From an uncultured Eubacteriales bacterium (GTDB lineage Bacteria; Bacillota; Clostridia; Christensenellales; Aristaeellaceae): a stretch of DNA of 56,541 nt. The stretch is taken from contig CACWLP010000007.1 of the NCBI GenBank assembly GCA_902761755.1, forward strand, positions 1-56,541, read 5' to 3'. Of the stretch, positions 1 to 56,541 are shown piece after piece. A model generated the notes under the pieces. It had not been told where the DNA came from. It saw nothing but the letters and a program-made list of their open reading frames with translations, and did no database searches. The position numbers and the translations under genes are program-made. Position 1 is the stretch's first letter; the number at the start of each line of letters is the position of its first letter.

Positions 1-277
1 TCATTTGCTCCTCGGCGACGTACATGCCGCCGCCTGCGGATGAGAATCGAAGGGGCTGCGGCCCCTTCGATGCATCCCCTTGGTTTTTCGACAAACTGAC
101 GGGGCTGTTGCACAGCCCCTTTGCTGTTTTCTTCCGCTCCGTTCAGCCGGCTCCTCCGGGGCCTTCCGCTTCTCTTCGTCCCGGATGTGGCGTCCATGCC
201 CGGCCAACGGGCTCCGCGCAGGGGAATACACTTGCGTCAGCCAGGCGCCCGGGCCGTGTCCGGAGGCCGGGCTGTGG
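1..277. other. Intergenic stretch at window start, no gene seen
   Basis: Short reading frames here run through hairpins and show no recognisable domain, so no gene is called. The stretch holds the palindromic repeat at 46-119, then about 150 bases of G+C-rich sequence with no clear signal, then the promoter of the polysaccharide operon. Confidence 0.6.
46..119 (+). repeat. Paired palindromes, partial copy of hairpin repeat family H
   Basis: Two hairpins lie close together. The first has 11-base arms at 46-56 and 61-71 around TGCG. The second, GGGGCTGT-TGC-ACAGCCCC, spans 101-119. The second is identical to the hairpin at 56392-56410 and close to one at 29285-29302. The TCGACAAA word between them (88-95) also resembles the sequence after the second hairpin of the other copies. 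It may serve as a terminator for a gene upstream of the window. Confidence 0.7.
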
Positions 278-306
278 TTGACAAAAATGGCCGTCTATGT
301 TATGAT
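278..306 (+). promoter_or_regulatory. Sigma-A promoter of the polysaccharide operon
   Basis: TTGACA at 278-283 and TATGAT at 301-306 are separated by exactly 17 bases. This is a near-consensus housekeeping promoter. Transcription is predicted to start near 313, leaving a leader of about 250 nt before the first gene. I saw no comparable promoter further into the 20-kb block. Confidence 0.85.
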
Positions 307-312
307 TCATCT

Positions 313-332
313 GTATGTCCAGGTGGACATAC
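313..332 (+). promoter_or_regulatory. Perfect palindrome at predicted transcription start
   Basis: An 8-bp perfect inverted repeat, GTATGTCC-AGGT-GGACATAC, begins about 7 bases after the -10 box. It could be a repressor operator or a 5'-terminal RNA stem-loop that protects the transcript or recruits a factor. It has no U-tract, so it is not a terminator. The leader that follows (333-565) has no gene and only weaker potential hairpins, such as GCGGC/GCCGC at 471-490. Confidence 0.6.
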
Positions 333-565
333 GGGCTTTGCTTGCTCTGGGTCTTTACGCTTTTTGAAGCATGAATCCGATGCGGACGGGAAAGGGCGGA
401 ACGCTGCCTGCACACGGCCTGACGACGGGAGCCTGATATCCGGCTGACGCCTGGAAATATCCGGTTCTGCGCGGCTGAATCGGGCGCCGCTTGCAAGGAA
501 AGCACAGGATTCGTCTCTTACGTCCGGCAACGGATCGAAGTACGAAATGCAAAGGGTGAAAAGCC

Positions 566-2563
566 TTGACTGAACAATTGGAAAACCGCGCCAGGAAATG
601 GCATGCGGTATCGCTGCTGTTGGCGGCATATGATGCGTTCGCGGTAGCGGTTTCATATTTTCTGGCGCTGTGGATCCGGTTCGATTGCGAGTTTTCCACC
701 ATTCCGCAGCCCCATCTGTCGGCATATCTCCGTTTCCTGCCGATATACGTCGTTCTTTGCATCGCCATTTTCTGGTGGGCAAAGATGTATAAAACCGTCT
801 GGCGGTTCGCCAGCTATGTGGATCTGACGCGGATCTGCGTGGCTACGGTTGCGGCTTCCCTGATCCATTCGATCCTGATTACGGTGTTCTACTGCGAAGG
901 GCTTCCCCAGCACCGGATGCTCGCGTCCTACTACGTGTTCGGCGCGGTGATCCAGGCGATCCTGCTGATCGTTTCCCGGTTCAGCTACCGGGTCTTCTGC
1001 CTGATCCGCGACAAGCGGAAGGTGGATGATTCTGCGGCCCGGGTGATGATCTTCGGGGCGGGCGCCGCCGGGCAGATGCTGGTGCGGGATATGATGGAAG
1101 CCAAGGAGATCCACGACCGGGCGGTCTGCATGATCGACGATGACAAGAACACCTGGGGCCGGGAGATCGACGGGGTGCCCATCGTGGGCGGCCGGGACGA
1201 AATTCTGCGGGCGGTCAGCGAATACGGCGTATCCAAGATCTATCTGGCGATCCCCAGCGCCACGGCGGAGCAGAAGCGGGATATCCTGAGCATCTGCAAC
1301 GCCACCGGCTGCAAGCTCATGCAGCTGCCGGGGATGTATCAGCTGGTGTCCGGCCAGGTGACGGTGTCCGCCATGAAAAAGGTCTCCATCGAAGACCTGC
1401 TGGGCCGGGAGCCCATCCGGGTGGACCTGCAGGACGTGTTCAGTTTTCTCAACGACAAAACAGTGCTGGTCACCGGCGGCGGCGGCTCCATCGGGTCGGA
1501 GCTGTGCCGGCAGATCGCGGCGCACCATCCCAGGCAGCTGATCATTTTCGATATTTATGAAAACAACGCCTACGATATCCAGCTGGAGCTGAAGGACAAA
1601 TATCCCGAACTGGATCTGGTGGTGCTGATCGGCTCGGTGCGGGACAGCCGGAAGATGTTCAACGTGTTTGAAACCTATCATCCGGACGTGGTGTACCACG
1701 CCGCGGCGCACAAGCACGTGCCCCTGATGGAGACGTCCCCCTGCGAGGCCATCAAGAACAACGCCATCGGCACCTTCAAGACGGCGTACGCCGCCATGGT
1801 GCACGGGTGCAAGCGCTTCGTGCTCATCAGCACGGACAAGGCGGTGAACCCCACCAACATCATGGGGGCCAGCAAGCGGCTGTGCGAAATGATCATCCAG
1901 GCCTTCGACGCCAAGATCAAGGCGGGCAAGGCCAACGAGATCCCGCAGCTGTTCACCCACGAGGGCGTGGAAAACGCCGACAAAGACGGCACGGGCTCCG
2001 TCTTCCGGAATATACAGACCGAGTTTGTAGCGGTCCGTTTCGGAAACGTGCTGGGCAGCAACGGGTCGGTGATCCCCCTGTTCCGCAAACAGATCGAGAA
2101 GGGCGGGCCGGTGACGGTGACCCATCCCGACATCATCCGCTATTTCATGACGATCCCGGAGGCCGTGAGCCTGGTGCTGCTGGCGGGAACTTACGCCAAA
2201 GGCGGCGAGATTTTCGTGCTGGATATGGGCAGCCCGGTGAAGATCGACGCCCTGGCGAGGAACCTGATCCGTTTGTCCGGGTTCAAGCCGGACGTGGACA
2301 TCAAGATCGAATACACGGGGCTGCGGCCCGGGGAGAAGCTGTACGAGGAAAAGCTGATGGCGGAGGAAGGCCTGCAGAAGACCGACAACGACCTGATCCA
2401 CATCGGCAAGCCCATCCCCTTCGACACGGACGTGTTCCTGGGTCAGCTGGAAACGCTGATGAAAAAGGCCTACGCCAACAAGCCGGATATCCGCAGCCAT
2501 GTGGAGAAAATGGTATCCACCTACCACCCGGCAGAGGAAGAACGGAAGGAAAAAACCGCCTGA
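566..2563 (+). CDS. CapD/FlaA1-type nucleotide-sugar 4,6-dehydratase, membrane-bound
   Basis: This 665-residue protein has the architecture of WbpM/CapD/PglF: hydrophobic segments in the first 150 residues, a CoA-binding-like Rossmann segment (GAGAAGQML, about residues 168-176), then an SDR catalytic domain with the nucleotide motif VTGGGGSIGSE near 303. Family members convert UDP-GlcNAc to the 4-keto-6-deoxy sugar, the first step to bacillosamine, QuiNAc or FucNAc. Translation probably starts at a TTG with the purine-rich AAAGGGTGAA just upstream; no in-frame ATG fits as well. It opens the polysaccharide operon, and the SDR at 6573 could act on its keto product. The family is clear; the exact product is not. 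Confidence 0.93.
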   Translation: MTEQLENRARKWHAVSLLLAAYDAFAVAVSYFLALWIRFDCEFSTIPQPHLSAYLRFLPIYVVLCIAIFWWAKMYKTVWRFASYVDLTRICVATVAASLIHSILITVFYCEGLPQHRMLASYYVFGAVIQAILLIVSRFSYRVFCLIRDKRKVDDSAARVMIFGAGAAGQMLVRDMMEAKEIHDRAVCMIDDDKNTWGREIDGVPIVGGRDEILRAVSEYGVSKIYLAIPSATAEQKRDILSICNATGCKLMQLPGMYQLVSGQVTVSAMKKVSIEDLLGREPIRVDLQDVFSFLNDKTVLVTGGGGSIGSELCRQIAAHHPRQLIIFDIYENNAYDIQLELKDKYPELDLVVLIGSVRDSRKMFNVFETYHPDVVYHAAAHKHVPLMETSPCEAIKNNAIGTFKTAYAAMVHGCKRFVLISTDKAVNPTNIMGASKRLCEMIIQAFDAKIKAGKANEIPQLFTHEGVENADKDGTGSVFRNIQTEFVAVRFGNVLGSNGSVIPLFRKQIEKGGPVTVTHPDIIRYFMTIPEAVSLVLLAGTYAKGGEIFVLDMGSPVKIDALARNLIRLSGFKPDVDIKIEYTGLRPGEKLYEEKLMAEEGLQKTDNDLIHIGKPIPFDTDVFLGQLETLMKKAYANKPDIRSHVEKMVSTYHPAEEERKEKTA

Positions 2564-2590
2564 AGGCTTCCTGACGGTCCATTCACAAAA

Positions 2591-2673
2591 GGCGCCCGGC
2601 GCCGTTCATGCCACAGCATGGCGGTGAGAGCGCCGGTCAGAAACGGCGAAATGCCGCGCTGAATGAAGCGCGG
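2591..2673 (+). promoter_or_regulatory. Two GC-rich hairpins upstream of the NusG paralog
   Basis: The 141-base gap before the NusG-like gene contains GGCGC-CCG-GCGCC (2591-2603) and a perfect 7-bp stem CCGCGCT-GAATGA-AGCGCGG (2654-2673). Neither is followed by a U-run. The second stem shares the CCGCGC/GCGCGG frame with the hairpin at 3262-3279. These are candidate RNA sites for the LoaP-like antiterminator. Confidence 0.45.
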
Positions 2674-2704
2674 ACGGCGAAGCCGTATCCCGGAGGCGAA
2701 AAGC

Positions 2705-3235
2705 ATGGAACAATACGTCCGGTGTGCGTTCTGTCTGACGGGCAGTGAGGAAAGCGTGGCCCGGAAGATCGAGAAAAAACGGCTGGGCCGGGTGCTGATC
2801 CCGCGGAAGGTGAAGCCGTTCCGGGTGAACGGACAGTGGGTGGACAGAACGGAGCTGCTGATGCCGGGGTATCTGTTCATATTTTCGGAGGAGAAGTACC
2901 CCTTCAGCGGGCTGAAAGCCGTGGACGGCATCGTCCGGGTGCTGACCTATGGGGACCGGGACGAGGAGGGCTTCCTGACCGGGTGGGACCTGGATTTCGC
3001 CGCCTGGCTGCAAAAAGAAGACGGGCTGATCGGGAAGCTGGACGCGGTTCAGGAGGGCGATTTCGTCCGGATCACGGACGGAGCCCTGCGGGATATGCAG
3101 GGCCGGGCTGTCGGTATGAATCGGCACAGGCACATGGTAAACGTCGAGGTGACGTTTTTCGGAGCCAAGCGGAATGTGTGGCTGGGTTACGAAGTGATCG
3201 AAACGGTTAAGGAAAAACCGCATGCCGAAGGATAG
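2705..3235 (+). CDS. loaP: LoaP-like NusG paralog (transcription antiterminator)
   Basis: This 176-residue protein matches specialised NusG paralogs: an N-terminal NGN domain (EQYVRCAFCLTGSEESVARKI, then LMPGYLFIF near residues 54-62) and a C-terminal KOW domain (VQEGDFVRITDGALRDMQGR, about 114-133). Such proteins (LoaP, UpxY, RfaH) bind RNA polymerase during elongation and suppress termination across long surface-polysaccharide or antibiotic operons. The start at 2705 is chosen because GGAGG sits 8 bases upstream; an in-frame ATG at 2663 lacks a good site. As second gene of a 20-kb operon it probably acts in cis. LoaP is favoured over housekeeping NusG by location and divergent sequence. Confidence 0.85.
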   Translation: MEQYVRCAFCLTGSEESVARKIEKKRLGRVLIPRKVKPFRVNGQWVDRTELLMPGYLFIFSEEKYPFSGLKAVDGIVRVLTYGDRDEEGFLTGWDLDFAAWLQKEDGLIGKLDAVQEGDFVRITDGALRDMQGRAVGMNRHRHMVNVEVTFFGAKRNVWLGYEVIETVKEKPHAEG

Positions 3236-3261
3236 AAAACGAACAATCATTCCATTATGCG

Positions 3262-3279
3262 CCGCGCCCATGGGCGCGG
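3262..3279 (+). promoter_or_regulatory. Perfect 18-bp palindrome between loaP and the HTH-membrane gene
   Basis: CCGCGCC-CATG-GGCGCGG forms a 7-bp G+C stem with a 4-base loop in the 77-base gap after loaP. No U-tract follows, so it is not an intrinsic terminator. Its stem resembles the one at 2654-2673. It could bind a protein as DNA (the next gene has an HTH domain) or act as an RNA element for LoaP. Confidence 0.5.
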
Positions 3280-3312
3280 AATTCAATCGGGAAGACCAAA
3301 GGAGACGGAAAA

Positions 3313-5682
3313 ATGACCTCATTGGGAAATCAGATCCAGGAAGCGCGCAAAAAAGCGAATATGACCCAGGCGCAGCTGGCAGACGCGATGGGCGTCAGCC
3401 GGGAAGAGATCGCCGCCTGGGAAAAGGACGAGCAGGTGCCGTCAAAGAAGCTGCTGCAGAAAATGGGCGACCAGTTCGGCACGGTGTTCTTCGATCCCGG
3501 ATCTGTGGAGGCGCAGCGAAAGTCCGATGAAAAGCTGGAAAAGGTGAAGGCGGCGGAATTCCAGGGAAAAACGGGCGGCCTGTTCGGCGGGAATGCCGCT
3601 GAGGGAAGCGGCGGAAATTCCAAAATGTGGCTGATCCCGCTGGCGCTGGCGCTGGTATTGGCGCTGGCCGTATATCTGATGCTCCAGCCGAAGATCGACG
3701 AGCTGACCAACCAGGTAGGCGTGCTGAAGCAGTCTCTCTCGGCGACATCAAAAGATGCCGATGAATTCCGGGATCAGATGAAAACGGATGTCGGCACGAT
3801 GAACGGGCAGATCGATGCCCTGCAGCAAGCGGCGGAAGCATCCGGGAACAGCCTGGGCGATCTGGAAAAAATCGTGTCCGGTACCATCGATTATTCAGAA
3901 AAGAACCTGATGGATGGCGCGGAGTGGACAGAAGGATACTACATCAGAATCAGCGACGGCGGCGAGGCCGTCAATGATACCTGGTCGGTGGCCGGCTACC
4001 AGGAAGTGATGCCGAACAAGACGTATACCATCAAAATGAAGGGAAGAGTGCTGGGCTGCATTTATTCCGACACCAATTCTTCCTCCTTTACAACGACGCT
4101 GAAGCCCGCTTCCTCCCTGAGAACCTATACGTTCACAACGGGCCCGCAGGACAAGTATATCAGGCTGTCCTGCCCCACGGACGAGATTTCGGGCCTCGGG
4201 CTGTATGCCAATCCGGAAATCAAAGGAAACGTTTCGATCCCATCGCTGCAGAGCATGGAAAACAACATGGTCGAAGGAAAGCATACGGTCGTTCTTGAAA
4301 ACAACTATGCTTCTGTGCTGCCCGATCTGGACAAAGTTTCCGTAAACTCGATTTTCATACTGAATTTCTCCGCCGATCAGGAAAAGCCGAAGAATCTTCC
4401 CGATCCGACGATCGCCTACAATATGGCGACGCTGATGACGTTCGGCCGGGGGAACGGCCAGCCGTACCGCGTCCAGTATCTGTTCGACCGATTCCATATC
4501 TGGGCGCGCGTTTACGGAAACTCCTGGGATAAATGGTATGAGATCGTCAACAATACAGGGCTGGTTTACGCCGATAACTTTGAAACCGCGCTGCCCGATC
4601 TGGATCTGGCCCCGCTCGGAAGCCATTTTGTGCTGAAGTTTGACGCCGCGGACAAGAAACCGCTGAACATGCCGGACGAAACCGCCAAGTACGATTCCGC
4701 GATCCTGATCACGGTCGGGGACCAGTATAAAGCCCAGCTGATGATTGATGGCCAGTTTATCTACAAGCGGGAATTTGCCGATTCCTGGAGCGAATGGAAG
4801 AAGCTGGATTCTTTCGGCGGCAGCCAGACCGTTCACGCGACCCCGGAAAACCTGATCGGCATTCTCAGGGAGTATGAGAATACCGGGGCGACGGTGGTGC
4901 TCGCCAGCGGCACCTACGACGTGTATGAGATGTATAAGGCGTATTTCGGCAGCGACTGCTGGGACAATTACGCCGCTTTCGCCCGGAAAGAAGAAAAAAT
5001 GTCCAAGGGGCTGTGGGTGAGCGATCTGCGCCTGGTCGGCAGCGGGAACACGGTGTTCACCTTTACCGGAAATCTGAAGGGCAAAGCGAAGGAGCAGTTC
5101 TCCCTCTTCCTCCCCGCCGGAAGCGGAGCGACCCTGGAAAGCCTTGCGATCGACTGCGGCGACGGGGCCGTCCGGTGCGCCGTCTGGGACGAATACGCCG
5201 ATGCGGACGCCCATGTCACCTTGGACAGGCTGACCGTCAGCGGCACGCCTTCCGGGGACGCCCTGATCGGCGGCAAGCTTGGGCAGGGCTGCGTCTATAC
5301 CATTGAAAACTGCGTATTCACGGGGAACGGCGGGGCGTATGATATCGTTTACCGCGCCGGCGCTTCCGGCGGGAATCCGTCCCGCGTATGGATCACAAAC
5401 TGCTTTGGAGAAAAAGCCGTGGGCTTTTTCGGCAGCGGCGCCGGGACGGAGGCGCACAAGTGCATCGTCAACAATTCGTCCTTCCCGCAGATCACGGCCG
5501 AAGGCGGATCCGCGCAGAATGCGGAAGCGACGGATATAGCGCTGATCAAGTATCTGTGCAGCGAAACGCCTGCCGAGGAGGAAACCCCTGAAATCACGGA
5601 GCCTTCTGAGGAGCCTGCCGCGCAGAAAACCATGGTTCAGCGGGACAGAGGCACCGGACACAACGGAACAGAAGCACACTAA
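3313..5682 (+). CDS. HTH-transmembrane protein with phage-knob-like repeats and beta-helix
   Basis: This 789-residue protein has an order I do not recognise as a named family. Residues 5-60 are an XRE-type helix-turn-helix (MTQAQLADAMGVSREEIAAW). Residues about 105-124 form one membrane segment, and 128-185 look coiled-coil. Residues 194-310 resemble a carbohydrate-binding beta-sandwich. Two tandem modules follow at about 319-414 and 417-498, each with ALPDLD/VLPDLD and ending in SW-x2-W, like pyocin-knob domains of phage tail proteins. A right-handed beta-helix region (about 500-745) and a Glu/Pro-rich tail close it. The topology recalls RodZ: DNA-binding-like domain inside, large domain outside. 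The operon context suggests a surface-polymer sensor, anchor or modifier. Domain calls are by eye. Confidence 0.75.
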   Translation: MTSLGNQIQEARKKANMTQAQLADAMGVSREEIAAWEKDEQVPSKKLLQKMGDQFGTVFFDPGSVEAQRKSDEKLEKVKAAEFQGKTGGLFGGNAAEGSGGNSKMWLIPLALALVLALAVYLMLQPKIDELTNQVGVLKQSLSATSKDADEFRDQMKTDVGTMNGQIDALQQAAEASGNSLGDLEKIVSGTIDYSEKNLMDGAEWTEGYYIRISDGGEAVNDTWSVAGYQEVMPNKTYTIKMKGRVLGCIYSDTNSSSFTTTLKPASSLRTYTFTTGPQDKYIRLSCPTDEISGLGLYANPEIKGNVSIPSLQSMENNMVEGKHTVVLENNYASVLPDLDKVSVNSIFILNFSADQEKPKNLPDPTIAYNMATLMTFGRGNGQPYRVQYLFDRFHIWARVYGNSWDKWYEIVNNTGLVYADNFETALPDLDLAPLGSHFVLKFDAADKKPLNMPDETAKYDSAILITVGDQYKAQLMIDGQFIYKREFADSWSEWKKLDSFGGSQTVHATPENLIGILREYENTGATVVLASGTYDVYEMYKAYFGSDCWDNYAAFARKEEKMSKGLWVSDLRLVGSGNTVFTFTGNLKGKAKEQFSLFLPAGSGATLESLAIDCGDGAVRCAVWDEYADADAHVTLDRLTVSGTPSGDALIGGKLGQGCVYTIENCVFTGNGGAYDIVYRAGASGGNPSRVWITNCFGEKAVGFFGSGAGTEAHKCIVNNSSFPQITAEGGSAQNAEATDIALIKYLCSETPAEEETPEITEPSEEPAAQKTMVQRDRGTGHNGTEAH

Positions 5683-5697
5683 GCTTGGAGTGAAAAA

Positions 5698-6576
5698 ATG
5701 CCGACATTTCTGATTGTTCTGGGCGGCGTTATCCTGCTGATGGCGCTGGCGGCTGCATGCACGAAGCCCGCCAGCGTTTATCGGCATCAGCCCGCCGAAA
5801 GGAATCCGCTGGAGGGAAAGACCGTCAGGTTCGTTGCGGATGAAAGCGAGCCGGAAAATGCCGACGGCGTGCGGGGCCATCTGGAGGCCACCGGCACCGC
5901 GGACCGGAAAAGGAGCTTCTACGACCGCGTATGCAAGCGCCTCCTGGATATAATCCTCTCTTTCCTGGGCCTCGTGCTGCTCAGCCCGGTTTTTCTGGCC
6001 CTGTCCCTGTGGATCGTGATCGACGATCCCGGCCCGGTGCTGTTCACGCAGAAGCGCATCGGGAAAAACAAGCAGTTTTTCAGGCTCCACAAATTCCGTT
6101 CCATGAAAATGTCCACGCCCCACGATAAGCCGACCCATATGCTGGAAAATCCCGACCAGTACATCACCAGAGCGGGAAAATTCATCCGCGCCCACTCCCT
6201 GGATGAGCTGCCGCAGATTTGGGATATTTTCATTGGGAACATGAGCGTGATCGGGCCCCGTCCCGGGCTGTGGAACCAGGATCTGCTGACGGCCGAGCGG
6301 GACAGATGGGGGGCCAACGACATCCGGCCCGGCCTCACCGGCTGGGCGCAGATCAACGGCCGGGACGAATTGGAGATTCCGGACAAGGCAAAGCTGGACG
6401 GAGAATACCGCGAAAAGGAATCCTTCGCCTTTGACTGCCGTTGCTTCATCGGCACGGTTTTTTCCGTCGCCCGGGGCGAAGGCGTCGTTGAAGGCGGGAC
6501 CGGGGCGATGGCAGCCAAAGCGCAAAACGGCGACGGCGCCGGGGACGGCGAGCCGGAACAGCAGAGGAAAGCATGA
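5698..6576 (+). CDS. Initiating sugar-1-phosphate transferase (PglC/WecA-like HPT family)
   Basis: This 292-residue protein carries the bacterial sugar transferase domain (PF02397 type). The amphipathic or re-entrant membrane segment KRLLDIILSFLGLVLLSPVF lies near residue 79. After it come DDPGPVLFTQKRIG, FRLHKFRSMK, SLDELPQIWDI and RPGLTGWAQINGRDE. It transfers a sugar phosphate from a UDP sugar to undecaprenyl phosphate, starting the repeat unit. An extra N-terminal hydrophobic segment (1-20) and a linker precede the catalytic domain, and a Gly/Ala-rich tail follows, making it longer than the minimal 200-residue PglC. It starts 15 bases after the upstream gene with GGAG upstream and overlaps the next gene by ATGA. 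Confidence 0.92.
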   Translation: MPTFLIVLGGVILLMALAAACTKPASVYRHQPAERNPLEGKTVRFVADESEPENADGVRGHLEATGTADRKRSFYDRVCKRLLDIILSFLGLVLLSPVFLALSLWIVIDDPGPVLFTQKRIGKNKQFFRLHKFRSMKMSTPHDKPTHMLENPDQYITRAGKFIRAHSLDELPQIWDIFIGNMSVIGPRPGLWNQDLLTAERDRWGANDIRPGLTGWAQINGRDELEIPDKAKLDGEYREKESFAFDCRCFIGTVFSVARGEGVVEGGTGAMAAKAQNGDGAGDGEPEQQRKA

Positions 6577-7460
6577 AAAAAGTACTGATCACGGGCGCCG
6601 GTTCGTACATCGGCAGGAGCTTTGAAGAATACGCGCTGGTGCATCATGCCGGCGCGCTTTCCGCCGATACGGTGGACATGATCGACGGAAGCTGGAGAAG
6701 CAGGGATTTCTCTCCCTACGACTGCGTGTTCCACGTGGCGGGCATCGCCCATGCAGACGTGGGCAGCGTTTCCGAAGAGGACAAAAAGAAGTATTACGCC
6801 ATCAATACGGATCTGGCCATCGAAACCTGCCGGAAAGCGAAAGCGGAGGGCGTGAAGCAGTTCGTCTTCATGTCTTCCGCAATCGTTTACGGCGATTCCG
6901 CGCCTTACGGAAAAACGAAGAGGATCACCCGCGAAACGGAGCCGGCCCCGGCAAATTTCTACGGGGACAGCAAATGGCAGGCGGACAAGGGCGTGCGGGC
7001 GCTGAGCGACGATACGTTCACCGTGACCGTGCTGCGCCCCCCGATGATCTACGGCAAGGGCTGCAAGGGCAATTACCCGGCGCTTGCCGGGCTGGCGAAA
7101 AAACTGCCCGTTTTCCCGGATGTTCAGAACGAGCGGTCGATGCTGTATATCGAAAACCTCTGCGAGTTTCTCTGCCAGGTGATGATCCGGGGTGAGGGCG
7201 GGGTTTTCTGGCCGCAGAACGCGGAATACACGCGCACGTCCGAAATGGTCAAATACATCGGGGAAGCGTCCGGGCACAGGATCGCCGTGTCCAAGGCGTG
7301 GAACTGGCTGGCGGCCATCGCGTCGCATATCCCGGGCAAAATTTCCGGCCTGGCGGACAAGGCCTTCGGCAGCATGAGCTATGATCAGGCCATGTCCGAA
7401 TACGATTTTGAGTACCGGGTGGCAAGCCTGAAAACCTCCATCGAAAGGACGGAAAAATGA
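6573..7460 (+). CDS. NAD-dependent sugar epimerase/reductase (extended SDR)
   Basis: This 295-residue extended short-chain dehydrogenase has the nucleotide-binding motif GAGSYIG (8-14), an SSAIVYG segment and a catalytic Y-x3-K in FYGDSKWQ. SDRs next to initiating transferases are often C4 reductases or epimerases of the WbpV/FnlB type, converting the 4-keto-6-deoxy product of a CapD enzyme to QuiNAc or FucNAc. That role is inferred from context. The start overlaps the previous stop by four bases, implying translational coupling. Confidence 0.85.
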   Translation: MKKVLITGAGSYIGRSFEEYALVHHAGALSADTVDMIDGSWRSRDFSPYDCVFHVAGIAHADVGSVSEEDKKKYYAINTDLAIETCRKAKAEGVKQFVFMSSAIVYGDSAPYGKTKRITRETEPAPANFYGDSKWQADKGVRALSDDTFTVTVLRPPMIYGKGCKGNYPALAGLAKKLPVFPDVQNERSMLYIENLCEFLCQVMIRGEGGVFWPQNAEYTRTSEMVKYIGEASGHRIAVSKAWNWLAAIASHIPGKISGLADKAFGSMSYDQAMSEYDFEYRVASLKTSIERTEK

Positions 7461-8485
7461 GCGGTATGGCGGCGAAAGAACCGGCGCTGGCGGGAAAGCG
7501 GATCCTGCTGATTGCCCTGCCCGGATATCCCAAGGGCATGATCAGGCAGATGCAGGCCCTGGGCGCGGAGGTCGATTATATCAACGACAAGCCCAACGAC
7601 GGTTTTCTGTGCAAGACCCTGGGCCGGCTCCAGCTGAGCTTTTATCAAAAGGTGATCGACCGGTATTACGGGGAAAAAATCGACGCCCTCCGGCAGAACC
7701 GCTATGACTATATCCTGGTGATCCGCGGCGAATATACTACCAAAGGCGCTCTCCTGCGCCTGCAGGAGGCATTCCCGTCCGCCAAACGGATCCTGTATAT
7801 GTGGGACGGCCTGCATAAGCAGAATACCCGCGGGATCGAAGAAAAATGGAAATACTATGATAAAGTATTCACCTTTGACCGGATCGACTACGAGGCGAAC
7901 CGGGATCAGCTTCATTTTCTGCCGCTGTTCTATTATGAGGAATATCTTCCCCGGGACTGCCGGGAGCCCAATGCGCCGGACTTTCCTTTGGACGTCAGCT
8001 TCATCGGCACGGGGCATGCGGACCGGGTGAAGATCGTGAAGGCGGTCATGGCGCAATGCCGGGAGAACGGGCTGAAAACCTTTGATTACGTGTTCATGCC
8101 CCATCCCCTGGTGTTCTGGCGGAACAAGCTGACCAACCGGGACTTCAAAGGCGTCACTGCCGGGGACGTGCATTATAAAATGCTCCCGTTTGATAAGCTG
8201 TATCAGACCTATGCCGATTCCAGATGCGTTGTAGACGTGGAAAACCCGGGGCAGCACGGGCTGACCATGCGCACCATAGAGATCGTCGGCCTGAAGAGGA
8301 AGTTCATCACCACCAACCGGGATATCGTCCATTATGATTTCTATCATCCGGATAATATCCTCGTGCTGGACCGGGAAAACCCGACGGTGGACATGGAATT
8401 TTTCAAAAAGCCCTATGTGATGCTGCCGCCGGAGATATACGAAAAGTATTCCCTGAGAAGCTGGATCCTTGCGGTGCTGGGCTGA
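7457..8485 (+). CDS. Putative glycosyltransferase (CgeB/GT-B-like)
   Basis: This 342-residue protein starts with a Rossmann-like strand (ILLIALPGYP) and contains ILYMWDGLH, SFIGTGHADR and a C-terminal ENPGQHGLTMRTIEIVGLKRKFITTN segment, resembling the nucleotide-sugar pocket of CgeB-like or Eps GT-B transferases. It probably adds one sugar of the repeat unit on the cytoplasmic face. The donor cannot be read from sequence. It overlaps the preceding SDR gene by four bases. Confidence 0.7.
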   Translation: MSGMAAKEPALAGKRILLIALPGYPKGMIRQMQALGAEVDYINDKPNDGFLCKTLGRLQLSFYQKVIDRYYGEKIDALRQNRYDYILVIRGEYTTKGALLRLQEAFPSAKRILYMWDGLHKQNTRGIEEKWKYYDKVFTFDRIDYEANRDQLHFLPLFYYEEYLPRDCREPNAPDFPLDVSFIGTGHADRVKIVKAVMAQCRENGLKTFDYVFMPHPLVFWRNKLTNRDFKGVTAGDVHYKMLPFDKLYQTYADSRCVVDVENPGQHGLTMRTIEIVGLKRKFITTNRDIVHYDFYHPDNILVLDRENPTVDMEFFKKPYVMLPPEIYEKYSLRSWILAVLG

Positions 8486-8518
8486 AGAGCCGCCGGAGGA
8501 TCCCGGGAGGTTTGAGAT

Positions 8519-9076
8519 ATGGATCTGCGGAAACTGGTCTGGGCGGCGCGGGGCGTGGTTTACAAGCTCTTTTTCGGAAAGGTCGGCAATCTTTCCTACA
8601 TCGGAAAGCCCGTTTCCCTCGTCGGAGCAAAAAACATCCAAATCGGCAGCCGGGTCAGGATTTACCCGGGCGCGAGAATGGAAGCCCACGGCGATGCGAA
8701 GATCATCGTTGAGGACAATTGCTCCATCGCGCAGAATTTATATATGACGGTTGACGGCGAACCCCTGGTGATCGGGAAAAACACCACGATCAGCGCCAAC
8801 GTGTTCATTACCAATCTGGACCACGAATACCGGGATATTGATAAGCACATCATGGAACAGCCGCACATGATCCGAACTACCCGGATCGGAGAGGGATGCT
8901 TTATCGGTTTCGGAGCGGCCATTCAGGCGGGAACGATCCTTGGCAAGCACTGCGTGGTCGGCACCAACGCGGTGGTCCGCGGGGAGTTCCCGGATTACTG
9001 CGTGCTTGTGGGCGTGCCGGCCAGGGTCGTCAGGAAATACAACCCGGAAACCGGCGAATGGGAAAGGACGAAATGA
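8519..9076 (+). CDS. Hexapeptide-repeat O-acetyltransferase
   Basis: This 185-residue protein has left-handed beta-helix hexapeptide repeats (IGSRVRI, VEDNCSI, IGKNTTISANVF, IGEGCFIGFGAAIQAG, LGKHCVVGTNAVV) and ends with the family signature VGVPARVVR. The catalytic His is probably in NLDHEY. Such WbbJ/maltose-acetyltransferase-type enzymes acetylate sugars from acetyl-CoA, here most likely a repeat-unit sugar. A GGGAGG site precedes the ATG. Confidence 0.92.
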   Translation: MDLRKLVWAARGVVYKLFFGKVGNLSYIGKPVSLVGAKNIQIGSRVRIYPGARMEAHGDAKIIVEDNCSIAQNLYMTVDGEPLVIGKNTTISANVFITNLDHEYRDIDKHIMEQPHMIRTTRIGEGCFIGFGAAIQAGTILGKHCVVGTNAVVRGEFPDYCVLVGVPARVVRKYNPETGEWERTK

Positions 9077-9122
9077 TCCGCGGCGCGGGCGGAACGTATT
9101 CCGATCAAGAAGGAGACTTTGA

Positions 9123-10424
9123 ATGCTGAATTCGGTCAAAGCAAAAAACATCATATACGCCGTAGTCACAGTGCTGCTGGTGGCGTTTTCCTACGTTCAC
9201 GTGATTTTTACGGATCTGCTGGCGGTCTGGCTGCTGGTGTTCTCGATCATCAAGATCGCGAAAACGAAGAACAACATGCTGCTGCTGCTTCAGCTGTTCA
9301 TGCTGATTTACTCCGTTGTGCCGATCCTGTATTTTATCCTGAATATCCCCATTTCTCCCCATCAGTATCTGGATCTGAACCAGAAGGCGAACATGCGCCT
9401 GGCGCTGCAGACCCAGACCGTATTCGTCGTGGCGTTCCTGAGCTGGGCGCCCATCGAGAGCAGATATACCTTTGCCGGCGTGTTCCGGCCGCAGAAGCGG
9501 CACATGGCCTGGCTGGTTTCCGTACTGATCATGATCGGGAGTCTTTTTTTTGTGAACTGGCGCGGCGTTCTCTCCTCCATGCTGAAGACGTACAGCATCG
9601 AAACGGAAAGCAGCATCATATTCGACTATTTCATGGTTTTCACTGCGGCCAATTATTTCTTCTGCGACGCGAAGGTGAAGCGGGCGGTCAATATTTTCCT
9701 GGCCGTGATGGTTTCCCTGATCTGCGTCCTGATCGGGAAGCGGCTGACGGCGGTTTCGCTGCTGCTGCTGGTGTATATCCTGCATTATGACGGGAAACTG
9801 AAAAAAAGGACGATCATCCTGGGCTTTATCGCGGGCACCATGCTGTTCAACGCGATTCAGTTCACGAGGATCAATCAGATGCCCAGCCTGTTCAACGTAT
9901 TGACGGGCATCAATATCGAAAACGGCGTTTTCAGGAGCAATTCCTGTGATATCTGGTACGCTTCCGAGGTAATTGTCAAGCTGATTTCCGAAAAGGTGTT
10001 TGACTGGGGCTTCCGCCTCAAGAGCTTCCTGGGCACCTTCCTCAACGCGTTTCTTCCCTCCAGCCTGACGCCCAAGGAGGCGCTGGTAAACGTCTACATC
10101 ACGGAGAACAACCTGTTCCCCTACACCGCCAACGGAAGCCTGATCGGCGTTTCCACGTATCTGTGGCTGAGCTATCCCGGCGTGCTGCTGTTCGCTTATC
10201 TGATCTCCCTGCTGATCAGGAAGGGCATGAGCAGCCGCGGGAAACTGAGCACCCTTTACACCGTGCTGATCCTGGCCACCTTCCCCCGGTGGTACACCTA
10301 TAATCCCCGGATCCTGTTCAAATTCGCTTTTGTGGCCGGGGTGGTCTATCTGTGCGTATGGATCGTCGCCTCCTCGGAAGTAACGAAGAATCGGGTAAGG
10401 AAGCGGACGAATGAAAAAAAATAA
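9123..10424 (+). CDS. Wzy-type oligosaccharide repeat-unit polymerase
   Basis: This 433-residue integral membrane protein is hydrophobic nearly throughout, with around ten predicted membrane segments and a larger extracytoplasmic loop in the second half (about residues 265-350). Sequence identity within Wzy polymerases is low, so the call rests on topology, size and position directly before the flippase. It would polymerise undecaprenyl-linked repeat units outside the membrane. AAGGAGA precedes the ATG, and its end overlaps the flippase gene by 14 bases. Confidence 0.75.
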   Translation: MLNSVKAKNIIYAVVTVLLVAFSYVHVIFTDLLAVWLLVFSIIKIAKTKNNMLLLLQLFMLIYSVVPILYFILNIPISPHQYLDLNQKANMRLALQTQTVFVVAFLSWAPIESRYTFAGVFRPQKRHMAWLVSVLIMIGSLFFVNWRGVLSSMLKTYSIETESSIIFDYFMVFTAANYFFCDAKVKRAVNIFLAVMVSLICVLIGKRLTAVSLLLLVYILHYDGKLKKRTIILGFIAGTMLFNAIQFTRINQMPSLFNVLTGINIENGVFRSNSCDIWYASEVIVKLISEKVFDWGFRLKSFLGTFLNAFLPSSLTPKEALVNVYITENNLFPYTANGSLIGVSTYLWLSYPGVLLFAYLISLLIRKGMSSRGKLSTLYTVLILATFPRWYTYNPRILFKFAFVAGVVYLCVWIVASSEVTKNRVRKRTNEKK

Positions 10425-11955
10425 AACCATTGTCGTCCTGATGCTGATCGCCGGCCTGTCAAAGCTGGTGGGTTTTTCCAGAGAGATCATCCTGTCTTAT
10501 TTCTGGGGCGCGACCAACATCAGCGACGCTTACCTGATTTCCACCACGATCCCCACCACGATCTTTACGTTCGTCGGCGTCGGCATAACCACGGGCTTCA
10601 TCCCGATCTATACGGAGATCAAGGAAAAGGAAGGCCGGCTGCAGTCCAATGCGTTTGTGAACAAGCTGCTGGTTTCCACCCTGCTGATCTGCTGCGGGCT
10701 GATCGCGGTGGGTGAGCTGTTTTGCGGTCCGCTGGTGCGGATATTCGCCAGCGGCTTCGACCAGGAGACGTATCGGATCGCGGTGACCTTTACCCGCGTG
10801 AGCCTGTTTGAAATCGGCTTTACCACGATCATGTACATCATGACCGCGTATCTGCAGAGCGAGGATTCGTTCATTGCGCCGGCGCTGGCTTCTTTCCCCA
10901 TGAACCTGATGACCATCGGGGCGATCTGGCTGAGCTCCAACGGGAATTATTATTTCCTGTGTATCGGCTGCCTGGCCGCCAGCTTTGCCCAGGCCGCGTT
11001 CCTGGTGCCGTTTGCTTTCCGGAAGGGATTCCGGATCACGCGGATTGCCAACCCCCGCGGTGACAGCAAGATCAAGGAGCTTTTCGCTCTGGCGCTGCCC
11101 ACCATCATCGGCACGTCCGTCAACGATATCAACGTGCTGGTGGACAGGACCCTGGCTTCCAATCTGTCCGTGGGCGGCATTTCCGCGCTGAATTACGCCA
11201 GCAAGATCAACGCGTTTCTGCAGGGCATCATCGTGCTTTCGATCGTTTCCTATATCTATCCCAAGATCGCGAAGTTCGCCGTCAATCAGGATTCCGGCAA
11301 GCTGAAAAACGTCATCGACAGCGCCTTGGTATCCATCGTTTTCATTCTGCTTCCGGCCAGTTGCGTTCTGATCATTTTTGCGGAAAAGATCGTTTCCCTG
11401 ATATTCGGCCACGGCGCCTTCGACCGGGATGCGGTGCTGATGACCTCGTCCGTATTGGCTTTCTACAGCATCGGGATGATTGCAAACGGCCTGCGGGAGG
11501 TATTCTCCCGGGTGCTGTTCGCGTATAAGGATTCAAAAACGCCGATGATCAACGGCGCCATCGGCATGGTGATCAACATTGTGCTGAACCTGGTGCTCAG
11601 TTCCTTCATGGGAATCGACGGCCTGGCGCTGAGCACGTCGGTATCCAGCTTCTGCATCCTGGTGATGCTGATGTACGGCATCGCCAGGAAAAAGATCTGG
11701 AAGCCGGGCAGAACGCTGTACGTTTCGCTGGCCAAGATCGCGGCGCTGTCCGCGGTCATGTGCTGCTGCGTCCTGCTGGGCAAGCGCGCGGCGTCCATGC
11801 TGATCGGCAATGAATATGTTTCCATCGCCTTGTCCGTGCTGCTCGGCGGCATCGTGTATCTTCTGGGCGCCTTCCTTCTGGATATCAGGGAGATCACGTC
11901 CATGCTGCGGTTTACGAAAAAGGATCGGGAAGAGGAAGAGGCCCCCCATGAGTGA
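10411..11955 (+). CDS. MurJ/MviN-family lipid-linked oligosaccharide flippase
   Basis: This 514-residue membrane protein shows the MurJ/MviN signature: an N-terminal SKLVGFSREIILSYFWGA, a dozen or more hydrophobic segments and an internal VDRTLAS segment. In this operon the likely substrate is the undecaprenyl-linked repeat unit rather than lipid II, taking the place of Wzx. It overlaps the polymerase upstream and ends within the start of the next gene. Confidence 0.9.
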   Translation: MKKNKTIVVLMLIAGLSKLVGFSREIILSYFWGATNISDAYLISTTIPTTIFTFVGVGITTGFIPIYTEIKEKEGRLQSNAFVNKLLVSTLLICCGLIAVGELFCGPLVRIFASGFDQETYRIAVTFTRVSLFEIGFTTIMYIMTAYLQSEDSFIAPALASFPMNLMTIGAIWLSSNGNYYFLCIGCLAASFAQAAFLVPFAFRKGFRITRIANPRGDSKIKELFALALPTIIGTSVNDINVLVDRTLASNLSVGGISALNYASKINAFLQGIIVLSIVSYIYPKIAKFAVNQDSGKLKNVIDSALVSIVFILLPASCVLIIFAEKIVSLIFGHGAFDRDAVLMTSSVLAFYSIGMIANGLREVFSRVLFAYKDSKTPMINGAIGMVINIVLNLVLSSFMGIDGLALSTSVSSFCILVMLMYGIARKKIWKPGRTLYVSLAKIAALSAVMCCCVLLGKRAASMLIGNEYVSIALSVLLGGIVYLLGAFLLDIREITSMLRFTKKDREEEEAPHE

Positions 11956-13249
11956 AAAGAGCATCGATAGCGTTCATCAGGAATATCTGTCCGCCTTCCG
12001 GCAGGTCCGCATGCCCGGCCTGGAAGAATTTGAAACGGATAAGCTGCTGTTTAACCAATCGTACCACGCGCTGACCAGGAAATGGAAATTCCTGCTGGGC
12101 ACCGTGGTCGCCGCCCTGTTTTTCGACCGCGAAACGATCCGCTATGACGACCGGGAGGCCGGCTTGCTTCTGTATTCGGAAGTGTTCAACCGGAAGGATC
12201 ACGACACGTATTGGCAGCTCCTGTGCGATCTGTTTCCGGACAAAAACACCATGACGATCGTCAACCTGTCCAAGAGCGAGATGAAGCGCTGCCTGCGCCT
12301 GGGGCAGATACCGGGAAAGCTGAAAAGGCTGGCGCAATACAATAAACGGCTGAAATTCGTGCGGTCTCGCCTGCAGCGGGCTTTCTTATCGGCGCAGCTG
12401 ATCTGGCTGTATCAGTTCCTGAAGAAAATTGAAAAGCTGCAGCTCCACCCCAAGGCGGCGATGTGCTTCTGCGACGCGGACTTTCACGAAACGCTGCTGG
12501 TCCAATGGCTGAATCACCGCGGGGTGGCCACCGTGACGAATCAGCACGGCCAGCCCCTGCTGCGGGACAAAAATACCGACAGGCTGAACCAAAGCCAGGT
12601 GCTGAATTTCAACAGCCGGTATTTCCTGGCCAAAGGGAGCTTCACCCGGGAGCAGTTCCGCAAAGCGGGCGTTTCCGACGACCGGGTGATCGTGGTGGGC
12701 GATCTGAAACACGAAAAACCGGCCGTCGCCATCCATGAAAAGAAAAACAGATTCTGCGTGTTCCTGGATACGCCCAGCTACGGCTTCGCGGAAAAAACCA
12801 ACGCCGAGCTGCTGCGCTTTGCGGAAGCGGTCGGCGGCGCCCTGCACATGGATTATTATGTGAAGCTGCATCCCAGCGACGATTCGGGCAGATATTCGGG
12901 CGTGTCGCCCGACCGGTTCCTGGACAGGAACATCAGCCTGTCCGAATGCTTCGGAATGATCGATTTCGGCCTGTTCAGCGCCAGCGCCATTTATATCGAC
13001 ATGATCGCGTTTGGCGTAAAGGCCTATCAGTACTGCGGCATCCCCTTCCCGATCACCTCGTCGGAGGACGATCGGGTCGCTTCGCTGGAGGACTTCACGG
13101 AAAAGCACCGCCGGTGGGAGGCAAAAAACGACGGGGAAAAACGGGCGTATTTCGCGGAGCTGTACGGCCGGTACTATTCGGATAAAAATGCGGCGGATGA
13201 AATTCGCATGTTTGTCGGTCATCTGCTGACGGATGGAGGAGAACAATGA
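11948..13249 (+). CDS. Putative GT-B glycosyltransferase, candidate ulosonic-acid transferase
   Basis: This 433-residue soluble protein has no membrane segment. Features include VTNQHGQ near residue 200, NSRYFLAKGSFTREQF and VIVVGDLKHEK. The C-terminal half carries YYVKLHPSDDSGRY and SASAIYIDMIAFG, resembling the donor half of capsular GT-B enzymes such as polysialyl- or Kdo-transferase-like proteins. Its position immediately before the CMP-sugar synthetase, with ATGA overlap, suggests it uses the CMP-ulosonic acid made by the next four genes. That is inference. The ATG at 11948 is chosen over an upstream in-frame ATG lying inside the flippase gene. Confidence 0.6.
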   Translation: MSEKSIDSVHQEYLSAFRQVRMPGLEEFETDKLLFNQSYHALTRKWKFLLGTVVAALFFDRETIRYDDREAGLLLYSEVFNRKDHDTYWQLLCDLFPDKNTMTIVNLSKSEMKRCLRLGQIPGKLKRLAQYNKRLKFVRSRLQRAFLSAQLIWLYQFLKKIEKLQLHPKAAMCFCDADFHETLLVQWLNHRGVATVTNQHGQPLLRDKNTDRLNQSQVLNFNSRYFLAKGSFTREQFRKAGVSDDRVIVVGDLKHEKPAVAIHEKKNRFCVFLDTPSYGFAEKTNAELLRFAEAVGGALHMDYYVKLHPSDDSGRYSGVSPDRFLDRNISLSECFGMIDFGLFSASAIYIDMIAFGVKAYQYCGIPFPITSSEDDRVASLEDFTEKHRRWEAKNDGEKRAYFAELYGRYYSDKNAADEIRMFVGHLLTDGGEQ

Positions 13250-13899
13250 AAGCAGTGGCGTTTATTCCCATCAAGCTCAATTCCCAGCGGCTGCCCCACA
13301 AAAACATCCTTCCCATTGCCGGGCATCCCCTGTGCTGGCACCTGTGCAATACGCTGAACCAGGTCCGGGGCCTGGACAGCGTGTACGTGTACTGCTCCGA
13401 TCCCGCGGTGAAGCAGTATATCCCGGAGGAAACCCGCTTCCTCCAGCGGCCGGAATGGCTGGACGGAAACCTGGTAAAGGGCTTTGACATTTACCGCTCG
13501 TTCATCCAGGCGGTGGACGCCGACGTGTACGTTCTGGCCCATACCACTTCGCCCTTTATCAAAGTGTCCTCCTGCCAGACCGCACTGGACCACGTCCTTT
13601 CCGGGGAATACGATTCGGCGTTCTCCGCCGAACGGATCCAGACCTTCGCCTGGTACCAGGGAAAGCCCATCAACTACGACCTCAACGATGTTCCCCGGAC
13701 GCAGGATATGGAGCCGATCTGGGTGGAAACCAGCGCGTTCTTCATGTTCAAAAAGGAAATCTTCACCGTCCACAACAGAAGGATCGGCTTCCATCCCTAC
13801 ATCCAGGAAGTATCCGGCATTGAAGCGGTGGACATTGACGAGAAAAAGGATTATGACCTGGCATGTATGCTGGCGGAAGCAGAAAGGATCGGACAATGA
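13246..13899 (+). CDS. Acylneuraminate/ulosonate cytidylyltransferase (CMP-sugar synthetase)
   Basis: This 217-residue protein belongs to the NeuA/PseF/KdsB superfamily. The N-terminal CTP-binding loop reads [15 protein letters not shown], close to the NeuA pattern and unlike the classical KdsB IPARxxSxRLPGKPL. Other motifs are [17 protein letters not shown] and a C-terminal [11 protein letters not shown] metal-binding region. It activates a nine- or eight-carbon acid sugar with CTP. Since the next three genes make Kdo, CMP-Kdo is the most likely product despite the NeuA-like sequence. GGAGGAG precedes the ATG. Confidence 0.87.
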
Positions 13900-14672
13900 G
13901 CAAAATGACGTTGATCGCCGGGCCCTGCGTGATCGAATCCGAGCAGAATGTGATGCTGGTGGCGGAAACGGTGGCGGGGATCGCCCGGAAGCTGGATCTG
14001 GATTATTATTTCAAGGCGTCCTTCGATAAGGCCAACCGGACCAGCATTTCCTCCTATCGCGGCCCCGGGATCGAAAAAGGGCTGGAAATCCTGCAGAAGG
14101 TGAAGGACACGCTGGGCCTGAAAATCTGCACGGACATCCACGAGCCGTGGCAGGCGGAAAAGGCGGCGCAGGTGGCGGACATTCTTCAGATCCCCGCTTT
14201 CCTCTGCCGGCAGACGGATCTGCTGGTGGCGGCGGCGAAGACGCAAAAGTGCATCAATGTGAAAAAGGCCCAGTTCCTGGCGCCCTGGGATATGAAAAAT
14301 GTGGTCACCAAGCTGGAGGAATCCGGGAACAGGAACATTATGCTGTGCGAGCGGGGCTCCACCTTCGGCTACAACACCCTGGTGGTGGATATGACGGGGA
14401 TCTTTGAAATGAAGAAATTCGGCTATCCGGTGGTGTTCGACGCCACCCACAGCGTGCAGAAGCCGGGCGGGAAAGGCAGCGCCACCGGCGGCAACCGGGC
14501 ATACGTGGAGCCGCTGGCAAAGGCGGCCGTGGCGGCGGGCGCGGACGCGCTTTTCTTTGAAGTCCACCCCGATCCGGACCGCGCGCTTTCCGATGGGCCC
14601 AATATGGTCCGGCTGGACGAATTTGAAAGCCTTCTGAGCCGGGTGATGAAGGTATACGACGCAGTGCATTGA
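13896..14672 (+). CDS. kdsA: 3-deoxy-8-phosphooctulonate (Kdo-8-P) synthase, metal-dependent class
   Basis: This 258-residue protein has strong KdsA signatures: [48 protein letters not shown] and [12 protein letters not shown]. It condenses arabinose-5-phosphate with PEP to Kdo-8-P. Cys11 in GPCVIE, the His of DATH, and Glu/Asp in [14 protein letters not shown] match the ligands of the metallo-KdsA class; the E. coli non-metallo class has Asn in place of the Cys. The start at 13896 gives the family-typical N-terminus and overlaps the upstream stop by four bases. Confidence 0.95.
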
Positions 14673-14685
14673 CGGGGGAATCGGT

Positions 14686-15648
14686 ATGGACAGATTGGCT
14701 GAGGGCAAGCGCGTTTTTGACAAGGAGATCGACGCGCTGATCAAAACGCGCGACGCGCTGGGAGATACTTACCTGCAGATCCTGGAGCTGGTCACCAAAT
14801 GCGAAGGCAAGGTGATCGTGACCGGGATGGGCAAGCCCGGGCATATCGCGGCAAAAATCGCGGCGACCTTTGCCAGCCTCGGCACGCCGGCGTTCCACCT
14901 GCATCCGGCGGAAGCCATGCACGGGGATCTGGGCATGGTGTCCGCCAATGATGTGGTCATTGCGATCAGCTTCAGCGGCGAGAGCGAAGAGATCATCCGC
15001 ATCCTTCCCAACATCAAAATGATCGGCGCCAGGCTGGTGGGCATCACGGGCAACCCGGATTCCATCCTTGCCCAGGAAGCCGACGTTGTGCAGATCCTGC
15101 CCAAGTTTGAGGAGGCGTGCTTCCTCGGCCTCGCCCCCACCTCCAGCACCACGGCCGCGCTGTGCTACGGGGATTCCCTGGCCGTGGTGGCCAGCGCCGT
15201 CTACGGCTTCAAGGACAGCGACTTCGGCAAATTCCATCCGGCGGGCAGCCTGGGCAAAAAGCTGATTCTTCGGGTGGAGGACATCATGGCCCAGGGGGAG
15301 AAAAACGCGAAGGTGCACGTCAGCGTACCCCTCAAGGACGCCATCATTGAGCTAAGCAAAAAAGGCCTCGGCGCCCTGTCCGTGGTGGACGACGACGACA
15401 ATCTTCTGGGGATCATCACAGACGGGGATCTGCGGCGCCAGCTGGAAAAAGGGGTGGACATCTACAGCCTGAAGGTGGAAAACATCATGTCCACCGATCC
15501 GTACACGATCCGGAAAGAAAGGCTGGCCATCGAGGCGCTGAAGGTGATGAAGCACAGGAACATTTCCTGCCTGCTCGTCACGGAAGGCACGAAAGCCATC
15601 GGAACCATCCGGCTTCAGGACATCATAGGGGTGGGGATCATTGGATAA
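14686..15648 (+). CDS. kdsD: Arabinose-5-phosphate isomerase (KdsD/KpsF)
   Basis: This 320-residue protein has a SIS sugar-isomerase domain (about 30-165: VIVTGMGKPGHIAAKIAATF, HLHPAEAMHGDLGM, ISFSGESEE) followed by two CBS domains (about 205-320). It interconverts ribulose-5-phosphate and arabinose-5-phosphate, supplying KdsA. Length and domain order match full-length KdsD/KpsF/GutQ. It starts 13 bases after kdsA with GGGGG upstream. Confidence 0.95.
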   Translation: MDRLAEGKRVFDKEIDALIKTRDALGDTYLQILELVTKCEGKVIVTGMGKPGHIAAKIAATFASLGTPAFHLHPAEAMHGDLGMVSANDVVIAISFSGESEEIIRILPNIKMIGARLVGITGNPDSILAQEADVVQILPKFEEACFLGLAPTSSTTAALCYGDSLAVVASAVYGFKDSDFGKFHPAGSLGKKLILRVEDIMAQGEKNAKVHVSVPLKDAIIELSKKGLGALSVVDDDDNLLGIITDGDLRRQLEKGVDIYSLKVENIMSTDPYTIRKERLAIEALKVMKHRNISCLLVTEGTKAIGTIRLQDIIGVGIIG

Positions 15649-16114
15649 GACGAAGTACCTGATCATGGATGTGGACGGGACGCTTACGGACGGGAAGATC
15701 TATATGTCGCCGTCCGGCGAAGCGATGAAGGCGTTCAGCATCAAGGACGGCTGCGGGATCCACGATCTCCTGCCCGGCGCGGGAATCGTGCCGGTGATCA
15801 TCACCGCGAGAAAATCGGAAATCGTGGTCAACCGCTGCAGGGAGCTGGGGATCAGCGAGGTCTATCAGGGCGTCGGCAGCAAGATCGGCCAGATGCGCTC
15901 CGTCGTTGCCGATCTTGCCCAGGCCGCATACATCGGAGACGACATCAACGATCTGCAGTGCATGCAGGCGGTCCGGGAAGCCGGCGGGCTGGTGGGCTGC
16001 CCTGCCGACGCGGTGCGGCAGGTGATGGAGATTGCCGATTTTGTGGCGGCGCACAGGGGCGGCGACGGGGCCGTCAGGGATTTTATTGAGTGGATCCTTC
16101 AACAAAAGCGATAG
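15641..16114 (+). CDS. kdsC: Kdo-8-phosphate phosphatase (KdsC-like HAD hydrolase)
   Basis: This 157-residue protein is a capless C0-type HAD phosphatase: motif [10 protein letters not shown] near residue 10, ITARKS (motif II), a Lys in VGSKIGQM and [10 protein letters not shown] (motif IV). KdsC releases phosphate from Kdo-8-P, giving free Kdo. The likely start is a TTG overlapping the kdsD stop by eight bases; the next ATG (15665) would delete the strand before motif I. The normal KdsC length is 160-190 residues, so this is compact but complete. Confidence 0.9.
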
Positions 16115-16125
16115 GAGAATCAGAA

Positions 16126-17010
16126 ATGAAAGGGATTATTCTTGCCGGTGGGGCGGGGACCCGGCTTTACCCGCTGACGATGGTGACGTCAAAGCAGCTG
16201 CTGCCGGTGTATGACAAGCCGATGATCTATTACCCGCTCTCCACCCTCATGCTGGCGGGGATCAAAGAGATTCTGATCATTTCCACCGAAACGGATACGC
16301 CCCGCTTCGAGGCGCTTCTGGGAGACGGCAGCCAGTTTGGCGTGAAGCTCCAATACAAGGTGCAGCCTTCCCCCGACGGGCTGGCCCAGGCCTTCATCCT
16401 GGGCGAGGAATTTCTCGCCGGCGAGGCCGGGGCGATGGTGCTGGGCGACAACATCTTTTACGGGAACGGGTTCCGCAAGCTGCTCCGCGCGGCGGTGGAA
16501 AACGCCGAACAGGGCCGGGCGACCGTATTCGGGTATTATGTGAACGATCCGGAACGGTTCGGCGTAGTCGCCTTCGACGAGGAGGGGCACGCCACTTCCA
16601 TCGAAGAAAAGCCGAAAGTCCCCAAATCCAATTATGCGGTAACGGGGCTGTATTTCTATCCGGATGACGTTGCGCGCCGGGCCAATCAGGTGCGGCCCTC
16701 CGCCCGGGGGGAATTGGAAATCACCACGCTGAATGAGATGTACCTGGACGACGGGCTGCTGGATGTGCAGCTGCTGGGGCGCGGCTTCGCATGGCTTGAC
16801 ACCGGAACGATGGACAGCCTGGTGGAAGCGGCCAACTTTGTGCAGACGATTTCCAAGCGGCAGGGGATCACCATTTCCGCCCCGGAGGAAATCGCCTTCA
16901 TCAACGGCTGGATCGGCAAAGAAAAGCTGCTGGAATCGGCGGAGCGCTATGGGAAATCCCCCTACGGCGCCCATCTGAAGGCAGTTGCGAACGGAAAGGT
17001 GAGGTACTGA
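16126..17010 (+). CDS. rfbA: Glucose-1-phosphate thymidylyltransferase
   Basis: This 294-residue protein is a textbook Rml[19 protein letters not shown] at the N-terminus, [37 protein letters not shown] and [10 protein letters not shown]. It makes dTDP-glucose from glucose-1-phosphate and dTTP. AGGAG at 16113-16117 supports the ATG at 16126 rather than an earlier in-frame ATG inside kdsC. It is the first of five dTDP-sugar genes. Confidence 0.97.
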
Positions 17011-17011
17011 T

Positions 17012-18034
17012 ATGAAAACTGTCATCGTGACCGGCGGCGCCGGCTTCATCGGCTCCAATTTTATTTTCCATATGATGAAAGCGCACCCGGATTACCGGAT
17101 CGTTTGCATCGACAAGCTGACCTACGCCGGCAACCTTTCCACGCTCCGATCCGTCATGGATCAGGAAAATTTCCGGTTCGTCAGGATGGATATCTGCGAC
17201 CGGGAGGGCGTGGATAAGCTCTTTGCCGAAGAAAAGCCGGATATCGTGGTAAACTTCGCGGCGGAAAGCCATGTGGACCGCAGCATAGAGAATCCCGGCG
17301 TGTTCCTGCAGACCAACGTGATCGGCACCGCCACGCTGATGGACGCCAGCCGCAAGTACGGCGTGGCCCGGTATCATCAGGTGAGCACGGATGAGGTGTA
17401 CGGCGATTTGCCCCTGGACCGGCCCGATCTTTTCTTTACGGAAGAAACCCCCATCCATACCTCCAGCCCGTACAGCGCTTCCAAGGCGGGGGCGGACCTG
17501 CTGGTGATGGCCTACCACCGCACCTATGGCCTGCCTGTGACCATCAGCCGCTGCAGCAACAATTACGGGCCCTATCATTTCCCCGAAAAGCTGATCCCGC
17601 TTATGATCGCCAACTGCCTGAACGATAAGCCCCTGCCCGTTTACGGGAAGGGCCTGAACGTCCGGGACTGGCTGTATGTGGAGGATCACTGCAAGGCCAT
17701 CGACCTGATCCTTCACCGGGGCAGGGTCGGCGAGGTGTACAACATCGGCGGGCACAATGAAATGCGGAATATCGACATCGTGAAGCTGATCTGCAGGGAG
17801 CTGGGAAAGCCCGAAAGCCTCATCACCTACGTTGCGGACCGGAAAGGCCACGATATGCGCTATGCCATCGATCCCTCGAAGATTCACGGCGAGCTGGGCT
17901 GGCTGCCGGAAACCAAATTTGAGGACGGCATCCGGAAAACGATCCAATGGTATCTTGAAAACCGCAGCTGGTGGGAAGAAATCATCAGCGGCGAATACCA
18001 GAATTATTACGCCAGGATGTACGGGAACAGATGA
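17012..18034 (+). CDS. rfbB: dTDP-glucose 4,6-dehydratase
   Basis: This 340-residue extended SDR has GGAGFIGSNF, DKLTYAGNLSTL, FAAESHVDRSI, STDEVYGDL and SPYSASKAGADLL, all RmlB signatures including the catalytic Tyr-Lys pair. It forms dTDP-4-keto-6-deoxyglucose from dTDP-glucose. It begins two bases after rfbA and overlaps the next gene by ATGA. Confidence 0.97.
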   Translation: MKTVIVTGGAGFIGSNFIFHMMKAHPDYRIVCIDKLTYAGNLSTLRSVMDQENFRFVRMDICDREGVDKLFAEEKPDIVVNFAAESHVDRSIENPGVFLQTNVIGTATLMDASRKYGVARYHQVSTDEVYGDLPLDRPDLFFTEETPIHTSSPYSASKAGADLLVMAYHRTYGLPVTISRCSNNYGPYHFPEKLIPLMIANCLNDKPLPVYGKGLNVRDWLYVEDHCKAIDLILHRGRVGEVYNIGGHNEMRNIDIVKLICRELGKPESLITYVADRKGHDMRYAIDPSKIHGELGWLPETKFEDGIRKTIQWYLENRSWWEEIISGEYQNYYARMYGNR

Positions 18035-19197
18035 GCACGAAAAAAATCCTGATCACGGGCGGCGCCGGCTTTATCGGCGCGGAAACGGTCAATCAGCTTC
18101 ACCGCGCGGGCGGATGGGACATTACCGTCCTGGACGCCATGACGGAGCAGATCCATGGCCGCGATTGGGAAAAATCCTATCTGTACCGGTCCGTTCAGGG
18201 GAAGTGCAGGCTGATCCTGGGGTCCGTATGCGATCTTGCCGCCGTTCAGCAGGCCGTGGAAGGCTGCGAATACGTTGTGCACCTTGCCGCGGAAACGGGC
18301 ACGGGCCAGTCGATGTACCGGATCAATCAGTATAACGAAACCAACATCATGGGCACTTCGAACCTGCTGCAGGCCATATCTCTGGCCGGGAAAAGCAGCC
18401 GGGTGAAAAAAATCGTGCTTTCCTCCTCCCGGTCCGTTTACGGGGAGGGAAAATACCAATGCCCGAATTGCGGCGTGGTATACCCGGGCAGCCGGGACAG
18501 GGACAGGATGCTGAAGGGCGATTTCCATCTTTACTGCCCGGACTGCGGGGAACGGCTGAGCCTGCTGCCCACCTCGGAGGACAGCCGGATCCAGCCGGCG
18601 TCCCTGTACGCCTACACCAAGTACGCCCAGGAAATGATGCTCAGGACCATGTGCCCGGCCATGGGGCTGGCCTATACGATCCTCCGGTTCCAGAACGTGT
18701 ACGGGCAGGGCCAGAGCCTGAAAAACCCCTATACGGGGATCCTTTCCATTTTCTCCTCGCTGCTCCTGGAAAACAAGCCGGTGAACGTGTTTGAGGACGG
18801 CCTGGAAAGCAGGGATTTCATCAATGTCCGGGATATCGCCGCCGGGATCGCCGCTTGCCTTGAAAACCCGCGGAGCGACGGGGAAACCATCAATCTGGGC
18901 AGCGGCGTGAATACCAGCGTGCTGGAGATCGTATCCATCCTGAAAAAGCATTACGGCAGCCGGAGCGACGTGCGGATCACCGGGGATTTCCGGATCGGGG
19001 ATATCGCCCATAACAAGGCGGACATCGGCAAAGCGGAACGCCTGATCGGTTTTCGTCCCCGGGTGGGCCTGGACGAGGGGCTGAAAGCCTTCTGCGACTG
19101 GGTGATGCACCAGGAAAAGGACAGCGGCGGATATGAAGCGTCCCTGGAGGAAATGGAAAAAACGGGGATGCTGGTCCGCAGCGCGCAGGACGGATAA
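18031..19197 (+). CDS. NAD-dependent sugar epimerase with inserted zinc ribbon
   Basis: This 388-residue extended SDR has GGAGFIGAE near the N-terminus, HLAAETGTGQSMY, SSSRSVYGEG and a Y-x3-K in YAYTKYAQE. Between the SSR segment and the active-site Tyr lies an insert with two Cys pairs, CPNCG and CPDCG, about 24 residues apart, which looks like a zinc ribbon. SDRs with this insert include dTDP-L-rhamnose 4-epimerase-like enzymes (WbiB group), so it may make dTDP-6-deoxy-L-talose; that is inference. The start at 18031 couples to the rfbB stop. Confidence 0.87.
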   Translation: MSTKKILITGGAGFIGAETVNQLHRAGGWDITVLDAMTEQIHGRDWEKSYLYRSVQGKCRLILGSVCDLAAVQQAVEGCEYVVHLAAETGTGQSMYRINQYNETNIMGTSNLLQAISLAGKSSRVKKIVLSSSRSVYGEGKYQCPNCGVVYPGSRDRDRMLKGDFHLYCPDCGERLSLLPTSEDSRIQPASLYAYTKYAQEMMLRTMCPAMGLAYTILRFQNVYGQGQSLKNPYTGILSIFSSLLLENKPVNVFEDGLESRDFINVRDIAAGIAACLENPRSDGETINLGSGVNTSVLEIVSILKKHYGSRSDVRITGDFRIGDIAHNKADIGKAERLIGFRPRVGLDEGLKAFCDWVMHQEKDSGGYEASLEEMEKTGMLVRSAQDG

Positions 19198-19242
19198 AAG
19201 CCTGGCCCGGTGGGCGCAGGCGCGGCAGAGGAGGAAGAACAA

Positions 19243-19848
19243 ATGGGACAGATCACCGTACAAAAGGATGTCGGCGGAATCCGGGATCTTTGCATCATCA
19301 CCCCGGCGGTCCACGGCGACAGCAGAGGCTATTTCTTTGAATCCTATAATCAGAACGACCTGGAGGAGGCCGGCATCTGCATCCCTTTCGTGCAGGACAA
19401 TCAGTCCATGTCGGTCAAGGGCGTGCTTCGCGGCCTGCATTTCCAGAAGCAGTACCCGCAGACAAAGCTGGTCCGGGTGATCAAGGGCGCCGTTTTCGAC
19501 GTGGCGGTGGACCTGCGGGCCGGCTCGGAAACCTTTGGAAAATGGTTTGGGGTGGAGCTGAGCGAGGAGAACAAAAAGCAGTTCCTCATTCCCCGCGGCT
19601 TCGCCCACGGCTTTCTCGTTCTGTCAGACGCCGCCGAGTTCTGCTACAAATGCGATGATTTCTACCATCCCAACGACGAGGGCGGCATCGCGTGGAACGA
19701 TCCGGCAATCGGGATCGCGTGGCCCGGGGTCACGGGCGTTTACGACGGCACGGCTTCCGCCGCAGGATATGCCCTGGACGGGACGCCGCTGATCCTTTCC
19801 GAAAAGGATCAGAAATGGGCGGGGCTGGACGCTGCGAACCGGTTTTAA
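19243..19848 (+). CDS. rfbC: dTDP-4-dehydrorhamnose 3,5-epimerase
   Basis: This 201-residue cupin enzyme has HGDSRGYFFESYNQ, QDNQSMSVKGVLRGLHFQ (catalytic His), KLVRVIKGAVFDVAVDLR and PRGFAHGFLVLSD, as in RmlC. It epimerises C3 and C5 of dTDP-4-keto-6-deoxyglucose to the L configuration. GAGGAAG just upstream supports the ATG at 19243; a start further upstream would add a non-homologous tail. Confidence 0.96.
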   Translation: MGQITVQKDVGGIRDLCIITPAVHGDSRGYFFESYNQNDLEEAGICIPFVQDNQSMSVKGVLRGLHFQKQYPQTKLVRVIKGAVFDVAVDLRAGSETFGKWFGVELSEENKKQFLIPRGFAHGFLVLSDAAEFCYKCDDFYHPNDEGGIAWNDPAIGIAWPGVTGVYDGTASAAGYALDGTPLILSEKDQKWAGLDAANRF

Positions 19849-19863
19849 CGGAGGACAAGGCTT

Positions 19864-20691
19864 ATGAAAATACTGGTTACGGGAGCAAACGGCTATCTGG
19901 GGCAGGGCATCGTCCGGCACATCCTGGACGCCGGCATCCAGGCGGTCGCCGTGGATTTCCGGGTGGATCAGGTGGACCCGCGGGCTGAAAGGCGTGCGTG
20001 CGACCTGTTTTCCGTTGAGCAGCCCTACGACGCTTTCGGCCGGCCGGACGTGCTGCTGCATCTGGCGTGGCGGGACGGCTTCGTGCATTATTCCAACGCG
20101 CATATCGACGATCTGCCCAGGCATTACGCCTTTCTCCGGGCGTTTTCTGAAACGGATGTGAAAAAGATCGCCGTCATGGGCACCATGCATGAAATCGGGT
20201 TCTATGAAGGCTGCATCAAAGAAGATACGCCCTGCAATCCGACCACGCCCTACGGGATCAGCAAAAACGCCCTGCGCATGCTCACCCGGGCGCTGTGCAC
20301 AAAAAACGGGAAGGCTTTCCAGTGGCTCAGAGGGTACTACATCGTGGGCAACAGCCAATACGGCGCCTCCATTTTTTCCAAGATCACGGCGGCGGAAGCG
20401 GCCGGGAAAGAGGAATTTCCCTTTACCATGGGCCAGAACCAGTTCGATTTCATTGATTATGAGGATTTCTGCGAGCAGGTGGCCCGCGCCGTGGCGCAGG
20501 AGAAGGTCCTGGGCGTCATCAATATCTGTTCCGGGTATCCGGAAAAGCTGGCCGACAGGGTGGAGCGGTTTATCCGGGAAAACGGATACCGGATCAAGCT
20601 GAAATACGGCGCCTATCCCGACCGGCCTTATGATTCCAAGGCCGTATGGGGCGACGGGGAGAAGATCCGCGCGATCCTGTCGGCGAAATAA
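19864..20691 (+). CDS. SDR-family dTDP-4-keto-sugar reductase (probable)
   Basis: This 275-residue short-chain dehydrogenase has GANGYLGQGI at residues 7-16, LLHLAWRDGF, MGTMHEIG and YGISKNALRM with the Tyr-Lys pair. It sits where RmlD is expected and would reduce the 4-keto group to give dTDP-L-rhamnose or dTDP-6-deoxy-L-talose. Sequence features are closer to general epimerase/reductase SDRs than to canonical RmlD, so the stereochemistry is open. It is the last gene of the operon. Confidence 0.75.
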   Translation: MKILVTGANGYLGQGIVRHILDAGIQAVAVDFRVDQVDPRAERRACDLFSVEQPYDAFGRPDVLLHLAWRDGFVHYSNAHIDDLPRHYAFLRAFSETDVKKIAVMGTMHEIGFYEGCIKEDTPCNPTTPYGISKNALRMLTRALCTKNGKAFQWLRGYYIVGNSQYGASIFSKITAAEAAGKEEFPFTMGQNQFDFIDYEDFCEQVARAVAQEKVLGVINICSGYPEKLADRVERFIRENGYRIKLKYGAYPDRPYDSKAVWGDGEKIRAILSAK

Positions 20692-20722
20692 CGCGCAGGC
20701 AGCCCGTTTTTTCCCAAATGAG

Positions 20723-20772
20723 AACAGCCTGGGGTTCCGCCCGATCCGGCGGAAAGCCCAGGCTGTTTTTTT
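20723..20772 (+). terminator. Strong intrinsic terminator of the polysaccharide operon
   Basis: The 11-bp arms AACAGCCTGGG (20723-20733) and CCCAGGCTGTT (20757-20767) enclose a second stem, TTCCGC/GCGGAA. A run of T ends at 20772. It lies 31 bases after the last operon gene and before the convergent transporter gene. It is best oriented for the plus strand. Confidence 0.92.
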
Positions 20773-20788
20773 CTGCCTGCCGACAGCA

Positions 20789-21682
20789 TCATTCCTTTTT
20801 CCGCAGCATCGGGATCTGCACGATGACGATGGCGGCGAACATGATTCCGCAGCCGGCCAGCTCGCGGCCGCTCATCCTTTCGTTCAGGATCAGCGCGCCG
20901 GCGATCACCGCGAACACCGCCTCCAGGCTCATCAGCAGCGAAGCCACCGTGGGATCCGTGTATTTCTGCGCCACGATCTGCAGCGTGTATCCGATCCCGC
21001 CGGACACGATGCCGCAATACAGGATCGGGACGAGGGCTGAGGAGAGCTGATCCCAGCCCGGGGATTCCGTGAGGAACGCCGCGGCCCACGCGATCAGGGC
21101 CGCCGTCAGGAACTGGACGGAAGAAATGGCCACCGGATCGCCCCGGGGGGCAAAATGATCGCAGCAGAGGATATGCCCGCTGAACAGCACGGCGCAGATG
21201 CAGAGCAGCGCGTCGCCCGGGGCCAGCTCCAGGCGCTCCCGGACGCACAGCAGATACATCCCGGCCACCCCCAGCATCACGGCGAACCAGACGGGCCAGG
21301 GATTGCGCCTGCCGAAGAAAACAAAGCCGATCACCGGTACCAGCAGGATATACAGGGCGGTGATGAACCCCGCTTTCCCGGCAGAGGTGGAAACGAGGCC
21401 CATCTGCTGGAAAATGCTGCCGAGGGCCAGGAACGCGCCGCACATCGCGCCGCCTGCCAGGGTATTGCGGGCGCGCTTCTTCGTTTCGTCCGTTCGGGCC
21501 GGGGGCCGTTTCCGCAGCAGGGAAACGCCGCCCACTGCCGCGGCGGCCAGCGTCATGCGCGACGCGGTAAACGTCATCGGCCCGATATGGTCCATGCCCG
21601 CGCGCTGAAAGGCGAAGGCCGTTCCCCAGATCATGGCCGTAAACAGCAGCAGCACGCTGCCGATCCATTGCTTCTTCATCAT
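20789..21682 (-). CDS. EamA/DMT-family transporter
   Basis: This roughly 297-residue membrane protein has about ten hydrophobic segments in two EamA-type repeats, the first beginning FTAMIWGTAFAFQRAGMDHIGPM and the second containing TVASLLMSLEAVFAVIAG. DMT exporters move metabolites, amino acids or drugs; the substrate here is unknown. An upstream GTG at 21694 is in frame, but AGGTGAG spacing favours the ATG at 21682 or 21679. It lies just downstream of the HD-GYP gene on the same strand. Confidence 0.9.
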   Translation of the reverse strand: MMKKQWIGSVLLLFTAMIWGTAFAFQRAGMDHIGPMTFTASRMTLAAAAVGGVSLLRKRPPARTDETKKRARNTLAGGAMCGAFLALGSIFQQMGLVSTSAGKAGFITALYILLVPVIGFVFFGRRNPWPVWFAVMLGVAGMYLLCVRERLELAPGDALLCICAVLFSGHILCCDHFAPRGDPVAISSVQFLTAALIAWAAAFLTESPGWDQLSSALVPILYCGIVSGGIGYTLQIVAQKYTDPTVASLLMSLEAVFAVIAGALILNERMSGRELAGCGIMFAAIVIVQIPMLRKKE

Positions 21683-21752
21683 GGCAAAATGCACTCACCT
21701 ATGCTTCGGTGCCGTCTGTCTTTCCGGCGGCCCGATTGCGTTTTTCCGCGGT

Positions 21753-23471
21753 TTACGTTTCCGGCAGGTTCCTGTAATATTCCTCCAGCCGCGGCCGGGC
21801 TTTTTCGTAGGCGGAGCGCAGCCCGGGATCGAACTGGGTGCCCATGCCCTCCAGGATGATCCGGTCGGCCCGCTCAAAATCGTAAGCCTCTTTGTACACG
21901 CGGCGGCTGACCAGGGCGTCGTACACGTCGGCCACGGCCATGATCCGGGCTTCAACGGGGATCTGCTCCCCGGCGAGGCCGTCCGGGTAGCCGGAGCCGT
22001 CCCAGCGCTCGTGGTGGTAATGGGCCACGTTCTCCGCCACGGCTTTGAAGGAACGGTCGTCCGTGTGCAGAAGGATCTCGTGGATCACCCGGGCGCCTTC
22101 CGCCGCGTGGCGCTTCATTTTGGCGTATTCCTCGTCCGTGAATTTTCCGGGCTTCCGCAGCACGGCGTCGTCCACGGCGATTTTCCCCAGATCGTGCATA
22201 GGCGCGGCTTTTACCACGTCCCGGCAGAATTCCGGGGACAGGGAAAGCGCGCCTTCTTTTATGATCTCATCGATCAGGATGCGCACGCCCTCGCTGGTGC
22301 GCTTGATGTGGCCGCCGGTAGAATTGTCCCGGCTCTCCACCATCATGGCCAGGCTCATGATCAGGTTATCGTGCATCTCCACGATGTGGCGGGTTTTCGC
22401 CTCCACCTGCTGCTGCAGGCTTTCGTTGTAGGTGTCCAGCAGCCGGATGTACTTTTTGTTGGCGGTGTCGTCCGTAAAGGTGACGATGTAGCCCCGCCGG
22501 TGGATCCCGTCGTACAGGTAATTGACGTTGACGTTATAGATTTTTTCATCGCTTTCGTCACCGCTTTCTCCGGGCACGGTATAGACGAAGGCGTTTTTTT
22601 CCGGTTCCTGGCGGAAGCTGTCCAGATAGTGGCGGATTTTGCGCAGGGTGGGCTTATAGCCGAAGGGCTCGTCCACCGCCAGCTCCGCCAGCCCGGGCAC
22701 CAGCTGCTTGGCCATGGAATTGCTGCCCAGATACCGGTATCGGTAATCGAAGGACATATAACCGATCCCCCGATCCTGCACCATGGAATCGATCACCGTG
22801 TCGCTCACGTCGTAGAGGTTCACCCGGTGGGCGATGAGAAGATAGGTCAGCTCCGCCAGCACATAGCCCAGCGGCACGAAATCCACGGTCTGGATGATCC
22901 GCCTGCCCACGAAAAAGCTCAGCATGCAGATCACGTCCGGCAGGATCAGCAGATACAGGATCGTCCGGGGCACCTGCTTTTTCCGGTGCAGGGAATAGCC
23001 GATGGCCGCGATCCCCGCCGCAAAAAACAGGATGATCACCGCGTAGAAAGCGCCGTGCATGGGCCCGTACTGCCGGAGGAGCACCGGCGTGCCCAGCGAT
23101 GCGTCATACGAAATATCCCGGTAAAACAAATCCATCCGGCCGGTGGTCAGCACGGAAAAAAACAGGCAGACGCACACGAGGTACAGCGCCGTGCGCAGCC
23201 ATTTGGGAAGGCTGATCCGGCATAGATTGAAGATGCTCAGCAGGATGAACAGCTGCAGGAAGCAGCCGCCGATGTAAATGATCTGCACCGCCCGGACCAG
23301 CCCCTCCAAGCTTTCCGACAGCCCCTGCAGCACGTAGCCCAGGCAGGCCACCGGCACCAGGGTGAAGATCATGTTGAAATTGACGTCGTAGTGCTTATGC
23401 CACAGATAGATATAAACCGCGGTGCACAAAAGAGAGGCTGCGAACATGCCGCTGTAAAACATCTGGATCAA
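21753..23471 (-). CDS. 7TM-sensor HD-GYP domain protein (putative cyclic-di-GMP phosphodiesterase)
   Basis: This 572-residue protein has seven or so membrane segments in the first 220 residues, like the N-terminal 7TM region of histidine kinases. A PAS-like domain follows at about 240-350, then a coiled-coil linker and a C-terminal HD-GYP domain at about 370-560. The last contains HDLGKIAVDDAVLRKPGKF, HHERWDGSGYPDGL and RIMAVADVYDALVS. HD-GYP proteins usually hydrolyse cyclic-di-GMP or related nucleotides. The predicted start is TTG, placed 7 bases after GGAGGTG. Confidence 0.9.
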   Translation of the reverse strand: MIQMFYSGMFAASLLCTAVYIYLWHKHYDVNFNMIFTLVPVACLGYVLQGLSESLEGLVRAVQIIYIGGCFLQLFILLSIFNLCRISLPKWLRTALYLVCVCLFFSVLTTGRMDLFYRDISYDASLGTPVLLRQYGPMHGAFYAVIILFFAAGIAAIGYSLHRKKQVPRTILYLLILPDVICMLSFFVGRRIIQTVDFVPLGYVLAELTYLLIAHRVNLYDVSDTVIDSMVQDRGIGYMSFDYRYRYLGSNSMAKQLVPGLAELAVDEPFGYKPTLRKIRHYLDSFRQEPEKNAFVYTVPGESGDESDEKIYNVNVNYLYDGIHRRGYIVTFTDDTANKKYIRLLDTYNESLQQQVEAKTRHIVEMHDNLIMSLAMMVESRDNSTGGHIKRTSEGVRILIDEIIKEGALSLSPEFCRDVVKAAPMHDLGKIAVDDAVLRKPGKFTDEEYAKMKRHAAEGARVIHEILLHTDDRSFKAVAENVAHYHHERWDGSGYPDGLAGEQIPVEARIMAVADVYDALVSRRVYKEAYDFERADRIILEGMGTQFDPGLRSAYEKARPRLEEYYRNLPET

Positions 23472-23516
23472 GCCGCTGCACCTCCGTTTCTCCTGAATTG
23501 CGGTCCTTTCATGCCC

Positions 23517-24428
23517 TTACTGATTTTCAATGCCGATCCGGATGCCGCCGGTGGAGGTGGTGATTTTGCACCGGCCGCCGCTTCCATCGCCGGGGACCTC
23601 CACCCGCCCGGTATCGGAGTGGGCGGAGAACACCTTGCCCGAGCGCAGCGTGCCCGTCACGCTGCCCGTGCTGGTTTTCGCCAGGATCACCTCCGCGTCG
23701 CAGCCCTCAAACCGGATGCTGCCGGTGCTGCGCTCAAGATCGAACGCCCCGGATGCGATCACGTTTTTCAATGTGAGCCCGCCGGTGCTGCCGGAGGACA
23801 GGAGATTTTGGCACGTTACGTTTTCCAGCATCGTCCCGCCCGTGCTTACGCTGACCTCCACATCCCCCGCGCACTTTACGCCGGCAATGCGGATGCCGCC
23901 GGTGCTGGTTTTGACGGTCACGGCGCCGGCGGAAGCGGCCCGGCAGTCCACGCTGCCCGTGCTGAGCGTCACCCGGATACTGTCAAAGGAGAAATCCGCG
24001 GGGATCGCCACGTCCCCCGTGCTGCCTTCCACGATAAGCGTCCCAAAGGCATCGCGGGGCAGGTATACGGTCACGGAGGGGCCTTCCGCAAAGAAGCTGA
24101 AATCCACGAAGAACCACGTGTGCCGGGCCGTGCTTTCCACGGTCAGGGTATCGTTATCCACCCGGACGGTATGGGGCTCCTTTTCATCCTCCCGGCACAC
24201 TACCCTGCATTCCCCGTCCTCCGACGGCGCAAGTGCGATTTTTTCCCGGTCGCCGCGGATGATGATATGCTGAAAACGCCCGTCCACCGCATAAACATTT
24301 GTTTCATAATTGCCGATACTGAGCTTGCTGAAATCAAAGCCCACCGACGCCAGCGCCGCGCAGCAGACCAGCGCGCCCGCCGCCAGCAGGACTACTGCAA
24401 CTATCAATCCGCGTTTTCTTCCGCCCAT
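23517..24428 (-). CDS. DUF4097 repeat protein (membrane-anchored beta-strand adhesin-like)
   Basis: This 303-residue protein has one N-terminal membrane segment (about 8-28) followed by a beta-rich extracellular region with many STG-containing repeats (EGSTGD, LSTGSVD, TSTGGI, VSTGGT, GSTGGL, RSTGSI), typical of DUF4097/LiaF-C-like domains. It is encoded four bases after the DUF1700 gene, the usual partner. In other Firmicutes such pairs are linked to envelope-stress regulation. The function here is inferred only from that association. Confidence 0.88.
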   Translation of the reverse strand: MGGRKRGLIVAVVLLAAGALVCCAALASVGFDFSKLSIGNYETNVYAVDGRFQHIIIRGDREKIALAPSEDGECRVVCREDEKEPHTVRVDNDTLTVESTARHTWFFVDFSFFAEGPSVTVYLPRDAFGTLIVEGSTGDVAIPADFSFDSIRVTLSTGSVDCRAASAGAVTVKTSTGGIRIAGVKCAGDVEVSVSTGGTMLENVTCQNLLSSGSTGGLTLKNVIASGAFDLERSTGSIRFEGCDAEVILAKTSTGSVTGTLRSGKVFSAHSDTGRVEVPGDGSGGRCKITTSTGGIRIGIENQ

Positions 24429-24431
24429 GGC

Positions 24432-25025
24432 TTACCCCTCCTTCCCGACCAGCCGGGTCTTCACCGCCAGCAGCGCCTTCCCCGTCAGCTTCACAAGCCC
24501 GCCGGCGATCCCCCTGCCGGCGTAAAACAGAAGGATCGCCACCCCGGCGCACACGAGGCCTGCGCCTGCGGAAAACAGCGCCCCCGCCGTATTGCCCGCC
24601 TGCAGGTATGGGATCGTGCTGATCAGGCAGGCGATTGCTGCCGCAAAAAGGCTCAGCGCGGTTACCCAGAAACAAAGCACCGCCACCCAGAGCACCGCAT
24701 AGGCCGACAGCAGCACCGCCGCCGCCGCGATCAGAAGCGGAGCCCACAGGGGCGCGCTGAGCAGCAGCGCGATTTTTCCGCCCGTCAGGCCCTTTTCCCG
24801 CTTCACCTTGTCTCCCACCAGCTTCGTCAGGGGGATCTCGGCCATGATCTGATCCACGATGCCGTCTACCGGCCCGATCCCCGCCACGGCGTCCTCTTCC
24901 GATTCCCCGCGTGCCATGCGGCCGTCGATCCGCTCGCCGTAAAAGGCGATTCTTTCCTCCAATTCGTCCTGCGGCAGCCCGGAGAGCTTTTTCCTCAGCT
25001 CCGTCAGAAACGCATCCCTGTTCAC
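24432..25025 (-). CDS. DUF1700 family membrane protein
   Basis: This 197-residue protein opens with the HAAS-like helical region (FLTELRKKLSGLPQDELEERIAFY) and has several hydrophobic segments in its second half. DUF1700 proteins normally pair with DUF4097 proteins and a PadR repressor; no PadR gene is in this window. GTG at 25025 is chosen as start because GGGAGGA lies about ten bases upstream and it yields the family-typical N-terminus. Confidence 0.85.
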   Translation of the reverse strand: MNRDAFLTELRKKLSGLPQDELEERIAFYGERIDGRMARGESEEDAVAGIGPVDGIVDQIMAEIPLTKLVGDKVKREKGLTGGKIALLLSAPLWAPLLIAAAAVLLSAYAVLWVAVLCFWVTALSLFAAAIACLISTIPYLQAGNTAGALFSAGAGLVCAGVAILLFYAGRGIAGGLVKLTGKALLAVKTRLVGKEG

Positions 25026-25083
25026 GGTAAGTCGTCCTCCCTTGCGGTCCAAGCGGCATGCCCGCTTTTCCTGACACCTCCCA

Positions 25084-25113
25084 AGTATACTACAAATCTC
25101 CTGCCGGAGACAA
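25084..25113 (-). promoter_or_regulatory. Promoter of the DUF1700-DUF4097-HD-GYP unit
   Basis: On the minus strand, TTGTCT (25113-25108) and TATACT (25089-25084) are 18 bases apart, with a TG-like purine-rich extension before the -10. It lies downstream of the CDF terminator and about 60 bases before the GTG start. Confidence 0.65.
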
Positions 25114-25132
25114 ACAAATTCTTGTGTAAATA

Positions 25133-25168
25133 CAAAAAAGCCCTTGAAATCCTGCGATTTCAGGGGCC
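25133..25168 (-). terminator. Intrinsic terminator of the CDF transporter gene
   Basis: On the minus strand, a stem of about 12 bp (GCCCCTGAAATC with GATTTCAAGGGC) is followed by TTTTTTG. It lies 17 bases after the CDF stop codon and separates that gene from the downstream unit. Confidence 0.85.
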
Positions 25169-25184
25169 TTCGTTTTCTGCTCCG

Positions 25185-26060
25185 CTATTGCTCCTGGGCC
25201 GGGTTCACGTGGATCATGATGTGCTTTACCTTGGGAAACTGCCGCTCGATCTCGTTGTGGACGCCCTCGGCGATATCGTGGGCGGCCGTCAGAGTCATTT
25301 CCCCGTCCACGGCAATTTCCATCTCCACGTACATTTTGCTGCCGAATTTCCGGGTGAGAAGCCGGTCGATGCCCTTTACCCCCGGATGGGCCAGGGCGCA
25401 GGCGCGCAGGGCGCTTTCCGTTTCCTCGTCGGCGCTTTCGTCCACCATTTTGTTCACGGCGTCGCGGAAGATCTCATAGGCGGCCTTGGCGATGAACAGG
25501 CAGATCACCAGGCTGGCGATGGGGTCCAGGACGGGCAGGCCCAGCCGCGCCCCGCCGATGCCGATGAGCGCGCCTACGGAGCTGAGCGCGTCGGACCGGT
25601 GATGCCATGCGTCGGCCATCAGCGCGTCGGAGTCGATCTGCCTGGCGGCCTTCCGGGTATAGCGGTACATGCCCTCCTTCACCCCGATGGACAGCACCGC
25701 GGCGATCAGCGCCAGAATGCCGGGGGCCTGCAATTCCTCCGGGCGGAGGATCTTCTGCACCCCCTGATACCCGATCAACAGCCCCGTGGCCAGCAGCACC
25801 CCCGCCAGCACGATGGCCGCCACGCATTCCATCCGCTCGTGGCCGTAGGGATGTTCCCTGTCCGATTCCTTGCCGGACAGATGCACGCCGATCATAACAA
25901 TGAAGGTGCTGAACACATCGGAAATGGAGTGCACGGCGTCCGACACCATGGCCCCGGACCGGGCCAGCAGGCCCGCCAGCAGCTTCACCGCCGACAGGGC
26001 GGCGTTCAGATAAATGGAGATCCGCGAAACGCGGAAAGCGATTTTGGATGAGTTTTCCAT
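25185..26060 (-). CDS. czcD: Cation diffusion facilitator (CzcD-like metal exporter)
   Basis: This 291-residue CDF protein has about six membrane segments with metal-site motifs VSDAVHSISDVFS (helix II, DxxxD) and MADAWHHRSDALSS (helix V, HxxxD), followed by a cytoplasmic ferredoxin-like domain (about 205-291). It exports divalent metal against a proton gradient. The NiCo riboswitch directly upstream indicates cobalt/nickel-responsive control and hence a likely Co2+/Ni2+ (possibly also Zn2+) substrate. AAGGAG precedes the ATG. Confidence 0.94.
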   Translation of the reverse strand: MENSSKIAFRVSRISIYLNAALSAVKLLAGLLARSGAMVSDAVHSISDVFSTFIVMIGVHLSGKESDREHPYGHERMECVAAIVLAGVLLATGLLIGYQGVQKILRPEELQAPGILALIAAVLSIGVKEGMYRYTRKAARQIDSDALMADAWHHRSDALSSVGALIGIGGARLGLPVLDPIASLVICLFIAKAAYEIFRDAVNKMVDESADEETESALRACALAHPGVKGIDRLLTRKFGSKMYVEMEIAVDGEMTLTAAHDIAEGVHNEIERQFPKVKHIMIHVNPAQEQ

Positions 26061-26085
26061 GGGGGTATCCGCTCCTTCCTGCCCC

Positions 26086-26129
26086 GAAAAACAAAAACGG
26101 GAACAAGCGTGTTTCTGATGCCTGTCCCG
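26086..26129 (-). terminator. Riboswitch-associated intrinsic terminator
   Basis: On the minus strand, CGGGACAGGC pairs with GCTTGTTCCCG (26129-26120 with 26108-26098), and TTTTTGTTTTT follows. The 5' arm includes the conserved GGGACAG of the aptamer, so metal binding would sequester it and permit readthrough into the exporter gene. That is the expected ON-switch arrangement for NiCo riboswitches. Confidence 0.85.
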
Positions 26130-26190
26130 CAGAAAGATATATCTGCTGCCGCGAGTGCGGCCCGGCTCCCTTGGGCCTGATCAATGAGTG
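26121..26190 (-). promoter_or_regulatory. NiCo (czcD) riboswitch aptamer
   Basis: Read on the minus strand, the leader contains in order GATCAGGC, a very short stem CC-AA-GG, GAGCCGGGC, a CGC-ACTC-GCG stem ending in GCGGCA, a CAGATAT/CTG stem and GGGACAGG. These match the conserved blocks of the czcD motif as I recall it (CAGGC, GCCGGGC, GCGGCA, GGGACAG around a four-way junction). The gene controlled is a CDF metal exporter, the classic partner. The second stem is shorter than in well-studied examples. Confidence 0.85.
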
Positions 26191-26196
26191 ATGCAT

Positions 26197-26225
26197 ATTA
26201 TAATGGATATATCTGGATTTTGCAA
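26197..26225 (-). promoter_or_regulatory. Sigma-A promoter of the czcD leader
   Basis: On the minus strand, TTGCAA (26225-26220) and a perfect TATAAT (26202-26197) are 17 bases apart. The start would fall near 26190, placing the riboswitch at the extreme 5' end of the transcript. Confidence 0.85.
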
Positions 26226-26252
26226 GTCCATCTTCCCCCCGGCTCCGCGTTC

Positions 26253-26281
26253 TTGCGCTTCCGGGGCGGACGGCGTATAAT
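26253..26281 (+). promoter_or_regulatory. Promoter of the macro/VWA/ADP-ribosylglycohydrolase genes
   Basis: TTGCGC (26253-26258) and TATAAT (26276-26281) are 17 bases apart, 45 bases before the GTG start. The promoter is divergent to the czcD promoter, with about 27 bases between their -35 boxes. Confidence 0.75.
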
Positions 26282-26325
26282 GTTCCTGTCGGATTATTCC
26301 GGAAAGAATTAGGGGGGCTTGTCAG

Positions 26326-27399
26326 GTGCCTTTTGAAATCGTTCGGAACGATATCACAAATATGCGGGTCGACGCCATCGTAAACGCTGCCAATTCCACG
26401 CTGCTGGGCGGCGGCGGGGTGGACGGGGCCATTCACCGTGCCGCCGGGCCGCAGCTGCTGGCGGAATGCCGCACCCTGGGCGGCTGCGCAACCGGGCAGG
26501 CCAAGATCACCAAAGGGTATGATCTGCCCTGCCGGTACGTGATCCACACGGTGGGCCCCGTGTGGCAGGGCGGAGGAAAAAACGAAAAGGAGCTGCTGGC
26601 CTCCTGCTACGCCGCGTCCCTGGCGCTGGCAGCGGAGCACGGATGCGGATCCGTTGCCTTCCCGCTGATCTCCGCCGGGGCCTACGGCTATCCCAAGGAC
26701 GAGGCGCTGAAGATTGCCACGGATACTATAAGGGATTTCCTCTTTACCCACGATATGACCGTGTATCTGGTGATATTCGACCGCACGTCCTTCTCCATCA
26801 GCCAGAAGCTGTACGCCCACATCCAGGCGTTCATCGACGACGCGTATGTGGCTCCCCGGTATGATGAGGAGAGCGAGCGGCGCAGAAGATATCTCAACCA
26901 GATGGCGCCGTCCGATGGGGCGTCTGTGCCCATGATGGCGCCGGCGGCGCGTCCGCCCCGGGAGAAAAAGGAAAAAGCCGTCCGCCCGGCAGACATCGCG
27001 AAGGCGGACGCAGGATTGCGGGAGGCGGCCCTGGAGGATTACCTGAGCCGGCTGGACGAGGGCTTCCGGGAGATGCTGCTGCGCAGGATCGACGAAAGCG
27101 GCATGACCGACGCGGAATGCTACAAAAAAGCGAATGTGGACCGGAAGCTGTTCAATAAAATCAAAAATCAGCCCGATTACCGGCCCGGCAAAACCACCGT
27201 GCTGGCCTTCGCCGTGGCCCTGGAGCTGCCCCTGCGGGAAACGGAGGACATGCTCCGCCGGGCCGGCTATTCCCTTTCCCACAGCAGCAAGCTGGATCTG
27301 ATCGTGGAGTTTTTCATCACCAACGGGGTTTTCGATATTTTCCGGATCAACGAGGCGCTATTTTCCTTCGATCAGAAGCTGCTGGGCTCCGGGATGTGA
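26326..27399 (+). CDS. Macro domain protein with C-terminal HTH-like domain
   Basis: This 357-residue protein begins with a MacroD/YmdB-type macro domain (about 1-175: [45 protein letters not shown]), which binds ADP-ribose and can remove O-acetyl or mono-ADP-ribosyl groups. After a basic linker (about 180-225), residues 230-357 form a helical region with an HTH-like segment ([19 protein letters not shown]) ending in [18 protein letters not shown]. That C-terminal region recurs in Firmicutes proteins and may bind nucleic acid. GTG start after a G-rich ribosome site. It is first in an ADP-ribose-related operon. Confidence 0.9.
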
Positions 27400-27510
27400 C
27401 GCATCCCCGCCGCCTGCATTTGTCGCCTGCCGGGCGACCCGCCGCGCCCTTTTCTTTGCTATGATCGGTACGCAGGCTGAGCCTGACCACAGCAAAGAGG
27501 AGGGATTTTG

Positions 27511-28164
27511 ATGAAAAAGAATCTGACGGAAATGGTGTTCATCCTGGATAAAAGCGGCTCCATGGCCGGGCTGGAAGCGGACACCGTCGGCGGTTTCAAC
27601 AGCATGATCGAAAGGCAGAAGCAGCAGGAAGGCGAAGCGTATGTGTCCACGGTGCTCTTTTCCAATGAAAGCACCGTGATCCACGACCGGGTGGACGTAA
27701 GGAAGATCGAGCCCCTGACGGAAAGGCAGTACCGGGTGGGGGGCTGCACCGCCCTGATCGACGCCATCGGCGGGGCCATCCATCACATCGGCTGCGTGCA
27801 CAAGTACGCCCGGCCGGAGGACGTGCCGGAGCACACCGTATTCGTTATCACCACGGACGGCATGGAAAACGCCTCGCACCGCTACACCAGCGACGAGGTG
27901 AAGCAGATGGTGAAGCGCCAGAAGGAAAAGTACGGCTGGGAGTTCCTGTTCCTGGCCGCCAACATCGACGCCGTGGAAACCGCCGCGCGCTTCGGCATCG
28001 CGGAGGACCGGGCGGTGAATTTCCGCAACGACGGGGAGGGGCAGCGGCTGAATTACCGGGTGGTCGGCGACACCCTGGGCTGCATCCGGGCCAGCGCGCC
28101 CGTGGACAGGGAATGGAAACGCAGGATCGAACAGGACTATGAAAGCCGCAGAGACGGCAGATGA
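27511..28164 (+). CDS. VWA-domain protein in ADP-ribose operon
   Basis: This 217-residue cytoplasmic protein is a single von Willebrand A domain. It has a complete MIDAS site: DKSGS near residue 13, a Thr in GGCTALID and TTDGMEN. It lacks a signal peptide or membrane segment. VWA domains mediate metal-dependent protein binding. Its place between a macro protein and an ADP-ribosylglycohydrolase, with the next start 23 bases after its stop, suggests a scaffold or target-selection role in ADP-ribose turnover. That role is inference. AGGAGGG precedes the ATG. Confidence 0.87.
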   Translation: MKKNLTEMVFILDKSGSMAGLEADTVGGFNSMIERQKQQEGEAYVSTVLFSNESTVIHDRVDVRKIEPLTERQYRVGGCTALIDAIGGAIHHIGCVHKYARPEDVPEHTVFVITTDGMENASHRYTSDEVKQMVKRQKEKYGWEFLFLAANIDAVETAARFGIAEDRAVNFRNDGEGQRLNYRVVGDTLGCIRASAPVDREWKRRIEQDYESRRDGR

Positions 28165-28187
28165 ATTTTAAGAAGGAGGAACTGCAC

Positions 28188-29144
28188 ATGCGGAACATCT
28201 GGAAGGACGGGGTCCTGGGCGTGGTGACCGGCGACGCCCTGGGCTGCCCTGTGCAGTTTGAGACACGGAAGGAAGTGGCGGCGCATCCCGTGACCGGCAT
28301 GCGAGGACACGGCACCTTTCATCTCCCCGCCGGTTCCTGGACGGACGACAGCAGCCTGACCCTGGCGCTGCTGGACAGCATCAAAGAGAAAAATGGGATC
28401 GACCTGGACCACATCATGGGCAATTTCGTCAGCTGGCTGGACAAGGGAGCCTTCACCCCGTACGGATACGCCTACGATATCGGCCAGGGCACATTGCGGG
28501 CCATCAGGAAGTACAAGCTGAAAAAGCAGCCTCTGAAATGCGGGGGCACCGACGAATGGAACAACGGCAACGGAAGCCTCATGCGCATCCTGCCCGCCTG
28601 CCTGTACGCCTGGGTGAAGAAGCTGCCGGAGGAGGAAGCGGTATCCGCGATCCATCGTGTGGGCAGCCTGACCCACGGCCATCTCCGCGCCAATATCGCC
28701 TGCGGACTGTATTTCTTCATGGTCAAGGCCGTCCTGGACGGGAACGGGCCGCTTCCGGCCCGCCTGCAGGCCGGCCTGGACCGGGGCTTCGCTTACTACG
28801 AACAGGCCCTTGCGGACCGCGAAGACCTGGATCTGTACGCGCGGCTCCGGGATCTGGACGCCTTCGCCGCGCTGCCTCCGGAGAAAATCAAAAGCGGCGG
28901 CTACGTGGTGGATGCTCTGGAGGCGGCGGTCTGGGCGCTGCTCAACGCGGATACGTTTGCGGGCGCTCTGCTCAAGGCCGTCAACCTGGGCGACGACACC
29001 GACACCGTGGGCGCCATCGCCGGCGGCCTGGCGGGGCTGTATTACGGATACGGGGCGATCCCCGCCCCCTGGCTGGAAGCCCTTCCGAAACGGGATTGGA
29101 TCGAAGAAATGTGCGGGGAAGCAAACGAAAAAATCCGGGGATAA
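28188..29144 (+). CDS. ADP-ribosylglycohydrolase (DraG/ARH family)
   Basis: This 318-residue protein has the ARH fold signatures: GVVTGDALGCPVQFE near the N-terminus, SWTDDSSLTLALLDSI (metal-binding TDD) and NLGDDTDTVGAIAGGLAGLYYG near the C-terminus. These enzymes remove ADP-ribose from modified proteins, nucleic acids or small molecules, using two Mg2+ ions. AAGGAGG nine bases upstream supports the ATG at 28188 over one overlapping the VWA stop. Confidence 0.94.
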   Translation: MRNIWKDGVLGVVTGDALGCPVQFETRKEVAAHPVTGMRGHGTFHLPAGSWTDDSSLTLALLDSIKEKNGIDLDHIMGNFVSWLDKGAFTPYGYAYDIGQGTLRAIRKYKLKKQPLKCGGTDEWNNGNGSLMRILPACLYAWVKKLPEEEAVSAIHRVGSLTHGHLRANIACGLYFFMVKAVLDGNGPLPARLQAGLDRGFAYYEQALADREDLDLYARLRDLDAFAALPPEKIKSGGYVVDALEAAVWALLNADTFAGALLKAVNLGDDTDTVGAIAGGLAGLYYGYGAIPAPWLEALPKRDWIEEMCGEANEKIRG

Positions 29145-29160
29145 TCCCCGGCAAAAAAGG

Positions 29161-29196
29161 GGATGTTGCAGAAGCCAATCTGCAACATCCTCTTTG
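29161..29196 (+). terminator. Terminator after the ADP-ribosylglycohydrolase gene
   Basis: Arms GGATGTTGCAG (29161-29171) and CTGCAACATCC (29180-29190) form a perfect 11-bp stem followed by TCTTTGTTT. On the minus strand the stem is followed by a T-run as well, so it may also stop gpsA transcripts. Confidence 0.85.
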
Positions 29197-29253
29197 TTTA
29201 CAGGGATATTGGTTTTCATAAAGAATGAGCAACAGTGAATACCGGGAAATCTG

Positions 29254-29302
29254 TCGATCAAATGGAGGATCCATTTGATCGAAAGGGCTGTGCAGCAGCC
29301 CC
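29254..29302 (-). repeat. Double-hairpin repeat of family H, downstream of gpsA
   Basis: On the minus strand a GGGGCTG/CAGCCC hairpin is followed by a 12-bp perfect palindrome (TCGATCAAATGG-ATCCT-CCATTTGATCGA). The same pair occurs in opposite orientation at 56388-56440, and the first hairpin also at 101-119. In both full copies the element directly follows a gene's stop codon in the same order, so it may act as a 3'-end or terminator element that has spread. Confidence 0.85.
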
Positions 29303-29306
29303 GGCT

Positions 29307-30299
29307 TTATTTCATCCATTCCCGCTTGAGCTTCCGGCCCATCAGCAATCCCACGGTGTCCGCGGGGTTTTCCCCGTCGTGGATGATGCGGTTCACCGCC
29401 TCCACGATGGGCATTTCCACCCCGTATTTTTCCGCCAGGCTCATGGCGGCGGGCAGGGCGTTGATGCCCTCCACCACCATGCCCACCTTTTCAATGGCCT
29501 CCCGCGGCCTGTATCCCTGGCCGATCAGGTATCCGCATTGGTTGTTACGGCTGTGGCGGCTGGTGGCGGTGACGATCAGATCCCCGATGCCCGCCAGGCC
29601 CGCGAAGGTTTCGTCCCGGCAGCCCATCGCCAGGCCCAGCCGCCGCATTTCCGCCAGGCCCCGGGTGATCAGGGCGGCCTTGGTATTGTCGCCGTAGCCC
29701 AGCCCGGCGGAGATGCCCGCCGCCAGGGCGATCACGTTCTTGAGCGCCCCGCAGAGCTCCACCCCCAGCACGTCTGTATTCGTGTATACGCGCATGCAGG
29801 TATCGGTAAAAATGCTCTGCACCTTTTCCGCCAGGCGGATATCCCCGCAGGCGGAAACGGCGGTGGTGGGCAGATCCTGGGCCACCTCCTCGGCGTGGGT
29901 GGGGCCGGACAGCACCGCCGTCGGGACATCCGGGATCACGTCGCCGATCACCTGGCTCATGGTTTCCAGGGTGCCCGGCTCGATGCCCTTGGCCACGTCC
30001 ACGATGAGCTGCCCGGGCCCGGCGTAGGGGGCGATCCTGCCCGCTGTGCCCCGGACGTACACGGAGGGCACCGCGAAGATGAGCATTTCTTTTCCTGCGC
30101 AGGCTTCTTTCTCGTCCGCCGTGAAGCGGATCCCTTCCGGGATCTCCATGCCGGGCAGGTTCCTGTGCCGCCGCGTTTTTCTCAAATCCTCTATTTCCGT
30201 CGGGAGCGCGGACCAGACGGCGATCTGGTGCCCCGCGTTGCAAAGGATACGGGCCAGCGCCGTTCCCCAGGTCCCCGCCCCGATGATGGCAATGTTCAT
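29307..30299 (-). CDS. gpsA: NAD(P)H-dependent glycerol-3-phosphate dehydrogenase
   Basis: This 330-residue protein has MNIAIIGAGTWGTALARIL (Rossmann motif), FAVPSVYVRG, VDVAKGIEPG, LSGPTHAEEVA, CGALKNVIALAAGI with the catalytic Lys, and GIGDLIVTATSRHSRN. It reduces dihydroxyacetone phosphate to sn-glycerol-3-phosphate for phospholipid synthesis. AAGGAGG directly before the ATG at 30299 fixes the start. Confidence 0.97.
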   Translation of the reverse strand: MNIAIIGAGTWGTALARILCNAGHQIAVWSALPTEIEDLRKTRRHRNLPGMEIPEGIRFTADEKEACAGKEMLIFAVPSVYVRGTAGRIAPYAGPGQLIVDVAKGIEPGTLETMSQVIGDVIPDVPTAVLSGPTHAEEVAQDLPTTAVSACGDIRLAEKVQSIFTDTCMRVYTNTDVLGVELCGALKNVIALAAGISAGLGYGDNTKAALITRGLAEMRRLGLAMGCRDETFAGLAGIGDLIVTATSRHSRNNQCGYLIGQGYRPREAIEKVGMVVEGINALPAAMSLAEKYGVEMPIVEAVNRIIHDGENPADTVGLLMGRKLKREWMK

Positions 30300-30328
30300 G
30301 GCAGCCTCCTTCATTCCCTTCTTCCAAT

Positions 30329-30356
30329 ATTATAAAGGATCCCTCCCCGTTGTCAA
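30329..30356 (-). promoter_or_regulatory. Sigma-A promoter of gpsA
   Basis: On the minus strand, TTGACA (30356-30351) and TATAAT (30334-30329) are both perfect consensus boxes with a 16-base spacer, about 30 bases before the ATG. Confidence 0.85.
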
Positions 30357-30476
30357 TGCACAGCCGCCGGGGCAGGGTGAATTTTGCCGGGAAAGCAGGA
30401 AAAAGCGGGCCGCCCGTCAAAGTACATCTTTGCCGCCCTGCGGGGCGCAAAAAGCACAGGAAAGGCGGAGAATGCC

Positions 30477-31085
30477 GTGCACATCGCGCTGACCTTTGAC
30501 GACGGGCCCAACACCGAAATCACCCCCCGGGTGCTGGATATCCTGGAGGAAAACGGCGTCCGGGCGTCTTTTTTCCTCATTGCCGACGCCATCACCCCGG
30601 AATCGGCGAAAGTGGCCCGCCGGGCCTGGGAAATGGGGTGCGAAATCAACAACCATTCCAAAACCCATGACTTTATGGACCGGATGGCCCCGGAAACGAT
30701 CCGGGAGGAGATCGCGGACTGCACCCAGAAGATCGTGGAGATCACCGGCGTTTCTCCCCGCTTTTTCCGCCCGCCCTACATCGCCGTGAACCAGACCCTC
30801 TACGATAACGTGGACCTCACCTTCATCTGCGGCGTGGGGTGCGAGGACTGGGTGCCGCAGGTGACGGCCCGGCAGCGGATCGACCGGATCCTGGCCAGCG
30901 CCAAGGACGGGGATATCCTCCTGCTCCACGATATGCCCGGGAACGAAAACACCGTGGAGGCCATCCGCACGGTGATCCCGGAGCTTAAGAAGCGCGGGTT
31001 TGAATTCGTCACCTGCGGGGAGCTGTTCGCCTGCAAGGGCGTGACGCCGGAGCGGGGAAAAATCTATTCCAACGTGTGGGACTGA
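30477..31085 (+). CDS. Minimal polysaccharide deacetylase (NodB domain)
   Basis: The product is about 202 residues and is a bare NodB domain: TFDDGP near the N-terminus, NHSKTHDF (metal His pair), FFRPPYIAVN and ILLLHDMP. It would deacetylate N-acetylated polysaccharides such as peptidoglycan fragments. I chose the GTG at 30477 after GGCGGAG; an upstream in-frame ATG at 30384 would add about 31 unmatched residues. No signal peptide is visible in either version, which is odd for a cell-wall enzyme. Confidence 0.85.
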   Translation: MHIALTFDDGPNTEITPRVLDILEENGVRASFFLIADAITPESAKVARRAWEMGCEINNHSKTHDFMDRMAPETIREEIADCTQKIVEITGVSPRFFRPPYIAVNQTLYDNVDLTFICGVGCEDWVPQVTARQRIDRILASAKDGDILLLHDMPGNENTVEAIRTVIPELKKRGFEFVTCGELFACKGVTPERGKIYSNVWD

Positions 31086-31088
31086 ACC

Positions 31089-31382
31089 GTGGAAAAAGAA
31101 ACGATGGTGCGTCAGCGCCTGGTTTTCCGCGGGCTGGTGCAGGGCGTGGGCTTCCGATGGCGCGCTTCCCGGGCTGCCCGAGCCGCGGGGGCCACGGGCT
31201 GGGTGCGCAATGAAGCGGACGGCAGCGTTACCGTGGAGCTCCAGGGCACTTTCTCGCAGATCGACGCCGTGATCGCCGCCCTGGACCGGGGGCTGTATAT
31301 CCGCATCGAGGAAACGGAGCGCCGCTCGATCCCTCTGGAAACGGGGGAGCGGGATTTTTCCGTGCGGGACGACGCATGGTAA
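31089..31382 (+). CDS. acyP: Acylphosphatase
   Basis: This protein of about 92-97 residues has the acylphosphatase signature: GLVQGVGFRWRASRAARAAG with the catalytic Arg, and GWVRNEADGSVTVELQG with the catalytic Asn. It hydrolyses acyl phosphates. The start is either GTG 31089, just after the deacetylase stop, or ATG 31104. The tight spacing suggests co-transcription with its neighbours. Confidence 0.95.
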   Translation: MEKETMVRQRLVFRGLVQGVGFRWRASRAARAAGATGWVRNEADGSVTVELQGTFSQIDAVIAALDRGLYIRIEETERRSIPLETGERDFSVRDDAW

Positions 31383-31397
31383 AGAAGGAGAAAGAAG

Positions 31398-32081
31398 ATG
31401 AAGCTGATCCGCTGGACGGAACGGGTGTGGTATTATCCCTTTGAACAGGAGCGGGACCGGCCTAACCTGGGCTATATCCGGGGCGATAAATGGAGCCTCG
31501 CCGTGGACGCCGGGCATTCCGACGCCCATGTACAGGCGTTTTACGCCGCGCTGGAGGAGGCGGGGCTGCCCCTGCCCGCCCTCACGGTGCTCACCCATTG
31601 GCACTGGGACCATACCTTTGCCATGCACGCCATCCACGGCCTGTCCCTGGCCAACGAAAGGACGAACGCCCACCTCCGGGCCATCCGGGAGCGGGTCGCC
31701 CGGGAAGGCGTGGAAGCCTTTTTTGCCTTGGACGAAAGCATCCGCCTGGAGTATGCGGGCGGCCGCCCGGTGCGGATCGTGACGGCCGATTTGACGTTTG
31801 ACCGGGAAATCCTGCTGGACGCGGGAAACTGCCCCGTCCGGGTGTTCCGGGCGGACGCCCCCCATACCGACGATTCCACATTGGTTTTCGTGCCGGGGGA
31901 TAAGGCGCTGTTCCTGGGGGACGCCGCCTGCGATGTTTTCACCACCGGGGAAAAAGACGCGGGAAAATGCCGCCGCCTGGCCACGGCCATCCGGGAAACG
32001 GGGGCGGAAACCTGCCTGGAGGGGCATTGGACGCCCCTGAGCACGGAAGAGACGCTGAAAGATCTGCTTGCGCAGCTTTGA
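31398..32081 (+). CDS. Metallo-beta-lactamase-fold hydrolase
   Basis: This 227-residue protein has the MBL metal motif THWHWDHTF (HxHxDH, about residues 62-70), then HTDDSTLVF and a later GDAACD. A final EGHWTPLS supplies the last His. The family covers many hydrolases, and the substrate cannot be judged. It lies in a run of small plus-strand enzyme genes with AAGGAG before the ATG. Confidence 0.87.
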   Translation: MKLIRWTERVWYYPFEQERDRPNLGYIRGDKWSLAVDAGHSDAHVQAFYAALEEAGLPLPALTVLTHWHWDHTFAMHAIHGLSLANERTNAHLRAIRERVAREGVEAFFALDESIRLEYAGGRPVRIVTADLTFDREILLDAGNCPVRVFRADAPHTDDSTLVFVPGDKALFLGDAACDVFTTGEKDAGKCRRLATAIRETGAETCLEGHWTPLSTEETLKDLLAQL

Positions 32082-32102
32082 TGAGTTTTTTGAGGACGGG
32101 AC

Positions 32103-33515
32103 ATGGAACGGATGTGGACGCGCGCCCGGCGCGCGCTGATCGGCGATAAGGATTTTTATCGGGCGGTGCTGGCGATCATCATTCCGGTGATCATCCAGAA
32201 CAGCATCTCCAATTTTGTGAATTTTCTGGATAACCTGATGGTGGGCGAACTGGGAAACGAGCAGATGAGCGGCGTTTCCATCGCCAATCAGCTGGTGTTC
32301 GTGTTCAACCTGGCGGTGTTCGGGGGCTTGGCGGGGCCGGGCATTTTCGGCGCGCAGTTTTACGGCGCGGGGGACACCGAGGGCCTGCGCAGCACCTTCC
32401 GCATCAAGATCCTGGAATCCATCCTGCTGCTGGCCGCGGCGGCGGGGGCCTTCCTGGGCTTCGGCCGGGAACTGATCAGCCTGTTCCTGCAAGGGGACGG
32501 CGACCCGGAAAAGGCGAAGATGATGCTGGATTTCAGCCAGGATTACCTGACGGTGATTCTGCTGGGGCTGCCTGCCTTCGCCCTGACCCAGTGCTACGCC
32601 GGCACCCTGCGGGAAACCGGCGAAACCCGGCTGCCCATGGCGGCCAGCCTGGCGGCGGTGATCACCAACGGGGTACTGAATTTCCTGCTGATTTTCGGCA
32701 AGCTGGGCCTGCCCCGGCTGGAGGTGACGGGCGCGGCCATCGCGACCGTGGTGAGCCGGTATGTGGAATTGGCCATTGTGATGATCTATACTCACCGCCA
32801 TTCCCTGCGCTTCCCCTTCATCCGGGGGGCGTACCGCACGCTGCGAGTGCCGGGGGCGCTGCTGAAAAAAGTGGCAAAGATGGGCGCGCCGCTGCTGATC
32901 AACGAGGTGCTCTGGTCCGTGGGCATGAGCACCCTCACCGCCGTGTATTCCCTGTGCGGGCTGGACGTGGTGCCCGCCCTGAGCGTTTCCTCCTCCGTGT
33001 CCAATCTGTTCAATTCCGTGTACATGTCCATGGGCACGGCGGTGGCGGTGATGATCGGCCAGGCCCTGGGCGCGGGGAAATTTGAAAAAGCGAAGGGGGA
33101 CGTGTGGCGCCTGATCGCCTTTGCCGTGGCCATGGCAGTGGGGATGGGGCTGCTGCTGATGCTGTTCGCCCCGCTGATCCCCCAGGCCTACGGCGGCGTC
33201 ACCCGGGAGGTGAAGGACGCGGCGGTCATCCTCCTCCGGCTCACCGCCTGCTTCATGCCCCTGTTCGCTTTCGCCCACTGCACGTATTTTACCCTCCGCT
33301 CCGGCGGCAAGACCATCATCACCTTCCTGTTCGACAGCGGCTACACCTGGGCGGTTTCCGTGCCCCTGGCGCTGCTGATGGTGCGGGTGCTGAAGACCGA
33401 CGTGTACGCCGCCTACGCCGTGGTGGAGGCCGCCAACGTCATCAAGTGCACCGTGGGCTATTTCTTCGTGCGCTCCGGCCGCTGGGTTCAGAACCTGACC
33501 CACAGCGCGGAATGA
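32103..33515 (+). CDS. MATE family efflux transporter
   Basis: This 470-residue protein has about twelve membrane segments in two halves and MATE signatures: IPVIIQNSISNFVNFLDNLMVGELG near the N-terminus, GPGIFGAQFYGAGD and GTAVAVMIGQALGAG in the second half. MATE proteins export drugs or metabolites using Na+ or H+ gradients. It starts 21 bases after the MBL-fold gene. Confidence 0.93.
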   Translation: MERMWTRARRALIGDKDFYRAVLAIIIPVIIQNSISNFVNFLDNLMVGELGNEQMSGVSIANQLVFVFNLAVFGGLAGPGIFGAQFYGAGDTEGLRSTFRIKILESILLLAAAAGAFLGFGRELISLFLQGDGDPEKAKMMLDFSQDYLTVILLGLPAFALTQCYAGTLRETGETRLPMAASLAAVITNGVLNFLLIFGKLGLPRLEVTGAAIATVVSRYVELAIVMIYTHRHSLRFPFIRGAYRTLRVPGALLKKVAKMGAPLLINEVLWSVGMSTLTAVYSLCGLDVVPALSVSSSVSNLFNSVYMSMGTAVAVMIGQALGAGKFEKAKGDVWRLIAFAVAMAVGMGLLLMLFAPLIPQAYGGVTREVKDAAVILLRLTACFMPLFAFAHCTYFTLRSGGKTIITFLFDSGYTWAVSVPLALLMVRVLKTDVYAAYAVVEAANVIKCTVGYFFVRSGRWVQNLTHSAE

Positions 33516-33934
33516 TCCCTTGCGGCACGGATGCCGATCGTTTTTCCGATGGACAGCTTCCGTACCGTATGATCTTGCTTTTCGCCCCTTGCCCGAGCCC
33601 CTTCCGGGCGTCAAAACAACGCAGGAAACGCTTCTCCGGGGGAAAAGAAAAGGCCTGCCCCTCAAGGGGAGGCCTGATTACTATATCTGTTCGGCAGTTA
33701 TCCTTCGGGGGAAAAAGCCTTCCCCTGGAGGGGAAGGTGGGCCGCGAAGCGGGTCGGATGAGGTGGTGTGTTCAGCCGATAGCCGTTAAGCAAAGGGATA
33801 CACCTCATCAGTCACCTTCGGTGACAGCTTCCCCTCAAGGGGAAGCCAGATCACCGCATCTACCCGGCAGCTTTCCGCCTTACTCCCGTATCCGTCCGGC
33901 GGTTTTCTGCCTTTCCGCTGCGTTTGAAATGCGC
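33516..33934. other. Intergenic region between convergent MATE and dnaB genes
   Basis: No gene is supported in these 419 bases. Most of the region consists of short palindromes belonging to a MITE-like repeat (see 33652-33846). The rest shows no clear terminator for either flanking gene. Confidence 0.6.
33652..33846. repeat. MITE-like palindromic repeat element
   Basis: The element has related palindromes at its ends and inside: CCCCTCAAGGGG at about 33658-33669, CCTTCCCCTGGAGGGGAAGG at 33719-33738 and CTTCCCCTCAAGGGGAAG near 33828-33845. Between the last two are CCGC-GAA-GCGG, GATGAGGTG paired with CACCTCATC, and GTCACC-TTC-GGTGAC. This pattern is one I associate with dispersed non-coding repeats of gut Firmicutes. 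There is no transposase here. Confidence 0.7.
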
Positions 33935-35287
33935 TCACATATCCGCGGCCAGGTTGTCAAACAGGGTGTATTCCCCCAGCCAGGCCAGCTTCACCGTGCC
34001 CAGGGGGCCGTTGCGCTGCTTGGCCACGATCACCTCGGCCACGTTGTCCGGCACGCCTTCCTCCCGCTTGTAATAGGCCTCCCGGTGCAGGAACATCACC
34101 ACGTCGGCGTCCTGCTCGATGGAGCCGGAATCCCGCAGGTCGCTCAGCATGGGGCGCAGCCCGCCGGCGCCGCGCTTTTCATTGGCGCGGGACAGCTGGG
34201 CGCAGGCCACCAGGGGCACTTTCAATTCCTGGGCGATGGCCTTCAGGCTGCGGGACAGCTGGCTCACCTCCACCTGCCGGCTTTCCGCCCGGACGTCGGA
34301 GCCCATGAGCTGCAAATAGTCCACCACGATCAGGTCCAGCCCGTGATCCATCATCATCCGGCGGCACCGGGAGCGCAGCTGCCCCGGGGTCAGGCCGGAG
34401 GTATCGTCGATATACATTTCGCTCTGGGCCAGCGGCGCCAGGGACCGGGCCAGCTTCACCCATTCTTCGTCCCGCAGCGAGCCCTTGCGCACGGACTGCA
34501 TGTTGATCCGGGCGTCGCTGCACAGGATACGCATGGCGATCTGCTCCCGGGGCATTTCCAGGGAGAAGATGGCCACCTTTTTTCCCTTCCGGGCGGCATT
34601 GGTGGCCAGGTTGATGGCGAAAGAGGTCTTGCCCATGGAGGGCCGGGCGCCCACCAGCACCAGTTCGCCTCCGTGGAGGCCGGTGAGCAGGCCGTCCAGG
34701 CTGTAAAACCCCGTGGGCACCCCCGCCACCTGGCCCTTGAGCCGGGCCAGCTCCTCCATCTGGGCGTAGGTCAGGGCCAGCACGTCCCGGATGTGCATCA
34801 GGTCCTCGCCGCCGTCCCGGCGCATCACGATATCGAAAATCTGCTTTTCCGCCAGGGACAGCACCTGGGGCAGCTCCTGCTCCTGGGCGTAGGCCGCCTT
34901 CGAGATCTCTCCCGACGCGCCGATCAGCCGCCGCAGGGTGGATTTTTCCGCCACGATGCGGATGTAATCCTTCACGTTGGCGGTGGTGGGCACGAACTGA
35001 GTCAGGTCGATCAGGTATTCAATACCGCCCACCCCGGGCAGCGTTCCCCGGCGGCTCAGCTCCGCGTCCATGGTCACCAGGTCCACGGCGCTGTGGCGCT
35101 CCGCCACGGCCCGGGCGGCGTCGAAGATCTCTTTATGGGCGGGCACGTAAAAATCTTCCCCCGTCAGCATTTCCATGGCGGCGGACACCGCGTTGGCGCT
35201 TTGCAGCATGGCCCCCAGCACGGAGCGTTCGGCCTCCGTGGAATGGGGCGGGACGGGCGCAAAGGACGTATCGGCAGGCATGCTCAT
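33935..35287 (-). CDS. dnaB: Replicative DNA helicase
   Basis: This 450-residue protein has the N-terminal DnaB domain (about 10-115), a linker, and the RecA-like helicase domain with VGARPSMGKTSFAINLA (Walker A, about residue 210), FSLEMPREQIAMR and DLIVVDYLQLM (Walker B). It unwinds DNA at the replication fork. It is the last gene of a yybS-rplI-dnaB unit and begins one base after the rplI stop. In Bacillus the orthologue is called dnaC. Confidence 0.97.
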   Translation of the reverse strand: MSMPADTSFAPVPPHSTEAERSVLGAMLQSANAVSAAMEMLTGEDFYVPAHKEIFDAARAVAERHSAVDLVTMDAELSRRGTLPGVGGIEYLIDLTQFVPTTANVKDYIRIVAEKSTLRRLIGASGEISKAAYAQEQELPQVLSLAEKQIFDIVMRRDGGEDLMHIRDVLALTYAQMEELARLKGQVAGVPTGFYSLDGLLTGLHGGELVLVGARPSMGKTSFAINLATNAARKGKKVAIFSLEMPREQIAMRILCSDARINMQSVRKGSLRDEEWVKLARSLAPLAQSEMYIDDTSGLTPGQLRSRCRRMMMDHGLDLIVVDYLQLMGSDVRAESRQVEVSQLSRSLKAIAQELKVPLVACAQLSRANEKRGAGGLRPMLSDLRDSGSIEQDADVVMFLHREAYYKREEGVPDNVAEVIVAKQRNGPLGTVKLAWLGEYTLFDNLAADM

Positions 35288-35288
35288 A

Positions 35289-35741
35289 TCATGCCTCGCC
35301 GCCCTCGACCCGCACGGTCATCTTCGCGCTGATCTCGGGATACAGCTTCACGATCACTTCGGTTTCGCCCACGGTGCGGATGGGCTCGGCCAGGTCGATC
35401 TTGCGCTTGTCGATCTCCACTCCGTGCTGGCTCTTGAGCGCTTCGGCGATCTCCGCCCCGGTGACGGAGCCGTACAGCCGGCCTTGGGCGCCGCACTTGG
35501 CGATCACCCGAATCACCTTGCCCCGCAGGGAACCCGCTTTCTTTTCCGCGGCCAGGCGGCGCTCGGTTTCCCGGGCGCGCTCGGCGGCCTGCCTGCGCTC
35601 CACTTCCTTGGCCGCGCCGGGCGTGGCCTCCACGGCCAGCTTCTTGGGGAAGAGGAAATTGCGGGCATAGCCGTCGCTGACGTTGACGATGTCCTGCTTC
35701 TTGCCCTGCCCCTTCACATCGGCCAGCAAAATCACTTTCAT
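35289..35741 (-). CDS. rplI: 50S ribosomal protein L9
   Basis: This 150-residue protein starts [19 protein letters not shown] and continues [16 protein letters not shown], the L9 signature, followed by a long charged helix and a C-terminal domain ([16 protein letters not shown]). It binds 23S rRNA in the large subunit. It starts one base after the yybS-like stop. Confidence 0.98.
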
Positions 35742-35742
35742 C

Positions 35743-36867
35743 TTAAAAGCCCTCCTTCGGTTCCCGGGGCGCGCGCAGCCCCCGGATATTGATGATCTGA
35801 TCGAAGATGCCCGCGAACGTGAGCACCGAAAACGCCATCAGCAGCAGCGGCAGGGCGACCCGCCAGGCGCGGGAGGAATTGCGCTGGCGCTGGATGAAAT
35901 TGATCAGCGCCGCGCCCTGCACCGTGAACAGCGCGGTGGCGGCGGCGTACAGGATGGTGCCCGCCACGGCCGCCGCGGGGGTGTCGCTGCGGCGCAGGAA
36001 ATACCCGGCGATCAGCGCCAGGCCCACCTGCCAGCCGTAACCCCGGGGGATATACCACCGGTACAGGGGCGGCATGCCCAGATCCGGGAACTGCACGGCC
36101 CCCGCTTCCTCTCCCGCCGTCTTTGCGGACAGAAACGCCCGCTTTTCCTCCGCCAGGAAGCCGAATCGCAGCGGCAGCAGCAGGCAGGCCACCCCGCCCA
36201 GGATGCTCTGGGATACGATGGCGCTGGGCACCAGGGTGGTCAGCGTGCCGGTGACCAGGCTGGACGCGGAGAGAAGCAGGTCCTCCCTGGCGGCGGCGGA
36301 CAGCACGTAGCCCCCGCCGAACAGCGCGGGCACCACCGCCTTTTCCGCCAGATGATCCGGCAGCGACAGCACGCCCATGGAATAGAACTGGTACAGCAGG
36401 CTGTCCCGGAATTCGCTTTTCTCCAGCGCGTCCATCGCCGCCCGGCCTGCCGCGGCGTACAGCTGCCCGCCGCACTGGGCCTGCAGGTAGGCAAAGATCC
36501 CTGCCAGGCACAGAAGATGCACTCCGATCATCACGGCGCAGGCCTTCCGGAACGGCACGCGGAACCGGATCACGCCCACGAACGCGCCCACAATGGGCAG
36601 CAGATACAGCGCGGAAACCGTCAGCCCCTGCATGCCGAAAACCAGATACATGGCCGCCAGGCCCGCCAGCGTGTTCACCGCCAGCGGCGCCGCGCCGCCC
36701 ACCATGGCGGTCAGGCAGATCGCCGTGGGCAGCAGGTACATTTCCGCCATGGGCACATACAGAAAGCCGACCATCGGCGCCAGGGCCAGCGCCAGCAGCG
36801 GGCCCGCCACCAGGATACAGCCCAGCAGACATCCCCGCAGGGACCTGCAAAGGGGAAAATCCTTCAT
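35743..36867 (-). CDS. DUF2232 (YybS-like) integral membrane protein
   Basis: This 374-residue hydrophobic protein has roughly eight to nine membrane segments and sits directly upstream of rplI, as yybS does in many Firmicutes. The phosphodiesterase gene gdpP, often between yybS and rplI, is absent here. The biochemical role of YybS is not established. The first gene of the unit, about 40 bases from a strong promoter. Confidence 0.85.
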
Positions 36868-36904
36868 TCAAAGCTCCTAAAACAGTTTGATTTCTCCATT
36901 TCCT

Positions 36905-36933
36905 ATTTTAAGTTGACATCTCGGTTTTGTCAA
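36905..36933 (-). promoter_or_regulatory. Promoter of the yybS-rplI-dnaB operon
   Basis: On the minus strand, a perfect TTGACA (36933-36928) and TAAAAT (36910-36905) are 17 bases apart. The strength fits a ribosomal protein and replication operon. It is divergent to the deoC promoter. Confidence 0.85.
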
Positions 36934-36952
36934 CCGGCGCACTGTGCGCGTA

Positions 36953-36982
36953 TTGCGTTTTTTGGGACATCGGTGATATAAT
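36953..36982 (+). promoter_or_regulatory. Promoter of deoC
   Basis: TTGCGT (36953-36958) and a perfect TATAAT (36977-36982) are 18 bases apart, about 43 bases before the deoC ATG. Confidence 0.75.
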
Positions 36983-37024
36983 ATATATCAAAGAAGAAAA
37001 TCTGACAGCGGGAGGAAAAATGCG

Positions 37025-37684
37025 ATGAACCTGGAAAAGATCCTGAATGCCTGCGACCATACCCTGCTTCTGCAGACCGCTACCTGGGAGGAGATCCGCG
37101 CCCTGTGCGACGACGGGATCAAGTATCACACCGCTTCCGTCTGCATCCCGCCCTGCTACGTGCAAAGGGCCAGGGAATACGTGGGGAACAGGCTCAAAAT
37201 CTGCACCGTGATCGGCTTCCCCAACGGGAACATGACCACCGAATCGAAAGTGTTCGAGACTCGGGACGCCGTCGAGAAGGGCGCGGACGAGATCGACATG
37301 GTGATCAATATCGGCATGCTCCGGGCCGGGGACGACGCTTATGTGCTGGATGAGATCCGGAAGATCCGCGCTGCCTGCGAGGGAAAGATCCTCAAGGTCA
37401 TTATCGAAACCTGCCTGCTCACCGAGGAAGAAAAGAAACGCATGTGCCGTATCGTTACCGATTCCGGCGCGGACTTCATCAAGACCTCCACCGGCTTCTC
37501 CACCGGCGGCGCCACCTTTGCGGACGTGGAGCTCTTCGCCAAATATGTGGGCCCTCATGTGAAAATCAAGGCCGCCGGCGGCATCTCCTCCCTGGCTGAC
37601 GCCGAAAAATTCCTCGCCCTGGGCGCAGTGCGCCTGGGCACCAGCCGCATCGTCAAGATCGCCAAGACGCTGGAAACGAAGTGA
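37025..37684 (+). CDS. deoC: Deoxyribose-phosphate aldolase
   Basis: This 219-residue protein has DHTLL near residue 11, [18 protein letters not shown], the Lys of KVIIETC and the Schiff-base Lys153 in FIKTSTGFS, then KAAGGISS. It cleaves 2-deoxyribose-5-phosphate to glyceraldehyde-3-phosphate and acetaldehyde in nucleoside salvage. GGAGG lies nine bases before the ATG. No other deo gene is adjacent. Confidence 0.97.
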
Positions 37685-37709
37685 GGAACGAATAAAGGGA
37701 ACGATAAGC

Positions 37710-37775
37710 GGGGGAGGGGTGCTCTTTGGGGCCAAAGAGCACCCCTCCCCCGTACCCCCACCCTGAGAAAGCGGG
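37710..37775 (+). repeat. Palindrome repeat family P, copy 1
   Basis: Perfect 20-base arms at 37710-37729 and 37732-37751 meet at a tip CTTTGG-GG-CCAAAG. They are followed by a conserved flank GTACCCCCACCCTGAGAAAG. The near-identical copy 2 is at 39601-39666. Copies 3 and 4 are in the opposite orientation with different arm sequences but a related flank. Confidence 0.85.
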
Positions 37776-37831
37776 CTGGGGGTTATTGGATCAAAAGCTG
37801 TCAGTTCATTGATAAAACCTGTGTTTCGTAG

Positions 37832-37850
37832 GGGCGGATATTATCCGCCC
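37832..37850. repeat. Short perfect hairpin GGGCGGATA/TATCCGCCC
   Basis: Nine-base arms separated by one base (37832-37840 and 37842-37850) lie between two family P palindromes. This GTAGGGGCGGATATTATCCGCCC-like word is of a kind often dispersed in Firmicutes genomes. No function is evident. Confidence 0.6.
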
Positions 37851-37865
37851 GCCCCCTCCCAGCTG

Positions 37866-37938
37866 CTTTTCTTGGGAAGGGGGTACAGGGGGAAACCCGT
37901 TCTTTGGGCTTCAAAGAACGGGTTTTCCCCTGCTTTTT
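37866..37938 (-). repeat. Palindrome repeat family P, copy 3
   Basis: Arms of 21 bases (37886-37906 and 37912-37932, one mismatch) share the tip TTCTTTG-n5-CAAAGAA. On the plus strand the palindrome is followed by CTTTTTCC, so it can act as an intrinsic terminator for deoC. On the minus strand the flank reads TACCCCCTTCCCAAGAAAAG, like the flank of copies 1 and 2, which sets its orientation. Confidence 0.8.
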
Positions 37939-37955
37939 CCTAATATTCTCTCCGT

Positions 37956-38663
37956 TTATTTATCTACAATGCAATAGCCGATGGCGTCCAGGGACGCGGG
38001 AGTCAGGCCGTTCGCCTCCATATAGGACACGAAATCGCTGTCGACGCTGATTTTGAACAGGATGGAGCTGCCGGGCAGCAGCGCCTGGTTGCTGTCCAGG
38101 GAATCCCCGGCCACATAGAGGATATTGTCGTCGGCGTCCAGCAGGGCGAAGACCACACAGGGCCTATACACGATTTCATCGGTATTGTTCGTCACCGTGC
38201 CGTACATGTAATTATAGGTGGAATACCCGTCCTTCTCATTCTCGCGGTATTCCGGCTTGCATTCCAGCCGTACGCACTGCTGGTCCAAATCGCTTTTGCC
38301 GCTGACGGTGAGCATGTAATCGTCCACCGCCTCCGGCGCGGAAATATCCGCCATTTCGGAAGACATGCGCAGATAGGTGTATTCCCCGGGCTCCAGGTAA
38401 CGGGCGTAGGAAGAGAACCGGTCGGTAGAGGTGATGGCGTCCCCTTCCTCGTTGAACGTTTCAAGCAGGGCGGCGTTTACCTTGATCGGCTTATTGCCGT
38501 TGTTCTCCACCCGGGCGAAAACGTATCCGTAATAGCTGCTGTACTCCTTGATCGTGTAATAGTTCTCCTGGACGACGTTGATCCGTCCCGCCGCCAGCGC
38601 GGGCGCTGCGGTGAACGTCAGCAGAAAAACCAGAATCAGGGCCGCCGCGATGCTTTTTTTCAT
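37956..38663 (-). CDS. Secreted FxLYD-like protein
   Basis: This 235-residue protein has a clear signal peptide (MKKSIAAALILVFLLTFTAAPALA) and an exported all-beta region with two repeated halves. The first half contains YYGYVFARVENNGNKPIKVNAALL; the second contains YNYMYGTVTNNTDEIVYRPCVVFALLD. Both resemble FxLYD/DUF3426-type domains found in many secreted Firmicutes proteins. Function unknown. It starts 33 bases after the peptidoglycan-binding gene and is likely co-transcribed with it. Confidence 0.8.
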   Translation of the reverse strand: MKKSIAAALILVFLLTFTAAPALAAGRINVVQENYYTIKEYSSYYGYVFARVENNGNKPIKVNAALLETFNEEGDAITSTDRFSSYARYLEPGEYTYLRMSSEMADISAPEAVDDYMLTVSGKSDLDQQCVRLECKPEYRENEKDGYSTYNYMYGTVTNNTDEIVYRPCVVFALLDADDNILYVAGDSLDSNQALLPGSSILFKISVDSDFVSYMEANGLTPASLDAIGYCIVDK

Positions 38664-38695
38664 GGAAATGCCTCCTTTTTCTATTGCCTGATCGC

Positions 38696-39490
38696 TCAGC
38701 GAAGCACCACTGCGTCCGCGTAAGCGAGGGGTACGGTGATTTCCGCGTGCATGGTGGAAGTGTAGGTATAGGTGCCGTTCATCCGGGCGTAGATGATCAG
38801 CCGGTCGCTTTCCATGATGTTGTAGCCCGGATCGGGAACGATGACGTATACATTGTTCCCGCCCACGGTGAACAGCAGCCGGAATCCGTTGGCGCGGCTG
38901 CCCATCACCTGGTAAACCGATCCGGTCAGCGCCACTTTTTCGTTCTTGTGGTTTTCAGGGTTGCGGTAGTACGAGCTATAATCCAGCGTGCCGTATTCAT
39001 TCGGGTCGATATCCAGAGGCGCATCGCTGCCCCCGGGGGCAAACGTGGGCTTGGGCGCGGGGGCGGGCTTGGCAATCGCATCCGCGCTGAACAGGACCAT
39101 CTGATCCTCCCGGGACGCTTTGCCGTCGTTTTTCAGGCCGTTGGCTTTTTCAAACTGCTTCAGGGCCTGCGCCGTTACCGAATCGTATTTGCCGGAAATG
39201 TTGCCGCTGAAATACCCCAGCTCCTGCAGCCGTTCCTGCAGCCGGGCTACGCTTTCGCCCTTATCGTTCCTGTCCAGATCGTAATAAGGGTTGTATCCTC
39301 GCCCGATCAGTTCGTTTTGAATCAGCGTTTGCAAGTCGATCAGCTCTTCAATGGAATACACCGACAGGTCGATCTCCCCTGTCCGGGCGGCATCCTCTGC
39401 CACGGCGTCAGGCGCAGCCTCCATCATTGCGGGAACCGCAGGGGCCAGCAATAAAAGGATAACCGTCAGGCATATGAACGCTTTTTTCAT
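38696..39490 (-). CDS. Secreted protein with peptidoglycan-binding domain
   Basis: This 264-residue protein has a signal peptide (about 1-25). A helical SVYSIEELIDLQTLIQNELI segment follows, then a PG_binding_1 domain (SVARLQERLQELGYFSGNIS to TAQALKQFEKANG, about 70-115), a Pro-rich linker and a C-terminal beta domain. The last resembles an OB-fold-like module (KNEKVALTGSVYQVMGS). It is probably wall-associated. Confidence 0.82.
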   Translation of the reverse strand: MKKAFICLTVILLLLAPAVPAMMEAAPDAVAEDAARTGEIDLSVYSIEELIDLQTLIQNELIGRGYNPYYDLDRNDKGESVARLQERLQELGYFSGNISGKYDSVTAQALKQFEKANGLKNDGKASREDQMVLFSADAIAKPAPAPKPTFAPGGSDAPLDIDPNEYGTLDYSSYYRNPENHKNEKVALTGSVYQVMGSRANGFRLLFTVGGNNVYVIVPDPGYNIMESDRLIIYARMNGTYTYTSTMHAEITVPLAYADAVVLR

Positions 39491-39531
39491 ACCATCAGTC
39501 TCCCCGATTTTTTCTTTTCTGCTCCTTTTCC

Positions 39532-39559
39532 ATCATATCACGGAATAATTATATTGCAA
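39532..39559 (-). promoter_or_regulatory. Promoter of the two secreted-protein genes
   Basis: On the minus strand, TTGCAA (39559-39554) and TATGAT (39537-39532) have a 16-base spacer and precede an AAAAGGAG ribosome site. Confidence 0.7.
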
Positions 39560-39600
39560 TGGATAATTTGGTAGAATTGGAAATGGGGGGATAATTAAGC

Positions 39601-39666
39601 GGGGGAGGGATGCTCTTTGGGGCCAAAGAGCACCCCTCCCCCGTACCCCTACCCTGAGAAAGCGGG
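39601..39666 (+). repeat. Palindrome repeat family P, copy 2
   Basis: Arms at 39601-39620 and 39623-39642 match copy 1 (37710-37775) with one arm mismatch, and the flank GTACCCCTACCCTGAGAAAG is conserved. It directly abuts the stop codon of the AT-rich gene. Confidence 0.85.
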
Positions 39667-39669
39667 CAG

Positions 39670-40383
39670 TTATGGTATTATTGGGGTCAAATCCAATGTG
39701 ACGACAGAAGCTTTGTAATTTTCCCAAATTTGATAATATTCTTCTTCTGAGAGAATAATATCTTCTTCTGAAAACCAAGGATCTTGTTCGTATCTATCCC
39801 CCACAAATTTGTAAAAGCCCGCTGTCCTCGGTTCATCATTCAACATCAATATACCTTCTATACAAGTCAAAGAGCATTCATTAAGGGCGTATTTTACAAC
39901 AATATGATTCATTGCTCCCCTTGGGACATCGAAAAGAATCGTATTGTCAGAACACAATTGGTAACGAAATTTATTGGTGCCCGCGACAATACGTTTCGGA
40001 ATACCGCTGTTCAATGCAAACAGATCATAGATATAATTTGGGTAAGGGCTGTTCTCATCATGTGAACTGATAATTAGTTCTGGAACCGAATCTGAATTCA
40101 GATCAATTAAACAATAGCCGAGATCATTGGTGTAACGCGTCAGATAGCTGATGCCGGTTGAGCCCAATATAAAGAAATAATCACCACGTTCTGTTTGATT
40201 CACATTATTGCTTTCTCGTCCATTCTGAAGAAAAAATTGATAGGTGTCAAAAACTGGAGCATACAAATCCAGATAATACTGTAAATTTATCTGCTCCTCT
40301 TCACTGCTTTCTGCTATGACACAGTGATTAAAAAGACTAAGAAGAAGCAACATTATGAATAAAGAAATAAGCTGTTTTTTCAT
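39670..40383 (-). CDS. AT-rich secreted protein of unknown function
   Basis: This 237-residue protein has a signal peptide (MKKQLISLFIMLLLLSLFNHCVIA) and no catalytic motif I recognise. The mature part contains GYCLIDLNSDSVPELIIS, a pattern common in VCBS/FG-GAP-like or calcium-binding loops of secreted clostridial proteins. Base composition is far more AT-rich than every neighbour, and palindromic repeats of family P sit at both ends, pointing to horizontal arrival. GGAGG before the ATG at 40383 fixes the start; upstream in-frame codons lie inside the repeat. Confidence 0.8.
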   Translation of the reverse strand: MKKQLISLFIMLLLLSLFNHCVIAESSEEEQINLQYYLDLYAPVFDTYQFFLQNGRESNNVNQTERGDYFFILGSTGISYLTRYTNDLGYCLIDLNSDSVPELIISSHDENSPYPNYIYDLFALNSGIPKRIVAGTNKFRYQLCSDNTILFDVPRGAMNHIVVKYALNECSLTCIEGILMLNDEPRTAGFYKFVGDRYEQDPWFSEEDIILSEEEYYQIWENYKASVVTLDLTPIIP

Positions 40384-40398
40384 GGAATAACCTCCAAG

Positions 40399-40466
40399 TG
40401 CTTTTCTTGGAAAGGGGGTGCGGGGGAGAACCGTTCTTTGGGCACCAAAGAACGGTTCTCCCCCGC
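40399..40466 (-). repeat. Palindrome repeat family P, copy 4
   Basis: Perfect 21-base arms (40420-40440 and 40446-40466) with tip TTCTTTG-GGCAC-CAAAGAA lie between the pgm stop and the AT-rich gene. The flank CTTTTCTTGGAAAGGGGGT (plus strand) matches that of copy 3. Arms differ from copies 1 and 2 but still pair perfectly. Confidence 0.85.
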
Positions 40467-40481
40467 AAATTCCGTATTCTT

Positions 40482-42194
40482 TTATTCCAACCACCGTTGG
40501 GCCTCTGTGGCCATCCGGTCGTTGAGGGCGTCCACGGCGGGCTGGGTATCGGCGCGGGCGGCGACATAGAGCTTGATTTTGGGCTCGGTGCCGCTGGGGC
40601 GGATGCAGAGCCAGTTGCCGCCCTCGATCTCATAATAGAGCACGTTGGATTTGGGGAAGTCCAGGGCCTCTTCCTTGCCGTCCGCGGTGCGGATGCCGGT
40701 TTTGAAATCCCGCACGGCCAGCACCCGGAGGCCCGCCACTTCCCGGGGCGGATTTTCCCGGATGGACGCCATGATGGAGGCGATCTTCGCCACGCCGTCT
40801 TTGCCGGGCAGGGTGACGGAAATGCTCTTTTCCTTGAAATAGCCGTATTTCTTATACAGCCGCTGCAGGGCGTCGTAGAGGGTTTCGCCCCGGTCCATGC
40901 AGGCGCAGGCGGCCTCGCACAGCAGGAGGGAAGCGTTCACGCCGTCCTTGTCCCGCACCTGGGTGCCGGAGAGGTACCCGAAGGATTCCTCAAAGCCGAA
41001 CAGGAAGGTGTGGCTGCCGGTCTCCTCGAACTGCTGGATCTTTTCGCCGATGAACTTGAAGCCCGTGAGCACCTCGTAGAGCTTCACGCCGTAATCGTCG
41101 CAGATGGCCCGGGCCAATTCCGTGCTGACCACGGATTTGACCGCCGCGCCGTTTTCGGGCAGGGCGCCGGTTTGCTTTTTGCTGCTGAGGATATGGTCCA
41201 GCATCAGGCAGGCGATCTGGTTGCCGGTGAGGGTATGCCATTCGCCCTGGCCGTCCTGCACGGCGGCGCCCAGCCGGTCGCAGTCCGGGTCGGTGCCGAA
41301 GGCCACGGTGGCGCCCACCTGCTTGGCCAGGGGAATGGCCAGGGTGAAGGCGTTGGGATCCTCGGGGTTGGGGGCCTTGACCGTGGGGAAGCGCCCGTCG
41401 GGGGCTTCCTGCTCCGGCACAACGGTATAATGCACGCCCAGCTCCTTGAGCAGGCGCTGCACCGGCACGTTGCCGCTGCCGTGGAGGGGGGTATAGACGA
41501 TGCGCAGGTCCTTGCCCCGGGCGGCCAGCAGCTCGGGCCGCTGGGCCAGGGTTTTGATCATGGCGATGTAATCGTCGTCCACTTCCTTTGCGCCGATGAT
41601 CCGGAGCAGCCCTTTGTCCAGGGCTTCTTTTTCATCCATGGGCACGCAGTCGGCATACTGGAGGGCGCGGATGTACTTTGTCACCGCGTCGGCAGCCTCG
41701 GGGCCCAGCTGCGCCCCGTCGGCGGCGTAGACCTTATAGCCGTTGTACTGGGGCGGGTTGTGGCTGGCGGTGATGACCACGCCGGCGGCGGTGCCCAGGT
41801 GCCGCACGGTATAGGAAAGCACCGGCACGGGGCGCAGGGCGTCGAACAGATAGGCCTTCACGCCGTTGGCGGCCAGGGTAAGGGCGGTTTCCTTGGCGAA
41901 TACATCGCTTTTGATGCGGCTGTCGTAGGCGACGGCCACGCCCCGGTCCTGAACGCCCTGGGCGATGAGGTATCTGGCCAGGCCGGTGGTGGCCCGGCGG
42001 ACGTTATAGATATTCATGCGGTTGGTGCCCATGCCCAGCACGCCCCGCAGCCCGGCGGTGCCGAAGGCCAGCTCGGTGTAAAAGCGGTCCTCGATCTCCT
42101 TTTCGTCCCCGGCGATGCTCTTGAGCTCGTTTACGGTGTCCGCGTCGGCGGCGAACATGGAAAGCCAGCGCTCATATTCTTCCCTGTATCCCAT
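40482..42194 (-). CDS. pgm: Phosphoglucomutase/phosphomannomutase
   Basis: This 570-residue alpha-D-phosphohexomutase has GTAGLRGVLGMGTNRMN, the active-site Ser loop TASHNPPQYNGYKVY, the metal loop GTDPDCDRLG, the sugar loop GFEESFGY and a C-terminal phosphate-binding RPSGTEPKIKLY. Length fits the PgcA-type enzymes of Firmicutes. It supplies glucose-1-phosphate, which the rfbA product in this window could use. Confidence 0.96.
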   Translation of the reverse strand: MGYREEYERWLSMFAADADTVNELKSIAGDEKEIEDRFYTELAFGTAGLRGVLGMGTNRMNIYNVRRATTGLARYLIAQGVQDRGVAVAYDSRIKSDVFAKETALTLAANGVKAYLFDALRPVPVLSYTVRHLGTAAGVVITASHNPPQYNGYKVYAADGAQLGPEAADAVTKYIRALQYADCVPMDEKEALDKGLLRIIGAKEVDDDYIAMIKTLAQRPELLAARGKDLRIVYTPLHGSGNVPVQRLLKELGVHYTVVPEQEAPDGRFPTVKAPNPEDPNAFTLAIPLAKQVGATVAFGTDPDCDRLGAAVQDGQGEWHTLTGNQIACLMLDHILSSKKQTGALPENGAAVKSVVSTELARAICDDYGVKLYEVLTGFKFIGEKIQQFEETGSHTFLFGFEESFGYLSGTQVRDKDGVNASLLLCEAACACMDRGETLYDALQRLYKKYGYFKEKSISVTLPGKDGVAKIASIMASIRENPPREVAGLRVLAVRDFKTGIRTADGKEEALDFPKSNVLYYEIEGGNWLCIRPSGTEPKIKLYVAARADTQPAVDALNDRMATEAQRWLE

Positions 42195-42235
42195 CGAATC
42201 TCGCTCCTTTACGGTCGTTTGTGGTTTCTGTGCTT

Positions 42236-42264
42236 ATTATAGCCGTTTTCTCCGGTTTGCGCAA
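42236..42264 (-). promoter_or_regulatory. Promoter of pgm
   Basis: On the minus strand, TTGCGC (42264-42259) and TATAAT (42241-42236) are 17 bases apart, about 40 bases upstream of the ATG, with AAAGGAG between. Confidence 0.8.
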
Positions 42265-42326
42265 GGGGGCGGGCGCCTCACACCCCTTCCGCCGCCGGCA
42301 TACCCTGACACAGAGGGGGCGATGGC

Positions 42327-43124
42327 ATGGGGCTGTGGGTGGCGGACGGCGAAAAAGGGCTGATCCGGGAGGCGGACGGCGCGTTTGCCCGGATCGGGCC
42401 GCCGGCGTACGCCCTGTGCGCCGGGGGCGGAAGGGTATACTGCGCCTGCGCCGGGCTGTGCCAGTGCCGGGACGGGCGCACGGGGAAACCGCTGTTCGAT
42501 TTTCCGCTGCCGCCGGGGGTGTGCGCACTGTGCCTGTTCGGGGGGATGGTGTGCGCTCTGTCCACGGAGGCGGACTGCGTGGCTGCCTGCGACCCCGCCA
42601 CGGGGCAGATGCTGTATTCCGCCCCCGCCGGGGCTTATCCCCGGGATCTGTGCCCCTGCGGACGGCTGCTGGCGGTGGCGGGAGGCGCGGCGGGGGAGGT
42701 GCTGCTGATGGACGAAGGGCTGCGCCTGACGGCCCGGCATCGGGTGCCGGGGGCGGCCCGGGCGGTGCGCATGCTGCCCCGGGGGCTGTACGTGCTGTGC
42801 GCCGCCGGGGAGGAGGAGCCAGCTTCCCGGCTGATCCGCATCAGTCCCCGGGGGGTCAGCGAGGAGGTGTATTCCGATCCCCGGCCGCCTACGGTGCTCT
42901 GCGCCCTGCCGGACGGCAGATGCCTGGCGGGATGCCGGGAGAGCGTGGCGCTGCTGCGGCCCGACGGACGGCTGCTGGGGCGGGAAAGATGCGCCTATCC
43001 CGCCCGGCTGCGCCCCTGCCGGAGGGGTGTAATGATGTGCGACAGCTGGCAGGGCACGGTACGGCTGTTTTCCGGCGGGCTGATGTACCGGGGCGGCGAG
43101 CCCCTGGACGCGCTGCTGCTGTAA
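42327..43124 (+). CDS. Cysteine-rich beta-propeller-like protein, no export signal
   Basis: This 265-residue protein is built of repeated beta-strand units such as RVYCACAGLCQC, VCALSTEADCVAACDPATGQMLYSA and PRDLCPCGRLLAVAGG. They resemble the blades of YncE/PQQ-like propellers. It contains about 19 cysteines (7 percent), very high for a protein without signal peptide or membrane segment. The gene is extremely G+C-rich. AGAGGGGG nine bases before the ATG supports translation. No known family was recognised; a metal- or redox-linked role is speculation. Confidence 0.7.
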   Translation: MGLWVADGEKGLIREADGAFARIGPPAYALCAGGGRVYCACAGLCQCRDGRTGKPLFDFPLPPGVCALCLFGGMVCALSTEADCVAACDPATGQMLYSAPAGAYPRDLCPCGRLLAVAGGAAGEVLLMDEGLRLTARHRVPGAARAVRMLPRGLYVLCAAGEEEPASRLIRISPRGVSEEVYSDPRPPTVLCALPDGRCLAGCRESVALLRPDGRLLGRERCAYPARLRPCRRGVMMCDSWQGTVRLFSGGLMYRGGEPLDALLL

Positions 43125-43127
43125 ATG

Positions 43128-43160
43128 AAAAAACCCGGCGGCTTTTTCTTGCCGCCGGGT
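43128..43160 (-). terminator. Intrinsic terminator of the SH3/Ig secreted-protein gene
   Basis: Perfect 10-base arms (ACCCGGCGGC at 43133-43142, GCCGCCGGGT at 43151-43160) are followed on the minus strand by a run of T. The plus-strand exit lacks a T-run, so the minus-strand gene is the main user, although the convergent gene ends here too. Confidence 0.8.
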
Positions 43161-43173
43161 GGGGAAGATCAGG

Positions 43174-44772
43174 TCATTGCAGCATCACGTACGCCGCGGG
43201 AATGAACCCGCGCATGACGGAATTGTTCACCAGCACCTCCACAAAGGCCCAGGTGTTGTTGCCGCTGTCGTTGATATAGCCCAGGAACAGCACGCCGGTC
43301 TGGGGGGTGAGGGTGGCGATGGTGGGCCGGTAGCGCATGATATCGTCGGTCATGGGCGCCGATGCGGTGACCCGGCCGGGCCGGTAGGCGAAATCCAGAT
43401 ACGGGATGCGCAGGCCTTTCTGAGGCAGGGCGGAGGCGGAGATATAGCCCATGCGGTACGCCCCGCTGCTGTTGGTATAGCCGATGAGCGCCCAGCCGTT
43501 CTCCACGCCGTAGATCACGCAGTTGCTGCCGGCCACGGAGGCCCGGCCGTCCGCGGCGCGCCAGTAATAGGTGCCCGGGCCGGAATACACGGGCCAGGAG
43601 CCCGCAATGTTCTCATACAGCGTGTTGCCGGGGAACCACAATCCCTTGGTGGTATCGTGATACAGGGTGTTGTTCGTTCCGGGGGCCGCGGTGGGATAAT
43701 AGGGCGCCTGGGTGGGCGGATAGGTGGGATAGTAAGGCGCCTGAGTGGGCGGGATGTAGGGCGGCCGGGTGGCCGGCGCCTGGGTGGGCGGGATATACGG
43801 CGGATAAGTGGGTGTATACGGGGCGGGCGTGGGCACCGCGGTGGGTGCGATCGTCGCGTTGGAAACATACAGCGTGGCGGTGCTTGAGGCCACCGTCTGG
43901 CCAAACTGATCCGTCACGACGCAGTAGAACTGATAGCCGTTGTTCTGGGCCTGGGCCGTGTTGGTGTAAGTGGCGCTGGTCACCATGCTCTTGGCATAGG
44001 TGCTGGAGGTGGAAGGCTTGTAATACCATGTGTAGGTGAGGCCCTGGCCCTGGGCTTGCACGGAAATAGAGTAATTCGCGCCAATGGGAACCGTAACGCT
44101 CTGGGGCTGCCTGGTAATGTAAAGCGCGGGCAGCGCAGTCGGGGCCGGGGTGGGCCGCGCCGTGGGCACCGGAGAGGGAATGGGCGTGGCGGGCACCTGG
44201 CCGCCGTTATACTTCACATGGATGCTCCACACAAAGCCGCGCATGGGGCCCTGGGGGGTATTGACTTCAATGTAGGTCCAGGCCTGGGTTTCCCCCCGGA
44301 CGGCCAGCACCGTGAAGGCCGTGCCGTTGGGGATCTGATAGGGCATGTATTCGCCGCCCCGCCAGAGGGGATCCTCCGTTAGCCGGCAGTAATCGTCGGC
44401 ATAGCCGATCAGCGTGGGCTGGAAGGTCAGCTCCGGGATATTGACGCCGGTGGTGCTCATGTAGTTCAGGGCGTCCTTGGACACATAGCCCACCGCCCAG
44501 GCCTTCTTGTATTCCACTTCAAAGCCCACCAGCAGCCAGTTCCCCGTATAGCCGAATACGTAGACGGTGTTGTTGGCGCGCATCATGGAGTTGCTGTTGC
44601 CGGGACGTACGTAGTTTTCCCCGGGGCCGCTGTATACCGGGAAGTCCCTGGTGAACTTGCAGCCCACGTATTTGTCCAGCGCCGTCATCTGAACGCCGTC
44701 AGCGTGAGCGGGGAATACCAGGCTCCCCAGCAGGAGAACCATCGCCAGCAGGAAAATCAGGAAACGCTTCAT
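43174..44772 (-). CDS. Secreted duplicated SH3-like protein with Ig-like domain and PT-rich linkers
   Basis: This 532-residue protein has a signal peptide (1-24). An N-terminal module contains FPVYSGPGENYVR, GYTGNWLLVGFEVEYKKAWAVG and ends MRGFVWSIHV. After a Pro/Thr-rich linker (about 200-220) comes an Ig-like domain (ITRQPQSVTVPIGANYSISV to VASSTATLYVS). A second linker has repeated PYIPPTQAP/YYPTYPPTQAP units. The C-terminal module repeats the first: WPVYSGPGTYYWR, GVENGWALIGYTNSSGAYRMGY, ending MRGFIPAAYV. It is probably a wall-binding surface protein. Enzymatic motifs were not seen. Confidence 0.85.
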   Translation of the reverse strand: MKRFLIFLLAMVLLLGSLVFPAHADGVQMTALDKYVGCKFTRDFPVYSGPGENYVRPGNSNSMMRANNTVYVFGYTGNWLLVGFEVEYKKAWAVGYVSKDALNYMSTTGVNIPELTFQPTLIGYADDYCRLTEDPLWRGGEYMPYQIPNGTAFTVLAVRGETQAWTYIEVNTPQGPMRGFVWSIHVKYNGGQVPATPIPSPVPTARPTPAPTALPALYITRQPQSVTVPIGANYSISVQAQGQGLTYTWYYKPSTSSTYAKSMVTSATYTNTAQAQNNGYQFYCVVTDQFGQTVASSTATLYVSNATIAPTAVPTPAPYTPTYPPYIPPTQAPATRPPYIPPTQAPYYPTYPPTQAPYYPTAAPGTNNTLYHDTTKGLWFPGNTLYENIAGSWPVYSGPGTYYWRAADGRASVAGSNCVIYGVENGWALIGYTNSSGAYRMGYISASALPQKGLRIPYLDFAYRPGRVTASAPMTDDIMRYRPTIATLTPQTGVLFLGYINDSGNNTWAFVEVLVNNSVMRGFIPAAYVMLQ

Positions 44773-45113
44773 GGGGCATGCTCCTTCCTATGCGGAAAAA
44801 ATCGGGTTCCGGATATGCTTCATCCATACAACGTAATATTTTACCATTTCCCTGCGGTTTTCGCAATGTTTTTCTCATTATTTTTCATCGCTGCTCCCGT
44901 TTGGAGCGTCCGGACGGGAAAAAAACCGCTCAATCGAGAATTTTTGCTGTGATTTCGGCAGGAGATAAAGGGAACGGTGTAGAATAGATGAATTTGGGAA
45001 GGGATGAGGGTTTCTTTTTTCCGGCGGAAAACCGCGCGGGAAAAAGGAAACGGAAGCGCGCTTCCGCCCTCGGCCTTTTCCGCTGAACAAGCTTTCAGAA
45101 TGGGGGATCGTGC
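44773..45113. other. Intergenic region before the sodium-pump operon
   Basis: No gene is supported in these 341 bases. The left part holds the minus-strand promoter at 44838-44866. For the plus-strand operon only a weak TAGAAT at 44980-44985 is visible, with no convincing -35 box. The rest shows nothing I can assign. Confidence 0.5.
44838..44866 (-). promoter_or_regulatory. Promoter of the SH3/Ig secreted-protein gene
   Basis: On the minus strand, TTGCGA (44866-44861) and TAAAAT (44843-44838) are 17 bases apart, about 65 bases before the ATG. Confidence 0.75.
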
Positions 45114-46568
45114 ATGGACATGGCAGAAAAACTGCAGGGCCTGGCGGAAAAGAAAAACGCCATCCTGCAGGGCGACAAGGACCGGGTGCTCAAGCAGCAC
45201 AGCGCCGGGAAAAGCACTGCGCGGGAACGCGCGCTCAAGCTCTTTGACGCGGGCAGCTTCGCGGAGATCGAAGGGCTGCGGGAAGAAAGCCACCTGGTGG
45301 CCGGCTGCGGCACGGTGAACGGCCAGCCGGTGTATCTGGCGGCGCAGGATTACGCTTCCCGCGGCGGCGCCATGACGCGGGAGCAGGCCGCCAAGATCGT
45401 AAAGACGCTGCGGCTGGCCCGGGTCACCGGGTCGCCGGCGGTGCTGATGCTGGACAGCGACGGCGTGCAGCTGGAAGACGGCGCAGAGGCGCTGGCCGCA
45501 TATGCCCGGGTGGCCAACACGCTGGCGCGTCTGTCCGGCGTGTGCCCGATGATCGGGTGCGTGATGGGCCCCGCCCGGGGCATGGCCGCCGTGATGGCGC
45601 AGCTGTGCGACGTGACGGTGCAGGTGAAAAAGACCGGGGAAACCGCGCTGCATACGGCGCTGGTGATGAACAGCGAAAAGGGAAAGCAGAAGGACGGCCA
45701 GCAGCTCTTCGGGGCGGACGTCATGAACGCCCAGGGCGCCGCGGCCTTCACCGCGGAGAACGAGGAGGAAGCCATCGCGCTGACTGCCGCGCTCATCGAT
45801 CTGCTGCCCGCCTCCAACATGGAGGATGCGCCCCTGGCGGACGGGGACGACCTGAACCGCCTGACGGTGTGCGACGATCCGGAGAACGTGGATGCGCTGA
45901 TCCAGGATCTGCTGGACGAGGGCCGGGTGCTGGAATTGTATAAAGCCTGGGGCGGCGCGGTGAAGACCGTGCTGGGCCGGCTGGGCGGCCGCGCCGTGGG
46001 CGTGGTGGCCACCGATCCCACGATTGACGGCGGGCGGCTCACCGCCGCGGACTGCCGCAAGGCGGCCCGGCTGATCCGGCTGTGCGACTGCTACCAGCTG
46101 CCGGTGATCACGCTGGTCAACACCGCGGGCATCGCCGTGCCCGCCGCGGACGGCCAGGGCGATCTGCTCCGCGCCGCGGCGGACCTGGTGTACGCCTACG
46201 CGGAAGCCACGGCCCCCAAAGCCGCGCTGTTTACCGGCTGCGCCGTGGGCGCCGCGTACGTGGCGCTGGGCGGATCCCGCCTGGCGGATATGAGCTACGC
46301 CTGGCCCACCGCCATGATTTCTCCCCTCACCGCGGAAGCGGCAGTGCAGGCCCTGAACGGGAAGGAGCTCAACGCCGGGGAAAGCCGGGAAGCGCTGGAA
46401 GCGGCCTACGCTGAAAAGAACGGCGCTTTCGCCGCCGCCCGCAGCGGCATCGTGGACGACGTGATCGAGCCCCGGGAGAGCCGCAAGTACCTGATCGCGG
46501 CCCTGGAAGTCCTGGCCGGGAAGCAGGACGTGAACCTGCCCAAGAAGCACGGCAACCTGCCGCTGTAA
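45114..46568 (+). CDS. Acyl-CoA carboxyltransferase-type subunit of biotin-dependent sodium pump
   Basis: This 484-residue protein is a carboxyl transferase of the MmdA/PccB/12S family in two crotonase-like halves: STARERALKLFDAGSF, QDYASRGGAMTREQAAKI and MGPARGMAAVMAQL in the first, AARLIRLCDCYQLPVITLVNTAGI and YAYAEATAPKAALFTGCAVGAAYVALG in the second. Such subunits move CO2 between an acyl-CoA and biotin. It is shorter than typical 510-residue members, and the canonical GGAY of the second oxyanion site reads VGAAY, so the acyl-CoA substrate is uncertain. First gene of a five-gene operon. Confidence 0.88.
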   Translation: MDMAEKLQGLAEKKNAILQGDKDRVLKQHSAGKSTARERALKLFDAGSFAEIEGLREESHLVAGCGTVNGQPVYLAAQDYASRGGAMTREQAAKIVKTLRLARVTGSPAVLMLDSDGVQLEDGAEALAAYARVANTLARLSGVCPMIGCVMGPARGMAAVMAQLCDVTVQVKKTGETALHTALVMNSEKGKQKDGQQLFGADVMNAQGAAAFTAENEEEAIALTAALIDLLPASNMEDAPLADGDDLNRLTVCDDPENVDALIQDLLDEGRVLELYKAWGGAVKTVLGRLGGRAVGVVATDPTIDGGRLTAADCRKAARLIRLCDCYQLPVITLVNTAGIAVPAADGQGDLLRAAADLVYAYAEATAPKAALFTGCAVGAAYVALGGSRLADMSYAWPTAMISPLTAEAAVQALNGKELNAGESREALEAAYAEKNGAFAAARSGIVDDVIEPRESRKYLIAALEVLAGKQDVNLPKKHGNLPL

Positions 46569-46577
46569 GGAGGGCGT

Positions 46578-46940
46578 ATGGATAAGCTGTTAATGGGTTT
46601 GTCTACCACCGCCACCGGCATGCTGGTGGTGTTCGCGGGGCTGATGATCCTCATCGGCTGCATTTATGTGATGACCCTGTTCACCGCACGGCCGAAGAAG
46701 AAAACGCCCCTGCCCGAGCCGGAAGTGACCTCCATCGAGCCCGTCCGGAGCATGCTGGAGAAGCCCTCGGAGGAGGAAGACGACCAGCAGGTGATCGCGG
46801 CCATCGCCGCCGCCGTCGCCATGATCTGGCAGGGCGAAGGAAAGACCAGCGGCTTCGTGGTGCGCCGGGTGCGCCGCGTTTCCGCCGGAAGCGCCCGGGC
46901 GCGGGCCGTCCGGGAAGAACAGGTTTACAGCAGACTGTAA
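46578..46940 (+). CDS. OadG-family gamma subunit of sodium-pump decarboxylase
   Basis: This 120-residue protein has one N-terminal membrane segment (GLSTTATGMLVVFAGLMILI, about 7-26), an acidic linker with SEEEDDQQVIAAIAAAVAMI and the C-terminal GFVVRRVRRV typical of OadG. It anchors and stabilises the alpha and beta subunits. Nine bases separate it from the upstream gene. Confidence 0.9.
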   Translation: MDKLLMGLSTTATGMLVVFAGLMILIGCIYVMTLFTARPKKKTPLPEPEVTSIEPVRSMLEKPSEEEDDQQVIAAIAAAVAMIWQGEGKTSGFVVRRVRRVSAGSARARAVREEQVYSRL

Positions 46941-46997
46941 CGTCCCCCGCGGGCAAAGCGCCCCGCAGGACTTGAAACGGAAAGGAAGATCAACGCT

Positions 46998-47393
46998 ATG
47001 AGGAAGTTCAATATCACGGTCAACGGTATCGCCTACGAAGTGGAAGTGGAAGAAGTCGGCGCCGCGGAAGCCGCTGCGCCCGCCGCGCCTGCCCCCGCCG
47101 CCCCCAAAGCCGCCCCCGCCGCTGCCCCCAAGGCCGCGCCTGCTGCGCCCGCCGCGCCCAAGGCCGCGCCCGTTGCCGGCGGCACCAAGATCAACGCCCC
47201 CATGCCCGGCACCATCCTGGATGTGAAGGTGGCCCAGGGCGCCGCCGTCAAGAAGGGCGACGTACTGGTGATCCTGGAAGCCATGAAGATGGAAAACGAG
47301 ATCCTGGCGCCGCAGGACGGCACCGTGGCCCAGATCAGCGTCGGCAAGGGCGCGTCCGTCAATTCCGGCGACGTGCTGGTGGTGCTGAGCTGA
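46998..47393 (+). CDS. Biotin carboxyl carrier protein of decarboxylase complex
   Basis: This 131-residue protein starts with a short MRKFNITVNGIAYEVEVEEV region, then an Ala/Pro-rich flexible linker (about 22-60), then a biotinyl domain with VLVILEAMKMENEI. Lys97 in EAMKM is the predicted biotin site. It shuttles CO2 between the carboxyltransferase subunits and the sodium-pumping beta subunit. Confidence 0.96.
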   Translation: MRKFNITVNGIAYEVEVEEVGAAEAAAPAAPAPAAPKAAPAAAPKAAPAAPAAPKAAPVAGGTKINAPMPGTILDVKVAQGAAVKKGDVLVILEAMKMENEILAPQDGTVAQISVGKGASVNSGDVLVVLS

Positions 47394-47441
47394 CAAAGGG
47401 AGAATCCCGGAACGAAATAATTTCTGATTGGAGGTTCTTCC

Positions 47442-48908
47442 GTGGGTACGCAAAATGTGAATATCCTGGGCACGCTGGGCGATCTGGCCAACGAATCGGG
47501 CCTTGCCCGGTTCCTGTCCGATCCCCTGGCCCTGGTGATGGTGGGCATCGCCTGCGTGCTGATTTATCTGGCCATCGTCAAAAAATTCGAGCCTCTGCTG
47601 CTGCTGCCCATCGCCTTCGGCATGCTGCTGACCAACCTGCTGGGCAGCGAGGTTTTCCATGAGGAGCTTTTCGCCGGCGGGCATGCCAACTGGAGCCTGT
47701 TCGGCGGAGCGGTGCAGATCAACGCCAAAAACCTGGCCGAAGGCATCGGCCAGCTGATGGTGAACAGCTCCGGCGGCGTGCTGACCGAGGCCGGCCAGCT
47801 TTTCGGCCAGATGGTGGGCGCCACCGGCGTCGCCGGCAACGAGCTGGTTCCGCTGGCGCAGGTGATGGAGTACATGACGAAAAACGGCGCCGAGCCCGTC
47901 ATGATCCTCAAGGACGCCTTCCTCTCCGGCGGGCAGGTCTTTACCGCCGCGGGCCAGCTGGCCGCCTCCGCGGGCCAGGCCATCAGCCCCGGCCTGCTGG
48001 ACTATCTGTACCTGGGCGTCAAGCTGGGCATTTATCCCTGCCTGATCTTCATCGGCGTGGGCGCGGGCACGGACTTCGGCCCCCTCATCGCCAACCCCAA
48101 AACGCTGCTGCTGGGCGCGGCGGCGCAGCTGGGCATTTTCATGACCTTCATCGGCGCCTATTTCCTCTTCGGCTTCACCAGCTCTGAAGCGGGCGCCATC
48201 GGCATCATCGGCGGCGCCGACGGCCCCACCGCCATCTGGCTGACGGGCAAGCTGGCCCCCCACCTGCTGGGCCCCATCGCCGTGGCAGCGTACAGCTACA
48301 TGGCCCTGGTGCCGGTGATCCAGCCGCCCATTATGAAGGCCCTGACCACCAAGAAGGAGCGCCAGATCGTCATGGAGCAGCTCCGTCCCGTGAGCCACAC
48401 CGAAAAGGTGCTCTTCCCCATCGTGGTCACCATCCTGGTTTCCCTGCTGCTGCCCAGCGCCACCCCGCTGGTGGGCTGCCTGATGCTGGGGAACCTGATG
48501 CGGGAATGCGGCGTGGTGGAGCGCCTGAACAAGACGGTGCAGAACGAGCTGATGAACATCGTCACCATCTTCCTGGGCATCACCGTGGGCGCCACCGCTA
48601 CGGCCCGGACCTTCCTGCGGCTGCAGACCATTGAAATCATCGCCCTGGGCGTGGTGGCCTTCGGCATGGGCACCGCGGGCGGGCTGCTGCTGGCCAAGCT
48701 GATGAACAAGCTCACCGGCGGCAAGATCAACCCCCTCATCGGCTCCGCCGGCGTCAGCGCCGTGCCCATGGCGGCCCGGGTCAGCCAGACCGTGGGCCAG
48801 AAGGAGAACCCGGCCAACTTCCTGCTCATGCACGCCATGGGCCCCAACGTGGCCGGCGTTATCGGCTCGGCCATCGCGGCGGGCGTCCTGCTCAGTATGT
48901 TTGGCTGA
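47442..48908 (+). CDS. oadB: Sodium-translocating decarboxylase beta subunit
   Basis: This 488-residue membrane protein decarboxylates carboxybiotin and pumps Na+ outward. It has [36 protein letters not shown], the functional Asp in [15 protein letters not shown] and [16 protein letters not shown] with the conserved Asn. It is longer than the usual 375-435 residues because about 110 residues are inserted (about 85-185) before the [13 protein letters not shown] helix. Translation starts at GTG with GGAGG upstream. Confidence 0.96.
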
Positions 48909-48965
48909 CGCCAGGCATAGGAATGATCCAAATATCTTTTCCGTTGCTTCGGAAGGAGAATGAAT

Positions 48966-50366
48966 ATGGCAAAAGTAAAAATCACCGATACCATCCTGCG
49001 GGACGCCCATCAGTCCCAGGCGGCCACCCGCATGCGGCTGGACGAAATGCTGCCGGCCTGCGAGCTTCTGGACAAGGCGGGGTATTTCTCCCTGGAGTGC
49101 TGGGGCGGCGCCACGTTTGACAGCTGCCTGCGCTTCCTGAACGAAGACCCGTGGGACCGGCTGCGCGCCCTGCGCAAAGCCCTGCCCAACACCAAGCTGC
49201 AGATGCTGCTGCGCGGGCAGAACATCCTGGGCTACAAGCACTACGCCGACGACGTGGTGGATTACTTCGTGAAGAAGTCCGTGGATAACGGCATCGACAT
49301 CATCCGCATCTTCGACGCCCTGAACGACCTGCGCAACATGGAAGCCGCCGTGAAGGCCGCCAAGCAGTACGGCGGCATGGCGGAAGTGGCCATGAGCTAC
49401 ACCACCTCCCCCGTGCACACGGAGGAATACTTCGTGAAGCTGGCGCAGGATATCGAATCCATGGGCGCGGACCTGATCTGCATCAAGGACATGGCGGGCC
49501 TGCTGCTGCCCTTCAACGCCTACTCCCTGGTGAAGAAGCTGAAGGAAAATACGAAGCTGCCCATCGTGCTGCACACCCACAACACCGCCGGCACCGGCGC
49601 CATGACGCTGATCAAGGCCGTGGAAGCGGGCGTGGACGTGATCGACACGGCGCTTTCTCCCCTGGGCGGCGGCACCAGCCAGCCCGCCACCGAATCCATC
49701 GTGGCGGCCCTCAAGGGCACCGAATACGATACCGGCCTGGACGAAGAGCTGCTGGCCAAGATCGCCGAGCATTTCCGCGGCGTGGCCGAGCGTCTCACCA
49801 AGGACGGCTGGCGGGATCCGGACAAGGTGCTTTCCGTCAACGCCAAGGCCCTGCAGTATCAGGTGCCCGGCGGCATGCTGAGCAACCTGATCGGCCAGCT
49901 CAAGCAGGCCGGCGCCATGGACAAATACTACACCGTGCTGGAGGAAGTGCCGCGGGTGCGCAAGGACTTCGGCTATCCGCCCCTGGTGACCCCCACCTCC
50001 CAGATCGTGGGCACCCAGGCCGTGATGAACGTGCTGGGCGGCGAGCGCTATAAGATGGTTACCAAGGAAAGCAAGGGCCTGCTCAAGGGCGAGTACGGCC
50101 GCCTGCCCGCTCCCGTCAACGAGGACGTGCGCAAAAAGTGCATCGGCGACGAAAAGGTGATCACCTACCGCCCCGCCGACGATATCGCCCCCGAGCTGGA
50201 GAACTACCGCAAGGAGATCCGGGAATACAGCCAGCAGGAGGAGGACGTGCTCTCCTACGCGCTGTTCCCCCAGGTGGCCACCAAGTTCTTCCAGTGGCGG
50301 CAAGCCCAGCAGCTCAAGGCCGATCCCACCGCCTACAGCAAGGAAGACGGCACCATGCCGGTGTAA
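48966..50366 (+). CDS. oadA: Oxaloacetate decarboxylase alpha / pyruvate carboxylase B-type carboxyltransferase
   Basis: This 466-residue protein has a TIM-barrel HMGL-like domain (ITDTILRDAHQSQAATRMR, LECWGGATFDSCLRF, MLLRGQNILGYKHY, IIRIFDALND, CIKDMAGLL, LHTHNTAGTG) followed by the conserved carboxylase domain (about 300-440). It exchanges CO2 between oxaloacetate/pyruvate and biotin, like the 5S subunit of transcarboxylase. It has no biotinyl domain of its own, so it must use the carrier at 46998. AAGGAGA spacing favours the ATG at 48966 over the one at 48960. Confidence 0.95.
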   Translation: MAKVKITDTILRDAHQSQAATRMRLDEMLPACELLDKAGYFSLECWGGATFDSCLRFLNEDPWDRLRALRKALPNTKLQMLLRGQNILGYKHYADDVVDYFVKKSVDNGIDIIRIFDALNDLRNMEAAVKAAKQYGGMAEVAMSYTTSPVHTEEYFVKLAQDIESMGADLICIKDMAGLLLPFNAYSLVKKLKENTKLPIVLHTHNTAGTGAMTLIKAVEAGVDVIDTALSPLGGGTSQPATESIVAALKGTEYDTGLDEELLAKIAEHFRGVAERLTKDGWRDPDKVLSVNAKALQYQVPGGMLSNLIGQLKQAGAMDKYYTVLEEVPRVRKDFGYPPLVTPTSQIVGTQAVMNVLGGERYKMVTKESKGLLKGEYGRLPAPVNEDVRKKCIGDEKVITYRPADDIAPELENYRKEIREYSQQEEDVLSYALFPQVATKFFQWRQAQQLKADPTAYSKEDGTMPV

Positions 50367-50429
50367 GCCGCTTCTTCCCTCGGCCCGTCTTCGCCGGGCG
50401 CTCAGGAATATCCGTTTTATGCAATCGAA

Positions 50430-50486
50430 CAAGGAGCCGTGAAGAAAAGGATTGAAAAATCCCGAGCTTCACGGCTCCTTGCTTTT
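50430..50486 (+). terminator. Intrinsic terminator of the sodium-pump operon
   Basis: Arms AAGGAGCCGTGAAG (50431-50444) and CTTCACGGCTCCTT (50467-50480) form a perfect 14-bp stem with a 22-base loop, followed by GCTTTT. It lies between convergent genes and may serve both directions. Confidence 0.85.
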
Positions 50487-50538
50487 GTAACGGCCAGAAA
50501 ACGAAAGAAAAACGTTCGTGGCGACTGTCTGCCCGGGC

Positions 50539-51429
50539 TTACTCCCCGTCGTCCCCGAAGGCGTCCTGATGCTGCCGGAAAAAATCGTAATACGCCCGCA
50601 CGTTTTCCAGCTCCGTCCATTTGCGCACCTGGGCGGGGTCGGCGTCCAGATCGTAGATCTTCGCGCCCCGGAGGGCCAGGAGGAAGGGAGAATGGGTGGC
50701 GATCAAAAACTGGCAGCCGTAGAAACGCACCGATTCCTCCAGAAAGGCGGCCAGCTCCGTCTGGCGGCGGGGGGAGAGGCTGTTTTCCGGCTCGTCCAGC
50801 AGATACAGGGCGTTCTCCCGGATGCGGTCGGTAAAGTAGGCGTAGGCGCTTTCGCCGTTGGATTGTTCCCGCACGTTGCGGGCCGCGAAGGAGCGCACGA
50901 AGCGGCTCTGGGTCTTGTGCCGGGCGGCGTTGAGCTTTTTGAGGGTCTCGTAATCCTCCATGGAGCCCAGCTGCCAGGTGCCGTATTTGTTCCCGGGGTT
51001 GGCGTTGGACATTTCCAGGTAGTCCGCCATGATCTCCTCCCGGTTCGCGTCCACCCCCTGGTTGATGGCCCGGAGGTTCAGCATATAGTCGAACACGTCG
51101 TCGCTGGTAATGACGCGGCTCTGCCGGGGGACGGGCCTGCCCAGGTCGTAATGGCACAGGTTCAGGTAATCCCCGAAAAAATTGCTGCGGTTGTACAGGG
51201 TGTCCCTCTGCAGGGAGAGCTTCTCCGCGATCACGTTCAGCGCCGTGGTTTTCCCCGAGCCGTTGCCGCCGTAGAGGATGGTCAGATGGTCCATCTCCAA
51301 TGCGGAAAGCCCCTTCCCGGACAGGACCTGGAAGGGGTAAAAGGTATCGAAGCAGGTGCGCTTTTCCGCCATGCGGAAGGAAACCTCCCGCTCGGCATCG
51401 GGGAAGAAAAAGCGGCGCAGGTAGATCAT
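50539..51429 (-). CDS. AAA/ABC-type ATPase (AAA_21-like)
   Basis: This 296-residue ATPase has LTILYGGNGSGKTTALNVI (Walker A, near residue 55), LYLLDEPENSLSPRRQTEL (Walker B with signature-like SLSP) and FLIATHSPFLLAL (switch His). Its compact layout resembles stand-alone AAA_21/OLD-like ATPases found near defence or repair genes, but no nuclease partner is adjacent. The DegV gene upstream on the same strand ends four bases before the region of its neighbour; cellular role unknown. Confidence 0.87.
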   Translation of the reverse strand: MIYLRRFFFPDAEREVSFRMAEKRTCFDTFYPFQVLSGKGLSALEMDHLTILYGGNGSGKTTALNVIAEKLSLQRDTLYNRSNFFGDYLNLCHYDLGRPVPRQSRVITSDDVFDYMLNLRAINQGVDANREEIMADYLEMSNANPGNKYGTWQLGSMEDYETLKKLNAARHKTQSRFVRSFAARNVREQSNGESAYAYFTDRIRENALYLLDEPENSLSPRRQTELAAFLEESVRFYGCQFLIATHSPFLLALRGAKIYDLDADPAQVRKWTELENVRAYYDFFRQHQDAFGDDGE

Positions 51430-51432
51430 GGG

Positions 51433-52320
51433 TCAGTTCTCCCGCCTGTCGCCCCAGAAGAACAGGGCTACGGTGCCGGGCCCAGTATGGCTGCCGATGA
51501 GGTTGCCGATGGAGTGGATGACCACCTTGCCCTGCAGCTTGGGAAAGGCGGCTTCCACCAGATCCGCCACGGCCCGGGCGTCCTCAAAGCAGGCGGACTG
51601 GGAGATATAGCACTTGCCGTCGTACTCCGCGCCGTTCCGGGCGTGGAGGCGCATTTGCTCGGCGATGCGCTGGATCACCTTTTTCTTGGTGCGCACCTTT
51701 TCCCGGGGGATCAGGCGGCCCTGATCGTCCATGTTCAGCAGCGGGCAGATGCGCAGCATGGTGCCGAACCAGCCGGAGGTTTTGGAGATGCGCCCGCCCC
51801 GGACGTAGAAGGACAGATCGGTGGAGAAGAACCAGTGGTGCACGTTCAGGCGGTTTTCCTCCGCCCAGGCCCGCACCTCGTCGATGCTCCTCCCCTCGTC
51901 CCGCAGGTCCGCCAGCTGATCCATGAGCAGCCCGTACCCCGAGGACGCGCCTAAGGAATCCACGATATAGATTTTCCGCTCCGGGTACTTTTCCTTCAGG
52001 GCGTCCCGGGCCAGGCACGCGGAATTGTACACCCCGGAAATGCCGCTGGACAGGCAGACGTGCAGGATGTCCTTCCCCTGCTCCAGGAAGGGAGTGAAAT
52101 ACGTCACGAATTCGTCGTCGTTCACCTGGGACGTGCGGGTGGAAGCCCCCTCCGCCATGGCCCGGTAGAACTGATCGAAGGGGATCGTCTGTCCCAGGTC
52201 GTCGGGATACGCCTTGCCGTTCAGATAATAGTGAAAACAGATGTAATGGATGTCCCGCCCCTCGAAATGCTCCTTTGTCAGATCCGCCGGCGAGCAGCAG
52301 CTGAGAATATAATCGGCCAT
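51433..52320 (-). CDS. DegV family fatty-acid-binding protein
   Basis: This 295-residue protein has DegV features: STRTSQVNDDEF, HVCLSSGISGVYNSACLA, IVDSLGASSGYGLL, YVRGGRISKTSGW and a final HTGPGTVALFFWG. DegV/FakB proteins bind fatty acids and present them to fatty acid kinase for phospholipid synthesis. GGAGG upstream selects the ATG at 52320. The ATPase gene starts within a few bases of its stop on the same strand. Confidence 0.92.
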   Translation of the reverse strand: MADYILSCCSPADLTKEHFEGRDIHYICFHYYLNGKAYPDDLGQTIPFDQFYRAMAEGASTRTSQVNDDEFVTYFTPFLEQGKDILHVCLSSGISGVYNSACLARDALKEKYPERKIYIVDSLGASSGYGLLMDQLADLRDEGRSIDEVRAWAEENRLNVHHWFFSTDLSFYVRGGRISKTSGWFGTMLRICPLLNMDDQGRLIPREKVRTKKKVIQRIAEQMRLHARNGAEYDGKCYISQSACFEDARAVADLVEAAFPKLQGKVVIHSIGNLIGSHTGPGTVALFFWGDRREN

Positions 52321-52414
52321 TCCCGGGACACCTCCTTTTTTCGATGACTGGATTTTATCAGGAAAGGCGGCCCCTGTCAAGGCGCGGGCGGACCGGGAAA
52401 GCAAAAAGAAAAGC

Positions 52415-52443
52415 ATGACAAATCGCTTCTTGTATGCTATACT
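52415..52443 (+). promoter_or_regulatory. Promoter of the LPG-synthase-TM/CHAP/deacetylase genes
   Basis: ATGACA (52415-52420) and TATACT (52438-52443) are 17 bases apart. An apparent ATG at the -35 box is part of the promoter and not a start codon. Confidence 0.7.
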
Positions 52444-52489
52444 GTATACGGCGGGTTATGCCCGTACATCGGCAGAAGGAAGAGAACTC

Positions 52490-53596
52490 TTGAAGAAAAT
52501 GAGCAGGCACAGGCGCAGCGCCCTCATCAACGCGCTTGTGATCATCGGAACGCTGGGGATCGTGCTGTACCTGGGCTCCAGGGACGGCGGGCTGAACAAC
52601 GCGTGGAACACCATGCGATCCGCCGATTGGCGGTGGCTGCTGGCGGCGGTGGGGTCCTGGCTGGTCTTTATGATTTTTGAAGGAATGGGCCTGCACGTTT
52701 TTTTCCGTTATCAGAATATCAAAATTCGGTTCGGCACCTCCTTCCTGGTGGCGCTGATCGGCGCGTTTTATTCCGCCGTCACCCCGGCGGCCACCGGCGG
52801 CCAGCCCATGCAGGTGATCGCCCTGAAAAAGCGGGGCATCCCGGCGGGCATTTCCTCCTCCGGCCTGGCCGTCAAATTTTTCACCTTCCAGACGGCGCTG
52901 CTGTCCCTGGGCGGATTGCTGTGGCTGACCAACGCCAACACGGTGCGCGCCTGCGTGGCGCCGGTGGGCATCTGGTTTGTGATCCTGGGCTTTTTCCTCA
53001 ACGGGCTGACGGTGGTGGCCGTGGTGCTGCTGGCCATCAACAAGAATATCGTGAAGGGGATCCTGTCGCTCACGGTCCGGCTGGCCAGAAAGCTGCGCCT
53101 GGTGAAGAACGAAGCGAAGGTAAACGCCCGGATGGAAAAGGCCATGGCCGATTTCCACGCCTCGGTGGATCTGCTCAAGAATCATCCCGCCAGGCTTTTG
53201 AAACTGTACCTGGTTTCCTGCGTGCAGGTGCTGGGGCTGATGAGCATCACCTACTGCATCTACCGCTCCCTGGGCATGCAGGAAATGAGCTACCTGGGGG
53301 TTATTACGCTGCAGTTCCTGCTGTATATCGGCGCGTCCTTCACCCCCCTGCCCGGCGCGTCCGGCGCCCAGGAGGAAGGGTTCGATCTGGTGTTCGGCAA
53401 AGTGTTCCAGAATAAAAACGGCTTCGGGGCTCAGCTGATGTGGCGGTTCTTCACCTATTACATCACGCTGATCATCGGCCTGGTCGCCGTGATCTTCAAC
53501 AGCGCCGGCAGCATCCGCCGGGCCAGCCAGGAGGCGGAAGCCGCCCTGTCCGCCCGGGACGATGTGCCGGAGGAAGAGAATAAGGAGGAAGCATGA
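52490..53596 (+). CDS. LPG-synthase-TM (UPF0104/YbhN-like) membrane protein
   Basis: The product of about 368 residues has seven to eight membrane segments and the family signature FTPLPGASGAQEEGFDLVFG in the second half. It matches the flippase half of MprF without the synthase domain. Related proteins move lipids or glycolipids across the membrane. The start is probably TTG 52490, seven bases after AAGGAAG; ATG 52499 is an alternative. The end overlaps the CHAP-like gene by four bases. Confidence 0.85.
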   Translation: MKKMSRHRRSALINALVIIGTLGIVLYLGSRDGGLNNAWNTMRSADWRWLLAAVGSWLVFMIFEGMGLHVFFRYQNIKIRFGTSFLVALIGAFYSAVTPAATGGQPMQVIALKKRGIPAGISSSGLAVKFFTFQTALLSLGGLLWLTNANTVRACVAPVGIWFVILGFFLNGLTVVAVVLLAINKNIVKGILSLTVRLARKLRLVKNEAKVNARMEKAMADFHASVDLLKNHPARLLKLYLVSCVQVLGLMSITYCIYRSLGMQEMSYLGVITLQFLLYIGASFTPLPGASGAQEEGFDLVFGKVFQNKNGFGAQLMWRFFTYYITLIIGLVAVIFNSAGSIRRASQEAEAALSARDDVPEEENKEEA

Positions 53597-54513
53597 AACG
53601 TCTGATCGCGGTACTGCTGCTTTTGTGCCTGCTGCCCCTGGGGGCGTTCGCGGCCAAGGAGCCGGATAAGCTGCCCAAGAAAATCACCCTGACGGAGGGC
53701 GGGTTCCTTCTGTTTGACCAGGGCTTCCGGGGCGTCTGGCAAAGCAGCGATCCCACGGTGGCCGGGGCGGAAATCGACGTGCACGAGCCCAAATACGTGC
53801 GCATCGTGGCCTTTCAGGAAGGGGAAGCGACCCTGAAGCTGACCGGCACCAAATCCAATAAGACCGCGGAAGTCCAGGTGACGGTGCTCAAGGACGAAAC
53901 GGCGCAGGATCCGGTGCCGGAAAGCATCCAGGCCGCCATCGACATCGCGCTGGACGAATGGAAAACCCTGAACGGCGAAAAGCTGCCCAAAACGATCCAG
54001 GGCAATAAATACGTGAAATGGTGGGGCGGGGACAACATCGGCTGGTGCGGCGCCTTCGCCTCCTACTGCCTGGATATGGCGGGCATCCCCATGGAACCGG
54101 AAGAAAGCGCGCCCAAGCTCAAGCCCCTGGAAAGCGGCGAGCCCCACAGCATCCGGGCTGCGGGGGTGCCCCGGCTCAGCACCGCCTTCACCAACATGGG
54201 CCGGGTGACCCGCATTCCCCGGCCGGGGTATCTGGTGATCTACGGCAGCGTGAAGGACACCTACGGCTTCAAGCACGTGGGGCTGGTGACCCAGGTGAAG
54301 GATCTGGGGGACGGGCTGTACCAGGTGTATACCGTGGAGGGCAACATGGGCAGCACCGTGCGCCGCTACAGCTTCCTTTACGACGCCCGGAACATGGAGC
54401 ATCAGAACACCATGGAGGTGCCGGAGGAAATGCGGGACGCGGAGGAAGGCACCGACTACGTGCCGCACCAGGATTCCTGGTACGTGACGGAATACTGCAT
54501 GACCTGGTATTGA
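53593..54513 (+). CDS. Secreted CHAP-like cysteine amidase/peptidase
   Basis: This 306-residue protein has a signal peptide (about 1-20). A bacterial Ig-like BIG2-type domain follows (about 25-98: VWQSSDPTVAGAEID, GEATLKLTGTKSNKTAEV). The CHAP-type domain comes next, with the candidate nucleophile Cys in NIGWCGAFASYCLDMAG, His in GFKHVGLVTQ and a Glu/Asn in VYTVEGNMG. It probably cleaves peptidoglycan stem peptides or crossbridges at the wall. Coupled by ATGA overlap to the membrane protein upstream. Confidence 0.83.
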   Translation: MKRLIAVLLLLCLLPLGAFAAKEPDKLPKKITLTEGGFLLFDQGFRGVWQSSDPTVAGAEIDVHEPKYVRIVAFQEGEATLKLTGTKSNKTAEVQVTVLKDETAQDPVPESIQAAIDIALDEWKTLNGEKLPKTIQGNKYVKWWGGDNIGWCGAFASYCLDMAGIPMEPEESAPKLKPLESGEPHSIRAAGVPRLSTAFTNMGRVTRIPRPGYLVIYGSVKDTYGFKHVGLVTQVKDLGDGLYQVYTVEGNMGSTVRRYSFLYDARNMEHQNTMEVPEEMRDAEEGTDYVPHQDSWYVTEYCMTWY

Positions 54514-54553
54514 TCTCACGGTTTTGGACTGCGAGCGAAGGAAGAAACACAGG

Positions 54554-56380
54554 ATGAAACGAATCGTGGCGCTCCTTGCGGCGCTGGCGCTGCTGGGCGG
54601 ATTGTTTTCCGCCGCGGCGGCCGAGGAAGAAAAGATCAGCTATACCGGCACCGTGGTGGGGGGCAGCCTGCATCTGCGGGAAGCGCCCTCGTCGGACGGG
54701 AAGATCATCACCACCTACAAAAAGGGCACCAAGGTGGAGATCCTGGAGAACGACGGCACCTGGTGCCGGGTGCAGGTGGGGAAGAATACGGGCTATATGA
54801 TGGCCCAGTATCTGGATATCAAGGCCAATTATACCCACGTGGGCTGGGTGCGCACCCAGCGGAACGGCAGGGTACTCAACGTCCGCGCCGCGGCGGATCC
54901 CCATGCCGCCGTGGTGTACAAGACCATGGGCGGCGCCGCCTTTGAAACGGTGGCGGAGGAAAAGGACGGCTGGTACAAGGTGCGGGTGGGGGACGGCTTC
55001 GGCTATCTTCCCGCCGCGGGCACGGAGCCGCTGGATGGCGAGTACCTGCCGGATATCACCCCGCCGGCGGAGGGGGAGATCACCCCGGAAAGCCTGCGCA
55101 CCGCCCCCCGGGAGGTGGGCAGCGCCGCCACCGTGTCCTTTTCGGAAGGGGATTTCACCTATGCCGTCACCTATCCCAGCCTTCCCGGATGGGATCATGC
55201 CAACGGCGATATCAGCTACTGGGCCCAGGAAACGCTGCGGCTGTTCCAGGAGGACCACGCGGAAAACCACGCCGGGGAGAAGGCCAGCTATACGGTGGAA
55301 TACCAGTCCGTCCGGGCGGACGGGCGCTATTTCAGCGTGCTGCTGCTGGGGCGCTACCGGGTGGGAGACCTGTATGTGGATACGGCGTACGCCCTGAATT
55401 TTGACGAAGGGACGCCGGAGGAGGAAGCCAGCGCCCGCGAGCTGCCCCGGATGGACGATATGGTTACGCAGGAACAGCCCCGGGCCCTGTTCTGCCTGGA
55501 GAGCGATCTGAGCGCGCTCCTGCCCGCTCCGGCTTGCGGCTACGACGGGAAACCCGATCTTTCCTGCCTGCAGTACGCGGTGCTGGGGAAGGAAGGGATC
55601 GAGGCCGTCCTGCCCGCGGGGCAGTACCTGCCCGGGGCGCTGGGCACCCGGAAAATGACGGTGCTTTACGACCAGATCGCCGACTGCCTGGATCCGGACT
55701 GCCTGGACGCCGGCTTCATCGCCGATCACCGCCGGAAAATCGACCCTACCAAGCCCATGATTGCTCTGACCTTCGATGACGGCCCCTCCGAGGAGACGGA
55801 CCGCATCCTGCGGGTGCTCACCCGGTGCGGCGGGCGGGCCACCTTCTGCGTCATCGGCAACAAGCTGGAGCTCTATCCCGACGTGGTGAAGCGCACCATC
55901 GCCCAGGGCAGCGAAATCGCCACCCATACCTGGAGCCATCCGCACCTGGACCGGATCAGCAGCTCCGCCGCCCGTTCCCAGATCACCCGGAGCATCGACG
56001 CGATCCGGGAGCTGACGGGCGGATATGAGGTCAGGGTGCTGCGGGCGCCGTACGGCAGGGTCACGGCCGCGGTGCGCTCCCTGTGCCGGGAAAAGGGCCT
56101 GCTCATCGCCAAATGGGAAGTGGACACCGAGGACTGGCAGACCCGGAACGCGGACAAGACCTATAAGGCCGTGATGCGCGGGGCGAAGAACGGGGTGATC
56201 GTGCTGTGCCACGATATTTACGAAACCACCGCCACCGCCATGGAACGGGCCATCCCGGAGCTGACGGCCCAGGGCTATCAGCTGGTCACCGTGTCGGAAT
56301 TGCTTTCCTTCCACAAAGACGGCGCTCAGCCCGGAAAAGTGTATACCAGGCTGGACCCGGAAAATATCAGAACGGATTAA
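54554..56380 (+). CDS. Secreted SH3-polysaccharide deacetylase (PdaC-like)
   Basis: This 608-residue protein has a signal peptide (1-21) and two bacterial SH3 domains (about 30-90, GGSLHLREAPSSDGKIITTY; and about 95-155, GRVLNVRAAADPHAAVVY). A DUF3298/PdaC-type domain lies at about 190-385. The C-terminal NodB domain (about 405-590) has TFDDGPSEE, THTWSHPHLD, LRAPYGRV and VLCHDIYE. It would deacetylate peptidoglycan or another N-acetylated wall polymer. AAGGAAG nine bases upstream supports the ATG at 54554. Confidence 0.93.
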   Translation: MKRIVALLAALALLGGLFSAAAAEEEKISYTGTVVGGSLHLREAPSSDGKIITTYKKGTKVEILENDGTWCRVQVGKNTGYMMAQYLDIKANYTHVGWVRTQRNGRVLNVRAAADPHAAVVYKTMGGAAFETVAEEKDGWYKVRVGDGFGYLPAAGTEPLDGEYLPDITPPAEGEITPESLRTAPREVGSAATVSFSEGDFTYAVTYPSLPGWDHANGDISYWAQETLRLFQEDHAENHAGEKASYTVEYQSVRADGRYFSVLLLGRYRVGDLYVDTAYALNFDEGTPEEEASARELPRMDDMVTQEQPRALFCLESDLSALLPAPACGYDGKPDLSCLQYAVLGKEGIEAVLPAGQYLPGALGTRKMTVLYDQIADCLDPDCLDAGFIADHRRKIDPTKPMIALTFDDGPSEETDRILRVLTRCGGRATFCVIGNKLELYPDVVKRTIAQGSEIATHTWSHPHLDRISSSAARSQITRSIDAIRELTGGYEVRVLRAPYGRVTAAVRSLCREKGLLIAKWEVDTEDWQTRNADKTYKAVMRGAKNGVIVLCHDIYETTATAMERAIPELTAQGYQLVTVSELLSFHKDGAQPGKVYTRLDPENIRTD

Positions 56381-56387
56381 AGGATCA

Positions 56388-56440
56388 CGAAGGGGCTGTT
56401 GCACAGCCCCTTCGATCAAATGGATCCTCCATTTGATCGA
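56388..56440 (+). repeat. Double-hairpin repeat of family H, downstream of the deacetylase
   Basis: A 12-bp stem (56388-56399 with 56403-56414, loop TGC) abuts a second 12-bp stem (56412-56423 with 56429-56440, loop ATCCT). The order matches the minus-strand copy after gpsA (29302-29254). A short CAAAAA follows rather than a T-run, so it is not a classical terminator. Confidence 0.85.
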
Positions 56441-56446
56441 CAAAAA

Positions 56447-56541
56447 CGCCTTTTCCTCTCGTCCCTATGGGACTCCCGGGCGGAAAAGGCGCAAGGAAAG
56501 CATTTTTGCTCTCGCAGGGCATGCTCTGCTTCGCAAAAATG
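56447..56541. repeat. Two further inverted repeats at window end
   Basis: CGCCTTTTCC (56447-56456) pairs with GGAAAAGGCG (56482-56491), enclosing GTCCC-TAT-GGGAC. CATTTTTGC (56501-56509) pairs with GCAAAAATG (56533-56541), ending exactly at the window edge. No gene is seen after the deacetylase in this window. Confidence 0.6.

Follow-up and report, generated by a model that had tools for sequence, protein, structure and literature searches.

A phage-fiber-type ectodomain predicted on a helix-turn-helix and membrane anchor within a polysaccharide operon of an uncultured Eubacteriales bacterium

The window analyzed here, a stretch of 56,541 nucleotides from an uncultured Eubacteriales bacterium, contains a polysaccharide operon in which one ORF, judged by its sequence, carries a phage-fiber-type ectodomain on a helix-turn-helix (HTH) and a membrane anchor. 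The ORF (3313-5682, + strand) has an ATG start preceded by AGGAGA, encodes 789 aa, and is followed by the next gene from 5698; the limits and frame given in the first-pass annotation were correct. Its modules are, in order, an XRE HTH, a membrane span, a coiled coil, a beta-sandwich, two knob-like repeats, and a right-handed beta-helix. Tentatively, and well short of calling it probable, we read the protein as a membrane-bound one-component receptor for the cell's own (or a neighbor's) surface polysaccharide, which would regulate its own operon. The features on which the argument draws are as follows.

278-306, + strand: promoter-like TTGACA-17-TATGAT with extended -10 (11 of 12), motif match upstream of capD
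313-332, + strand: perfect 9+9 dyad GTATGTCCA-GG-TGGACATAC, a candidate operator, or a 5' RNA hairpin or leader terminator
566-2563, + strand: CapD-like nucleotide-sugar dehydratase/epimerase, presumed first gene of the operon (PF02719, E 2.1e-115)
2663-3235, + strand: LoaP-like NusG paralog (NF033641, 77.6 bits, below the cut-off of 125)
3313-3492, + strand: XRE-type HTH, residues 1-60, presumably on the cytoplasmic side (Pfam, solved-chain matches, model, Foldseek)
3622-3684, + strand: single membrane span, residues 104-124 (hydropathy and model)
3685-3879, + strand: coiled coil, residues 125-189 (heptad score and model)
3880-4230, + strand: beta-sandwich module, residues 190-306, of the type found in phage fibers and some secreted host proteins (tblastn, relatives, model)
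4264-4548, + strand: knob-like module 1, residues 318-412, putative fold (repeat comparison)
4549-4812, + strand: knob-like module 2, residues 413-500, putative fold (repeat comparison)
4819-5547, + strand: right-handed beta-helix, residues 503-745 (relatives, model, Foldseek, alignment)
5548-5682, + strand: acidic tail and stop, residues 746-789, probably disordered (749-765 and 769-789 below pLDDT 50)
5698-6576, + strand: initiating sugar transferase (Bac_transf), the next gene (PF02397, E 6.6e-55)

The HTH is matched by Pfam HTH_3 (E 2.6e-12, 47 bits against a cut-off of 23, residues 8-56) and by solved XRE-type chains, P22 C2 and the ICEBs1 regulator among them, and its region forms four helices in the predicted structure. 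Foldseek pairs it with 8tac and 9k3w at a probability of 1.00 but with E values of 0.17-0.24. The domain has a net charge of -1, and its third-helix region (SREEIAAWEKDE) is not obviously basic. Mean hydropathy is highest, at 2.56, for residues 106-124, and the 12 best windows all start within 100-111. For the coil (125-190), the heptad score was equaled by 2 of 5000 shuffles, and the predicted structure has a single helix at 107-176 that covers it. The XRE-type HTH, single membrane span, and coiled coil that had been read from the letters alone were thus all recovered. We infer an N-in/C-out topology, with the HTH inside the cell and the fiber outside. RodZ likewise has an HTH inside, one span, and a beta domain outside, and it is defined by HTH_25 and DUF4115. 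Neither was among the 15 Pfam matches up to E 1, and a RodZ homolog is rejected on that ground; of the RodZ-like character proposed earlier, the topology stands, as a prediction, and the family resemblance does not.

The sandwich (approximately residues 190-306) is related to Proteus and Klebsiella tail fibers (tblastn, best E 5e-5) and has strands at 205-288 in the model, with block pLDDT values of 53-82. It had been proposed as a carbohydrate-binding-like module; the beta-sandwich akin to tail fibers is well placed, while the carbohydrate label derives from a Foldseek pairing with CBM4-2 that is weak (E 0.055). The module is present at 14 places in 11 other genomes of the class, and none of the 10 intact ORFs carrying it starts with an HTH (all 14 were read by eye, four being cut at the 5' end). 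Since at least three of these ORFs (L104, L105, and L109) look like secreted host proteins, the sandwich is not exclusive to phages. By eye, the same three have signal-like starts and combine the sandwich with a C-terminal part resembling an SGNH esterase, and this sandwich-esterase joining is also seen in the phage fibers P0004 and P0006 (Pfam GDSL lipase models).

The tandem repeats that follow reached a local score of 159 against 24.7 +/- 4.4 in 500 shuffles and are 36% identical to each other, which bears out the claim of two tandem modules. Residues 318-500 are putative modules of the "pyocin knob" kind. The stretch had no match in Pfam, NCBIfam, or the best 25 of 40 PHROGs matches, and it is poorly modeled (block pLDDT 27-61 in the full model, mean 39 when modeled alone). 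It aligns with three repeats of the viral protein L069 at 22% identity. Searched alone, the knobs found no match in the phage collection, and no match of a two-row knob alignment to viral contigs was confirmed.

The beta-helix is related to a Butyrivibrio phage protein (tblastn, E 1e-5), encoded directly ahead of an endolysin, and its blocks at 511-730 were modeled at pLDDT 74-96; together these uphold the beta-helix that had been claimed, and the fold is of the pectate-lyase-like right-handed type. Foldseek, queried with the full model only, listed beta-helix matches spanning 461-789, which were mostly polysaccharide lyases, hydrolases, epimerases, and tailspike depolymerases. Nine distinct viral proteins belong to the relatives, with knob-like repeats in one, sandwich modules in at least three, and other N-terminal parts in the rest. 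L069 places three knob-like repeats ahead of the beta-helix in one chain, and L070, L071, and L081 do the same with sandwich modules; by eye, L071 lies downstream of tail-like genes and is followed by a lysozyme-like gene. The ectodomain modules are homologous to phage fiber modules in these comparisons, so that the phage-like ectodomain of the first-pass annotation is borne out, and its sequence is phage-fiber-like. The nearest genes are polysaccharide genes or unmatched, not those of a phage tail locus, and an ordinary prophage gene is rejected for the same reason. The ectodomain likely moved from phage to host, a direction put no more strongly because secreted host proteins carry sandwich modules too.

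Closer relatives of the ectodomain were scarce. At E <= 1e-5 a sample of 299 other genomes of the family had none, and a two-row beta-helix profile matched 0 of 296 other genomes of the order and 6 of 390 other genomes of the class (E <= 0.01). An eight-row profile also matched 6 of 390 in the class (E <= 0.001); the matches inspected were L089/L061, L090, and L091, with L092-L094 left out. The phage collection gave 12 records, the best at E 4e-5 and most of them much weaker, plasmids gave one record at E 5, and E. coli genomes gave no match. Viral contigs searched with patterns from the 789-aa protein alone held no close relative, and in the same contigs no match to the two-row beta-helix alignment or to the Butyrivibrio phage beta-helix was confirmed. 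Genome contigs searched with P0001 patterns gave nine pattern matches, none confirmed, in a search that possibly left out the organism's own or near-identical records. Bacterial beta-helix relatives include L067 (Lentisphaeria, yak rumen), L068 (Clostridia, goat rectum; the same protein as the class-level match G672), and L090, and no HTH is present in those viewed, the L090 piece being cut at its 5' end.

An alignment of the beta-helix with 13 relatives, at identities to the query of 14-25%, contains seven columns invariant in 13 of 13 relatives. The 789-aa protein retains R621, D626, and G653 and departs from the other four (Y622C, H625W, G655K, and H681R), whereas each relative, when left out in turn, breaks at most one of 7-8 such columns. 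The H625 block is clean in all rows; the H681 column has gaps or ambiguities in several (L068, L069, L072, and L086) and is accordingly softer. The DNA patterns of the viral and genome searches spanned Y622-H625-D626 with C and W as permitted residues, none of the patterns included G655 or H681, and L050 and L090 were found without patterns. A plain reading is that the ancestral use of the beta-helix, be it catalysis or a fixed sugar contact, may no longer be under the same constraint. The loss of family-invariant residues argues against unchanged depolymerase activity and weakens the idea, raised beforehand, that the protein trims the polymer. Another active site is conceivable.

The first genes of the operon are, in order, capD, the loaP-like gene, the 789-aa ORF, the initiating sugar transferase, an epimerase, and a WaaS/CpsH glycosyltransferase, followed by a hexapeptide acetyltransferase-like gene, a gene in the polymerase position without a Pfam match, a MurJ-type flippase, an unmatched gene, and Kdo and dTDP-sugar genes. 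This gene content substantiates the placement inside a polysaccharide operon. The position beside LoaP holds in that the adjoining NusG paralog is LoaP-like, with an NF033641 score below the cut-off. Neither a Wzz-like nor a kinase family was found among the scanned neighbor proteins. The flippase gene (10411-11955) is of the MurJ family, in a position usually taken by a Wzx-type polysaccharide flippase. A Kdo route at 13246-16114, in a genome that is probably of the class Clostridia, comprises a cytidylyltransferase-like gene and genes matched above cut-off by KdsA, KdsC-type, and KpsF-type models.

Within the genus, loaP-like genes occur in 15 of 29 genomes and sugar-transferase orthologs in 5 of 29, the organism's own included in both counts. 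At the 18 other loaP-like loci (14 genomes), ORFs of at least 60 aa were compared with six segments of the 789-aa protein. No similar gene was present there; the sole segment with matches was the HTH, to which two ORFs (L039 and L048, of 155 and 139 aa) were similar, and tblastn at the same loci gave one HTH match and otherwise E 0.9 or worse, with the proviso that several of these contigs are short and that the comparison would overlook a gene whose HTH is very different. For the loci compared, a slot beside loaP that holds similar genes elsewhere is thus rejected, and the expectation that the gene always sits beside loaP and capD fails, capD having been viewed only near loaP. Among the four other sugar-transferase orthologs, the three with readable upstream DNA have no such gene, and the fourth contig ends approximately 460 nt upstream. 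G264 keeps the order capD-loaP-transferase-epimerase and has a short aminotransferase-like ORF in the slot (by eye); in G196 the slot is without a forward ORF of at least 120 aa. Within the sampled genomes, the gene resembles an insertion specific to its own lineage. Two further observations were made by eye at these loci. In G212 (L032, about 7600-8600), the loaP-like gene is followed by approximately 1 kb without clear ORFs, with degenerate direct repeats, and then by an aminotransferase-like gene, and the leader upstream of capD in G264 (L040, 4430-4700) contains an apparent decayed second loaP copy.

Upstream of capD, the promoter-like site is the only one found in 1-6000, against a shuffle mean of 1.9, so that its quality and position argue for it, not the count. 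The dyad begins 7 nt past this match. Its exact site occurs once in the draft genome, the next-best site needs two mismatches, and none of the other loci compared has it; among Markov 45-mers matched for composition, a dyad of this kind arises at a frequency of 0.0004, calculated post hoc. XRE repressors often have dyads of this type as their operators, and the XRE HTH of the 789-aa protein may bind this one. The place of the dyad close to the promoter is an indirect point for the sensing outside and signaling to DNA inside that had been proposed. Twenty-six overlapping perfect-dyad entries of equal strength are spread across the window, many of them terminator-like by eye. The stretch 310-335 itself scores terminator-like (10 such sites found against 6.7 expected), and the element folds as an RNA hairpin with an AGGU loop. 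The target hairpins of LoaP carry a UNCG loop in the available portion of the source (PMC12691694), and an identity of the dyad with the known RNA element of LoaP is rejected on this difference; a leader terminator on which the LoaP-like protein acts is possible. A second perfect palindrome lies at 3262-3279, between the loaP-like gene and the 789-aa ORF. Near-identical copies of palindromes recur at 101, 29257, 37720, 39611, 56390, and 56415 and are terminator- or REP-like, with GGGGCTGTTGCACAGCCCC at 101 and inside 56390-56412 and TGCTCTTTGGGGCCAAAGAGCA at 37720 and 39611.

In the receptor reading, the HTH would lie inside the cell and the fiber outside, and the coiled coil would multimerize the protein. 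The fiber would bind the polymer made by the operon, with the beta-helix as a binder rather than an enzyme given its altered family residues, and polymer binding or load would change how the HTH sits on the dyad, which would overlap the expected transcription start. The operon, the 789-aa ORF included, would then be tuned by its own product. This reading is favored by an HTH above the Pfam cut-off with XRE-type repressors among its solved relatives, by the span and coil, by single viral chains that combine the same modules, and by the neighboring capD, loaP-like, sugar transferase, glycosyltransferase, MurJ-type flippase, and Kdo and dTDP-sugar genes. The loss of four of seven invariant columns, against at most one per relative, and a perfect dyad found once in the draft genome just past an 11/12 promoter match add to it. 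Counted against it are the single genome, the charge of the HTH and its third helix, the softness of the H681 column, the other perfect 9+9 dyads of the window, and the hairpin-forming nature of this one, whose terminator-like score slightly lowered our already limited confidence. A second regulator is also not required, because a loaP-like gene is already present. The fuller account, that a captured phage fiber gave up the active or binding site of its ancestors and was joined to an XRE switch and a membrane anchor, giving a receptor that reads the cell's own capsule and sets capsule transcription, is more doubtful still.

The HTH fold of RodZ is used for protein contacts, not DNA, and with the HTH in such a role inside the cell, a domesticated phage-type binder could be an anchored fiber that holds growing or completed polymer, or some other surface, at the membrane. 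We hold this possible, at low confidence: the HTH matches XRE repressors with no RodZ model among the matches, and the promoter-proximal dyad would be a coincidence or a leader hairpin. It is unlikely that the beta-helix cuts or edits the polysaccharide of the operon and sets its chain length, like WceF or RbmB, with a regulatory or vestigial HTH. The Foldseek matches described above point that way, as do WceF, given in the available part of its source as an enzyme resembling a tailspike whose gene lies in an EPS cluster (PMC7949094), and RbmB, which cleaves VPS according to the portion available (PMC11637428), but the residues invariant in the 13 relatives, two histidines included, are replaced in the 789-aa protein alone.

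The ectodomain is phage receptor-binding-like and encoded with the genes of a likely receptor, and as a captured domain it could occupy the cell's own phage receptor and block adsorption; this is very unlikely, as the PADLOC matches are confined to the HTH part and the HTH would be without a role. Misassembly or a recent chance recombination, giving an artefact or a non-functional fusion, seems to us very unlikely. The gene is a singleton in a 73% complete draft, and its GC is uneven, at 0.51-0.53 in the sandwich and knobs against 0.62 in the beta-helix, but it has 789 open codons, a good start site, and tight spacing to the next gene, and its segments have a GC3 of 0.61-0.81 against 0.74-0.84 in seven neighbors.

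The joining of HTH, span, and fiber is absent from Pfam, NCBIfam, PADLOC, and the best 25 of 40 PHROGs matches, in agreement with the prior statement that no named family with this module order was known, and no such chain was seen in the other genome pieces examined. A literature search limited to titles and abstract openings found no paper describing such an architecture, and one on WcaM found nothing. The viral proteins L050 (of Butyrivibrio virus Arian), L069, L070, L071, and L081 share the beta-helix family but, unlike the 789-aa protein, have phage-type N-termini, with no HTH seen at their starts by eye, and keep Y622, H625, G655, and H681. ToxR/CadC-type membrane one-component regulators sense with an ectodomain and regulate with an N-terminal DNA-binding domain; the logic proposed here is alike, with a winged helix there and an XRE domain in the 789-aa protein. 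Membrane-bound DNA-binding receptors are thus a precedent for one half of the protein. For the other half, the precedent is WceF of Pantoea stewartii, likewise a tailspike-like parallel beta-helix in an EPS cluster (stewartan), as far as the available text goes (PMC7949094). Its match to the beta-helix is weak (Foldseek 6tgf, E 0.30), and WceF, unlike the 789-aa protein, is a Tat-exported trimeric hydrolase for which that part of the source mentions neither an HTH nor a membrane anchor. RbmB of Vibrio cholerae is a secreted lyase in the portion available (PMC11637428), and the likeness is a fold match only.

If the receptor reading is true, a phage attachment module has been turned into a host signaling input, which goes beyond reuse as an enzyme as in WceF. 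To our knowledge, how bacteria measure their own outside polysaccharide is poorly understood. A polysaccharide-type binder joined in one chain to a DNA-binding-type domain, and encoded among the genes for the polymer, might allow the cell to sense its own coat and would open this question to testing in a single protein.
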